This document shows, one piece after another, positions 1-64,000 of a DNA stretch of 64,000 nucleotides. How positions within the stretch are numbered: the first letter of the stretch is position 1; every line of letters begins with the position of its first letter. The position numbers were made by a program, and so were the translations under genes. A model generated the notes under the pieces. It searched no databases, was not told the DNA's origin, and saw nothing but the letters and a program-made list of their open reading frames with translations. Origin of the DNA: Fasciolopsis buskii (Eukaryota; Platyhelminthes; Trematoda; Plagiorchiida; Fasciolidae); assembly GCA_008360955.1 (NCBI GenBank), contig LUCM01002323.1, positions 1 to 64,000 of the forward strand. The letters run 5' to 3'.

Positions 1-735
1 TCCCCCGCAAGTGCATCAGCCCAGCCTACGCCGCTCGAGCCTTGAACATACGCGTAGTTGCCCTTGCTGCCGTTCTACCGCAGTTTGACACAGCTCCTAA
101 GTTAAGTGAAACGGTCTGCATTCGTCCAGTCCTGTAATAGCACTTTGCACTTTGAAGATTCGAAGCACATGCCGAACCGAGCTACAGACTTCGAGAGTCC
201 GTCTAGCGCACGTTGTACATGATCCATGGATTCGGACATACACAAAACACCACCTGCGTAATCTAGGTCACAGCTTCTCTCCATTTCCTAGTTTGACCCC
301 CTACATTCTGGAGACCTAATAGATCCTCCATTATCTCGTCCATGATGTAGTTTAACAAGAATGGAGAGATGGAGTACTATTGTTGAACACCGCTAGTTTT
401 TTCGAATGAACTTGATAGTTCACCGTATACTCACACGCGACTATAGGTATGAAAGTATAATGCTCTTGGGAGGTTTGCGAACTTTGGTGGCGAACCACTG
501 GGGTGGAGACCACTGAATAGCGCTGTCCCATCCATTGAGTAGAGCACGCTTTTCAAGACGAAAAGACTACGATCGTAGGGTGGCTGTATGTGTGTGGCGC
601 GTTTCGAATAACTTCCAAAGAGTGAATGTCCAGTCGATGGAACCTCGAACTGGACGAAATATGACCTGTTGCAGTGAAAGTCACATTAAAATAAACGCAT
701 GGTCCAGTTCTCCATACACATACCAGTAGGAACTA
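1..735 (-). mobile_element. RTE-type retrotransposon fragment, 3' part of RT, inverted
   Basis: Read on the minus strand this is a decayed piece of the reverse transcriptase of the same RTE family as the element at 1825-5560. About 700-490 matches the RT segment around 4190-4450 of that element. 284-102 encodes a stretch with CDLDYAGG, where an intact RTE has a YADD catalytic box, followed by SKCKVLLQDW. The first 125 bases are an exact reverse complement of 4795-4919, while the adjoining part is clearly diverged and lacks about 40 bases. The fragment probably continues left of the window. It is non-functional: the catalytic aspartates are lost and it has stops and indels. Strand and family are well supported; the right edge near 735 is approximate. 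Confidence 0.8.
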
Positions 736-1820
736 CAGTTCTGAACAAAACCTCGCCGACGGTATTTTACTGCAATATGATCGGTCTGACTGGGAGTACC
801 TGTCGATTTAGAGCGCTAGGTTGTTGTGCGACGCAAACTGCATCGGTGATTCGTGATAGACAGGAATAAATTGTTGTGTGCACAACATTAGGGAAGCCTA
901 ACCCACGGTATCCTTAATCGGACCGAGTAAGACGCAACGCTCACCTAAAGAAGCACTAGGGGGCCTTTGCTCCACGATCGGGAACAGTGTGTCTTAACGA
1001 TGATCCTTCTGCAAATCAGTGGTGCCATCCGTCAGGGCACATGCCAAGATGGGAAATAATCTATGCTTAACAATACCATCTTTTCAAACCCGACTGACAT
1101 CTGGAGTCTTACGGCACATAAGCGACTACTAATCGGTTTATAGTCCGAAAAGGCCTCTTCATCCTTGTGAGTGGGACTGTTCCCATTCCACGTTGACATG
1201 CCGCTCTAGCTGGTTTGTCTCTTGTGGTGTGCTGAGGACTGAACCCGTGCGTACAAGTAATTGCACTGTGAACCGGCCCATCAATGAATAACCGCAGTTG
1301 CTTGAAATCATGGTCCAATCAGTTTTGAGGCTGGACCAGGCCCACAGTCACCTAATAAGCGACCGCATACGAACTGTCTTTGTCACCAAGGATTTGGCAG
1401 ACTTTTTCTATCCTTATTAAAATGACGTGGGCCTGTTGATTAATTTACCAATCGTTATGCACGGTTCAGCACCTGTTTCCTGTACTCGACAAGCCTTTTT
1501 GACTTAAATAAACTAACGAGTTTTATGGAATGACTGATCTGAGTAGCATCTTTACGTGGATGACATCTACCTTTGGTCTCCACATGCCACCCAGTTCTCA
1601 TCTGTAGCCTCGCGAAGCGGAAACATGCATCATCGGCACTTTCCCGTTACCTCATTGGTTAGGCAAGCTACACCAGAATTCGGGTAGTTGAGGCGTCGCT
1701 AGGGAGTCTGTTTGACGGGCAAAGACAGTTGCTTCTTAATAGGTGGACGAGATCTGCAACCCAATCCAACGGCCACCAGAAAGTTGTTCACTCAACGAAA
1801 TTGTTTGGACCTTTGATGGT
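736..1820. other. Unassigned sequence between two RTE copies
   Basis: No recognisable gene. Base composition is like the surrounding retroelement-rich DNA. Open frames here are short and match nothing I recognise. It may be further decayed 5' sequence of an RTE copy. Confidence 0.4.
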
Positions 1821-1824
1821 GATT

Positions 1825-4800
1825 ACTTCCTTGTCACAACGAGACTACACCTTGACGTGGTGTGACGGCTTGCGTGCCTCCATGATCCAACGAGCTATAC
1901 AGGATGGCTTATCTCAAGCCGAAGATCCAATCATGCCTGGAAGGTCAATGGGTAAAGGCCTGACGAAGTAGCCTCCTGGTCCTCCAAGTTGGGGGTTGAT
2001 CTGAGTTAGCAGCTCAGCCGTTAAAACGAGTGGAAGACTAATTGATCCAAGTAGATGGGCGCCCACTCAGCTGTACCCCGCTGCCTTGCGGTCAGGTTCT
2101 TGTCAGAATCAAAGGCTTTGGTTGAGAACCCTAATCGTTCTTCTGCTTAGCGCCTGGACTCCCTAGCAGTACCCGTTCATCAATCCCCATGAGTTACACA
2201 TCTACAAATAATTCCATACTGCATCGGTCGTCGCGCAGGATAATCAGGACCGCGCTGCCCATTGCATCGAGCACTGGTGGGGTGGGTAGTCATAAGTATA
2301 CTACTGCTCAGAGTTCCCTCTCTTTTATTCAACCTGTTTCTTCTGTCTCCAACCCAATCTGTTCGCTCCTTCTGCCTACCCATAGTATTTCCATTGATGA
2401 CACGCCCGATACTCGCAAAGGTTTATTGTGAAGTAGTGTGGTAGGTATTTTACAGTCTGTCAGCTCACATTTTCTCAAGCCTCGTCAGCCTCTGAATCTT
2501 GCTTCCTTCGATGTGCGCACTTTAATGCAGGCTGGCCAACAGGCGTGTTTGGCTCTGACAGTGGACTCACTTTGTGTGAGTGAAACAAATTCACGATTCG
2601 AGTAGAGTAATTCAACTAACTGCACCTAACGTCTCGTCAAGATATTTTCTTCGCACTTCATGAAACGAAGCAGCTCAAACTGTGGCTCAACGTGATGTAG
2701 GAAGAGTCTTGAGTGAGAAGGCTGAAGCGGTCCTTTCAGACTGGATCCCAGTTAACAGTCGTTTGTGTGTCATGAGACTTCAGGGATCAGTTGGCGTCCG
2801 AAAGGATAGTAGTGTTAAGCGTAGTTTATTTGTTATCTCGGCATACGCTCCGACAGACTGCAGCACTGACATGGGGAAAGACGAGTTTTACGATGACCTC
2901 GTCACTCTTGTTCGGAAGAGCAAACGCTCTGACATTGTGGTGGTAGCAGGTGATTTTAATGCACAAGTTGGAAAACTGAGTGCATCGAAGTCCTGTCTAG
3001 GCGGGCGATGCGCCTTGCATGCACAGCGACCAGACAACGGGGAAAGACTTCTCCAATTCTGTGCAGATAATCATTTATTCCTATCTAGTACGAATTTCCG
3101 ACACAGATCGCGCCGCACTGCGACATGGCGTTCTAACTCGACAGGTACTTTGAGTCATTGACCATATCGCAGTTAGCTACTGCTGGCGCGGTTCTGTCCA
3201 GAACTGTAGATCATACTGGACCACGTAAGTCGAATCGGACCATGCCTTAGTTTTAATGCGATTTTTGCTGCAGCTGAATGCCCATCGACGCAGGCCACAA
3301 ATCCGATTGGCTGTCGAACATCCGTGTGATCCGGCTGTTCGCAACAGCTACGAACAGAAACTATCCGAGGGACTAAGAACTGCGACCAATAGCAATGTAG
3401 ACGATCAGTGGGACCAAATTAAGCAAGCGATGCATTTGGCAGCAGATTTCGCCTGTGGTCCTAGGTCTGGCGTTCATCAAAGACACTGGATCTCGCAAGG
3501 GTAACTGGGTCTACTGCAGAAAACACGCCAGCTCCATAACTGCAAGGAGGTGAATAAGATGCGTCGAGAGTTGCAGCATCAGTTAACAATAAGCATTAAG
3601 AATGACCTTGAAAATTAGTGGGTTAAGATAGCCGAAGAGATGGAGGAAGCGGCCGCTTCAGGTAACAGTCAAAGACTGTTTACGCTTATACGCGACAGCG
3701 GTGGGCGGCGAACTTCGGTTAGTGAAGTCGTGTGCGATAGGAATGGAGAGCTCATCCATAGAAGACAGGAAAGACTGGACCGTTGGGCAGAACATTTCAA
3801 GGATCAGTTTAGCTGGCCATACGCTATCGTATCTAATCCGATGTCTGGAGCCGTGAATCCTTGGGTGTCACTTGATCCCCCAACGGAAGTGGAAGTGGAG
3901 TCGAATATTCGGCTTCTGAAGAGGGAAAAAGCTGCCGGTCCCGACGACCTTCCCCCAGTTCTTTCGAAATTGGATGGAGAAGTGCTGATGAAATCACTTA
4001 CCTCCTTGCTTCGTGATATTTGGAACGAGGAGCGTATGCCGCTATCGTGGGGTGAGTCACTGATTATACCCATCTTCAAGAAGGGTACACGGAGTGACTG
4101 CAGCAATCATCTTGGGATTATTTTAATTCCGATAGTTACTAGGGTGTTAGCTTCGATAATGCTGCGCCGTTTGACACCGATTCGCAAGAGTAATATCCGC
4201 GAACAACAGGCTGGATTTCGGCCAGGTCGAGGTTGCACCGACCAGATATTCACTCTTCGACAGATACTCGAAACGCGCCACACGCACCGCCGCTCTACGA
4301 TCGTAGTCTTCCTCGACTTGAAAGGTGCTTTCGACCCCGTGGATCGACCAGCACTACTCAATGCTCTCTACCGAAAGGGTATGCCAACGAAGTTTGTGAA
4401 CCTGTTGCGAGCATTGTACTGGCACACCTATGGTCGCGTGAGGGTATACGGTGAACTGTCACGTTCATTCGAAACGACTAGTGGCGTTCGACAAGGGTGC
4501 CCCATCTTTTCAATCCTGTTAAACTTCGTCATGGACGAGGTGATGACAGATGCTTTATGAGGTCACCGGGATGTAGGATTCTTACGCTGGAAGGGAGGGA
4601 ATTTGTGTGACCTGGATTACGTAGAAAATCTTGTGTCCCTCTTCGAGTTTGCAGAGCATGCACAACGGGCACTAGATAGACTCTCGAGATCGGTCGCTTG
4701 GTTTGGCGCGTGCTTTGTACCTTCAAAATGCAAAGTGCTGTTACAGGACTGGACGCCAGTAGTCCCGAACGTGATACAGGATGGAGAAGAACTAACGAAT

Positions 4801-5560
4801 GCAGACCGTTTCACTTAACTTAGGAGCTGTGTCAAACTGCGGTAGAACGGCAGCAAGGGCAACTACGCGTATGTTCAAGGCTCGAGCGGCGTAGGCTGGG
4901 CTGATGCACTTGCGGGGGAGTCGGCATGATATTTCACCGAAGTTGAAAGACCGTGTGTGCTATCCTTTCAGTGAGCTCAGTTCCGTTGTGTGGTTGCGAG
5001 ACATGGATTATGCGTGTAGGAGGTTTCCGATCACCGTTGTCTACGTAGTATGGCTAGGATTGGGTGGTGTAACCGGGTGAGTCATGTAGAGGTCAGGAAT
5101 CTAGCGCTAGGTGTTGGCTGTCGGGATACCTTATTTCAGCGTATGAAACTGAGTGGACTACGTTGGTTGAGTCACGTGTTGTGTATGACGAACGCTCATC
5201 TGCCATGTCGTGCCCTATTTTGCGTTCCTCCCACGGAGTGGAAGAAGCTAGGTGGAAGTCAACAGATGACGCAGCAAAGTGGAATGAGAAAATGTACAGC
5301 GAAGTTAGGTAAAGTAGGAGTCTCAGGTCTTCGTGGTTGGAGTCCGAAAGTGTCGTCAGCTAGCTGGCTAGAGACACTGAAGAATATGGCGGTGAACCGT
5401 GAACAGTGGCGATCGTGTTGTCATTTTCTATCGCATCAGAATGATTGAAAACGTGCGTTTGTGCAGTTAGACTGTGTTTCGTGTGTTGGCTGCAGCAGCA
5501 TCTTATCTTTTCCCACATGTGTAAGTCTACTCTCTGTTCACGTTGGATATTTTCTGTTTT
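1825..5560 (+). mobile_element. RTE-type non-LTR retrotransposon, nearly full length, decayed
   Basis: The order is a 5' untranslated region (about 1825-2480), an apurinic-type endonuclease, a reverse transcriptase, a C-terminal domain and a 3' UTR. The 5' region has a homologous copy on the minus strand at 17950-17506, sharing for example GGATGGCTTAT and CGCTGCCTT blocks, so it belongs to the element and not to the host. The 3' UTR matches the minus-strand copy ending at 16549 up to about 5560. After that the match stops, and the (GATGAT)n tail seen in that copy is missing. An opposite-strand CR1-like element begins about 120 bases further on. Edges are approximate. Confidence 0.85.
2490..5448 (+). 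pseudogene. RTE ORF remnant: endonuclease, reverse transcriptase, C-terminal domain
   Basis: An intact copy would nick target DNA and copy its own RNA into the nick. The endonuclease runs from about 2495 (ASFDVRTLMQAGQQ, then CVSET) through VISAYAPTDCS (about 2840) and VVVAGDFNAQVG (about 2940) to a stop near 3161. A linker frame follows at 3256-3504. The reverse transcriptase is open from 3640 to 4560 with AAGPDDLPP, PIFKKGTRSDC, QAGFRPGRGC, FLDLKGAFDPVDR and SGVRQGCP. The catalytic box further on reads CDLDYVENLV instead of the expected YADD, so activity is lost. The C-terminal domain lies at about 5050-5448 and ends NREQWRSCCHF. Several stops and frameshifts separate the pieces. A shared nonsense change after DRFT (about 4818) is also present in the inverted copy at 1-125. 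Confidence 0.88.
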
Positions 5561-5679
5561 ATGGACAGTTGCATTTTATTGGATTTACTTTTGTGTGCTT
5601 TTAATAATGTCGTATTTCAGTCAAAATTTGAGGATGAAAATAAAATTGTGGAAAGATTCTGTGAATAAATGAAAAATAC

Positions 5680-8550
5680 ACTCGTCGCCTCTTGAAAAAA
5701 TGTAAAAGAACTCATGTTGGAATAATCATAACACATTATGACAGGTCGCTCATGAATTCGGCTGAAACCCGAGTGCTGTTTGTCGAAATTCGTGCTAAAT
5801 ATTGGTTAGTGCAGTTCCTATGGATATTGATTCTCGAGGGTATGGAACGAACTTCGGATCCTGTAGTAATGTGACAGCGACACACTGAAAGATCGTTATG
5901 CAGAAGATGTGTGCGATTAGAAAGAATTTTGTTGGCAAATTTCTCTCATGCTGGTAAGTGTTGATCATCTAAATTACGAGACATTTCAGTTAGTGGTACG
6001 AAGGACAGTTAATAGTTGATTGCCTCCGGTGAAGAATGTCAAAGTCTTTTTTAAGTAAACCTGGAAACATAACAGAACAGTAAAGAAAGATTGGAAAAAC
6101 AAAATGGTCCAAAAATCGGGAGTTGGTACTTTGTTTCACTTTGTAGTGTCGGCGTGTTTTTACACAGGTAGAAATGCGAATAGTCCACTTCAGAAATATG
6201 AGAAGACGACTTCAGATTTTTATCAATAGTAACCCCTAGATATTTCACAGAATCAACCCTGATAAGTGTGTTTGAGTTAACAGAAGACGTTTCGGATGGG
6301 TGGGCCGAGAGAGAGAACAGACATTAGAAACATGTAGATGTGCCGAGATTTAAACCATCTCGTGCAGAGAAATCGTATATAGAAGATAGGTTGCTTAAAA
6401 TCTTTGAAAATCATCGTTGTTCGAAACGGCTTGAGAGGACAACATCATCAGCATACTTAAGCAGATGACAGGGTGAACTAGATGATAAGTCGCTGATGTA
6501 AGTGGAGAAGAGAAACGGTGAAAGAACAGCACCCTGAAGCACTCCTGAGTTGTTAGTCAGCGGTTTCGCGTGCACTGGTTTCGGTTAGTAAAGTAATCAG
6601 ACAACCACGCTATCTAATGAAGGCCTGGGACAACTAAATGTTTCCAGTGTGTGAAGTAGAAGAGACCGTGGGACGGAATCAAATGCCGACGAATAGTCTG
6701 GAGAGGCGCAGCGCACAGATTTCATTGATGCCTTTAAGAACTTGCAAGTGTGGTGAGTGATGGAGGCGACAGCGTCCAAAGTAGATATGTTAGATTTATA
6801 GGAGAACTGAATGGGTCGTTAGGAGCATGCATAGAAGAAGGCATGCGTTCAAGTATAGCACGCTCCGTCAGTTTAAGACCAGAAGACGTTAAGGCGATGG
6901 GGCGAAAACGTTTTGCTAATGCAGTAGAACTACTAGATTTAGGGATAGGAATAATAGTGACGGGTCTCCAATAGGCAGGGATGGAAGATGAGAATAAAGT
7001 TGAGTTAATCAGAGAAGTGGATGCATCGGTCAGAGCCACAGCACCATTCCTTAAAGGAGCTGAGGACAGATTGTCAAGACCAGCCCCTGCGGTTATTCTA
7101 GTGGTGCGCAGAAGGTCGACCACCTCTTCTCTTGAAAAACTTGTAACTGTCGTATCATCACCCTGTCCAAATATGGTTGGGGTATAAATGGAAGGATGGA
7201 TGAAAGCACCATTGATGCTATCGACATCCGCAGAGGTTTTCGTGTGCTTCTTCCCACAACAGTCAAATGCCTTGTCATAGGAATCGATTGTTGTTACTAG
7301 TCAGGAGTTGGCTGGCGAATTTCATGTCAATGCGTTGGATTTCAGGTTTTATTTGGTTGGAAATATACCGCACGCTTGAGTTATTACGCGAGTTGTATAA
7401 GTATTCCTTGCATCTTCCTAAAGACTTCCGTTTCTGGGTTGAGATGTGGCCATTTGGGACGAATCGTGTTCTTGAGGGGCAGCAGATATCGAAAATTACA
7501 TTGGCCGTTTCTGTGAAGAGTTGAAAATTGTCACTGAACAGGGGTTCAAAAAAGAAGCAGGTAGATGAGACTCAGGGATTTCCGAAGAAGAATACAGTTG
7601 TTGTGTGAAAAGTGACAGAGGTGAACTCGGATTTGGTTTGTTCGCCTGAAGGAATGAAAGGCTTACCTAGAGTATATCTTGGGTCTTAACAGAAGGAGAC
7701 AAAGATTGCTACTTGAAATTGCAGCATGGAATTTCAAGGAAAATAAATCGGCGTGGTTGGTAATAACTATCTTTAAAATGGAACTACCTCTGGTGGGAGA
7801 AATGCAGAGGTCAGTCAAATCAAACAGTCAGTAGGGTAGATGCATGATTAAGATCACCTACGATAATATGCAGAATATCCTCAATAAGAGGAACAATAAA
7901 TTCTAGAAAATAGTCGAGAAAGATGCGATATTTTGTTGCGAGCTAAAAGAGGCAATGTGTAAATTCGTTATGCTAGTGCTGGTATGGCGAGAAAACCTAG
8001 GATGACAGTGTCACGAGATAGTCAATTCCGTTTAGCGAGTACGTATAAACAACTTCGCACCTGCCAGATCAGTTTATGTATGTTGCCACACGGCCTCCTG
8101 TCCTCTTGTTCGAAACTGTCCTGCCGATGAAGTCTGAAGCAGTCTATCGACACCAGTGAATCAGTGATATCCGGGTTCAGCGGCGACTCTTGTATGCAGG
8201 TGACATACGTGTAAACATGGATCGATGATTGAAGTGTGAGGGACAGATCCAACATGTTCGTAAACAGAGGGGGATGTTGGTACTCAACAAAGCCGGAATG
8301 GACATCTTGGCTCGAAGGGTGCATTTGCGAGCTGCCTGCCAGCCAGCACACGTGCCTCTTTTAGGTCGATTGGAAGATCGTTGAGGTGCAGCAATACGGG
8401 GTCCCAGTAAATGTCGAGAAACGATGCGGATTTTGAACAAAAGTAGTTCCGAGCGATTTTACGGTCGAACGGAGAACGTAATCGAACCAAATATTCGACA
8501 ACAAATTAACGAAGTAGAATGACAGAATTGTAGCGCAGCCAGTCAAAGGG
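5680..8550 (-). mobile_element. CR1-like non-LTR retrotransposon, decayed, minus strand
   Basis: Read from 8550 down to 5680 this is the same family as the plus-strand copy at 51940-54870, with matching sequence along nearly the whole length. The endonuclease part spans about 8450-7700, with SPLNPDITDSL and FRLHRQDSFEQED. The RT part spans about 7190-6050, with YWRPVTIIPIPKS, RFRPIALTSSGLKLTE, SAFDSVPRSLLLHTLE and KYLGVTIDKNLK. Many frameshifts and stops are present and the catalytic region is broken. The 3' end, judged from the other copy, lies near 5690, close to the 3' end of the RTE copy on the other strand. I call it CR1-like from the order of these motifs; a Jockey-type assignment is not excluded. 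Confidence 0.8.
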
Positions 8551-8555
8551 TGCGC

Positions 8556-8617
8556 CCGTGTAGCCTTGGGGAAAAGGCAGCGGTCGGCGGGTCTTGCCTT
8601 GCTGTTTAACGCTGAAC

Positions 8618-8655
<38 letters not shown>
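8556..8655 (+). repeat. RTE-type 3' tail with (GAT)n microsatellite
   Basis: The stretch from CGTGTAG through GGCAGCGGTC, CTTGCCTTGCTG and TTTAACGCTGAAC into (GAT)n at 8618-8655 matches the 3' end of the minus-strand RTE copy (16635-16552, reverse complement). It stands here without an RTE coding region. It is therefore either a severely 5'-truncated RTE insertion or a SINE sharing the RTE tail. Confidence 0.7.
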
Positions 8656-8710
8656 CGGGTAGTACTTGGTTGTTTAGAAGCTAGAGGTTCAACCTCGAAC
8701 AAAGGCTGAG

Positions 8711-8731
8711 TGGCGCTGATGACGCCACTAC
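8711..8731. other. Short perfect inverted repeat
   Basis: AGTGGCG and CGCCACT flank CTGATGA, giving a 7-bp stem with a 7-base loop. There is no GAAA segment, so it is not a hammerhead core. No function can be assigned. Confidence 0.5.
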
Positions 8732-9191
8732 ACCCATGATTCTTAATCGATTTACATCCAGGAATCCAGATAATCATTCCATGAGAGATAATCATGTAAA
8801 AAATTGGAAAAAAAATCAATCATCAACCACTCGTCTGGCAGCGGTTGAGTACCTACAAACTAAAGATGCTATGAATATCTCTCGAAATAACTTGCTGTCC
8901 AGTAGCAAAGTTGTAAAATACTTAGAACTGTCTGGAATGTGGGTAGTTTTTGTTAATCCCGGGACGGTTTTGTAATGATTCTATTTTTCAATGTCTGGTG
9001 CAGTTCAATGGACCGACGCGCAGATAGAATGGTCTTCCAAATTTATGTCCAAATTCTTATTTTTTTCGAATGTTTTGATAAAACTCGAAACCAGTTCCTG
9101 CTCTGTATTTGCTCATCTGGTGAATGTGGTTTGTATTTCCAAGGGCGTGTATTGTTTTCGTTTTACCTGTCACTATCAGTCTTTCCTACAG

Positions 9192-9338
9192 GACGCCGAG
9201 GTTTGCAGTCGCTTAAAAGCTACGTTGAGTATCCTTGAGAGCTGCATGAAATGCTTGGAATCGTTGGATACGGTTCGTCTACCGTATGATTCAGAACCCG
9301 AACGTAAAGAGCGGAAATATCTTGTGGATCACATACAG
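9192..9338 (+). CDS. Penultimate exon, MIT-like domain protein
   Basis: This exon has 49 codons, phase 0 at both ends, and is bounded by TTTCCTACAG and the donor GTGTGATA. Joined to the exon at 19460 it stays open and reads through a helical segment (RLKATLSILESCMKCLESL, then DSEPERKERKYLVDHIQ) into DLMAKADELK. The pattern of a dispersed helix, a DPERRE-like turn and a final helix ending in A..LK resembles the last two helices of MIT (microtubule interacting and trafficking) domains, which bind ESCRT-III tails. Proteins with a C-terminal MIT, such as SNX15 or ULK3 types, are candidates, but I cannot choose. A possible preceding exon is 9004-9119 (acceptor CTGGTGCAG, donor CTG-GTGAAT, compatible phase); its peptide looks unremarkable and I do not rely on it. 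Upstream exons must lie outside or be missed. Confidence 0.55.
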
Positions 9339-9974
9339 GTGTGATATTATCATTGCTATTATCATTATCACTACTATTATTAATTATAGTTTTAACTGTT
9401 CTTCCTGGTATTGACGGTTGCTATCATGATTTGCAACGCGGGACTGCCGATATTTCTACTTTACCGCTAGAGTATATGTGAATGTCTGACCACGCTGGTG
9501 ATGGATAGCAGTCTGTTTGATTTTTAGCTAGTTACCACATCTGTTAGGATCCTATGTGAGTAATGCACTCGGTAATCCTAGAGTCTGTGGTTACCGGTTG
9601 TTTTCGGTAGTGTGGTTTGTTAGTAAGGGGATATCATAATTACAAACGACGAGGTTAATATGTGCCTGTTTTGCCCACAGCTCCCCGGGTCATTAGTCTT
9701 ACTGGACAAGTTGCAAGTCTTGTTAGGGTTTATTGTCTTTGACGAAAAGCTTTACGGTGCAAGATATTAAGATGTTTTTATGACATGCTTGACACGTGAG
9801 TGCAGAAGAAGAGAGATGCCCCATAGTCACTTGGGCCCTCTACACTGGAGGGAAGTGGGGGACCGGCAACCGTGATCCTGAAATTTGGAGTGATATAGAA
9901 CCATACAAGAGGCCTCACTGGGTCATGTGGTGTAATGAGCCGGGCGACAACGAGTTGCCTTCTACCACCAAAGT

Positions 9975-10045
9975 GATCGGTAGATCTGGGATTTTAACCT
10001 CTGACCCTTTCGGTGACAGATGCTTAATCCACTTGACCATCTCCG
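9975..10045 (-). repeat. tRNA-derived SINE remnant
   Basis: On the minus strand there is a box A-like GGTCAAGTGGATTAAGC and, about 30 bases on, a box B-like GAGGTTAAAATCCC. These are the internal promoter elements of tRNA genes. The sequence does not close into a tRNA cloverleaf that I can draw, so I call it a SINE remnant. Confidence 0.45.
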
Positions 10046-10719
10046 GTCACCTGTCATCCCAGCTCATTGGGAGCCCTTGATTAATCTCTTGGTTTTGCAT
10101 GCCTTTCGGATGAGGCAGATGCCAGCAAAATTTATGTGGTGTTTCGTGCGTAATCCGCAAATGGTTTTGAATTATGATTTGGCTTTCCTTTGCTAGATAT
10201 CAAGGGCCAATCAATGTAGTGGATAGTGCATTGTATTCTTTTATGGGTTTTTTAGGATGTACCATCCGGAGTAAGTTAGTGAGTGGTGCCCCTTCAATCG
10301 ATGCTGTTTAGGATATACGGTGATCTAGGCACAGTTTTAAGTTAGTTTGGATTTATTGGCCATCCGGTAACCTGAAACATCCACCCCAGACCAAACTGAG
10401 GCTTGGGACTAAAAGGGCACAAAAATGGTGCGCAGTGATGTGTATCAATCCTTTTGGCAATGTCCAAAATGCTTTCTGCGACGAATGGCTTTCAGTTTTT
10501 ACGATGCGAATAGCATAATTTAAAGGGTTCAAATTGGCTAGTTGTCTTAATTTTGTCTATCAATCAGTCAGACATTACGAAGAAACTACGGATCTTTCAC
10601 TAACTAAGCGCCGCCGCCGGGCTGGCTATCATGCCTGATCTATTGATACCTTATGTGGTTATATGTCATCTACGTCTCTTGGCAACGGTTGCTGGCCTGT
10701 TTAGGTCCAGGTAGGTTAC
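10046..10719. other. Intronic sequence, nothing recognised
   Basis: Mixed-composition intron of the MIT-like gene. Parts may be decayed RTE upstream sequence, because a recognisable RTE 3' remnant follows directly. Confidence 0.4.
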
Positions 10720-10960
10720 CGAGTGGGGATCCACGAGATCCTTCCCGGGCGTTGGTTGGGGGCAGAAGGTGGTAGGGTTTAGTGCGGCGGTCAGTGGCGT
10801 TCTTGTATTAGACATCTTTCTTTTTTATACCGTTCTTCAACTTATTGATTCAGAATCAATCCTTAACCATTTACCGTTTTATTTTTCTCATTTGAGCGAA
10901 TAGTGATTGGAGGTAGCAACCAAAACCACAACATGTGGGTGCGAGTTAAATAGTTACGAC
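10720..10960 (+). mobile_element. RTE-type 3' end remnant
   Basis: It contains GGATCCACGAGATCC, matching the RTE C-terminal motif coding for PRDPP, then a 3' UTR-like stretch with CCGTTCTTCAACTTATTGATT. Both blocks recur in the same order at 13540-13740, which defines the pair as copies of one RTE subfamily different from the 1825-5560 element. No open frame survives. Confidence 0.55.
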
Positions 10961-13169
10961 AAGTGGAGCTGAAAGTTTCAATGTCACGCTGTGACAACTG
11001 GATATTCACTTTTAAATTTCTTGTTTGCTGTTCTCCATAATCATCTGCTCAGGAACCAAGTAAACAGAGAAACAGTGTACAAAGAGATTTGAATAACTGA
11101 CTTCGGATTTATACACATCGGACAAGCATTATAATTGTAAGAGTCCACTGACTTGCTAGCTGACCTGTCCAATGGGAGATCTCGTGTATTTTTTTCTAGA
11201 CGTTGGTCTCATTTTTTTACTCGAGCCATTTAAGCTTTTTTACGCTTCTGCGCCACCGACTTATCTGTTTTTTTGACCACCACTGCCTCGTAGGAACAAA
11301 TAATCGGAGGAAGTTTGTGTTCTACCGGAAAACTCGCGTCAAGAAAACCAAGGGAATGGGAGTGACGGCAGGGATCTGTTTTGAGTCAGGTCTCGAATTT
11401 CTCAGTTTTGTTTCCCATCTCATGCCCATAAAACCATCCACGACCGGCATCCTACCGGTAGTCGATGTAATAGGCATTCATGCATTTCCAGTTTTTCGCC
11501 CCAGTCGCGAATCAGCGGATTATCCTTTGTTATCTGAGATGTCGGAAATTCGAATCCAACTTTTTAGTGGTAGACTGGAATCGTCTAACACCCTGCTCTT
11601 TACGAAGCCGGACTTATTAAAATATGTGGTTCTGTGTTACTTCAAGTGTAATCGTCATTAGTGCTGCTGAACGTCGTGGATATCCTTTCCACACTAATCA
11701 TGCTCACTACAGGTAAAACGGTCGTGCCTCCTAGTTTTTTTTCTTGGTAAGTGTTGGCGCCGATTGACCAGCGGATTTATAAATATTGCACAGGACACGT
11801 ATAATTGCTGACAAATAGTTAACCATCCTTTGGTAATTCGTTTAATCAAATTACGTAAAATAGATTCGGGATGCTAGCACTGACTTTTGCCATATAGATA
11901 ATAGGATCAGCTCAGACGTATAAGCAGAAGATGGTTATGGGCGATCGTTCATCATACGGGTAGTGGTGATCACAAAATGCTCAATTTCACGACGACGTGC
12001 TGTCCACTTACTTCCCGACGGCATGTGTGTGTGTGCGTGTGTGACCATTTGTGCCGCAAGGATCATTAGCATAAAGCCCGATGGACTTAGTGTACCCGTC
12101 AGCATATGTAGTAAATCTCATTTTAAGACTCACTACCGTGTTGCCGATTAGTAACCCAGATTGTGTTAAGAAATCAACGATGTTTTGCTGAGCGGGGATG
12201 ATATTTGTTCGCGCACCGATGGGTATAGAAGTGATTGTCGGGCCTTGGGTATGCTTGCGCAGATCCTTAACAGACCGTGATCCAGAAGCGCAAAAAAGCG
12301 GCCTCAAAAACCGTCGAGAAAGCAAGTTTCAGTTGAGTCATGTGAACGAGTTTATCCGTGTACATTCTTGCAATAGTAGCAGTAGTCAATACTCAGTACA
12401 TCCGGTTAACAGATTAGAGCGGTTACCACACGGTTGTTGACCAGATGTACAAATTTTCTCAGCGAATATCAATCCGCAGTCACTACACTAAAATGGAACA
12501 TTGTCAGTGCTGAGGATGAAGTTTGGTCGTCCAAAGGCGGTCGTCGAAAAAGCTGCATCGCACCGCGTTTTGGAATGCATCTGGGTAGATTCACCTCATG
12601 TCGGGGTCTTTTGCTTCAGTGCTAAGGTTGTGAAACCATTACGCTCACATTGTACTGATTTGTGTAATAGAATGTCGCATGGTTTGTGGCACACGGATGC
12701 AAATTAAGAATGATAAGATTGAATGTGAGATACGATTTGATTTGTTGCATGTGTCCTAAGAGGATTTGAAATTGTAATGACATTTTGAGAAACCTGCGAT
12801 TTGAAATTGAATTGTCCAAGTTCATCTGTGGTGCTATTATTGTCGCACACTCAGACAAGCAAGTGTATTTGTATGGAAATATATACTTCGGGATTTCCAC
12901 TCCGAATTATTATTACTGGATAACGTATTGCTTAATGCCTTGTAAGTAAACTAAGCGAAGTGACACATTCTTAGTGCGAACGATAGAGTTGATTGTTTAC
13001 CTTTTTTATTGTTCAAACCAAATACCAATGGGAAAAATTGCTTTCCTTTTATTGGGAAGACCTCTTCCTGTTGTTAACAGTTTTTATCGTTGTCGTATAC
13101 TGGTTGATATTTACTAATTTGCGGTATCTATGCCATCAGCGTAACATCCGGTTATCCATCGAAGGTTAA
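10961..13169. other. Intronic sequence without recognised genes
   Basis: AT-leaning intron DNA. The longest open stretch (11203-11661, plus, 152 codons) has no motif, signal peptide or repeat I recognise and is probably chance. A (TG)-rich stretch lies at about 12025-12045. Confidence 0.4.
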
Positions 13170-13745
13170 TGCTGCTATACGGCTCAGGAATGTGGCCATC
13201 AAGAACAGAAGATAAATGGCGACTTTCGTTGATTGAACATCGTCGTCTTCGTAGTGTGGTTGGGATGCGATGACAGAATTTTCCCAATAACTCGGACGTT
13301 AGGCGTATTATACTAGGCCATAGGATTCACTCTATAGAAGAATCGTCGAATATAAATAAATATGGTGGCTGGAAAGTGTTTCGCACATGCACCCTGAAGT
13401 ACTTACTCGTTGTGCGCTGTTATCGAAGTCAGGTAATGTTTGGAAAATGGGCGAGGTAGCCAGTCAATGACATAATAGAAGACGTGAAACGGTAACCAAT
13501 AGACTAGCCCCTGTAGATGCAGTCAGACTAGGGTTTGAATCCACGAGATCGCCTCAAACGGTGATTAGAGATACTAAGTGATATAGCTCAGTGCCGGACT
13601 AAGCGACGTTATTATATTGGTAGTTTTTCTTCTTTTCTATCGTTCTTCAACTCATTAATTCGGATTCAGTTTTTGACCATTTATCTTTCTCTTTTCCTCG
13701 TTTGAATAAACGATGGCATGAGGTGAAACCCGAAGCACGTTGGTG
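13170..13745 (+). mobile_element. RTE-type C-terminal domain and 3' UTR remnant
   Basis: Conceptual reading gives LYGSGMWPSRTEDKWRLS, EHRRLRSVVGMR and HRIHSIEESSNINK. These are the typical C-terminal domain of RTE proteins (compare LLYGCETWSMRVGDVRRLEV in the 16753-17481 copy). LNPRDRL and the shared 3' UTR block follow at 13640-13740. Stops and frameshifts are numerous and the 5' part is missing. Confidence 0.7.
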
Positions 13746-14099
13746 CAGCATGTGTTCATGAAAACTGAAAACTGAAACTGAAATAAAGCACTAAATTGTT
13801 CTTGTGCATGCTGGAGTCTATTGTATGTTTGCCAGTCCAAATGATAACACGTGCAAATTACTTTTTTAATCAAACAACCTCTTTGTGTTATTAAGTGTTT
13901 TAATAAGCCGAGAGATGCATGTTGCAGTGCATGGCAAAGAACGTACTTGAAAAATCCCAATTAGGTGGTATAGTCGGCCTTTATCCGATAGTATTTTAAG
14001 TGCAACAGAAATCTGGGTATGACTAGGCGCACCTTATAAAAGTCTGATGTTCACACAAGCGTTTTCGGAAAATTTGGTATAATTGCTAAAATAGTAAAC
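13746..14099. other. Intronic sequence, nothing recognised
   Basis: AT-rich. No coding or RNA feature is supported. Confidence 0.4.
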
Positions 14100-16545
14100 G
14101 GGACAGTTGGCCCGTGAACACATTTGTGACCTACTTGGATCCTTACTTAGAAGCCTATTATCGCCTGCTAATCCTGCATAAGACAAATTCATTTTATTAG
14201 CAAACACTAATACCACTATTCTTACACGAGGATAACGCTGTCTATAACCTTCTTAACAAAAATAAATGAAAGGAAATCTGAAAAGGGACGCCTCTGAAGA
14301 ACCCCACTTTTTGTTGTGAACTGGGACAATAGATCGCCGTAAGCACAAACTCGGATTCGGTTGTTCGAATGCAGGGATTAGATAAATGAGATGTTTTTGC
14401 CACACCCTTCTATTGGAGGCATCGTCACAGAATCGCTCGATTGATTGAGCTGAACGCTGCTTTGAGATCAGGGATGATGAGAATCGCAAACCCACAGATG
14501 CCGTGTTCTATGATTTGTTGCAGAGTGATTGTTTAGCCCGTGGAGCCAAGGTCAAGTCAGGAACCGGCGTTGTTCTGTCGCGTACATCTTTGCGATTACT
14601 GAATAATCGGTGGGAGATATGCTCGCGAGCAGTTTGGATCCGACGTTCACAAAAATAATTCCCTTGTGATTTTCACATGAGGGTGCGTCACGTTTATTAT
14701 AAATCGGTACAATCACCGATACACGGTAGTCCCTAGAACTCGATTTCCTAGCCCAGGATAGTCCCAGGAGTTTTGGTAAGTATGCTTCTAACATTTTGCC
14801 ACCTTCCATGAAGAAGGACGAAAACAACCCATCTGGTTCGGCCACCTTATGTTTTTCGAGGAAACCCACCCCCCTGATGGCCTCCATTTCTGACGGAGGA
14901 ATTGTATCTACCTGCATTATATCATTTGCGGGGAGAAGTGAAATGTTTGTCCTCGGGGGAGCCAACCAAACTTCTCCCTAGTGTTTTCGCCCAACGCTGC
15001 AGCAGATGTTCCTGAAAGTGAATCAGTGAGCCATCGGATTCTTTAATCACTTCGCTTACGCCCGGCTTCTGTGGACCAGTGCTCCTCATCATTTGCGAGT
15101 ATTGGTAATAGTTACGGTCTTTTCCATTTCCCTGCATTTTGCTACTTACCACTACCCGCGGCCACTTCTCAGGCTCTTGGTCAGCTGGCGCCTTAGGGAC
15201 TTACGCCTTTCATTGCATATGGCTTCCGAAGGAGGCAAATCTGCGAGCAACTGAAGTCGAGGATATCCATCGTTTCTGAGGTTTTTGTGAAATGGAGTCC
15301 TATGTGGCTGTTGCCGCTGAGTGAAGGGCTTTTTATCTGTATTATGAATGATATAATGTTAGTAACAGCGTTATTGGTAGATGTAATTCGCCAACGTTGC
15401 GACTACCGTGGATAGTTCCTCTCAAGGCAAGATTTACAATGAAATCTGCTTTCATTGTTTGCTCGGATCCTGGGCATTTCTTTGTGACAACAACCATGTT
15501 GAAAGTTCCAATCGGTACCGAAGTTGGTGGTTGTCATCTAAAATTAATTGTGCTGGACGCGTGGTTTTCGTGTTGGGGTCACTACAGACCAGGCGTAAAC
15601 AAAAGTATGCACGGACTAAAACGTGATCTGAATCCACAGGTGCGGACCATAATGATCGACAATCTTCGATTAATCCACGCCAGCAGTGAACCGTGGCATT
15701 GTGATCGATGTGAGTCCAACGTGGTGAAGACGAAGGAGAGAACCAGGTAAGCCGGTGTTTCTTTCGTGTCAACGGTTGGTGTTCGCCAGGAACAATTCGA
15801 GGTGATTGGCGGTGACAAAATAAGTCTCCTGTTTGTCGTTCCGTCTCCACAAGGTAACCAAGCTGGGTGTTGAAATCAGCAGCGACCTCACACTTCGGGG
15901 CAAATGGAGTAACTCGATGGAACTCGTCTTTAGCCTCAGAGGAGCTACAGTCAGTAGGGGCATACCCAGATATGATGAACAGACAACGACTCTTCGTTTG
16001 ACTGCCGTTGACACTGAACCGTTCATCCAAACCACATACAAATGGCTTGACTGAGGTCCAGTCTAATAGTGTCCTCTCGATCTGCACGCTCAGGGCGATC
16101 CCAACATCAACCTGACCTGACACGCGAAAAGCGAAGCAAAAAAGGTTGTATCTGGGCTACGGAGAGTGATCATGGAAGTGGGATCTTGCATGCGCGTTTC
16201 GGAGATTAGATATACATATCATTTAATAGTTTCCACAGTTCTAGCTAGGTCGGCTTGTTGCTGTACTTGGTTGAGTGTGCCAAGTGAAATGAACGCACGT
16301 TTAAGTAATGCGCCCAAAATATGCTCTGCCCTTCCGCCACTTCTACCATCAGATAATTTTCGTGGCATCTTACATGGTCGCCACGTAAGAAGAACGGAAA
16401 AAATAAAGTTCCTTATATGGATTCGTCGGAAAGCATTTATGAGAGTGATACTTTGGGGTTGCCCACACAGCAGAAGAGGTCTTTCTTTGGTAATTCCAAC
16501 CGCAGCCTTTGACCCAAAAGTCTCACTCACAAGGAAGTGGAGCTC
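14100..16545 (-). mobile_element. RTE-type retrotransposon, minus strand, 3' truncated
   Basis: Read from 16545 downward. The start of the endonuclease is at about 16290-16170 (LGTLNQVQQQADLARTVET, then SETRMQDPTS). The rest of the endonuclease is at 16123-15452 (LFIISGYAPTDCSSSEAKDEF, AADFNTQLG). A linker follows at 15152-14922, then the RT from 14965 (VAEPDGLFSSFF, VIVPIYNKRDAPSCENHKGI) through a frame-broken stretch near 14500-14250 (AYGDLLSQFTTKSGV). A degenerate catalytic region lies near 14190-14120 (LSYAGLAGDNRLLSKDPSRS). The C-terminal domain and 3' tail are absent. Its 5' side abuts the (CAT)n tail of the next copy, so the two lie head to tail. Motif differences show it is an older or different lineage from the 1825-5560 copy. 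Confidence 0.78.
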
Positions 16546-16548
16546 GGG

Positions 16549-17950
16549 AAGCATCATCATCATCATCATCGTTCAGCGTTAAACAGCAAGGCAAGCCTCA
16601 CTGACCGCTGCCTTTCCCCAGAGTTACACGTTTATATAAAAAGAGTGAATGTCCAAGGGGAACAGAAAGTGGACCTACACAGGCCGGAAAAGATAAGATA
16701 CTGCTGCAGCCAACACACGGAACACAGTCTAACTGTACAATCGCACGTGTTTTCAATCATTCTGATTCGGTAGTAAATGACAACACGATCGCCACTGTTC
16801 ACGGTTCGCTGCCATATCCTTCAGTGTCTCTAGCCAGCTAGCTAACGAGTCTTTCGGACCCCAACCACGAAGGCGTGAGACACCTACTTTACCTAACTTC
16901 GCTGTACATTTCCCCATCCCACGTTGCCACGTCATCTGTCGGCCTCCACATGGCTTCTTCCATTCCTTAGGAGGAATACAAAATAAGGCACGGTATGATA
17001 GACGGAAGTTCTTCATACGCAACACGCGACCCAACCAGCATAGATTACTAAGTTTCATACGCTGAAACAAGCTATTTTCAGAAGTGGCACCCAATACCAG
17101 ATTCCTAGTCTCCATATTACTCACCCGGTCACTCCATCCAATTCTAGCCATACTACGTAAACATCGGTTGTCGAAAACCTCCAACCGACGAACATCGCCC
17201 ACACGCATACTCCACGTCTCGCAACCGTACAACAGAACTGAACGCACTGCAGCACAATACACACGACCTTTCAACTTCAGTGAAATATCAGGCCGACGCC
17301 ACAAGTGCTTCGATCCAGCGTAAGCTGCACGAGCCTTGGATATACGCATACTTACCTCCAATCCCGACCTACCATCGCTAGACACGCAGCTACCAAGGTA
17401 GGTGAAACGGTCCACAATCGTCAGCTCCTCTCCACCCAGTATCAAGTTCGGCGCTGCTGTCGTCCAGTCCTGCAACAGCACTTTGCACTTTGAAGGTGCA
17501 AAGCATGCTTATTAGTAACCACTGTAGATGGCGGGGTCTCGATTGTCCTGCGGGACGGCCGATGCGGTATCGATCTACTGTCTCTACCATTCATCGAGGC
17601 TTCTCGAGGAGTACTGCTGAGAAATTCAGTCGACAGAAGCAACAGAACATTTAGAGTTATCAACCAAAGCCCTTGGTTTTAACAACGACTTGTCCGTAAG
17701 GCAGCGGAGTGACTGGGTGGGTACCAATCTGCTTGATCAACTATTCTTTCACTCAGTTTTCCAACCGGCCAGCCCAAATCAGCGCCAAAGTTGTAGAACC
17801 AAAAGACCACTGCGTCAGGCCTCTGCCCGTTCATCTCTGAGATATGATTGGGACTTCGGCTTGCGATAAGCCATCCTATATAGCTCGTCGCATCATAGTG
17901 GCACGCAAGCCTTCACAACACTTCAAGGCACAGCCCCATTGAAACTTTAT
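16549..17950 (-). mobile_element. Internally deleted RTE element with 5' UTR joined to 3' ORF end
   Basis: Read from 17950 downward. The first about 440 bases match the 5' UTR of the plus copy (1825-2300). At about 17506-17515 the sequence passes directly into the late RT / C-terminal region (equivalent to about 4715 onward). An open frame then runs from 17481 to 16753, and the element ends with a 3' UTR and a (GATGAT)n tail at 16570-16552. About 2.4 kb of endonuclease and RT is missing cleanly. Both termini are therefore present in a 1.4-kb derivative. It cannot encode its own machinery. Confidence 0.78.
16753..17481 (-). pseudogene. RTE C-terminal ORF fragment
   Basis: 242 codons open, beginning MLLQDWTTAAPN. 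Order: DRFTYLGSCVSSDG (after the RT palm), SKARAAYAGSKHLWRR, VLLYGCETWSMR, LRSMARIGWSDRVSN, LCWLGRVLRMKN, KKPCGGRQMTWQRG and NREQWRSCCHLLPNQND before the stop. This is the RTE C-terminal domain, whose role is not settled. It lacks endonuclease and RT catalytic parts because of the internal deletion upstream. It is a good reference for what the broken C-terminal domain at 5050-5448 should look like. Unlike most copies here, the frame is still intact over 730 bases, suggesting a younger age. Confidence 0.85.
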
Positions 17951-19459
17951 CTTAAGAGTATATTTAGTAGTACTTTCCCTGATGGTGATAATGTGGCATA
18001 GAAATGCCTATGTATTCATGCTCATACAGATGTACTTTTTCGTCAGACTGTTCAAAAATAATGGTACTTCGGATGAACTCGGGCAGCTCATTTTCAGCTC
18101 ACCTTTCTCAGTGTATTATTACAATTCTCAAACCTGTTAGAACGCGTAGAAAGTTTGGCTATACGTAGCTTTGCTGATCCACTTTTTTGTGTAAAATAAC
18201 CCATGCTGTGGTTTGACCGTGTACCGGTGGCCTAAAATATGGTCACCACCGAACTGTTTACAAAATCTGTCTTATTGAAATCGGATTTTTCATTCGCTAT
18301 TATCATTTTGTATCCTCGTGTCACAGTCAGTGTGCTGGTCTGCTACGATGTAGACGTATTGGTTGCGCAGTCTCTCAATGAAATAAAAGGGGCCAGAGTC
18401 GGTTCAGATACCTTCCAAAACATGTGTAGTGCATCTTCACTGGTCCTCTTTGGTCAACCGTACCTCTCCTTGTTCTCAACTCTGCTGTTTTCCTGTCTCA
18501 ATGAATTGACTGCGGATTGGTACTCACTGAGTGAGACAGTTTTGTAGCCGGTGGACTCAGAGATACAAACTCACTTATTTCGTCAAAGTTCATGGGTTAG
18601 CCATCTCATTCTGAAGCTAGTTTTTTTACGATACACCGTTTCGCCACATGCTCCCAAAGCGTGACAAACCCACTCACTCTTGTCATCTGAAGCTTATACA
18701 TTCGGCGATGTGCAGAATTTGTGTGGGCATTCTTTTGGCACAATGACTACTTTTGGACCCACGATACCTCCCTTTCGCTGTTCGTTTTTGAGCGGACCTA
18801 AGAAAACTAATTTGGAGGTGTTCTCCGGGGAATTTTTCTGTCCTCCACCCACAGCCTTGAACTTTTGGCAGCCCAGATTATTTCGGACATTTAGGAATTA
18901 TTTCATGGTTCTTATCAGGACGAGAGAACTTTACCGTTGATTGTCACAGATAAGTAGGGCTTCGTATCCTCAACAGATCATGTAACGGAAGGTGAATGAC
19001 GATTTTGGCCGTAAAGTGTCCAGTGGTTGGGTCGAGTGGGTGCTATCGGTATCTTATCTTGTCTAGCGTATGGGTCACAGTCGTAAGGACTGGTCGTTAA
19101 GCGACTCATGTAGAGTTAAAAATCCATGGGTAATGTTATATGAAATTTTAACAACGTATTGGGAGGGTTTTTAATTCAACGCACCTCAGTTGAACTGACG
19201 ACTCCCATCCACTCCGTTTGCTCCACCGATAGGGATTTTTGGTACAACATGAGCGGATCTTTGCCAAGTTGACAGGTGTTTGTCTTTCATCTCAGTGTCA
19301 ATAGACTTCTCCCCATCAAGCGTGAGTTCTTTCTTTTTCCCATTCATAGACACTTGGCCCCAAAAGGCTACTGGTTTGTCTCATCTGGACCTTGACTTAC
19401 ATTCATTTATTCCTGTTCTCCATTTCTTCAATGTTTTCCCTCTTCTTCACATCCATCAG
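17951..19459. other. Intronic sequence before the terminal MIT-like exon
   Basis: No supported gene. Two open stretches (18239-18547 and 18680-18940, plus) have no recognisable motif. The last about 90 bases before 19459 are pyrimidine-rich, as expected upstream of a splice acceptor. Confidence 0.4.
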
Positions 19460-19549
19460 GATCTGATGGCCAAAGCGGATGAACTGAAAGTGCGATTGGT
19501 TAAAGCAAGCAAATCAAACAACGCTCAATCCCTGACTGAAACGAAGTAA
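19460..19549 (+). CDS. Terminal exon, MIT-like domain protein
   Basis: The acceptor is CATCCATCAG, followed by 29 codons and a TAA stop at 19547-19549. The peptide starts DLMAKADELKVRLVKASKS and ends NAQSLTETK. It continues in phase 0 from the exon ending at 9338 and completes the last amphipathic helix of the MIT-like segment, leaving a short polar C-terminus. The intron between the two is 10,121 bases and contains at least four RTE remnants and a SINE. I see no canonical AATAAA close behind the stop. Function, location and partner binding are inferred from the domain resemblance only. Confidence 0.55.
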   Translation, partial: DLMAKADELKVRLVKASKSNNAQSLTETK

Positions 19550-20481
19550 CAACCGTTTTGTAACCCCGGTGAAAACTCTCATACCCGTAGCTGAAGATGG
19601 GCAAACAGGGAAGGAGTTTTTATGTCCAAAATATATCTCTAAACCAATGTCTTTTCTTCCTATTTTTTGTTATCTCTTGTTTTGGAAGAAAATTAAAATT
19701 GTGCTACCATACGCCGTTCTCCAGTGGAGCCCACCGTGGAACAATTTTTGCTAACAAACGCCTTGCTTTCGCGTTTTTTCCCTGATAATCACCAGGTGAT
19801 TTGTTTGTTGCACCGAATGACGATAGTCGTGCAAATGAGATTAAGAAACAATTTCCTCTTGGTACTTTTTGTCACGTAGCGAAGTCATTGCCCCCCCTGG
19901 ACCTCTCAAGGACGGCGTACCGACGGATTAATCCATTCTTCAACGGAAGAGGGTGGGGTCGTCTTTCCTCTGGAGAATGATTTACTTTTATGTCTGTTAT
20001 ATTGGGGACGCAGTCAATGTATGATCGACTGCGCCCAATGAATTTTTTAAGATGGAGCCCTACTCACGCGGTTTGTTGCTTTTTTAATGGAGCTCGTAGT
20101 TCGAACTATTATTGTATCCAATAAGTCGAGTGAGATGCACGAAATGTTGGGCGTGGAATGTCTGGTACTGGATCTTGTTTTGGGTTCTAGCTCTCAAACA
20201 GATGGCTGGGTGAAACAGCTACTTTCGAGTCGTACTACAAAGTAACATATGAAGTCAGAATATGAGGTTTGTTATGTTATTCCGCTGTTGTTAAAGCTTG
20301 ATTGTGATGAAAATGGCAAATGAAACGTCGACAGAGATGTCGTATCCCCTTTAGTTTCCTTTCAAGTAAAACAAGCTATCGCTGAATAAGAGGGTCGCTC
20401 TATCGTTTATTTTGCCACCGGGGCGTCTGTTGTTAGTTTTCTCCTTTGTTATTCAACTGAATTTTTGGTCTTCCTTGGTAG
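19550..20481. other. Downstream flank of the MIT-like gene
   Basis: Probable 3' UTR and intergenic DNA. No canonical polyadenylation hexamer is evident near the stop, and no other feature is supported. Confidence 0.35.
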
Positions 20482-20702
20482 ATTTGGGTGCGAATTTTCA
20501 CAGTAGTTTTGCAGCCTGCCGTGAGCTGTTCATCAGTAATTACTGCAACAAGCCATTCCCCGTTCATCGTGATGAAATCCCAAGTGGGCATGCACAGAAT
20601 GCAATTTCGGGGGTTGTGGAAAAATGCCAACTCCAATGAGGTAGTTCAGGTAACCGAGAACATCACATTGAAGACAGTTCAACAAATCAACCCTCAAACC
20701 AA
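20482..20702 (+). CDS. Candidate exon of a small membrane protein
   Basis: The acceptor TTCCTTGGTAG is followed by an open frame starting IWVRIFTVVLQPAV. It contains MQFRGLWKNANSNEVVQVTE and ends at the donor ACCAA-GTAAAC. An in-frame TAG lies exactly in the acceptor, which fits an exon start. The GLW motif before a polar stretch, with a transmembrane helix following in the next exon, recalls the first extracellular loop of claudin / PMP22-like four-helix proteins. The usual cysteines are not seen, however, and no first helix was found upstream. It may be a chance frame. Not recognised as a specific gene. Confidence 0.27.
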
Positions 20703-20763
20703 GTAAACGTATACTTCCAAGACAGTCCAATCGGTGCTTGTGCAATAACAATGTTGATTTCAG

Positions 20764-20943
20764 GCGAATTCACTTTAAATACTGTGCAATTGCAAGCGCT
20801 ATTTCCCTTGTCATTTTAATTTGTTTATCAACTGGATACGTGATGAGTATGAACAACCCAGGTTACTTAGTTGCTTTCCGCGGAGGTTATCATAAATTTC
20901 AGGAAGTCGTTCCACGAGTCCGAGTTGGGCTGAAGTACCTTAG
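20764..20943 (+). CDS. Candidate second exon with one transmembrane segment
   Basis: The acceptor GTTGATTTCAG follows a 61-base intron. Phase 2 joins A-A plus G to make a Lys codon and continues RIHFKYC. A hydrophobic helix, AIASAISLVILICLSTGYVM, follows, then NNPGYLVAFRGGYHKFQEV. The frame either ends at TAG 20954-20956 or splices at TTAG-GTATTG (20943). The short intron with matching phase is the main support. Transmembrane topology and claudin-like identity are inference. Confidence 0.27.
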
Positions 20944-20956
20944 GTATTGTCTTTAG

Positions 20957-21249
20957 TTAACTATGATCAACATCATTAACAACATCTGTGCTGGTGACCA
21001 GTGCTCAAATTCAAGTACACTCAGGTCGCGTATGCACAGAAGTAGTAAACGAATAAACTCCTTCCCATTTTCATGTAGGGATATGACTTAAACAAGAAAA
21101 AATTACTTGAGATCTACTTTAACCCCTGAGTCATTATTCGATTACAAATGTCAGATGAGTAGCGCTAAACACGGGGCGCTAAACTTAGGAGAACTGACGC
21201 TAAGAAGCCATCCATTGTCAAATTCGATAAAGATGTTTCACGAAATAGA
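20957..21249. other. Left flank of the satellite array
   Basis: No gene. From about 21210 the sequence begins to resemble the repeat unit in a strongly diverged form (for example AAGATGTTT against AAGGATGTTT), so the array edge fades gradually. Confidence 0.4.
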
Positions 21250-24200
21250 AGCCGCGGAGAAGCGGTAAACAAAAATCGATCACAGGGCTGCTGCGCCCAA
21301 AATTTGTTCACTCATCCGGATACTACTTACAATTGATATCTATTCTCGTGGCATTGTGCCCTCGTTGCTAGGCTTGGTTCAGCCTAACTGACAAACGATT
21401 GTGAACAAATCACACTTGTTCTCCTTCTGTCGAGTCTTCAACCAACACGTCCCGTACACACGGCTTGCGCTACAAATTAGATAGTGGTCCGATATACGAA
21501 TTGGGATTGTACAAGTATAAGGATGTTTGGACAAGAGAGTACAACGGAACGTCCCGTGCACACGGTTGCCGTACAAGATTAGATGTGGTCCGATATACGA
21601 ATTGGGATTGTTACAAGTATAAGGATGTTTGGACAAGAGAGTACCGGTTTTTCGCGCGGGTGACGAGCGCGAATAACCGCGAAACCGGTCGTTGTGTGGT
21701 TGCGGCCAACATTTGTTCACTCATCCGGATACTACTTACAATTGATATCTATTCTCGTGGCATTGTGCCCTCGTTGCTAGGCTTGGTTCAGCCTAACTGA
21801 CAAACGATTGTGAACAAATCACACTTGTTCTCCTTCGTGTCGAGTCTTAACGAACACGTCCCGTGCACACGGCTTGCGCTAAAATTAGATAGTGGTCGAT
21901 ATACGAATTGGGATTGTACAAGTATATAAGGATGTTTGGACAGAGAGTACCGGTTTTTTCGCGCATGGTGAACGAGCGCGAATAACCGCAAACCGGTCGT
22001 TGTGTGGTTGCGGCCAACATTTGTTACTCATCCGGATACTACTTACAATGGATATCTATTCTTCGTGGCATTGTGCCCCTCGTTGCTAGGCTTGGTTCAG
22101 CCTAACTGACGAAACGATTGTGAACAAATTCACACTTGTTCTTCCTTCTGTCGATGCTTCAACGAACACGTCCGTGCACACGGTTGCGCTACAAATTAGA
22201 TAGTTGGTCTGATATACGAATTGGATTGTTACAAGTATAAGGATGTTTGGGAACAAGAGAGTACCGGTTTTTTCGCGCAATGGGTGAGGAGCGAATAACC
22301 GCGAAACCGGTCGTTGTTGTTGGTTGCGGCACATTGTGCACTCATCCGGATACTATTATGCATTTCTATATCTCGTGCATTGTGGCCTCGTTGCTAAGGC
22401 ATTGGTCAGCCCTCACTACACATACCTGCGATTGTGAACAAATACCACTTTGTTCTCGTTCTTCTGAGTCGTCTCACTAAAGGTCCCGTGCACACGGTTT
22501 GCTACAAATTAGATAGTGGTCCGATATACGAATTGGGATTGTTACAAGTTAAGGGATGTTTTGCACAGAGAGTACCGGTTTTTCGCGCATGTGTGATCGA
22601 CGCGCGAATACCGCGGTCGTTGTGTGGTTGCGGCCCACATTTGTTCACTCATCCGGATACTACTTACAATTGATATCTATTCTGTGGATTCGTCATTGCC
22701 CTCGTTGCTATGGTTTGTACGATAGACAAACGATTGTGAACAACACCTTGTTCTCTTCTGTCGAGTCTTCAACGAACACGTCCCGTGCACACGGCTTGCG
22801 CTACAAATTAGATAGTGGTCCGATATACGAATTGGGATTGTACAAGTATAAGGATGTTTGGACAAGAGAGTACCGGTTTTTCGCGCATGGGTGACGAGCG
22901 CGAATAACCGCGAAACCGGTCGTTGTGTGGTTGCGGCCAACATTTGTTCACTCATCCGGATACTACTTACAAATTGATATCTATTCTCGTGGCATTGTGC
23001 CCTCGTTGCTAGGCTTGGTTCAGCCTAACTGACAAACGATTGTGAACAAATCACACTTGTTCTCCTTCTGTCGAGTCTTCAACGAACACGTCCCGTGCAC
23101 ACGGTTTGCGCTACAAATTAGATAGTGGTCCGTTAACGAATTGGGATTGTACAAGTATAAGGATGTTTGGACAAGAGAGTACCGGTTTTTCGCGCATGGG
23201 TGAGGAGCACGAATAACCGCGAAACCGGTCGTTGTGTGGTTGCGGCCAACATTTGTTCACTCATCCGGATACTACTTACAATTGATATCTATTCTCGTGG
23301 CATTGTGCCCTCGTTGCTAGGCTTGGTTCAGCCTAACTGACAAACGATTGTGAACAAATCACACTTGTTCTCCTTCTGTCGAGTCTTCAACGAACACGTC
23401 CCGTGCACACGGCTTGCGCTACAAATTAGATAGTGGTCCGATATACGAATTGGGATTGTACAAGTATAAGGATGTTTGGACAAGAGAGTACCGGTTTTTC
23501 GCGCATGGGTGACGAGCGCGATAACGCGAAACCGGTCGTTGTGTGGTTGCGGCCAACATTTGTTCACTCATCCGGATACTACTTACAATTGATATCTATT
23601 CTCGTGGCATTGTGCCCTCGTTGCTAGGCTTGGTTCAGCCTAACTGACAAACGATTGTGAACAAATCACACTTGTTCTCCTTCTGTCGAGTCTTCAACGA
23701 ACACGTCCCGTGCACACGGTTTGCGCTACAAATTAGATAGTGGTCCGATATACGAATTGGGATTGTACAAGTATAAGGATGTTTGGACAAGAGAGTACCG
23801 GTTTTTCGCGCATGGGTGACGAGCGCGAATAACCGCGAAACCGGTCGTTGTGTGGTTGCGGCCAACATTTGTTCACTCATCCGGATACTACTTACAATTG
23901 ATATCTATTCTCGTGGCATTGTGCCCTCGTTGCTAGGCTTGGTTCAGCCTAACTGACAAACGATTGTGAACAAATCACACTTGTTCTCCTTCTGTCGAGT
24001 CTTCAACGAACACGTCCCGTGCACACGGCTTGCGCTACAAATTAGATAGTGGTCCGATATACGAATTGGGATTGTACAAGTATAAGGGTGTTTGGACAAG
24101 AGAGTACCGGTTTTTCGCGCATGGGTGACGAGCGCGAATAACCGCGAAACCGGTCGTTGTGTGGTTGCGCGCCAACATTTGTTCACTCATCCGGATACTA

Positions 24201-25300
24201 CTTACAATTGATATCTATTCTCGTGGCATTGTGCCCTCGTTGCTAGGCTTGGTTCAGCCTAACTGACAAACGATTGTGAACAAATCACACTTGTTCTCCT
24301 TCTGTCGAGTCTTCAACGAACACGTCCCGTGACACCGGCTTGCGCTACAAATTAGATAGTGGTCCGATATACGAATTGGGATTGTACAGCTATAAGGTGT
24401 TTGGCAAGAGAGTACCGGTTTTTCGCGCATGGGTGACGAGCGCGAATAACGCAACGGTCGTTGTGTGGTTGCGGCCAACATTTGTTCAATCATCCCGGAT
24501 ACTACTTACAATTGATATCTATTCTCGTTGCATTGTCCTTCGTTGCTAGGCTTGGTTAGCCTAACTGACAAACGATTGTGAACCAAATCACACTTGTTCT
24601 CCTCTGTCGAGTCTTCAACGAACACGTCCGTGCACACGGTTTGCGCTACAAATTAGATAGTGGTCCGATATACGAATTGGGATTGTACAAGTATAAGGAT
24701 GTTTGGACAAGAGAGTACCGGTTTTTCGCGGGAGTGGGATGAACAGCGAATAACCGCGAAACCGGTCGTTGTGTGGTTGCGGCCAACATTTGTTCACTCA
24801 TCCGGATACTACTTACAATTGATATCTATTCGTGGCATTGTGCCCTCGTTGCTAGGCTTGGTTAGCCTAACTGACAAACGATTGTGAACAAATACACTTG
24901 TTTCCTTCTGTCGAGTCTTCAACGAAACAGTCCCGTGCACACGGCTTGCCGTCAAATTAGATAGTGGCCGATATACGAGATTGGGATTGTACAAGTATAA
25001 GTGGTTTGGACAAGAGAGTACCGTTTTTCGCGCATGAGGTGACGAGCGCGAATAACCGCGAAACCGGTCGTTGTGTGGTTGCTGGCGAACTTTTTCGCGC
25101 ATGGGTGACGAGCGCGAATAACCGCGAAACCGGTCGTTGTGTGGTTGCGGCCAACATTTGTTCACTCATCCGGATACTACTTACAATTGATATCTATTCT
25201 CGTGGCATTGTGCCCTCGTTGCTAGGCTTGGTTCAGCCTAACTGACAAACGATTGTGAACAAATCACACTTGTTCTCCTTCTGTCCGGTCTTCAATGAAC
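21250..25300 (+). repeat. Tandem satellite array, about 308-bp unit, hammerhead-derived
   Basis: About twelve head-to-tail units. Measured spacings between the same GGCC site are 309, 307, 309 and 310 bases in the well-kept middle (22935, 23244, 23551, 23860, 24170). The first unit carries an extra copy of about 95 bases (around 21541-21640), and a late unit repeats about 65 bases around 25030-25140. Each unit contains CCGTGCACACGG, TAGGCTTGGTTCAGCCTA and an ACCGGTTT...AAACCGGT hairpin. The last region corresponds to the hammerhead of the dispersed copy at 46401-46443, but the core reads GTGACGA instead of CTGACGA. Units at the two ends have many one-base indels; those at 22750-24300 are nearly identical. 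Short open frames within the array are by-products of the repeat. Confidence 0.95.
22860..22925 (+). ncRNA. Mutated hammerhead region, representative array copy
   Basis: This copy shows the array consensus: CGCGCATGG, then GTGACGA (core position C3 is G), stem II GCG/CGC, GAAA, the ACCGGT palindrome and the GTC cleavage triplet, then GTTGTGTGG. Stem I can pair only with several G-U pairs after a one-base shift. C3 pairs with G8 in active hammerheads, so this form should not cleave. The same region recurs in each unit, for example near 21660, 23506, 23813, 24122 and 25104. Confidence 0.6.
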
Positions 25301-25560
25301 ACTTCCTTTGGACATGGCTTTCGCTTCATTTTATTTTCTATTTCTCCTGCCAGCCCTTTTTTCACTTTCCTTGTTTTTACGCAAAATTTATTCTTTCTTT
25401 TCCAACCCTGATCCTTACTCTCTCTCCGTTTTTCTCGTGTGACATTTTCCATTAATCCTTCCGATTTTCCATTTTATTCTTTCCCTTGTTTCTTTCCTGT
25501 TTTTCCATATACTGATGATATTTCTTGCCCTATTTTTGAAATTTTCTTTTTGCCGTGTAT
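25264..25560 (+). other. Pyrimidine-rich tract at the right edge of the array
   Basis: The repeat unit decays after about 25285 into a strand dominated by T and C for nearly 300 bases (TTTCTCCTGCC, CTTTCCTTG, TTTCTTTCCTG). No open reading frame of interest. Confidence 0.6.
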
Positions 25561-27221
25561 TATTATCCTCATTGCCTTCGAAATACTAATTTGGTTTTCT
25601 CTTTAATTTTTCCGGACGCCTTTTCTGGACGGAAAATCGACGGTCCGCTATGGAATCTATTTAAGTCCACTCGTTGTCCTTCCGGAAGCATTCGAAATCA
25701 AATTGATATTGTTACCGATACTCCGTCAAAGTTTTCCATTAATAACTGCGTTCCTTCACTTGGTTCACCAAATTACTCTTATATTTCACTTCCAATCCTT
25801 GTTTCTCGTTCTGTTTCTTAACGGAACTCCATGTGCACATTTCGGCGTTACTGCCTATCTTACTGGATTGCTTGCACCATTTTCTGGATTCTTGACCGCG
25901 GATAAGGTGTCACTTTTCATTGAAAATCTTCATGTTTTTGTATATCTTATTCTCCAGTAAATGTATCTTACACTGCCCTACTATATGGAACATGTGGACG
26001 GATTATGGCTAACGGGTTTTGCCTTCGAACGCTGGTGTCGGTGTTCCAATCTCCCCTTCGTAAATGACGTATGGGTGCTGTAAGTACGTGACTGCGCATC
26101 ATCTAAAAGATCAACAATCGTTTCATCCGTCACAAAGCGGTTCACCGATTAACCACAGCTCTATCTTGTCAAAGAGTAAACCAACTGTCAAGCAGATGCA
26201 GAAGATTCACGCGACTTCAGAAACAGCAATGCTTTATTCGTCTTTCACTAAAGGCAAACAGGGTTTTTATTATATAATATTTATTGTACATATATTTCGA
26301 ACATTTCTTCCCTAGCTAGAAGAAACTTGCAGCACAATGTCGGATTTTGTACTTTTTGTCATATACAACCACTTTATTTTAGAACCAAGGATAACAAGCT
26401 GTTCTCACCTAAGTGCTCCCTAAGCATCCTTTCATTCATGCACTGTGTCCTAAGACCGCCTGGCTTGTCTATTTGCAACTCAAAACAATTAATACGCGTT
26501 CACAGCGGTCGAGTTAGGACTTATGATCAGCTCTTGTTGTCTCAATGGAATCATACAATGCTACCCTACCTTACAATATTTCTGAACATTGTCAAGGAGA
26601 ACGATATACGGAACTTATTGTCTAGGCTATCCAGTGATGGAGTTGAACTTCTTCTAGGGACTTGAAGCATACCGGTTGAATCACCTTAATGAGCGACAGT
26701 GCACACACCGTTAATCACGTTTCAAGTGGCTCGAGAAGTTATGTGTACAGCTGTGCTGGGGCGCATATTAAGAATGGGCGAAGAATGAGTGTTCGCACCC
26801 TTAGGAATGATCAGTCAAAAGTAGTCAACCACTTGTGATATAGAGGTAGGTTGTTTATAGCTGGCAATGATGTTGAGAATTGGATCAAGTCAAAAATGAC
26901 AAAAACCCTAAATGATTCTGGAAAATTGCTAAACCTGCAGCGCAGATGTTAGATCCAGATTTTACTGAGCAGGAAGGAGGGACACTTTACTATACGTAGT
27001 AGTTTCCGTTGAGGTTGCAAGGCAAGCACCCTTCGCATTGAAGATTCTCGGCAGTTTCTTGTATTCGACCATCAGGCTGGCCAAAATAGCGATCAATTTT
27101 GGTGCACTTTGTCAAGTTTCAACTGTTGATGATCACACATTTTTATCTTTTTCTAACTGCTTTTATTAGTGAAAAAACAGTATGAAGCTTTTCAGGAATG
27201 GGATCAAGGTCAACAGAGAGC
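25561..27221. other. Non-coding sequence, nothing recognised
   Basis: AT-rich. An open stretch at 26327-26665 (plus) has no recognisable motif. No RNA or mobile element is supported. Confidence 0.4.
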
Positions 27222-27310
27222 TGCCAAGCGGAGAAATTGAGCCGCAATGCGGGGGTTCAAACACGACACCTTCAATTTCAAATGTCACGACCTTATACGC
27301 CGTTCAAGGT
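27222..27310 (-). repeat. tRNA-derived SINE remnant
   Basis: The minus strand reads GGCGTATAAGGTCGTGACA (box A side) and GTGTTTGAACCCCCGC (box B side), about 35 bases apart. It aligns along its length with the copy at 56465-56560, so this is a dispersed family rather than a tRNA gene. Confidence 0.55.
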
Positions 27311-30300
27311 AATTGCTCTTCATCACTTTCCGTGTCTTGGACACATTTTGCTTATGCCTGTCAGTCGGTTACTTTTCCACACTGTCTTTGCAAATGCCAG
27401 GTGAATCGGGCGGAGTAAGCTAGGAGGTGATTCGGTTATCACTTAGGTTGAAGGTATGACAAATTTAGCTTAGAATTTGGCAGTGGTCGGTACATTTTCC
27501 TCTCCTAAATGGGTGGCAAAATCGAAGAGTGTCTTCGGTTAGCTAGGTCAAAAGATATGGCTGTATATGCAAGTGAGTAGTAAAAAAGGTGTATGGTTTA
27601 CTTGTGTAGCTTACATTCCAGAAAAACCAAAACGTGAAATGTTAGAAAATTCTACTCGTTAGGTAAAATCGCCGTAGGCTGGAAACTTTTGAAGCGCCGT
27701 ATGCCAAGCCTTACTTTGCTATCGTCGCAAACGTCGTGTTCAATAACCATAAAATTGCGAGATTTATTTCTCGTTCACTTCAATATTCATTTCCATTCGG
27801 TAAATCGTTTCTCTTTAAAATGTGAAAACAGAACAAACGATTAAAGGAAGCTTTACTACTTAATACCATTCAGTAGCAGAGGACCTGAAAAGGAGTTTCA
27901 AGGGATACATTATCCAGAATCACCAGAACTGAGATCCTCAGCATTGCAGAGCAACAACGCCGAAACTGAAAACAAAACCGGAACCAATAATTGCGAAGGA
28001 AATACCTGAGTTTTCGTCTAGCGGCGGATGATTTTAACGGCTTAACGAACGTCAACACCACACCATACAGCTGATGAATTGTAGCAAGGATGAGACAGAT
28101 GTGGATTGCTTGGTTATTGAGGATTGGTCATTTGGAATTGCATGTTACTATAGAAGTGAAAGGAGATTTAACTAATGACTTGCCGACTGTGAATTCGATC
28201 GATTGGTTCGGCCTAAATACGTTTAATCTGAGATCGGTGGAATGAAAGCGGCTAAAAAGATAAAGAAGGAAACCCCGTATGTGATTCGGTTTTCAGCATC
28301 ACAAAAATGAAAAAAACAACACCAAACGAAGATTTTGAAAATGAAATGAAAAGTTCTTCGAATTTGTATGAGCACCATGCAAGTGGTTGTTTGACTCTCA
28401 TATATATGGAGGAAACTTGGCCGCTCTCTTTAAAATCGATGTGTTTGGGCAAAATTATAGAGTGTGATATGGCGCTTTCGGTCGTGTTACCAGTTCTTTA
28501 GCACAAAGGATTTGCGAAGTATCAAATCTTCTTCACTTTGTGCTTTGTTGATCTAAGGAAAGAAACTCGGATTCACCGGTTTGATTTTAATTTTGGTTGC
28601 TAGATTGATATCAAAAGGAAATGACAGTCTTCAGAATAGGCTGCCTTAAGCTTACGTAGAAGCTGAATCACTCAACAGAAAACTGTTTTGCCAAAAACGA
28701 GGCGCCAAAACCAAGTCATGATCCAACAAGTATTTATTAACTCTAGATTTTTAAAGTTGACAAAACGGGAGACGGTGACCACGAAGTTACAGAGTCAAAT
28801 GGCTTAAATAAGTGTGCTGTTGTTTTAATTGTGTAGGAAATATTTCGGTGATAAGTCGAATATCCGATTTAATCATAGATTGTATGAAGCTAGATTACAA
28901 TCAGATTGCAAAACTTGCCTTGAGAAATACCACCCATGTTAGTCGAAACGTTGGCATATTAAATCTACCAACAACGCTGTGTTATTAACATTATATCAGT
29001 CACAATCAAAACCAATAAAGGGCGCATCGATTTTTCGATATACTCCTTACATCATTTGGTCTTCATATGTTTGCATGTTTGACGGGAATGGCGTTTTAAC
29101 ACAGTAAGGAGACTAGGTATTTAGGCTCCCTGCTAGTTTAGAAGTCCGATTTGGTTAGCTCAAACTTGAAAATGTTTGGTGAACCCGGATTTCCGACTGA
29201 AGTAGGCCATCAATAGTGCTAGGCTGACATCATATCGATACCTCGATCGTGCGACTTCTCTGATACAGGCGGTGGATCATTCTTATTGTATTGTATATGT
29301 CGTCTTACTGCTTTTGTGAGATTCCAGAACTTATTTCATACTGTGCCTTAAAATCAACCATACTAGAACAATGAATTTCCTGGTTCATTTGTTTAGTTGA
29401 CCAGTTTCCGTTATTTCCTCCTCTAGAGCTATCTTCTCAGCCACAACTCTAAAACTTAATTTTTGGTGACGCTGAGCAGGTAGAGAACCAGAAGTATATC
29501 TATTTGATCAAAATCCGTGTTCCCCCTTTACCGGCCACGGGTACTCAGTAAGTCCAGTTAAACCAGATAAATCTGTGAAGCTCTATTTTGACTTTTGTAT
29601 GATGTAACTTGGCGGGTATAGCCGGCAGAGATCGAATCTTGTGTGTGTCGTATATACCTCATGATTTTCTCGATCGTTACGGAGGGCGACATCACATACA
29701 TGTACCATGGAATTAGTTAAGATGATAAACTACGATGTGCTGGCATAAGGTTTCATATCTTGTTTTTTATTGATAAAGGAATGAGATTTTTGGCGAAATG
29801 AACTAACACGATGAGCAGTTCAGGAAAAAATGCTGCCCAAAGAGAGAGGATCAAACCACCCAAGTATTTGTTGGATAACGGTGAAGTGCATTGCACGAAT
29901 AATGACAGAAAGCCAATTGTTTTCATGGCTTTCGCTGGGGAGTCCCAGGACACCGTTGAACATTGACAAGCAGGTTCGATAATTGCCTGATATAGATATC
30001 CGGACGGTTTCACGAATTTATTCATCATATGGGATAGAAGCTCTCTTCACCACAAAAAAACGATGGAGGCACTTTATAGCTGTTCCATTTTTGTTAAGAA
30101 TCGTCAGGAGCTCACATTCGCTGCGCTTCACCCGAAATATGGACCTGAGATGAAAGTGTGGGAGTCCAAATTGGTGACCATTAAGCTTCTCGGCAGTTTC
30201 TCAATGAGTTGTCGAACTTCAGCTTATGATTTTGTAATTATCCGTCACCAGATAATTCGCTCATGCATCGCTGGAGCATAGCAATCGACTCCCACCGACG

Positions 30301-32584
30301 ACGTCTCTGCCAGTAGCCTAAGTTCAACGCAAACTTTTCAAGGTAATCTATAGTGCCTGGCTACTTGGACCGTGTAGCAGTAGCTGCTGTATTAGTATGG
30401 CTTAACATAATTATTCTTCATGTGGAATCGCAACGCGAGAAACTGATAAGAGATGTCTTTAAGACCTCAGCTTTCTATTCCATAGTACAACTGAACCAAC
30501 TATGGTCTAATAACAGTCTATTATGCATCGTTGTAAATACACGCAAAGAATTAACTCAAAGAACATCAAAAATGTGGTATGTAAACGGGATAAGTCATCA
30601 ATAATTGCGCAAAATTCAATGATGAATCGATTGTGGTTGGACAGATCCGCAGAAAATCAAAAAGACCTATAATGCGACAGCGGGTTGTTTAAACATGTAT
30701 CAAGTAGAGATAAATAAATGAGAGGAAAATTGAATGGCTGAAATTCACGATAAATCCGGAAGAACGGATAGAGTTGCTTGTCTTGAGCATTCACATTATG
30801 ACAACCTATTGGTATCAAATCAGTGAAACTCCGTGGGAATAAATCCTAAATAGAATGCCATGGATTGCTAGGGAGAATTTGTTTAGTATAGAACACATTG
30901 ATGTGGAAACGAGTCAACTGAACTCTGCTCACCGAAATCATGTCAGTCAATGCACATGAAAACTGAGAAACATTATGCCCAGAGACTGGTGAAACAACAA
31001 TATGCCTCATAGATATTTACGGAATTAGGGGCAAAAATATTATCAGATCGGGTATTAAGATAAAATTTTGAATGTTCCTCTGTCCAGGCCCAGAAAGGCA
31101 TAGCCCGGTAAATATTAACCAGTAGGTCTACTTGGCCAAATAGAAATGCAAACGAAATGGAAATTTTGAGAACATACATTTCAAGTTAATCAGTGGTCAC
31201 CTATTGAAGATCGTGAACACCTTTTTTGAAATTAATGAATTTCTGGTTCACTTACTACTCAAAATGGCCTCACAATGTCAATTTTATTGACTTAGTGATT
31301 TGGTATGCGGCGCAAAAATTGAGGGTAATTGTCAGTGCCCTATCTTTCCATGAATTGCTTATCAAAGTTGTAGGCAAAGGAGATTTAAATCGATTTTGAA
31401 CATTTACGACGTAGTCAGTTGTCTCCGTGAGATTAGTTTATTGTCGTTCAAAAACCTTTTCAGTCGATATGTGTATCACCAACAAAAATTGTGTCGTTTT
31501 GACGTTCAAATCCCGCATGTCATCATGACGGTGACATTGTAACAACAGCACCGAATCATCATTGGTTAAATACGAAATTCTATTCAGTGTGCTCTATTTG
31601 GTGGGAACATTACCCCATGACCGTGAGGCAATCGCCCACTAGGAAGGATTCAGTTCGAGGTGGTTCCATATCAAGTAGGCTGACCATAGCATTTCACTTA
31701 CTATTATTAGGTGAATTGAATTAAACACTTTCCGAGTGAATAAAACCAAGTCGGTGAAACAAAATATCCATCCGATAATAATAGGCAATGTCTCTATTTT
31801 ATATATTATTTGCTTCAATCGAAGGGGAAACAGGAATTTAAACTGGTCTGAATGGTCACAACTTACAGCCTGTGGAATTTGAGAACTGAACGTTGAAAAC
31901 GGCTTAAGCTTGTGCGGAAAGTAGATTAATTATCACAATAGCGACACTGCTCTACCTTATTTATTTTATTAGACGCAGCGAGCAGAAATGCCCAGCCATT
32001 ATTATAGATTGTGACGGGATATGTAACCAAAATTTCGACCTTCGTTGGATAGTTTTATTTAGGGAATCTCCGCTGTTATACCGCACCATCATCCTTTCGG
32101 TGGTAATATCTGTCTTATCTGTCGGCTGACAATAGCTCAAACACCTTGAGAATTCTTAAAATGTCCAATTTTTGAATCTTACCAAATTTCTTCCTCATCT
32201 TCTGTTTTACATTCATATGTCCGATTTATCGTTTCGAGATCCATTTTCAACTAATACACCGCCATATTAATCAATACATTGAACCCATAGAAAAAAATGC
32301 TTACCCGAGGCAGGAAAAATCACTAGTTTCAGTTATGTTCACAAACATATTTTCCATTAAAGAACCCCTCCTTGCAGACAAAATATGTGACATAATTCAT
32401 GCGATCTAGATCCCAACACCGTTAGATTGTTAGCCCAATCAGCCTAAACTGTGCTGAACGCTTGCAATATAAACATATCTGCTGGGAACTTTCTGAGGTT
32501 TCTGTTGGTCGTCAAACATCAGAACCGTCTCATGACTGCTCCTTTTGAAATCTGTCGAAAGAAACCGAAAGAATAACTAAACTT
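27311..32584. other. Long AT-rich non-coding stretch
   Basis: No supported gene. At about 28941-28955 there is GTCGAAACGTTGG, a motif often seen downstream of Penelope-like or similar retroelement ORFs. No ORF remnant is attached to it, so it is noted only. Open frames are short and unremarkable. Confidence 0.4.
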
Positions 32585-33282
32585 TGCCGGGTGGTGCTCA
32601 CGGATGCGTTCAGACAAGCGCCTGGTCGTGCGGCCGATGTACATTGTCCCACAGGAACATGTGAATGAATAGATACAAAACGAGGCTGCAGAATCAGGGA
32701 TTTTGTCTTTCAACCATAATGACACTACGGGGCGGGATTTGAACAGGATACGAAGCTTGGCTGCGTAGAATGTCTTATTGATAGCACTAGTCAGTCTTCG
32801 TCGTGCTATTTCTGCTAGCGTGTCACCTTTGAATGGCAGATATATGTATACCGGCTTTCTCTCCACCGTCGCCCTCCTAGGAACTTCCTGTTCTGTCTCC
32901 AACATCTTGTCGATTAATCTAATTGGGAAACCATTTTCAGTGAATACTCTTCTGAGCGTCTGCAGTTCAGCTTCAAGAGTATCTTCTGTGCATATTCTTT
33001 TTGTCCTGGCAATTAGACATCTAATTAAGTTCATCTTCACATTAAGAGGTACAAAGCTGTGGAATTTGATGTATTGCCCATTCCATGTGGCTTTCCTGTG
33101 TACTGATCGCCGAATTGAGCCGTCTTCTTGACGACTTAGCCGTACATCTAAGAAAGCTATTTCACTGTTCAGCTTCATCTCTGTTGTGAATTTCACATTT
33201 GCTTGAGCCGAGTTGAAGATATTCAACAGTTGTTTAGTTTTCGTCGAGGGGTTGAGTACGCACCCGTGAGCACCACCCGGCA
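32585..33282 (-). mobile_element. Penelope-like element, inverted 5' segment (RT end plus GIY-YIG)
   Basis: Minus-strand frame from about 33262 to 32585. It starts just behind where the RT catalytic box would be (CVLNPSTKTKQLLNIF). It runs through IAFLDVRLSRQEDGS, HRKATWNGQYIKFHS and an NGFP motif, and reaches a GIY-YIG-type endonuclease with CSCGTMYIGRTTRRLSERIR and EHHPA. After EHHPA the reading leaves the element. Penelope-like elements combine a telomerase-related RT with this endonuclease and insert at nicked DNA. RT fingers and the catalytic palm are absent, so the copy is dead. The continuation of the protein lies on the opposite strand next door. Confidence 0.85.
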
Positions 33283-33520
33283 TGGTTGGGCACTGGAACA
33301 CTTAAGTCACTCAATAGCGCAGTGGTTTCACATCTAGCACAGACTAACCACACCGCGAATGTGATGCAAGCTTTCCGGACCCTGTATAAGGTCAGAGGTC
33401 AACAATCCAGGTTAGCAAATTATCGCCTCTTGAGCACGGCGGAAGCTGTCGCAATCCGTCTTCACAATCCTCCACTTTGTTCTCGAATAACTAAACATCG
33501 AGGGAAATTTCAATAACTTT
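33264..33520 (+). mobile_element. Penelope-like element, 3' segment in opposite orientation
   Basis: The plus-strand frame reads REHHPAWLGTGTLKSLNSAV, then VSHLAQTNH, AFRTLYKVRG and LLSTAEAVAIRLHNPPLCSR, ending at a stop near 33516. This is the C-terminus that normally follows the GIY-YIG domain. The 19-base sequence CCGTGAGCACCACCCGGCA at 33264-33282 is repeated in reverse complement at 32585-32603, the end of the inverted segment. The two segments are therefore neighbouring parts of one element placed tail to head. Confidence 0.85.
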
Positions 33521-34849
33521 TTCTATCACTGGTGCCATATCCGTGCGTGGTTATAACTATAAATCAGTTGCATAATTATTTCCAGGTACATGCAAAAGTT
33601 GCGTATGCTTGACTTGAACAATGGCCATTATCACAAATGCTGTGAGCGATGCAGGTCACAGATAACGGAAGAACCTACGTGTGTCGATGTGGGACTGAAC
33701 TCATCGATTCACTCTCTGGGACTGGGTGAGCAACGGACAACCAAATCCACAGTAATCAGCTTAGTTAGGTGGTTTATTTATGTCTGTCGCTTTTTCCTTT
33801 TACAAGGATTTAGGGTGACTGGAAAATAACCCTTTTACGATTGTACAAAATTCATATTCAAAGCAGCTGGAACATTTTGCGTTAGGCATTTTTCAGTCTC
33901 AAGTTGATTATATGTGGAAGTTGATCTTAGGCCTACGGAGGCTCTCTCTACATATAGGCGCGGTTTATCAAACAAAAGCTAGATTTTTCATTCTTCATTC
34001 TTGGAGAAATAAGACGGTTTATCTGGAGCGGAACACATAAAAGAACTTCTTGAACGATTCTCAAGACAGTCCATCTTGTTGATGTCAGTAGCAGAAATCT
34101 GCATCACGTTGACCAATTCAATTAGCTGATTGCTGCTAATTACACAAAAAAATTAAAAAATATTCCAGTTGAATTTCACGTGGACTGTGTATGGGCCGCA
34201 CATCGGCAACTCTACATTGTAGTTAACCAAAGCTCCACGTGGACATTCCGATCTTCGGCATTACCTGCTGCCGACACTGTGTATACCAAATTTCATAACT
34301 TGCTGTAGGTCATACAAAGAGCTGTGAAATTTTGACCACTGATACTTCCACCAAAGGACAAAAAATGAAGCGGCATGTTTGTACTTTAGATTTCGCCGTT
34401 TGTCAACACAGTACGAAACAAACCGGATGAATTTCCTCTTTACTCAAAACGCATCGTCTGGACTGGTTCAGCCAAATCCTCCTCAGACCTGCACACGTGC
34501 ATTTCTGTCTTTGTTGCCGATCCGCTGAGTCAAACATGCGATTGCGGTACGCGCTCGGGTACACTGCACATGATAGACAATGACAGATGTTCATGAATTA
34601 AATTCAGCTTAACTCAAAGGTGTTTGTATTAGGTGGATGGATTCCCACCAGGAAACCCATTAGCAGACATGTAAACTGTCAGCAAATAAGATCAAAACAT
34701 ACGCATTTTTTCCTGAACTGGCTACCCTCTGGATTCCACTCTCAATAAGCAAACCGCAGTTCCTCCGGTCAATCTTGAATTCGGAAAGCACCAAGCTCGT
34801 ACTTCGCTCTCACTAGAGCTCATCACTGGTGCCCAACCAACTTATTCGT
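33521..34849. other. Non-coding sequence, possible element 3' UTR then unassigned
   Basis: The first part may be the 3' UTR of the Penelope-like element. A small open frame with CCERCR (about 33590-33829) follows a TTTCCAG acceptor-like site but matches nothing I recognise. Confidence 0.35.
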
Positions 34850-34920
34850 ACCCACGGCTTGAACCCGGGTACTTTCCCGTGCGAGGTGTGGGTATATTAT
34901 CACTATGGTGCCCACCTCCC
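34850..34920 (-). repeat. tRNA-derived SINE remnant
   Basis: On the minus strand GCACCATAGTGATAATA is followed about 30 bases later by CCCGGGTTCAAGCCG, a good box B. Acceptor-stem pairing is not evident. Confidence 0.5.
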
Positions 34921-35409
34921 ATGAGCTGATTCGAATTGCTGGTGTTGTTTATTTTAAGTGCCGTTTTCGATAGCAGTGAACAATGCTCGACAGCTTTAAT
35001 GAGAAACACGGTTATCGCCCGTTGACTCCGGTGGAATTACTCCCGCCAGGTCAGTTGCACTTTGTGGAATAGGTTCTTATTAAGACAATCTTTTGCGATC
35101 ACTATGCACTAGTGAAGTGTTGGGAAGGTACGTTGCACATTGGGGAACGATTGAATATTTTACATGCGATGGTTTGGAAGAATCAACCTGAATTGATCTA
35201 TGATGGCGGAATGGATTAATCTCGGTAAAAGGTTACGGCTTGGTTATTATGAAACGAGCTTTTTCTATAGTCAACCAAAGGCTATAACTTGATTTCAACA
35301 AAATCTTGATACCCCGCGCAAAATGATGGCACTCTATCCTTAGACCCACAAAAATTATCAGGAAATGACAAAGAATGAGATGCATAAAAAAGAATGGCTC
35401 CGGTAATAC
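34921..35409. other. Non-coding sequence, nothing recognised
   Basis: AT-rich. No feature supported. Confidence 0.35.
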
Positions 35410-35550
35410 CTCGACGTCTGAGGAGAATTCAAGCGAGGACCGTGAAAGGAAGATCACCGAGTCTTCATGAATGTACTGTTGACGTTTTCGGACCAGGTTA
35501 GAAATCGTAATAGGATTATTCTGGATAATTCTATGACGCAAATTTGCCAT
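35410..35550 (-). CDS. Candidate internal exon, unknown protein
   Basis: On the minus strand the acceptor GGCAACAAATCAG is followed by 47 codons in one frame, beginning MANLRHRIIQNNPITISNLV and ending LEFSSDVE at the donor GAG-GTATTA. The stretch is richer in G and C than its neighbours and both splice borders are good. Upstream on the same strand (35690-35560) another coding-like frame (FNFRSVHSIKSNLHAKRQRL) could be a neighbouring exon in a different phase. No family recognised. A chance frame is possible. Confidence 0.28.
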
Positions 35551-38500
35551 CTGATTTGTTGCCAATAAGGAAGACCAAACAGCTACGTTTCACTGAAGAT
35601 AAACGTTGCCTTTTGGCATGTAAATTAGATTTAATTGAATGGACAGATCGAAAATTGAAAGACAGTTGAGCGGTCGAAGCTAACGACGGAGTTCTTGTGA
35701 GCGTTGTGACCGATGATATAATTACTAATATTGTTAATAGCAACAATAGTAATAGGAATGATTTACACTCCAAACAACATCTCCAGTCAACAGCTTGACC
35801 TATACAGACGCAACTGCGCTTATTTGCCTGTGATTTTCCCTTTTGTCTGAAAATTTGGACGACACACACCTGCTCACTTCCAGATGAGTTATTTCGTCAG
35901 CCCTCGGAAATTCCTAAATAAAAGCATTTGTGGAAGATCCTACCTGGCTACCAACGTTCGTGACTAAGCGTACTATTCTAAACCATCGTCCAGATTGCCG
36001 TAATAGCGTTGTAAATTTGCATCGACCTTCACTGGTGGTCAATTTATTGGATGACTCCTTCATTACCGGGTAATCCAACGACTTTATCGATCGTTCCTGA
36101 GGCATTCCTAAAGCCGGACGTCAGCTACGACAATCATCTTATGGCTTCGAATCAAACGGTTAACGAAAGAAGATACGTTATAATACAGAGCCCATGCTCG
36201 TTGATAGTTTGCAATCCGGGGTGGAGGTTTCTAATCCGAGATAACCATGGATCTTTCCATTACGGGGCGAATTTCAACCATGGGGAGGTGCCTAGTCATT
36301 AAGTTGGAACAAATGAGATCATGCAGTTCTGCTTGAAAAAGATTTTAATGTCAGGAAAGTTAGCAGCTCTTACGAACTTGTAAAATGCATTTGAAAAAGA
36401 TTGCGACTAGCAATATCTCCGTAGCTGTCGATAGCTGCAACGAAAAGAATCGGGATTTTACTACGTCTACGCAGAAAGCAGTGACGTACAAACCAAACAA
36501 AACTTTAAGCCGAATGACTGTGACTGGTGTACATTTAGAGAACGTAATCTTGTCTGGCATATGCTTGTCTTTGACTCCAAAAAGATCCGCTTATCAGAAA
36601 CGTGAGGAAACAAAACTTAAAAGAGCAAACATTCTGCGCCTATGGCTCTTCCAGAGCTTCTTGCCGGTGTCCCCTCTGCCTAATTATTAGGTGTACCAAT
36701 GATCAGCACGTGCTCTCTAAACTGACCGCGAGGTCTCAGCGGTTACCACGCTCTTCATTAGTATCCTCATTTTATCAATACTTTTATCAATATCAAAAGA
36801 CTTAGTCAGTACAACGAAGTAATAGTAGCCGATGTATTCATCTTGTCAATTTATATTTGATTAAAGCTCTGAGAAATAAATGATTTGCACACTGGACGTC
36901 AAACGCTGAGATGAATTGGAGCCCGTATTTTGAATTCTGTCTAGCCATATATCATAAAACGGTCAGATCAGTCAGAAGACACAAAATAGAATGTGAGGAA
37001 AATTTCAGTTATTTTGGGATTAATCTGTCTCAAATTTGTCTTGGTTGACGGCTAAGAAACTAGTCAATTTATTTTAGTTTCAAATCTTAATTACCACTGC
37101 GATATTTCGAACAATGACCGCGTTTTATTGTCTTGAAATATGAAATAAGGAACATGCTTGCCATAAAGACTTCTTGCGAACTTTCAATCAATTTTATCTT
37201 CTAGTAGCTTTGACTCGTTTCGATTAGCTCTGGCGACAGTCACCAAGTCATGGCCATACCATACCTCGTTTCCGTTATCAGAAACAAATATAATAAGTAC
37301 TAGTCCGATTGAAAATGGTCAATAATCGTTTGGGAATTTTTAATGTCGTGACCAAATGTTTGATTATTTGTTCGGTGGTGAAATTTTGTAGACCCGAGCA
37401 ACAGGCTGCTTAGTGGTAGTGCCTCCAAAGGATGACAAAACGCACCGAGATTTTTGAGCATTTACTACCCTCGATTTAACAGAAATTAAACCAATTCGAA
37501 CAGTTTCATTGGTCATACAATGTGGGCATATTTTGATTGGAGCGTGCCTAATCAATGAACTTAATGGTAGTCAATCTGACTGTGTTAATTCATTCAAGAA
37601 GCCCGACTCGGATGGAAAGAAGCTATTCCGCAAACGGGGTTATGAATCAACAAAGATGAAGTTGAAGCACATCCAGTGTACGGTAATATGAATTGATGCT
37701 AACCTGTTTAACCTGCGATCCACTGCGTCGACAACAACTCACTTTTGGCGATGAGCAAATGAAAGCCGAGAAATGAGGTAGGGAGACCAGAGGGTGAGTG
37801 GAAATACAAAGGCCAGGCTATCCATTCGTTCATTCAATAAATGTGATAAGTTTTCGACATTTTGCATCGGCTTGATTAGGTAGTCGCGTAGGGGCTAATG
37901 GAATCGGGTGGTTACTGATTAGACATTGACACTAATGACGGCAACGATTTGTGATAGAATCGATTGGTGATTTCTGAACAGATATTCAGCAAATAATTTT
38001 GTGACAGATTAGGGTCAAAGGTTAATTTTTGTTGCTGGGGTTGTTTGCACCGAAGACCGAACTTCAAGGGCAACGTAAAAATTAAAATTTGGTCAATGTA
38101 CCTGCTTGAAAAGAATGGAACTTTTGCGAGATTAAATTCTACTTATGAAGTATTGTATTAAGTTAGCTTTACTTTTAATTTGTTCGTACATTACTTCAAA
38201 CCGTATATTGTCCTGCTTGAATTTGCAATTTTTACAGACAATAAAATCCAAATTATCACTCAATTATTCTGCTAGATCTCTCACAAAAGTATGAGTTGTG
38301 ACCAATCTTAATCCGGGAGGAGAGGTAGGCTTGCTAAATCCAATTCCAAAAGGACTCCGTTTCAGCGTGGTCTTCATTGTCACGATATATGCCGAACTAA
38401 AGATGACAACGTTTTGTAAATCATTTTTCCGAGTGATCTAAGGCAAAGAGCAACCGACCCAAGATTTGTTGTTGACGTGGAAATGACTGATTCTCGATCT

Positions 38501-41500
38501 GGTCAATCACCAGTGCCCGACTATTAAGATATATGACAAAATGCACAGTAACAGGAATAGCGTGTCAGTTGCTGTTGCGTGAACAGTGTTCGAATTATTC
38601 CTCGTGCAAAACGTGGATGGTCATTCTGTGGAGTAGATGGTCAAAACACAAGTGGCATCATATCTAATGTTCAAACATGGTTTATTAATGGAAGTAAAAA
38701 TAGCAATGAATAATACATTAACTATCGTGTTTTTATTTCCTTCTAAACTTGTGTATTATTTACTTCACTTTCTGGAAGACATCCGACAGCAATAATAAAA
38801 CAGGTTTGACATTTCAAAGGAATGCAGTAAAAGTTCACGCAAGATTTTGGAGACCATCAGGAAATTATGGTTTTGAGCCTTTGAAAATTCGAGCAATGTG
38901 TAGGAACCTTGTGAGATCCTAAGAAATGGATTCCACGAGGCGGTACACTAAGCTCGCCGAGGTGATTTCTCGGGAATAACAAGGAAGCTACGAATAGGTG
39001 CTCCTATGAGAAGCTGGCATGTTTTCACCTGATTCCGAATAATTTTGACACAATTGTGAAAAATTACGAGTGGTCTTGCAGTTTACCGAATCGCCTTGAA
39101 AACGACAAATATGTATCGAAATTTGATGTAGCGCATTAACTCGACTGTGATTTAGATTTCTAACCCCGCGGTGCAAGCCTCGTTTGAATGAGAATTTTTG
39201 GTAGAATAAAAATTCAATTTTTGTACCCATTAAAATATTCATTTTGATCTCAAACCCAAGATAGAAACACCAGTTCTTCCACTTGATTCAAAGAGCAAAT
39301 CAAAGTAAAACCGAAGAATAATCACTTAAATTATCAACGTTAAGTCGATTATATCATTTTGGTACGACGGCACCCATTCATCAAACATTCCTATTAGGTA
39401 TTTGGTAATTGGAATTTTCGAGACGATCGGTTATCTTGTCCCATGGATCAATTCGACTAGTAGAATTTCACGGTAGTTTTGCAATCCATGATTCCAGCAA
39501 TGGATAGGTTGTTTCGGTTTACAAAAAAATAGCTGACTACTTTCCGCCATTTGGAAATTCTAATTACCGTGATGAACTCGTTCTATTTGAGACACGAGAG
39601 GTTATGGTTCGAATGTCTTAATAACGCGGATAACATATACAACAAATGTTGCAATCTCGTGACAGCCCAGTGTCACAGGACAAGGGCACGTAGACGCACT
39701 GTGGATAAAGGATTGTGTACCAGAAATTCACGGAATGATCTGCTTGCTGCAATGGCGCTAAAGAACATTAAATTTGTCTCCATTTCCATAGCCGTGCTTT
39801 ATTGGAATTACTTGGTGGAATTTTGGACGTCTCACTTCGTTTTTCCTCTTATCATCAATAACTCAGGTCGGTAAAAAATTGTCAAACGGAAATTTCTTCA
39901 GCTCTTAAAATGGATTGCATTAAAATAGCTAAAAGCGAACGATAACTGTTTTTCCGATAAACACAGACAGTCCCATATCCTTGGTTTAATCGCACATGAT
40001 GCAATCGAGCTAACGCAAACAGTCGGTTAACTCACAGTTGACAGTAAGTGCGTCAGCAAATCAATTTTTCATGATATTAGTTACAGAACGCAGTTATTTT
40101 GGTCACTATGTGACTTCAACATTCGCGAAAATCCACGAAGAAAATAAAAATTTCAGCGGAAGAAGCACAGCGTCTGGGCTACGAGTGTTTACGTTAATTA
40201 AGTGTCAATTCAAGTCTCAGACAAGAAGAAACCAATCACTTGCGTGTACGCGTTTTTGTCAAAGACGAGTGACACGGTCGACTGAGCGAAGGCGAATACT
40301 GAAACTTCTCGTGTGAATATTAGGTTGGACCCACAAAAGTTAATTAGCTCCCCGGAAGTTAATGTAAAGCAGATCGGGGTAAATGTCTGACCTACGATCA
40401 ATCCAATGCACTTAGTATAAAAAGCATGGTAAGTTTGATTCCATAATGAAGGCAATAGGCGGAACTGGACTTATCTCGCAGCCATAGCAAAGAGAATTAG
40501 GATTCGATTGTGAGTACTTGAATGTTTTAAATTTGGACCATGTTGATCTTGCTCGATTGGCATTTGATGAGAAAACCGTCATTTTAGGACATCATAATTT
40601 GAAACAAATTTCTTTTTGAAAAATCTTTTATGGGAAGGGCAATCCCCGATCCTAAAAAAACGCAGTCTTATTGATAAAGAAAAATTGACCGAACAGTAAA
40701 TCAATCGCTTGTTTGCTTAATTGTTACCCCACCAGAGTGCGAGTGCAGAATTGGCGCAAACTAATGCGGCAGCTAGTACATCATTTGCTCACGATTACTC
40801 TTCGTTCCAATTACCTAAAGAACAATTCGATCCTTAAAAAGACAGAGATTTGGAGCGGGAAGAGTGAGGGAGGTTCTTTCTGTTGTGCAGCTGTTCAAAA
40901 GATAAAAATAACTTGCAAATTGCTTCATTTTTGCTCACCGGACGTGACTGTTCATTGTCAGGTTGCAGACAGATTGAGCACTAGATTTGAGCATGTTATT
41001 GATGAAACACCATGTTCATGTAACTACTGAAGTAGTAAAGCAGAAGATACTAAAGTAAATCACCCATTGGAAACTTGGTTTCATCTAGAATGGATTCTGA
41101 TCTTCATGTCTGAATAAGGTAGATCCAAACTGACTGAGTGCGGACTAGCAGATTCTGCGTAGATAGCATGAAGAATCTTAGCCTGAAAAGCTTTCTTCTT
41201 GTGTAATACTACCAATCCGTTGGTGACAGCCTGACGCGTGCAGTGGTCAGACAACAAAATTAAGTCAATGGCCCTTGTCAATTTCCAATGGTCCGACATG
41301 GCTTCCTAAAAGAGAAACAACATACACCACTCCACCGTACACCAATTCAGTTGGAAAATCTTTGCTCCTATGTAGATTGTGCCTAGTTTCTTGAGAGCTT
41401 GAGGTGCATAATTAAACAAGAACAACTGCTGTGGACTAGGCATCAGCGCATAATCACGGCCCACAAAGAAGCAACTATGAATACATGTGATCGTGAATTG

Positions 41501-43065
41501 CCCGGTTTTACCGTCCGCCACACGGAAAGAGGGGGGGGGCGAACGTAAACCTGAAGATTTGTGGTTTGGAATCACACAAGGTTTGAACTAGGTTAATTAT
41601 ATTAAGGAGTGTGGCGATATTTAAATGCCGCCTAAACTGGAGACCTTAGTGATTTGCATACATTATACCCATGACAATGGCGATTAAGGACCTAAGTATT
41701 CTTTGGACGGGCATTCTTATCTATTAGCTTGGTGGACTTTACACATCTGTGTGATCCGGAGACTGCTAATAGGGATCTCGTTGACTTTGACAGGCGTAAG
41801 TTTGATTTAAAATCAACTAATTGCGTCGAACTAAGTACATATCGCGGACGTCTGCGGCGAAGATCTGTGCTGGACACCCAGGATGAATAGCCCCATCCGA
41901 TGCGCGGATGAACTGAGCAGGCAGTCACTAGTCCCCGGTGGGTTAAGTGATCCCAAGATAATACTACCGAATAACGGGTTGGGTCATTTGGCTAAATATC
42001 CGCGACAGAGTCCCCCATTGTTGAACCTCATTTTGGTTTGGGCAACCAGGTGGCATCCAGTTCCCAGTGAAATCATGGAGCTCGATGCTAGTTGAAGACT
42101 TGTAGGTGGAAACAGAGGAGCTAGCTTGTGTGATGAACTTCGGTATAGTGTTTCAGTTTCGTTCTAATTTCTTGTTTCTTTTATTCAGTCATCAATGTAT
42201 TCACATCCATGAATCAATAATTTCTGCGTCAACGGAAAATTTGCCAAAAAAAACACAAACCCATTGGCTGTTTTTTCTTGCCGTCTGATCCAGATCTCTT
42301 CCGGTGACTAGAACTTGGATATTACTTTATGTGGTTGGGCTTCGGATTTCGGAAATTGTGTCCATAAGATGTATGGCTGCATCAGAAATTTGGGCTTATG
42401 CTAACATTGTCGGTAAACTTTCCCACCTAGCAAAATACTACTAGGCCGGACCTCTTCGGAAAACATGGATTTCATCGTATCATTAATAAATGAACTGAAA
42501 AAAGAAAACAATGGTTGAGGCTGATAAACAACAAAGTCTACAGTCTCTCGTGAACAACAACGAATAACACCATGCATTTCACTTGATTGATGCTCTGTAC
42601 GAAGATTCAGTAAAATTTCAGTACCAAGGAATGCAATGTCGTCCATTTATTCATTTGTGTAGACGAAAGCGACAACTCGATAAGCCTCAGAATACATGAA
42701 ACTGGCCTGACGGAAGACGGGCGATTCTTCCATAATTCTCGAAAATTCCGTACAATTAGTAAAACGGCGCAAAATAATATTTTGTTTTTATCGTCATTTT
42801 TGCTAATGCTTGATCACGCCTACTTGATTCCGACAGCACTCGAGGTGAATTGAACGAGGAAACTAAATAAAAACAGGGCGGCATATTCTTTGTACAATAG
42901 CTTGAAATAAAAATACGTACATGTAAAAATATGTTTTGCTGATCGCGCCACTGACCTGCAGTGTTTGAGGAAAGGGTGTATTGTCACCTTCGGTGTTTTT
43001 GTTTTTCCCTAAATTCTGGGTTAGATAAGGCAAAGAAAAATTATTTCATTTTAGTATTAGGAAAC
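35551..43065. other. Long AT-rich non-coding stretch
   Basis: No supported gene. There is a coding-like but unrecognised frame at 36051-36302 (plus) and a run of nine G near 41530. 41800-42090 is less AT-rich and may be an unidentified repeat. No complete RNA gene or mobile element was seen. Confidence 0.35.
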
Positions 43066-43222
43066 GGAATGTTTTCATGAGATAATTCACCATGTGATCT
43101 CATCGTTCTGATGATTCCTATCAAGGATAAAACAGCTGTACATTGCTTCCATGGTTTCTTTATGGTGAGCTGAGCGATGAGATCATATAGTGAATTATTT
43201 CGTGAAAAATTATTCCATTTAT
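43066..43222. other. Long imperfect hairpin
   Basis: The arm GATAATTCACCATGTGATCT with flanks (43066-43113) pairs with 43169-43222, whose reverse complement reads AATAATTCACTATATGATCT. About 45 bases pair at roughly 80 percent around a loop of about 55 bases. It could be a fold-back element or a hairpin RNA precursor. No terminal duplication was found. Confidence 0.5.
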
Positions 43223-43879
43223 CACTTGTGTTCCCCTTGAGTTGAATGTCCTTTTGAAAATACCGGAATTTGGTGCCTCTACTATAAAAAGATTAGTAAT
43301 TGCATGTATCTGCATTCTATTGCAACGATTGTGGTGCCGTAATAACACGTTACATGCGGATCTGAGTTTTGACGGAAACGAATCACACGAAGCGTGATGA
43401 GATTAAGGGAATAAACAAAGCCAGCCAAAAAGACAGGGAGTTTTGTGGGCTCTTTCGATCGAGCGCAATTCAAGTTGGGGCAACCAAAAAGTCGTTGATC
43501 GATCAGTAAGATACATGTTTTGATCGGTTCCAAACAGAATGCAAGTCGTCGTGCAGGGGAATCAGAAACTAGGAAAGGAGGAATTCATTGATCAAAAACG
43601 AATCAAGCTGAAAATCATGTAATACGGCACTATGCTCTATTACTCATTTCTCTTCCAGCGCATTTGTGTACCTGTAATTGTGTAACATGACCCAGTTAGC
43701 TTCGGCCGCCTGCTGCTTCCGGGGAACCTGCTTAATTCAATTTCATCTATTGTGGCACATCGGTGACAGTTCTACTTGAACAAAGTAAATGATTTGTTCC
43801 GATAGATCATTTTGTCTGCTAACAGTCCGCAGCCTCTTTTGTATTACTCCTCAATAAAGGAGTAGACCTCGCATTGATT
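43223..43879. other. Non-coding sequence, nothing recognised
   Basis: AT-rich flank of the hairpin. No feature supported. Confidence 0.35.
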
Positions 43880-43955
43880 ACCAGCGGTAGCCAAGCAGAG
43901 AAGGTTACAGCTTTTGGACGAGAACGTTGCGGGTTCGGATCCTCCCACCGTTGGC
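43880..43955 (+). repeat. tRNA-derived SINE remnant
   Basis: GGTAGCCAAGCAGAGAAGGTT is a box A-like start. GCGGGTTCGGATCCTCCC about 35 bases on is a box B-like end, the best tRNA resemblance in the window. No clean acceptor stem, so SINE rather than tRNA gene. Confidence 0.55.
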
Positions 43956-45822
43956 CACCTTCCCCCACTTGGCAGCCCCCTGAAAAATGATGCGATTTGT
44001 TATTTTGTTAGCAAAGGAAATAAAAGATAGAGGATACACTTGGAATTCGGGCACGTCCTCCACGGGAAATTACGGCACCAAACAACGGTTCTATCCCAAC
44101 CACATTAGACTTAAACTAGGTAGATGGAAGCAGTTTGCGAATTATCCACGAAAACTTATTTAAGTTATGGGAAACTAAGGAGACTGATCTGATGAGCTCC
44201 ATTTATAATATTATAGACGCATTAAGGTGGTCACTCTGCCATTTGAATGCTCACGTTGATTAATTCAAGAGTGTGGATTTAGCGGTAACCCAATTTTATC
44301 GATTTGCCTTACGAAGAAACTTTAAAGCACAGTGTGTTGTTTATTGTGAAAACTTATCATGCCTCTATTTCCGAGTCTAATATCTCATATTTTCATTGCA
44401 CCAAGGATATGATGGACTAATCAAAATAAAACTGGAACAAATTTTTCATTGGAGAAAAGGACAGTTATGCGATCTTGTTTACGCGGTAAATGGAGTCTGG
44501 CCTTTCTGTAACCTCCCAAGTTCTACGTATCCTTGTTTCTGTTTGATAACATTCCATCCATGCTCCATTCGCAAAGGTTTTGACAATATTTCCCTCTTTC
44601 GGGGCGTATCGTGTGAGTGCTCTGCCCAGACTACATCAATGGAAATTTTTCCTACAATTAAACATTTTGAAAATACAATTTGGCAAATTTAAACTGGGGC
44701 GAACTTCAGCGCACGAATACCTGGAGGTGATTCTTGACAAACTGAACAGTAGAGAACAAATTTGAATCGTACTAGGACAACTTGAAGTTCATGGGACCTA
44801 TAAGATGACGTGAATAAAAAAAGCCGCATTCAACTGAGATTAGACGTTTTTCGTTGTATGGGCCATGCTTTCCAACTATCACTCACAATCATCTGCTTCA
44901 GCAAAATTAAGCGCAGACCACGATTGTCCGGAAAAAGCAAGCACCGCTTTTATAGGCGTCGCTATTCTCTGTAGTGCTTTCTGGCCGAATGATTTTTGGT
45001 GGCTTGCTAAATCTAATGTCATCAACATCGAAGACGTCGAGCACCTCACCTCCCTAGAACCGTGAACTGATTGAGGAAACCACAGAAGTTGCACATGAAT
45101 AGAACGAAAGTCTTCGGGAGATTTTGTTCCACCAAAGTATGGCACAATCTCATTGTACAGGCTGTAGGATGAAGTCCTCGAGTGGCATCATTTGGAACAT
45201 GGAATAAATTTGCCAAAAAATCCAGTTTTTTTCTGACCCCCAAAATCCCCGTCAATGTAATCGTCACGGTTACAAGATTGTCACAACGCGATTGGTGACC
45301 TGAAACATTTGGTTCTTCAGTAATACTCAGCATAGAACATGCTTGATGAAACCAAGCAATGCACATGTGAGCAGCGATGAATTTATTTGAAAACAGAAGG
45401 GTCAGTCTCGTTAATTCCACCATTGGATGGAGGTGTAGCTGAGAAGGGTTATGCGAACATTTGTCGTCCTTTGTTATATTCACTTAGGTTGTTCTGTTTG
45501 AGCAGCATAAATTAAAGAAAGAAATTGAAATGAATAAAAATGAGTCAGGGCATAAACGGAGATAAGCATTGCGATGACAGAGGTACTTTTCGTCAATGCC
45601 GAAAATGTGCACCATTTGTAACTAAATAAAATTCTCTAACACAAGTTCTCCTCCATGGACTCTCGGGAATGGCGATAAAGAGAGTTGAGAACTGCGGGAA
45701 ACAATTTGGTCTGATTTGCTCTCTGACACAATACCTCATTCGAACGGTTTGACGAATACTACCTCTCGTGGTGAATTTCGGTGAAAAATTGCCATAAATG
45801 TGAATTCGGTATCGGCTGAAAG
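43956..45822. other. Non-coding sequence left of the gap
   Basis: No supported gene. An open minus-strand stretch (45046-45483) has no recognisable motif. The final bases run into (TA)n. Confidence 0.35.
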
Positions 45823-45846
45823 TATATATATATATATATATATATA
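45823..45846. repeat. (TA)n microsatellite, left of gap
   Basis: Pure TA repeat running into the run of N. Confidence 0.95.
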
Positions 45847-46343
45847 NNNNNNNNNNNNNNNNNNNNNNNNNNNNNNNNNNNNNNNNNNNNNNNNNNNNNN
45901 NNNNNNNNNNNNNNNNNNNNNNNNNNNNNNNNNNNNNNNNNNNNNNNNNNNNNNNNNNNNNNNNNNNNNNNNNNNNNNNNNNNNNNNNNNNNNNNNNNNN
46001 NNNNNNNNNNNNNNNNNNNNNNNNNNNNNNNNNNNNNNNNNNNNNNNNNNNNNNNNNNNNNNNNNNNNNNNNNNNNNNNNNNNNNNNNNNNNNNNNNNNN
46101 NNNNNNNNNNNNNNNNNNNNNNNNNNNNNNNNNNNNNNNNNNNNNNNNNNNNNNNNNNNNNNNNNNNNNNNNNNNNNNNNNNNNNNNNNNNNNNNNNNNN
46201 NNNNNNNNNNNNNNNNNNNNNNNNNNNNNNNNNNNNNNNNNNNNNNNNNNNNNNNNNNNNNNNNNNNNNNNNNNNNNNNNNNNNNNNNNNNNNNNNNNNN
46301 NNNNNNNNNNNNNNNNNNNNNNNNNNNNNNNNNNNNNNNNNNN
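45847..46343. other. Assembly gap
   Basis: 497 undetermined bases flanked on both sides by (TA)n. Any open frame crossing it is an artefact. Confidence 1.
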
Positions 46344-46356
46344 ATATATATATATA
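46344..46356. repeat. (TA)n microsatellite, right of gap
   Basis: TA repeat between the gap and the dispersed repeat monomer. Its true length is unknown. Confidence 0.9.
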
Positions 46357-46650
46357 AGCAGGAAGTAGTATCTGGATGCGTAAACAAAATTAGCCCGGGA
46401 GCACACGACCGGTTTCGCGGTTATTGTCGCTCGTCAGGTATGCGTACCCGATGCTCTCTTGTCTAAACATCCACATACTTGTACACTCCGAATTGATTGA
46501 TATTTCTCACCAGAATCGAATCTGTAGCAACAGGAGTGTGCATGGAAGCTCTTCGTCGAAGAGTCCACAGAAGAATCACAACTGTGATTCGTTGATAATT
46601 CTTTGTCAGTTGGGCTGAGCCAACCTTAGGAACGAGGGTAGAATGCCCCA

Positions 46651-46652
<2 letters not shown>
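46357..46652 (-). repeat. Dispersed monomer of the 308-bp repeat, hammerhead-bearing
   Basis: Read on the minus strand this 296-base copy aligns from end to end with one unit of the 21250-25300 array. Shared blocks include CCTCGTT, CAACTGACAAA, GTACAAGTAT, GATGTTT, ACAAGAGAG, AATAACCGCGAAACCGGTCG and GATACTACTT. It is much diverged from the array units. Its ends abut (TA)n on both sides. In array units the corresponding junction is a short AT-rich bridge, ATTGATATCTATT. This suggests that the monomer ends lie there and that the array formed by joining monomers head to tail. Confidence 0.85.
46401..46443 (-). ncRNA. Hammerhead ribozyme, type I, putatively intact core
   Basis: On the minus strand the order is GCATAC (stem I, 5' side), CTGACGA (conserved core), GCG-loop-CGC (stem II), GAAA, ACCGGT as a self-complementary short stem III containing the GTC triplet, then GTGTGC (stem I, 3' side). 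GCATAC and GTGTGC pair over 6 bp with one G-U. Beyond a 3-by-1 internal loop, CGGG and CCCG pair to make an outer stem I. The internal loop in stem I opposite loop II is what natural hammerheads use for their tertiary contact. All core residues are canonical; cleavage is expected after the C of GTC. The very short palindromic stem III resembles hammerheads that act best as dimers. Activity is not shown. Confidence 0.75.

Positions 46653-46683
<31 letters not shown>
46653..46683. repeat. (TA)n microsatellite
   Basis: About 31 bases of TA repeat directly after the monomer. Confidence 0.95.
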
Positions 46684-46685
<2 letters not shown>

Positions 46686-48367
46686 CAGACAGTTTAATCA
46701 CATCCTATGGCAATAACCATTGTGGAATAAACGAGACGATAAAATTTGAAACTACTTATGAGGAGGCTGAAACAAAATTCACATCGAATATAAAGGCATG
46801 GACGAGGCCCACTAGAACGATAAATCCAATTGAATTTTAGTGTCATGTGACGCGATTCTCGATGAGTACAAGCATCGTAGCCGAACTTAAAGGCTCCTCA
46901 CAAACAAAATTCAATAATTCTAACTCGTTATGTGCGCAGCCAACCGGCTTAACTTATTTTGATTTAGTACCCGTTCTCAAGACTGGATTCGAGGACCGTG
47001 CATCTCACGCCTTATTTTTAATTTAGTCACAAAATCTCCCAACCGTATTCTACCAATATTATGAAGACAATGGTCTTCAAACACCCAAAGTCTCCACTAA
47101 TCTTCTGCTCTCAGCGACCATGTTCCGGATTTGCAGAACAATACCCACTTTACCACTGCCATCTGCATTTCACTCTTTCTAGATGCACGGATGTCGCACC
47201 GACGTCTCAGATGTTTTGACAAATTTATTATTGTTGCGGTCTTGATTAAATAGCTGCATTGCGGTATTACCGGATCCAGAAACCATTTAGAGATCGTGAA
47301 TAGCACAGCTGCATGTGATTATACTTTGCACATCCATACTGACAGAACACTCGTTTCTTCGCCAACACTATGACACTGAAAACACCCCATGGACAAAGAT
47401 AAGGACTCATTCACTTTAGAATGATCCATCGATTTTCCCGGTTATTTAGTTGACGATGACTTATTTTCGGCTCAAATTTGGAGCTTGCTGAACAACTTTG
47501 AAAATCCTCGAGAATTACTTGGTCTTCTCCAGTGATTCATAATCATGGCGATAAATCTCTAACGATTACTAGCATAGAGTGGAGTAAGAACACAGATCGG
47601 TGGAGCGACGCCCGCCAGTCGAGTGAAGAAGTACACAATTGATCGAAATCGAACTTTGGATCAAAATAACAGATGTCGTTTTTCTGTCTTCGTACTTCTC
47701 TTGATAATTTCTGCGAGCCGTTGTTCGAACCGCTCTGCGAACATCATCCAGTAGGGCTGGACGCTGGAGCTCTCGTTATTTGCCGTGCTCATGCTTCTCA
47801 CCTATTGGGTCAGTTCACCCACCGCATGTAGTCGAAATGTTTTGCCCAGTCTACAATGTCCCAAGCAGATAATCATGCAACTGATGCATCGAGTCCTGCC
47901 GATTGCGGAATCCACTAGCACTTGATTAATTAATCCGTTATCATGTGCATAGCAAAAGTTCGTTTCAGCACCAAAGCTCTCGATGTTCACTCCTCATCCA
48001 TCGAAGAGAAAAATCAAACTATGCGCATCAATATTTTGATGTAAAATCAGATTTGAATTACTTGTGTGATCGGTTTTCAATCATGACTCATACGGCCTGC
48101 TCCAGAGCCTTCCTTTCATATCATTTTTGGTAATACCGATCTTTGATATGGTCCAATAGCAGGCTCATGACTCCATAAATTTGGTCCTGGTTACCATTTG
48201 TTGGTAGTCTGCCAAATTTCACGTCACTGTTTGTCCGTTTAATAGCAAACATCGTTGAGTGAAAACCCGATTTTCGGGGATTGCCGCAGCATTTCTATAC
48301 CAAAGTAATTTACCTTCATTAACAACTTCCCTTCACTTATTTACCAAGCAAATTCATTGTATTTTAG
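46684..48367. other. Non-coding sequence, nothing recognised
   Basis: AT-rich. No feature supported. Confidence 0.35.
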
Positions 48368-48507
48368 GGCACGTCGCGAGCAAGCTACCGGAGAGCGAAG
48401 AGATCGACCATTTCTGCTTGATTACCACCGGATCTCACCTACAGGGTTGTGAACCGAGAGAGCTGGAGTGTTGTGTACCAAGTTTAGGAGGCGAAAACGG
48501 CGTGTGA
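48368..48507 (+). CDS. Candidate terminal exon, unknown protein
   Basis: The acceptor CATTGTATTTTAG is followed by a GC-richer open stretch reading GHVASKLPESEEIDHF, then LITTGSHLQGCEPRELECC, and ending GGENGV before TGA. It enters in phase 1. Composition differs from the AT-rich surroundings, which is the main support. No family recognised. Confidence 0.22.
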
Positions 48508-50763
48508 CTGAAAGGCTGTATTGCTCGTTGAACTTGTTTCAGGTAAGCAGTGTTGGTCTGTTTATACGAATGCCTCGGAAAGTCACAATTGAGAATACAC
48601 ACAACCTTTGACTACTGTATTTCTGGTTGTTTCTTTATATTACCGAACAATTTTTGTCACATACGACCATTGAGTTTATCCAGCAAGGTATAAGCATTCC
48701 TCTTGTTGGTTTCCACAATATTCCTTGCCGAGGGATTCTCAAAACCCGGTTGGGATCAGCATTTCGTTTTGCGCCTCAGTGTCTAGTCTGTCGTTTTGGA
48801 CAACGTGTTTGCTTACATATTTATCAGTTTGAACTTATTCAGAACATCTCTATGTTCTAACATTAAATTCGACTACCCTGGGTCAGAGATCGCTAGTCTA
48901 ACGTAATATGAGACTCAACACGTTGATGCATGAACAAGGTCAAGTGATGTTGTTTCTGGGGCATGATATCGCCGAGATACACTAGCCAGACTTGAAACTT
49001 GCTTAGCTACACTCCGTATCTTTTTAGAAAATAAATCCAAGGGATAATTTCGCAAATGAGTAACAAGAGGTCTGGCAGTTCTGCAAGCACCGTGTGAATG
49101 CACTGCCCGGTAAGATGAACGAAATCCAAAATGGCCACGACTAACTAAATTGTTTTGATCACACGGGCAGTTCACTTTGCATGACAGCAGTCACCACTCC
49201 GAGTGAATCCGGCCCTACTCTTCTAGCGGGGAGAATTCTACTTTTTCGTGATTACCAACGATGTGTTTGGGTTTCTGTTAATTCTCCCCAGAGTAAACTT
49301 GAATGCCTCTGTTTGGATGGCAAAATCATTGCTCAGAGGAATTGTCGTGTTTCACTGCAACTCACATGATTTGCCGCAGGAAATATTCACAAGTTTTACC
49401 CATGTGAGAAATGGATGTTGCAGTGTACTGGTGATCACTAGACAGGATGAATCAGTCATACACCGGGCTGAAAGTGTTATAACTAACTGTCGAATTGCTC
49501 AACAGTGCAGGAGACCAAAACCTGTCGATCACTCGGAATATTCAATCAAATTGATTCCGAATAACATTGGAAAACTGTCAGTAAAGCACTCCAATATGGC
49601 GCTGATTAGTTAGCTGAAGTGAAGTGAGAAATCAAGAAACATCAAAACAGATAGGTTCTCTCAGCACCTAGATTGAAGTGTTTTGGTGCAGAATTTTAAT
49701 TTCTGCTTGCATAGATGTCATTCTACCGCGCAATCTGTTTGGGTATTTGCTCAATTGCATTCATTAAATTGTATCTCTTGTAATATTTTGAATTTCGCGG
49801 GGAAATGTACTGACTTACTAATAAGTCCACATTACACTATGTAAATTTCAAAAAGACTTTGTTGCACATCCGTCTTCCTTGATGTCTTATTTTTTTCGTG
49901 TATGACAACGTCAACGAAACGAAACGAAAATCTAAAGGCACCGCAGGGTCATTAAAATCTAGTGAGTAGTGCAACTAAGTTGGACGGAAATTACGTTATC
50001 ACGCTAGATACCAGATGTCCGCGGAAAATCTCGTAGGATTCCAGACATGCACATTTGGTTTTTATTCCTTAATTTTACTCCAACCCCTTAGTTCCATGCG
50101 TCAGAGAAACGTGATTCTTTGGGCGGTGTTTTCGGCGATCACGTTGATGAAATTACAAAGACCGTGGTGAGAGCAAACCGGATTCAACTTAATCGCAATC
50201 CTCTACACCCGCAGCTGTGATTGCTGAATGCTGATTGACCATAGTCGGCTTTTGAAATACCATAATAGCGGTTAATTCAGTGCGGTATTTTTGTATAAAA
50301 ATGTTCTGTATGAAAGCAAAGATTGCAGAAGATAATTATGCGATTTGTCAAATTAATAGAAGAAAGTCTTTTGGTGGGGAACTTGCAGCGACAATCAAAT
50401 TCATTGAAATGCAAAGACGGAAGAAATGAAGACATGACTTTGAGATTCTTAGTGTCACCCACGAGGAATTGAGTAGATAAAGTAAGGAAAACTGCAAAAT
50501 AATAGGGAGTAATGAATGGTAACGTTTCTTCTGTACAAACTGTTGAATTTGGTCACAGTGCTGATAGATTTAAGTACTAAGTACTTACTGGAATGAAACT
50601 ATATCTGGTGAGCACATAAACGTACGAAGATCTTGAGAGCTAAATTCATTTTGATTAATGCCTGAAAGAAACTCACTAGTTTACTCAGCCAACCAAACAA
50701 AAGTAAAACAACACATGCAAATTGAATTAAATCCCGTTACTCAACTGAAAATACTTGCTCCTC
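48508..50763. other. Non-coding sequence with weak open frames
   Basis: 49181-49613 (plus) contains two overlapping open frames, one ending KPVDHSEYSIKLIPNN, that look only mildly coding-like. No recognised gene or repeat. Confidence 0.35.
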
Positions 50764-51064
50764 TCATTGAGTTTCGTAGATGGCAGAAAAAACAGTCCGC
50801 AGAAAAAGTTGTCTAACAGTTCGTTTTATCCTTCTGGCAGCAGCCAAATGATCTTTGCAGACGAGTTTCCAGTGATAACATTTTTGTGTTAATCGTCCGT
50901 TCACACACACGCACGGATAATTCGATTTCCGTATACATTCTGGTTGACAATACAAACTGACCGCAGTATCTGACAGTCCATTCCACGGAAATGACAATTT
51001 AGATAACGACTTTCCCTTGTTTGGTAACTCAAATTTTGCTCCCGTAACTTTGTTCTCAACGACT
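50764..51064 (-). CDS. Candidate terminal exon, cysteine-containing protein
   Basis: The minus-strand frame is open from an upstream stop at 51073-51075 to TGA at 50764. A possible acceptor is TTTCTAAG at 51072-51065. The peptide includes FPWNGLSDTAVSLYCQPEC, NYPCVCVNGRLTQKCYHW and KLVCKDHLAAARRIKRTVRQ. Cysteine spacing C-x3-C-x8-C-x-C-x8-C-x6-C, aromatic residues and a basic amphipathic tail look like real protein rather than chance. I do not recognise the family. Upstream exons are not identified. Confidence 0.33.
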
Positions 51065-51939
51065 CTTAGAAATTACAGCTCTCAAATTTCCTGCATACTT
51101 TTCCAATTCAAACGAGACAAAATGTTTAACGTGATTATTCTGATTTATGCCTTGTCGTCACGGCTGTGGCAAAAAAATACGGGCAGCGTTAACCGTATTC
51201 ACCCAAATTTTGAATCACATTGACAATCCTTAATGAATTGTCACGTGGTGCTCCAGGTTGGGAGTCAATTTGAGCTGGCAAGGTGAATGGAACAATAAAT
51301 ATTAAAAGAAGACCGGCTTACGTTCATTGGCATCCTGCTTCCTTGCAAACAGGTTTCTGTAGGAATGAAACATTTAATTGAGAACCATAAGTGTTGCTTA
51401 GTGTTGCTTAGTATATAGATTGCACTACAGTATTCGTCCGAAAAATCTCTCAAAGAATAGCACTAAATCAAAAATAAGGCATGAGATATATGGTCTGCTG
51501 CAAAAATCACAGTTAGAAGATTATTACTAAATTTTATTACCCAAGATAAGTTCCGACGAAGAAAATTTCTGGGGATTGCATGGTTTTACCAGGTTTTCAG
51601 GAAACTCGCTGATCACGGCAAGTCTAATTACAGAATCACACCAGTTAAATCACTCTACGTAGTGATGAAGATGAATTTGGCAGGTGCACAGCATCTATTG
51701 GATGGTGAAAATCTAAGAAGCTGAGGTGTGTCAAATATGCGAGCATTCGCAGTTCACTTTATCCTTTCCTGAGGAGGTAGGATGAATAACAAAAGTTTCG
51801 GATACCGGTATGACATTCTTAACGTGTGAACCAATGCAGATTTGGATATAATTGTTGAATAATCGGAAACCTAACGACTTTCTTTTACTCACTGTTGGTT
51901 TAACAACGGTAGATGGATGGTGCAATGAAAATATTACTG
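51065..51939. other. Non-coding sequence, nothing recognised
   Basis: AT-rich. No feature supported. Confidence 0.35.
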
Positions 51940-54870
51940 AAGAGTCTTTGACTATCTACGCTACAGTTATCTGACATCCTCATTTCTTTGTCCAACTATC
52001 GCATAATTGTTTGGATTATGGCCTCCATTCCCTGATACAATTTCTCGGAATTACTGTTGTTTAAACCAGTATTGTTTCTCAACGTGGACAGGGATTACGC
52101 ATGGCTGCCATTTAAAGATCATATCGGTCTAAAAGAGACATTCGTGCTGGCTGACAGGCAGCCCTTAAATGCACCCTCCCGGCCCAGAAGTACACTCCGG
52201 CATTGTTGAGTACCGACATCCGCTTTCTGTTTACGAAAATGTCGCATCTGTCCCTCACGTTTCAATCACCAATCCATGTTCACAATTACGTTATCTGCAT
52301 GCAAGGATCGCCGCTGAACCCGGATATCGCTGATTCACTCACGTCGATGGAGAGCTTTACACTCCATCGGCAGGAGAGTTTCGAACAAGAATACTGGTTC
52401 AGCAACCTACATAAACTCCTGATCTCGCAGGTGCGAAGTTGCTTACACGTACTTGCTAAACGGAATCGACTGTCTCGTGACATTGTCATCCTAGGTTTTC
52501 TCGCCATACCAGCACTATCATAACTAATTTATACATTGCCCCTTTTAGCTCGCAGCAAAATGTCGCATCTTTTATCGAATCCTTTCTAGTATTTATTATT
52601 CCTGTTCTTGAGGATATTCTGCATATTATTGTGGGTGATTTTAATCATGCGCCTATTCTACCACTGATTGTGTTTGATTTGACTGACCTCTGCATTTCTC
52701 AAACCAGAGGCGGCTCCATTTTAGAGAGAGTTATCACCAACCATCCGGATTTCTTCTTCCTGAAACTGCGTGCTCCAGTTTCAAGTAGTGCTCATTGTCT
52801 GCTTCTGTTAAGGTCCAAGATATACTCTAGGTCAGCCTTCCATTCCTTCAGGCAAACAAATCAAATCCGAGTTCGCCTCTGTAACTTTTCACGCAACAAC
52901 CACATTCTTCTCCAGAAATCCCGTTCACTCGCATCTACCTGATTCTCTTTTGAACCCCTGTTCAATGATATTGCCAGACATTTCACAGAGACAGCCATAG
53001 CAATCTTTGATATCTTCTGCTCCTTACAAACACTATTTGACTCACATGGACGTATCTCTACCCATGGGATGAAATTTCGAAGAAAACTTAAGGGAGCATT
53101 CTACAAATCTTGTAGTAACTCAAACTTGCGGTATATTTCCACCCTAATAAAAGCTGAACTCAAACTCATTGACACCGCAATCACCAGCCAACACCTGAGT
53201 GGCAACAACAACGTAGTCCTACGGCAAGGCTTTCGAATATGATGTGGGAAGAAAAAGTTATGTACAATGTTCTGTGGACGTCGACAGCAATAATCAAGTT
53301 GTCATCCATTCTTCCCCTTATAGCCCGACCATATTTGGACAGAGTGGTGATATGACATTTACAAGTTTTTCTAGGCAAGAAGTGATCGACCTTCTGCGCA
53401 CCACCACAATTATCACAGAGGTGGTCCTTAAAATCTGTCTTCAGCTCTTTTAAGGCATGGCGCTGTGGCTCTGACCGATACGTTCACTTCTCTGTTTAAC
53501 TCAACTTTAATCTCATCTTCCATCCCTGTCTATTGGAGACCCGTCACCATTATTCCCATCCCTAAATCTAGAAGTTCTACTGCATTAACAAAACGTTTTC
53601 GCCCCACCGCCTTAACGTCTTCTGGTCTTAAACTGACGGAGCGTGCTATACTTGAACGCATGCCTTCTTCTATGCATGCTCCTAACGACCCATTCAGTTC
53701 TCCTATAAATCTAACATATCTGCTTTGGACGCTGTCGCCTCCATCATTCATCGCATTTGCAAGCTCTTAAAGGCATCAATGAAATCTGTGCGTTGCGTCT
53801 TTCTAGACTATTCGTCGACATTTGAATCGGTCCCACGATCACTTCTCATTCACAAATTGGAAAAATTTGGTTGTCCCGGGCCTTCATTAGATAGCATGAT
53901 TGTCTGATTGCTTTACTAACCGAAACCAGTGCGCACGAAACCGTTTATTAACAGCTCAGGACTGCCTCAGGGTGCTGTTCTTTCACCGTTTCTCTTCTCT
54001 ACCTACATCAGCGATTTATCAACTAGCTTCCCCTGTCATCTGTTTACGTATGCTAATGATGTTGCTCTCTCTCAAGCCACTTCGAACAACGGCGATTTTC
54101 GAAGTTCTTTTTAATAACCTATCTTCTATCTACGATTTCTCTGCACGGGCTGGTTTAAATCTTAACATACCTAAATGTTCCGAATGTCTGTTCTTTCGAT
54201 CTCTCTCTCTCTCTCTAGGTCAGTCTTCCCATCCGAAACGTCTTCCATCAACTCAAACACACTTACCAGGGTTGATTCTGTGAAATATCTAGGAGTTACT
54301 ATTGATAAAATTCTGAAGTCGTCTTCTCATATTTCTTGCTCTGTAAGTAATTGCCTATGGTTTTCATTTCAAATCAGGAATCGGCGAGACTACAAGTTGA
54401 AAAAGCACCACCTCCAGATGTGCATACCAATTTGTTTTTCCAATCTCTCTTTTCTGTTCTCCTGTTGTTTTTCCATATTTACTTTGAAAAGGCTTTAAAG
54501 TTGTTCTCCCGGGGGCTATTAGTTATTAGCCGTGTGTCTTACATACCAGTAACTGAAATGTCTCTTGATCGTTGTGATCAGCACTTATAAGCATGTGAGA
54601 AATTTGCTAACAAAATTCTTTCTGATCCCACGCATTCTCTGCACAAGGATCTTTCAAGGTGCCGCTCTCATACTTCTACAGGATCCGCTTTTCGTTCTAT
54701 ACCATGTAAAACAGATATATATGGGAACTTCAATGTTCCTTATTCAGCACGAATTTTAACAAACCATGGCTGTTTTACCCAAATTCCTCAACAATTTTTC
54801 ATAATGTGCTTTGATTATTCATCGATGAGTTTTACCAGGTGATGAGTGTAAACTTTTTACCCTCACATTT
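51940..54870 (+). mobile_element. CR1-like non-LTR retrotransposon, decayed, plus strand
   Basis: Same family as the minus-strand copy at 5680-8550, colinear over about 2.8 kb. The endonuclease portion is at about 52140-52945 (SPLNPDIADSL, FTLHRQESFEQEYW, and VGDFNHAP near 52630). The RT portion is at about 53230-54300 (YWRPVTIIPIPKSRSSTAL, RFRPTALTSSGLKLTE, VFLDYSSTFESVPRSLL, SSGLPQGAVLSPFLFS). The catalytic box reads FTYANDVAL, where YADD is expected. KYLGVTIDKILKSSSH follows. At least six frame changes or stops break the ORF. The 3' UTR matches the other copy until about 54855. Not active. Confidence 0.82.
53929..54114 (+). pseudogene. CR1-like RT palm fragment
   Basis: An open stretch carrying the RT motifs SSGLPQGAVLSPFLFSTYIS and CHLFTYANDVALSQ. 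The second catalytic aspartate position reads N (YAND), which by itself should abolish polymerisation. It overlaps a longer frame (53900-54283) that takes over downstream after a frameshift. Confidence 0.8.
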
Positions 54871-56464
54871 TTGACTGGCATGCGACATTGTCTTTGGTAC
54901 ACGAATGTCTATACAATACAGTACAATACTTTAGTCGGGATGAAAAGTTATCATGTTTAACAGAGCGGTGTACAAATTTTTACCGAGAATTTTAAATAGA
55001 ACCCTCCGGGTTGATGATTATCATGCGGACTGGTCTCCAACGTTATTTTGGCTCGCGCAATGTGGTGCAACCGAACACTGTGTTCTGTAATTACCAGAAG
55101 TCCTTGACTTCTTTGATGACGCATTTCGTAATTACCAATCAACGGTTAACACTGCACTTTGTGGTTGATGTAATAATCAAAAACGATGAGCTGATCAAAA
55201 AAATTATCCAGTGAGGCAACCAATAGTTTTGTATAAAAATGCATTTTTAGCTTATTAACGCTTTGCTCTTAGTTGATAATGACAACTGTATAATCCCGTT
55301 CACCCACACACGGTTGCAATGTTGTCGATGTATGCTTGTCTATCGTTTGTTAAAATGTTAAATCTGGTCTCGGGTTTCTCACTTGTTATTATTTAAGGCT
55401 GACACCGATTTGACATATGTTAGCTGATGGGAGCGACTGGCAATTCATTTATCCAATGACATTTTGACATAACTTTATCTCAAGGAAATTGTACCGTTTT
55501 ATGGATAAACTCAATGTTGACTTTTAAACGGAATTGGTTTGTGTGCAGCAGTTGTTAAGTGATTTGCATTTCTAATCTGGAAGACAGTCGCTAATTTTAT
55601 AAATGGAGGAGTTACCAGTTGCAATCGTTTGTTTGAAGCAGCAATTTATTTTTTCCCATTTAATCAAGGTATTGGGTCAAAATTTCATGTAGTAATTCAA
55701 ACACTGGAAAACTCTCAGATGAGAAATGATGCCGACGTTACGCTGTCAACGGATTGACAGTGACCGTTAGTCGTTAGGCCGTTCCAAGTGGTTCAAACGC
55801 AAGGCTGATTTGGCATGTGACTATTGTTTTATTGAAGCGTTGACGGCGAATTATTTAAATTTACTTAAATGGTCTCCTCAGCAGACTAGTTGCCGGTAGA
55901 TTTTGCGGATTGAGTGAACTATTTTGGCTGATTCTTCATGTCCCTTTTGATGATCGTCGATCCATAAACATGCATACGATCCCTATGGTTCGAGTGGGGA
56001 TGCGTCGTCGTGTTTGGCTTAAGATATATTTTTAGCAACAATTCTAAAGCAGAAATCCATCATTAAAATATTTGGTTACTTAGATTGTTTTCTTCAACTG
56101 CTTTTCAGCAGAAGGAAAGGAACAATGAAATAATATAAGTTTGGCACCTGGTAATAGTACTAAAGTCAGTAGAGAGCACAGTGGACTAGCAGATGCCTTT
56201 GTGTTTCAAACGAAGCTGTCAAATATCTGGTTGTTTGCATGGAAGCCACAGAAGGAGTAGGAAAGTAAACATTCAGGAAAAATCTTAGCAAGTAATGAAT
56301 CAAATCCATTTTTTTCCTATTTACAAATGGTGACCATGGAGCATGGAACATTATTATCCGTTGTGTCGGTAATTTGACATCTTTTATCTTTTGCTTCTTT
56401 TATTACTCAAACAACAATGTACTTCCTTGCTCGAGAAGATGGCCGCAGCCGACAGAGGACTACC
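54871..56464. other. Non-coding sequence, nothing recognised
   Basis: AT-rich. No feature supported. Confidence 0.35.
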
Positions 56465-56560
56465 AAATGAGGAAGTTAACCGGCCGTGGAAGAGTTCGAC
56501 CACGCGACCTTCACGTCCAAATGCCACTACCTTACCCCCTTGGCCACCGTCAAATGGGTA
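56465..56560 (-). repeat. tRNA-derived SINE remnant
   Basis: The minus strand reads GGTGGCCAAGGGGGTAAGG (box A) and GCGTGGTCGAACTCTTCC (box B), spaced as in a class II tRNA. It aligns with the copy at 27222-27310. Confidence 0.6.
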
Positions 56561-59500
56561 AGATTGTCACAATAAGTGACAAATCATGTGTCACGGAGTC
56601 TGCGGGTATCTGGACTGATTTTCACAAATATACGGTAGTAAGTTATCATCAAAGTTTCCCCGTGTATTGATGGTTTTAAATTATTTTGGACATAAAATTC
56701 GACCTCCTAGCGGAAATGATAGAAATCGAGAAGAAAACGTTCTACTACCAAATTCAAAAAGTTGAAACTATATGTGCGAAGAACTGATCCGATTGACTTA
56801 TCCATTAACAGGAGCACTGAATAGCATTCGATTTAAGTTAAGGGCCATGTCTTTAGGTTTAAGACAGAGATCAAGTTGAAAATGCCTCAAGTTACATTTA
56901 CAAAGTCCTGTTAAAGCTCAGAAAATTAGGCTGATAGTTCCGTGCTACAATTTGTACAAACTCATGCTAGAACGAAGTAAGTGAAGGCCAAAGTTCACGA
57001 AAAGTATGTCACGGTTTGGGGTCGTCAACTGACATAAACTGCACTGTTTACTCGAAGCCGTTTATCTAACTAAAATTTTGTTTAAAATATCTGGCTTCAC
57101 GAGATAATTTATACGGACCGTCTGGATAATTCTGGTGATACTAGAAGTAAGCAACATCGAGAAATCCAGTATTTCATGCACTTGCATCAAAAAAGTTGGA
57201 TACGTGAAGAAAATTTGCCCATTAAAGTAGTTATGAACTGATTTCTTGCTGTCACGTTTTATTGTGTGATTGGTGTGTTTCGACAGAGGGAAACAGAGCA
57301 TTTTAAATAATGGCCTGGTTGCATTATTCAGCACGTGGTACTGGAGCAAAAGACGTTTGGCTTAGCAGCTACTGATTGCTTAGGAATTACGAAACTTATA
57401 TCAGCCGGATGGATTGTTGCCCTTCAGTTCTGGATGATAACTTGAGTTTCAATCATTTTCCCCAAACATGAAAATTACTTAGTTAGTCATTTAGAAACAA
57501 GCCACTGTGCAGCTTGTTCTCATCCTAATAGAAATGAGTGAATTTTCTGTGCATTCTCAAAAAGAACAAACACTTCACAAGCAAATAGCATCGGATTTGT
57601 TGGTTCAATCTAATCACGGGCAGTCATGGTTTGATATCAAGTTATCATAATTGGTAAAATTAAATCCAACACCTAGCTGTACAGGCCTATTCAAAATTGA
57701 AGAAGGAAAACTGACATGAACTTTTCATGTGTGAAATTTTTGCGATGACAAGTTTATTTATGCACTACTTGTATACTTCACAGTATCACACTTATTCAGA
57801 TTGAGCAAAATCCTGACTCACAACAGCTGAATAAACTGCAATGAAAGAATACACGATGTAAACAGCAGAGCTAAAAAAGATGGAGCAAGGGATAGGGACA
57901 TTTGGTATGAATCAATTGTATTCTGAAATAAGTAAATAAAGTTGAAGCAAACGTTGTCCTTGGGCAAATGACAATGAGCTAATAAATCTATGGATACATA
58001 AATATGAACTGGAACACGTGTACAGTAGGATGGAGAGGAAATGACTCAACTACTTAATAGGGTCAAAAACCATAATTGGATGAGTGCTTCCACACCCAAA
58101 ATAGAAGGGACAGCATGTAATCTTGAGTCTGAAATCCCCTAAGGCAAGCATCACTAATTCACTTTCAAAGGTCACGTCAGCAGATTTCGACCGTTAGGAC
58201 AAATCCCGTAGTCAAGGTTTAAGCAAAATGGACCACAGAGCAAGAAAACTGACAACAATATGTTCCCGTCATCCGGAACATTGATAGACTATGTGCCTCG
58301 CAAACTATCAACGGACGGGTTTTTAAAGATCAAACGTTATGTACCGCGGATAATATGAAGTACACGTTTCAGCGGTTCGCTTGCCTCCTTGATCTTTTAG
58401 TGATGCGTCAAGCACTAAACCATCGAATCCACAAATCACCCAATTCAGTTGTCGAAATCAAAGTATCGACCGTGGTGCAACTGCAATATGACTGCTATTA
58501 TATTGCATTTTGTTGTATTGTACTGCATTGTGTTGTACTGTATAAATTTTTGCGTACAAAAAATAGTGTCGCGTTTCAGTCAAAGAAATGTAATAGTAAG
58601 AAAATAGAAAAACGTTTACACTAATCACATTGTAACATGTGAAAACATCGAGGAATAGGATTAGCCAACATTTGAGGTGCCGCTCGATTTATGCAAAAGA
58701 GATAAACTTCGCAAATGGTTTATAGTACTCTAAACAAAAATTGAAAACTCTCAAGGCAGACTACGTTTCCGCCTTTCCGTTAACGAAATGAACCGATCGC
58801 GGTCAACTAGGTTGGAAAAATGTAAAGCGACGAAAAATCAGAAGATTGTTTGGTTTTGTAGCCTCGGACTTTTTGTTTCCCATGGGTTCTCATTTGTTTC
58901 ATATTTCACGAAAAACTGCTGGATTTAGAACTACTGAATTAGGCAAATCATTTTAGTAGCCTTAGAAATAAACTTGCCATCGTATTTTAGCTGGTTGAAT
59001 ACCCATTCTTCGGATTGCTCTGAAAGAACATGCTGATAAAAATAATTAGGTGAACAAATTCATTTATTCCTATTATTTGCATAAGATTTAATGCACAATA
59101 TCAGTACTTGTAAGTAATTGGCATCTTCGCAACACAACCGAATGACAAGTAAACCTAATCGTACCAGCTGCAAGTTACGTTGTCAAAAAAATCAACTTCA
59201 CATCCAGGCAAGATGCTCTCAAACAACCCTGCTTTTCAGTCCAATGTTCAGGTTAGTCGGACTCTGTTCGTAAGGACAATTTAGTTTTTTGAGTACAAAA
59301 TAAATTCTCTTACCTGGCATGACCGATTTTACCTGCATCAGTGGATATAACGACGTACTACATTGATCAGATGATTTCTTTTTGACCCCAAATCGTGGGT
59401 GGTTGTCAAACTACTTACAGCTCTTTGCAAATTTTTGAATTTGCTTTTTTTAAAAACCGTGCGAATGCACTTCGATCGACACCCCTCATGTTTGCTTATC

Positions 59501-62477
59501 GGCTAACACAACGCAAAACTGCGCAAGTGAGCAGAACAAAGGAATCCAGTACATGAGTATGCACATTTTCTCCTGCTGCTGCGTAAACAAAAGGTTACCA
59601 TTGCGTGATTATGCTCATGTACCAAGCCCCTAGTGTGCGCGTACGAGTATTCGTGGGATTTCTGAGGGTGAACGTAAGTGATGATGGCAATGTCTTAGTA
59701 GACCACAATCAACAGTTTAATAATAAGGTCACGCAATGCACTTCACAGTAAGCCATCCATTTTTAGTTTCGCATTTCTACTGCCAAATCACAGGGAGGCG
59801 TGGGTTCAACATCCTCATAAACAAACTTGGCTTCTGTTATCCTATTGGTGTTTTGGTCTATCACTCTGGTCAAATGTGGCTACGAATTTCACCTATTCGT
59901 TCGTTGCGCATGAACTGATTAACTCAAAGAGAAATCTGTTATGTATTTATCTGCGAGTTATGGGGTATAAACGATCCCTACCTTTGAGATCTATCAGCGG
60001 TTGTCCACGTTCTCTCACAATCAACCTTAAACAGAAGAGATTACAAATTTTACGCTCTTTTCGATGAAGTAGTATTTCACATATGGTGATTGAAAAATGC
60101 GCTAAGTATTTGTCGATCTTCTCGGTAATCCCCGACATTGGATAAGGCTGCGGCATGAACGTTACGGTGAACCGGTTTGATAGACACGACAGTTTTAAGG
60201 TGGTTATAATGGAGCGTTTTATTTCGGCATAATTCCCCAGTCTAATGTTAAACTCACTTTGGTACAGTCGTGATCGATTCAACCGATACAATTAGCCAAA
60301 CTTGAAAAACAAATCGGAATAATCTTCGGCAGTTTTACACATTTGCTTCGAACGGTTTGGTTAGAAAACTATAATTTGTTGAATCCATTCAGCCTAAACA
60401 TTTGAGCTATGAAGAAGTTATAATTTGAACCACATGTCTGCATGCGTTGCCTGTTTGTTTCTACATACTGTTTTGCTTAAGATGTTCGAGTCGTTCTGAA
60501 ATGAAACGAACGCGCAATTGTCTCCATTTCGAGGTTACGCAAGAACTACCGCAATTTATTTTCTCATTCATTTTTGTCTACCAATTTGGATACCTTTTCT
60601 CTTTTTGCCTTGAAATGTAAATCTGAATACACATCACGAAAAGAGTTTGTGAATCAACTTGTGCTTTGTGAACTCGGTAAGTGGGCATTACCGGACGGTC
60701 GTGCTTGCAGCATGCCAACATTGTACAATCAAAGCCTATAATTGCGTTTCTGTTACTTTTACATCCTGATAAGAATAGTATGTCCCCTTTCCCGTGAGTT
60801 GCTTATAATTGCGTATACAAGTGAACATTTCTTTCAGTCAGGATGCTACCTTTACCAGGAAGCAGACGGAGGAATGTTACTGATAAATGCGACATGATTT
60901 CATTCTGGGTCTCGTGGATTTTAGATTCGTCTATGATTGTAATTTGACCGACACCAAAGGAACTCTGTTTCATTCCGACCGACATCAGTCCCAAGATTGC
61001 TTAAAACAAAGCGTATCCATTTTAACAGGTTATGTGAACTGTTCTTTGTTTTCGACGCAGTTATATTTGCATCGGACGGTAGATGTTTCTGTGATCTAAG
61101 CAGTAGCGGAACAAGAGAAGATGAATTAACACTGTTTTGTGGTGTCTCTTTTGCTTGATACACTGAAAATTATTTATTCTACCATATTTCCAGAATTCCC
61201 AAATATAGCCTCGTCTGTTTGAATGCGCGCGTTTTTTCCTATGGTTCTACTTAACTGGTTCGCTGTCCTAGGGATGTTTTGAGAGAGGTTTCGCCCAACC
61301 GTTGAGTCACTGGTTATCTCAACGCTACAAATTATGGTTTGAGCAAAGTATGCTGGACGTCACTAGAATTCGTTTAACGGATTTTCATATTTGATTGTAC
61401 ACTGAGTATTTGGCCTATTTCCACCTACTACATCAAAAAGCGCAAAAATTGTGCTATTCAATCTAAGGTTCACTAATTAATACTTAAATTTGTTAATGGT
61501 AAGTTGACGTTGCGAATGGAAAAACTTAATTTGAACCAGTCCCATTTTCAGGTACACAAATTTATTTGCGACTTTCATCGAAATGTTCGATTACTGGTTC
61601 TTGAAGGAAGGGGACCTGTACTGTGATGCTTCTCCAGAAAAATGCATCTTATTTTACTAGACTTTAAGACAAACTCTATTCTGTATCCGGGTGAAGCTAC
61701 TTTAGTTTATTATTTTGTTTTTTAGTTGCAATTAAATTTCAGTTAGTTACTTTGGATACAGTTACAATTGTCAATGGATTGGTCACGGATTCATTCTGTC
61801 TATATCCAGCTGGACATGAATGAAGCTTAGAAATCACAGGACAACTGTACCATTCCTCTAACGAACGATCCACTTTGCTCCTGCAGTGCTTTAGAATTAG
61901 GAATGGAATCCCGGAAAAACCATCGTTTGTGTAGCAACGCAAATTGTTTGCTAACTAAACAGCTTGTCGACTGTGACAAAATGTAAGATCCGAATAGTAA
62001 GTCTGCCCTGATATCGACCTAGAATTTGCTAATGTCAATAATCTTGGATTCATTGTCATCAGCCCCCACTAATTGCAATGAGAAAAAGACTGATTCGAGT
62101 TGGTAGCAATAGTTATTCAGAAGTTCAAAGCAAATCACTTTTTATTGGTTTTCTCTGGTAAGCACTCACTGATGTATCAGCCTGCTAGCTATTTCGACTC
62201 AACACACTATTTCTTCGCTCATCTGATTAATTAAAATAAATAGTGCTCCTTGGTCGCAGTTTCGCTGAACGTAGTCCAAAATAACGGATATAAAGATCAT
62301 TCATTACTTGTACATTTACGGTTTGCCAAACCTCAGTAGCTATTCGTCTGGATTTCGCAAGCTCAAATACCACTACTAACGAAGATACTCTTAAGGAGAT
62401 TTTGAAATGGTATACGAAATTGTGGTTATACATGAATGAGAGGTAGTTACTGCATCATTCACTACTGGAGTTAAATA
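56561..62477. other. Long AT-rich non-coding stretch
   Basis: No supported gene. A minus-strand frame at 59947-60291 (114 codons, PQPYPMSGITEKIDKYL) looks mildly protein-like but shows no family motif or convincing splice borders. A TTGTATTG / GTTGTACTG simple stretch lies at about 58500-58540. Confidence 0.35.
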
Positions 62478-62545
62478 AGGAGTAGCTTGGCGGCTAAGGA
62501 ATTAAGCTCAATTGTATTTGCAGGATTAGATCCTGCGAGTGATGG
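62478..62545 (+). repeat. tRNA-derived SINE remnant, degenerate
   Basis: AGTAGCTTGGCGGCTAAGG resembles box A and GCAGGATTAGATCCTGC resembles a box B arm with 5-bp pairing. No complete tRNA fold. Confidence 0.4.
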
Positions 62546-64000
62546 ATGTCCAATGCTGATAATCCACGCAAAAGATAAAAATTCTATACGGTGCTCCTAT
62601 TTTGTTCACTCCGAAGCCAACTAGAAACCATGGTTTAATGAACGACACGAATGAGAGCGGTACATACTCGTGCTAATTTGACTGACCTAAAACTTGGAAA
62701 TATATAGATGACTCTATAAACTCGATTCTGTGAATACTATCTGAATTTTCTAGAATACGTGATATATTGTAACTAATATCGTCTTCATAGATGCTTTCCA
62801 CAAATAAGGACAATTTATCCGGTTAAATTACGATGCATATACTCCGCGTCAAACAAGTACAGCTGACAACGGGACCCGAGAGTTGACCCAATGTTGGCTG
62901 TTCGTTTTGTTGTTGTTAAGCTCGTGACGGGAACAATTGATTGTGTCGTGATTGTGCTGACAATAATTCAGCTACATGGAATAATGGGCATAGATATTTT
63001 GTTCACGGTAACAATGAAATCCAAGGTATTTTTTCAATCTTTGGTGTTCATATAAATTTACATCCGGTAGACTTTGGGGAACAATGGACGTTTATCATTG
63101 TTTCATTCTGTTTATTGTCTAGACTGGAAAGGAACAAAGTCTAACTGAACTGCATCAATAAACCTCTTCAATTGTTTTTTTGTTATTCCACCAAAATAAA
63201 CTCTTTATCATTTGCCTGGCAAAATCAACAAAATTAGGTGGAAATAATATCGTAAGGATTTAGCAGTGTGCATAAAACAATACACTATATTACTGATATG
63301 GCTTTTTACAATGCATAACAATAAAGGAGTTTTTATTGGAATCGCAATTGCATTTGACGCAAACCTGCCGTTCTGCATTGTTTCTAGAATTTTGCTGAAT
63401 CGACCTGCTGAACTTAGGTGCAACAAAGCCATGAATAAATGAGTACATAAATTTTAAGTACCATCAAAAATCGTCGATTGTTTCCGAACAGTGTTTATGA
63501 GCAGTACTAATGATCCCACCCGGAACAAACTGGATAATGAAATACTAAACAAAAACATCCGTAACATTCCCCACCAAAGACGTCATCCATATGGCTCCAC
63601 CGACCTTTAAGCAATACGAAACAAATTTTATATCAGTCTTGATTAACGATGGAGCTTTGTAAGTCTGCCAACCTTTCGTAATAAGTTATTTTTTCAAAGA
63701 AGTAGAAGATTTTGGTGTCCAGAGCAATGCGAAACTGTGCATATAAAATCAGTGAAATTTGCTTACTATCTATCTCAGGCCGTGGCTTCGTCTACATAAA
63801 TTTAGATTCAAACCATTTTCCTAGGGTTTTTGTTCGTTCGGAGTAGAGGAACAATTGCTTGTTAAAATATAATTCACATCTGTTCCCAGATCGATGTGCC
63901 CTAAAATATGAGGGAAGTGGTCGATTAGTTACGGTTTAATATACACAACTAGGACAAAGCTTAGAGACTGATGATAATGACTCAGCCCACAGTCACAGAT
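62546..64000. other. Non-coding sequence to window end
   Basis: AT-rich. A possible 54-base exon at 62971-63024 (acceptor AATAATTCAG, donor CCAAG-GTATTT, peptide LHGIMGIDILFTVTMKSK) is too short to support alone. Confidence 0.3.

Follow-up and report, generated by a model that had tools for sequence, protein, structure and literature searches.

A hammerhead-bearing repeat unit between TA tracts

The window analysed here, a stretch of 64,000 nucleotides of the Fasciolopsis buskii contig LUCM01002323.1, contains near 46.4 kb one unit of a dispersed, tandemly repeated element whose RNA sense lies on the minus strand and which is flanked by (TA)n tracts on both sides. The features relevant to the following analysis are:

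46357–46652, minus strand: one retrozyme unit (296-bp core), RNA sense on this strand
46653–46683: (AT)15.5 tract on the 5′ side of the element
45824–46343: (TA)n running into an assembly gap on the 3′ side of the element (497 N at 45847–46343)
46344–46357, minus strand: putative first RNA 3′ end site, where the internal (UA)n merges with (TA)n of the target; it meets the N gap in this copy
46496–46520, minus strand: putative second RNA 3′ end zone (core 133–157), mainly GGUGAGAAAUAU; this copy does not end there
46384–46455, minus strand: complete stretch matched by Rfam RF02275 (HH9-like), which takes in the internal loop and outer stem I
46401–46443, minus strand: hammerhead core (inner stem I, CUGACGA, stem II, GAAA, loopless stem III, GUC)
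32519–33298, minus strand: piece of a second Penelope-like element, 61% identical to its best hit, given for context only
21273–25339, plus strand: related tandem array with a period of 309; 12 of 12 matched hammerhead-like cores lack C at position 3

Each unit is composed of the 296-bp core, with a GC content of 47.3%, and an internal TA tract, which results in a period of 307 bp in the commonest arrays and of up to 317 bp elsewhere. Searching the assembly with a 306-bp query returned at least 143 matches (best 40 of 2066 candidates scored), many of them 99–100% identical and arranged in tandem. These matches and the (AT)15.5 tract on the 5′ side bear out the original prediction, which had described a dispersed repeat bounded by (TA)n. 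Up to 8 aligned segments were found per fetched arm, with a single segment in 59 of 120 arms, and as (TA)n is present on both sides of the 497-N gap, further units could hide inside it. Folded as a circle, one unit (from locus L012) reached −98.6 kcal/mol compared with −72.5 ± 5.5 kcal/mol for 100 shuffled sequences, with the UA tract remaining unpaired.

The available text of PMC7229834 applies the name non-LTR retrozymes to tandem repeats of about 150–450 bp that carry type I hammerheads. Judged by its sequence, the element fits this published definition of the metazoan class in size, tandem units, type I hammerhead and a GC content below 50%, and no LTR was noticed around the retrozyme arrays in the fetched stretches. 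The family, which had not been recognised at the outset, belongs to a class that is already known, and the initial pointer to metazoan retrozymes and Penelope-like elements is supported. We conclude that the repeat is a non-LTR retrozyme of about 307 bp and of a known kind, and that its insertion signature is what is new. A 307-bp unit is too short for a reverse transcriptase or a GIY-YIG endonuclease, and the retrozyme is at most a dependent element and not itself Penelope-like. For two mobile-element proteins encoded in the window, most named relatives come from flatworms, which points to a flatworm as the probable host. An assignment to the LTR retrozymes of plants does not agree with the type I layout or with the lack of any LTR noticed around the arrays, as the plant class combines LTRs with type III hammerheads.

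Compared by description with the metazoan non-LTR retrozymes of the coral Acropora, the mussel Mytilus and axolotl (PMC7229834, available text), the element shares the type I layout, tandem units of 150–450 bp, a GC content below 50%, no LTR seen, a stable predicted circular fold and coexistence with Penelope-like elements, whereas (TA)n insertion, two 3′ end zones and head-to-head pairs are not described in that text.

Just before the 3′ end, a motif like ATACTACT was noticed by eye (window 46357–46380, minus strand; core about 273–296). It recurs in this position in several retrozyme families with different targets and may act as a recognition signal for the reverse transcriptase. Weak A-box-like TGGCTCAGCCC and B-box-like GATTCGATTCT strings are located at window 46512–46622 on the minus strand (core 31–41 and 131–141) and could hint at an RNA polymerase III promoter; compared by eye with the B-box consensus, GATTCGATTCT carries two mismatches, and the strings could be due to chance.

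The hammerhead motif and its copies

All parts of a hammerhead in type I layout were located, in order, on the minus strand at 46401–46443, which confirms the original prediction on this point, and the additionally claimed internal loop and outer stem I are present as well:

46450–46447 with 46399–46396, minus strand: outer stem I (CGGG with CCCG), with a TAC/T internal loop
46443–46438, minus strand: inner stem I, 5′ side, GCATAC
46437–46431, minus strand: CTGACGA
46430–46417, minus strand: stem II, GCGACAATAACCGC (GCG/CGC, 3 bp, then an A·C mismatch)
46416–46413, minus strand: GAAA
46412–46409, minus strand: CCGG
46408–46407, minus strand: TC
46406–46401, minus strand: stem I, 3′ side, GTGTGC
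46408–46413, minus strand: palindrome ACCGGU, read as a loopless stem III
between 46407 and 46406, minus strand: predicted self-cleavage point after GUC, based on the motif

The conserved hammerhead features are all found: stems I and II, CUGANGA, GAAA, and UH preceding the cleavage point. A pattern describing the core, CTGANGAGN{4,24}CGAAACCGGTC, gave 1713 exact matches in the 703-Mb assembly, 890 in forward and 823 in reverse orientation, compared with 0 + 0 matches for the same pattern read backwards, and a scan of viral contigs with the core pattern gave 5 matches. The covariance-model search that had been proposed as a check yielded 0 Rfam matches at the gathering threshold across the 64-kb window; by E-value, the best match was RF02275 Hammerhead_HH9 at 46384–46455 on the minus strand, with an E-value of 3.5e-4 for the 64-kb window and 32.2 bits, which falls short of the gathering score of 52, a score cut-off and not a structural feature. 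The refuting condition named in the original prediction, the lack of a significant covariance-model hit, thus applies when the curated threshold is used and does not apply when the E-value is used. As nothing from Rfam reached the gathering threshold, the hammerhead call is based on motif, E-value and copy number, and the motif is confirmed as real at the sequence level. MicroRNA-like Rfam matches in TA tracts remained under their own gathering scores and were taken as low-complexity chance.

Stem pairing and covariation were evaluated across 26 of 41 distinct hammerhead copies, after exclusion of 6 copies of the 309-bp array and 9 copies with indels or a cut stem I. In this set 87.9% of the cells pair, compared with 55.8% in the best slid version, the copies having mostly been chosen by a pattern that itself contains the CCGG of stem III. 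Covariation did not exceed that of shuffles, with a both-sided change in one pair only, the copies being too similar to one another (94% mean column identity). Stem pairing is kept among the copies, yet compensatory changes provide no proof of it. As a single strand, the 72-nt Rfam segment folds with mild stability (z −1.74; 12 of 200 shuffles were equally good), and the minimum-energy fold of a single copy is a different hairpin and not the hammerhead.

The description of the hammerhead as complete holds for the listed parts and overstates stem III, as the palindrome ACCGGU lacks any loop and a closed single-copy stem III is absent. A lone copy should consequently not close this stem, and pairing would require a second copy, either in tandem or in trans; the six bases of ACCGGU offer a predicted duplex of −9.7 kcal/mol for this. 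Ribozyme activity probably needs dimers. A weak or missing stem III together with dimer action is reported for newt-type hammerheads, including those of newt and axolotl, in the available text of PMC7229834. The satellite hammerhead HHR_Amex1 described there likewise combines a palindrome with a very weak helix III and is reported to act best as a dimer, whereas the present motif differs in its host, its 307-bp unit and its ACCGGU palindrome without a loop. Minimal Penelope-like hammerheads (Cervera and de la Pena 2014; Lunse 2017; via the accessible portion of PMC7761336) also have little or no helix III, and dimer cleavage has been proposed for them. Here, in contrast, an outer stem I with an internal loop is present within a non-coding unit, and Rfam finds no hammerhead in the Penelope-like copies examined. 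PMC7229834 reports efficient cleavage for most hammerheads of invertebrate retrozymes, from which the present motif is set apart by its loopless stem III.

Insertion ends, TA targets and inverted pairs

Copy ends were mapped in 86 loci. For the scoring of 3′ ends, 73 loci contributed 97 arms whose 3′ flank is assembled, while ends at N runs, at contig or locus edges, or in arms with fewer than 80 aligned bases were left unscored. Before counting, L059, L063 and L068 (same places as others) and L076 (a near-duplicate of L075) were removed, and L072, L074, L085, L087 and L093, which represent another retrozyme family, were excluded from the end counts. The near-identical set (L009–L047) consists of the 40 scored candidates of one search and is for this reason biased to young copies; the contig-order set (L049–L098) comprises the first listed of the 1713 pattern matches and favours copies in which the core pattern is intact. 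As neither arms nor loci are fully independent of one another, p-values calculated from these counts serve as rough guides only.

The 3′ ends are concentrated in few positions: 69 of the 97 arms end at core 289–296, 14 at 148–157 and 3 at 134–138, with 11 elsewhere, and the second zone (17 of 97 arms) sits 140–160 nt upstream of the first site. Taken by itself, the contig-order sample has 39 of its 56 arms ending at 289–296 and 14 at 133–157, with 49 beside TA. By the score used, 80 of the 97 arms have a TA-rich neighbour (64 of 69 at the first site and 16 of 17 in the second zone), compared with 204 of 63405 window positions. As the element's own TA tract (8–17 nt, mostly 11) is located at the first site, its TA score arises there partly by construction, and the length of the TA run was used as a correction. 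An uninterrupted TA run of at least 16 nt was found in 49 of 69 first-site arms, 9 of 17 second-zone arms (58 of 86 for the two preferred zones together) and 0 of 11 other arms, compared with 9 of 9055 window positions. The 97 5′ ends scatter across the unit, with 14 at its first two bases; 27 of 97 arms have a TA run of at least 16 nt in the 5′ flank, and many others adjoin an inverted arm instead. Any target site duplication would be hidden by insertion inside (TA)n.

Inverted pairs (n = 21) are head-to-head in 19 cases and tail-to-tail in 2. Ten of the head-to-head pairs combine a 289–296 end with a 152–157 end and 3 a 289–296 end with a 134–138 end, while 2 show two first-site ends, 3 fit neither arrangement, and in 1 an arm is cut by the locus edge (L067, first). 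Palindromic outer flanks were seen in 0 of the 19 head-to-head pairs (one of them without a left flank to test), which makes hairpin artefacts of sequencing unlikely. The insertions thus display the Penelope-type traits of head-to-head arms, two alternative 3′ ends, 5′ truncation and an AT-rich target, with 11 of 97 ends and 2 of 21 pairs as misfits. The tandem arrays, the two preferred 3′ ends and the head-to-head pairs were absent from the original prediction, as were the Penelope-like element with the same signature and the 309-bp array described below.

With respect to the form of the template, the TA junctions were all identical in 21 of the 22 arrays with at least two readable junctions. 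Junctions matched in 138 of 139 pairs from the same array and in 2292 of 3264 pairs between arrays, with five types among the first junctions. Uniform junctions within arrays would be explained most simply if one unit had been copied per array, as from a circle; this uniformity carries limited information, as one junction type is also frequent between arrays. No excess of ends was seen near the hammerhead cut, where 1 of 97 3′ ends and 2 of 97 5′ ends lie, which suggests that cut linear monomers are unlikely templates and fits circles or uncut multimers.

A Penelope-like element with the same insertion signature

A Penelope-like element of the same genome (L099, contig C77) adjoins a retrozyme. 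RVT_1 (E 1.1e-6) and GIY-YIG (E 0.002) were recognised in its open pieces, each narrowly short of the Pfam cut-off; its frame is broken, and (TA)n is present at both ends. Rfam reported no hammerhead in L099, nor in the Penelope parts of L002, L004 and L053. Due to the broken frames and the lack of an Rfam hammerhead in L099, we place the putative helper at the level of the family and not of this single element.

The 137-base terminus of the L099 family (from L004) gave at least 48 matches (best 40 of 1165 candidates scored), among which 7 close inverted pairs were found, all head-to-head. Twenty terminus flanks were fetched from 15 places, with both sides covered at five places that are head-to-head pairs. 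In 5 flanks the same sequence continues beyond the terminus, as expected of internal copies; of the 15 remaining flanks, 13 border on (TA)n, two of them only partly. In the head-to-head pairs on C5351, C5004, C399 and C5558, a tail of about 40 nt is carried by one arm and absent on the other, while the pairs on C3722 and C6729 carry it on both arms. Penelope pieces were located within the fetched stretch of 16 of 86 retrozyme loci, which is a raw count. The retrozyme and the Penelope-like element of the same genome share target, head-to-head shape and two alternative 3′ ends.

Comparable insertions are described for the Penelope elements of Adineta and Anolis in the available parts of PMC3846280 and PMC11167929. 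AT-rich targets, 5′ truncation, arms inverted head-to-head, and a tail that may be present or absent, which gives two 3′ ends, are reported in PMC3846280. According to the portion of PMC11167929 at hand, the purified Penelope-like protein, which for Anolis Penelope extended both target strands in vitro, cuts both strands as well and starts inside the RNA, and insertion by the purified system did not require hammerhead cleavage. The retrozyme differs from these elements in being non-coding and only about 307 nt long.

At the C6729 pair (G000:C6729:51727-52099; L117, L118), mirror-image retrozyme sequence was observed on both sides, possibly a nested insertion or an assembly palindrome. Within the window itself, the fragment at 32519–33298 (minus strand) has 66 related proteins, most of them with PF26215, while the fragment itself yielded no Pfam hit at E 0.01.

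Proposed mechanism and alternative explanations

We consider it likely that Penelope machinery reverse-transcribes the retrozyme of about 307 nt at (TA)n from RNA circles or multimers, with both target strands priming. According to this explanation, transcripts of tandem arrays would be cut by hammerheads that pair via the palindromic stem III, and the cut RNAs would be circularised by a host ligase, a step taken from the literature on other retrozymes. The circles would be copied by a Penelope-like reverse transcriptase with its GIY-YIG endonuclease at (TA)n microsatellites, as the insertion shape suggests, and both nicked target strands would prime, one cDNA starting from the (UA)n tract (core 296) and the other often from core 133–157. 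Several rounds of the circle would yield tandem units, a stop at any point would leave ragged 5′ ends, and joining of the two cDNAs would generate a head-to-head pair. Against this explanation stand a third family that does not end at (TA)n, the 11 of 97 misfit ends, the 2 tail-to-tail and the deviating head-to-head pairs, the contribution of the element's own TA tract to the first-site score, covariation no higher than in shuffles, the dispensability of hammerhead cleavage in the purified Penelope-like system (PMC11167929), and long uncut multimers, which could yield tandem copies as well.

The latter point leads to a variant of the best explanation, in which uncut multimeric transcripts or repeated template jumps would be copied linearly by Penelope machinery and circles would have no part in insertion. 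While the dispensability of hammerhead cleavage for Penelope-like RNA insertion in vitro (PMC11167929, available part) and the location of the ends away from the cut site are in line with this variant, the uniform junctions in 21 of 22 arrays are simplest if one unit was copied per array, and RNA circles are abundant for the retrozymes of other animals in the accessible text of PMC7229834. We regard linear copying as possible and rather unlikely, its odds overlapping with those of the explanation of which it is a variant. A different source of the enzymes would be a LINE-type (non-LTR) retrotransposon that mobilises the retrozyme and produces the inverted pairs by twin priming. A LINE-like ORF with RVT_1 is indeed present in the window, 5′ truncation and a preferred 3′ end are LINE traits too, and L1 inversions by twin priming are known. 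However, the inverted pairs are head-to-head in 19 of 21 cases and use two preferred 3′ end zones, most arms of either zone adjoining (TA)n. Inspection of the listed flanks by eye revealed no poly-A or LINE tail, and insertions of the Penelope-like element in this genome agree in shape and target, which renders mobilisation by a LINE improbable.

Ordinary satellite DNA spread by unequal exchange, with a relic hammerhead and without an RNA step, would find a precedent in the array of 309-bp units with a degenerate ribozyme at 21.3–25.3 kb of the same window. The 46.4-kb family, in contrast, is spread over many contigs as short arrays that are nearly identical, lie within (TA)n and have ragged 5′ but preferred 3′ ends; these traits indicate an insertion pattern and not a local expansion, and we consider a pure satellite origin hardly credible.

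Extending the explanation by Penelope machinery, a viroid-like RNA circle with an obligate-dimer hammerhead could parasitise Penelope-like retrotransposons, with two start sites of reverse transcription priming both nicked (TA)n strands, and each event could leave a head-to-head multi-unit insertion; we see about even chances for this more specific proposal. If true, it would provide genome-wide in vivo evidence of two-strand target-primed reverse transcription from circles, and it would name the helper of an animal retrozyme. Penelope-like helpers have been proposed for animal retrozymes from coexistence and shared features (PMC7229834 and PMC7761336, as far as their text was available); here, the insertion sites themselves bear the Penelope shape, with the same target, head-to-head arms and two alternative 3′ ends. 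Among the papers listed in our literature search, with subscription papers mostly beyond reach, there was no animal-retrozyme paper with head-to-head insertion or (TA)n targeting: the term 'head-to-head' was absent from the listed 'retrozyme' papers, and the one listed retrozyme paper with 'microsatellite' concerned a plant. If confirmed, the retrozyme would offer a compact test system for two-strand priming from an RNA circle, with about 307 nt, a defined (TA)n target and many near-identical copies.

Related families and further hammerhead-like sequences

The related tandem array at 21273–25339 on the plus strand matches the retrozyme with about 70–75% identity over the unit in most longer matches. 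All 12 of its cores found by a relaxed pattern have C3 replaced, by G in 11 cases and by A in 1, and a thirteenth, more damaged core near 22.6 kb remained unmatched by this pattern. In a Penelope hammerhead, the change of C3 to G abolished cleavage (PMC11167929, in the text available). The array is perhaps a retrozyme turned satellite, and it suggests how a ribozyme repeat may persist as satellite DNA after decay of the ribozyme.

In the third family (L072, L074, L085, L087 and L093), the hammerhead core is kept, the 3′ side is formed by ATACTACTGAGAA or a similar sequence, and no (TA)n end is present, which suggests that target choice differs between families. Stem II comprises 4 bp (GCGG/CCGC) in L072, L074 and L093, and inverted arms were found in several loci.

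Flatworm repeats with type I hammerheads, some of which cleave in vitro, are likewise represented by the SM-alpha SINE-like elements and W-elements of Schistosoma (PMC8490949), which we compared by description and for which the available text does not mention (TA)n insertion. ARAGORN detected no tRNA in the window. At 34771–34960 on the minus strand, downstream of a tRNA-like B-box GGTTCAAGCC seen by eye, a weak HH9 match (21.8 bits, E 0.76) was observed in which TGATGAG is kept and preceded by G, and this stretch is possibly an SM-alpha-like SINE whose hammerhead has degenerated.
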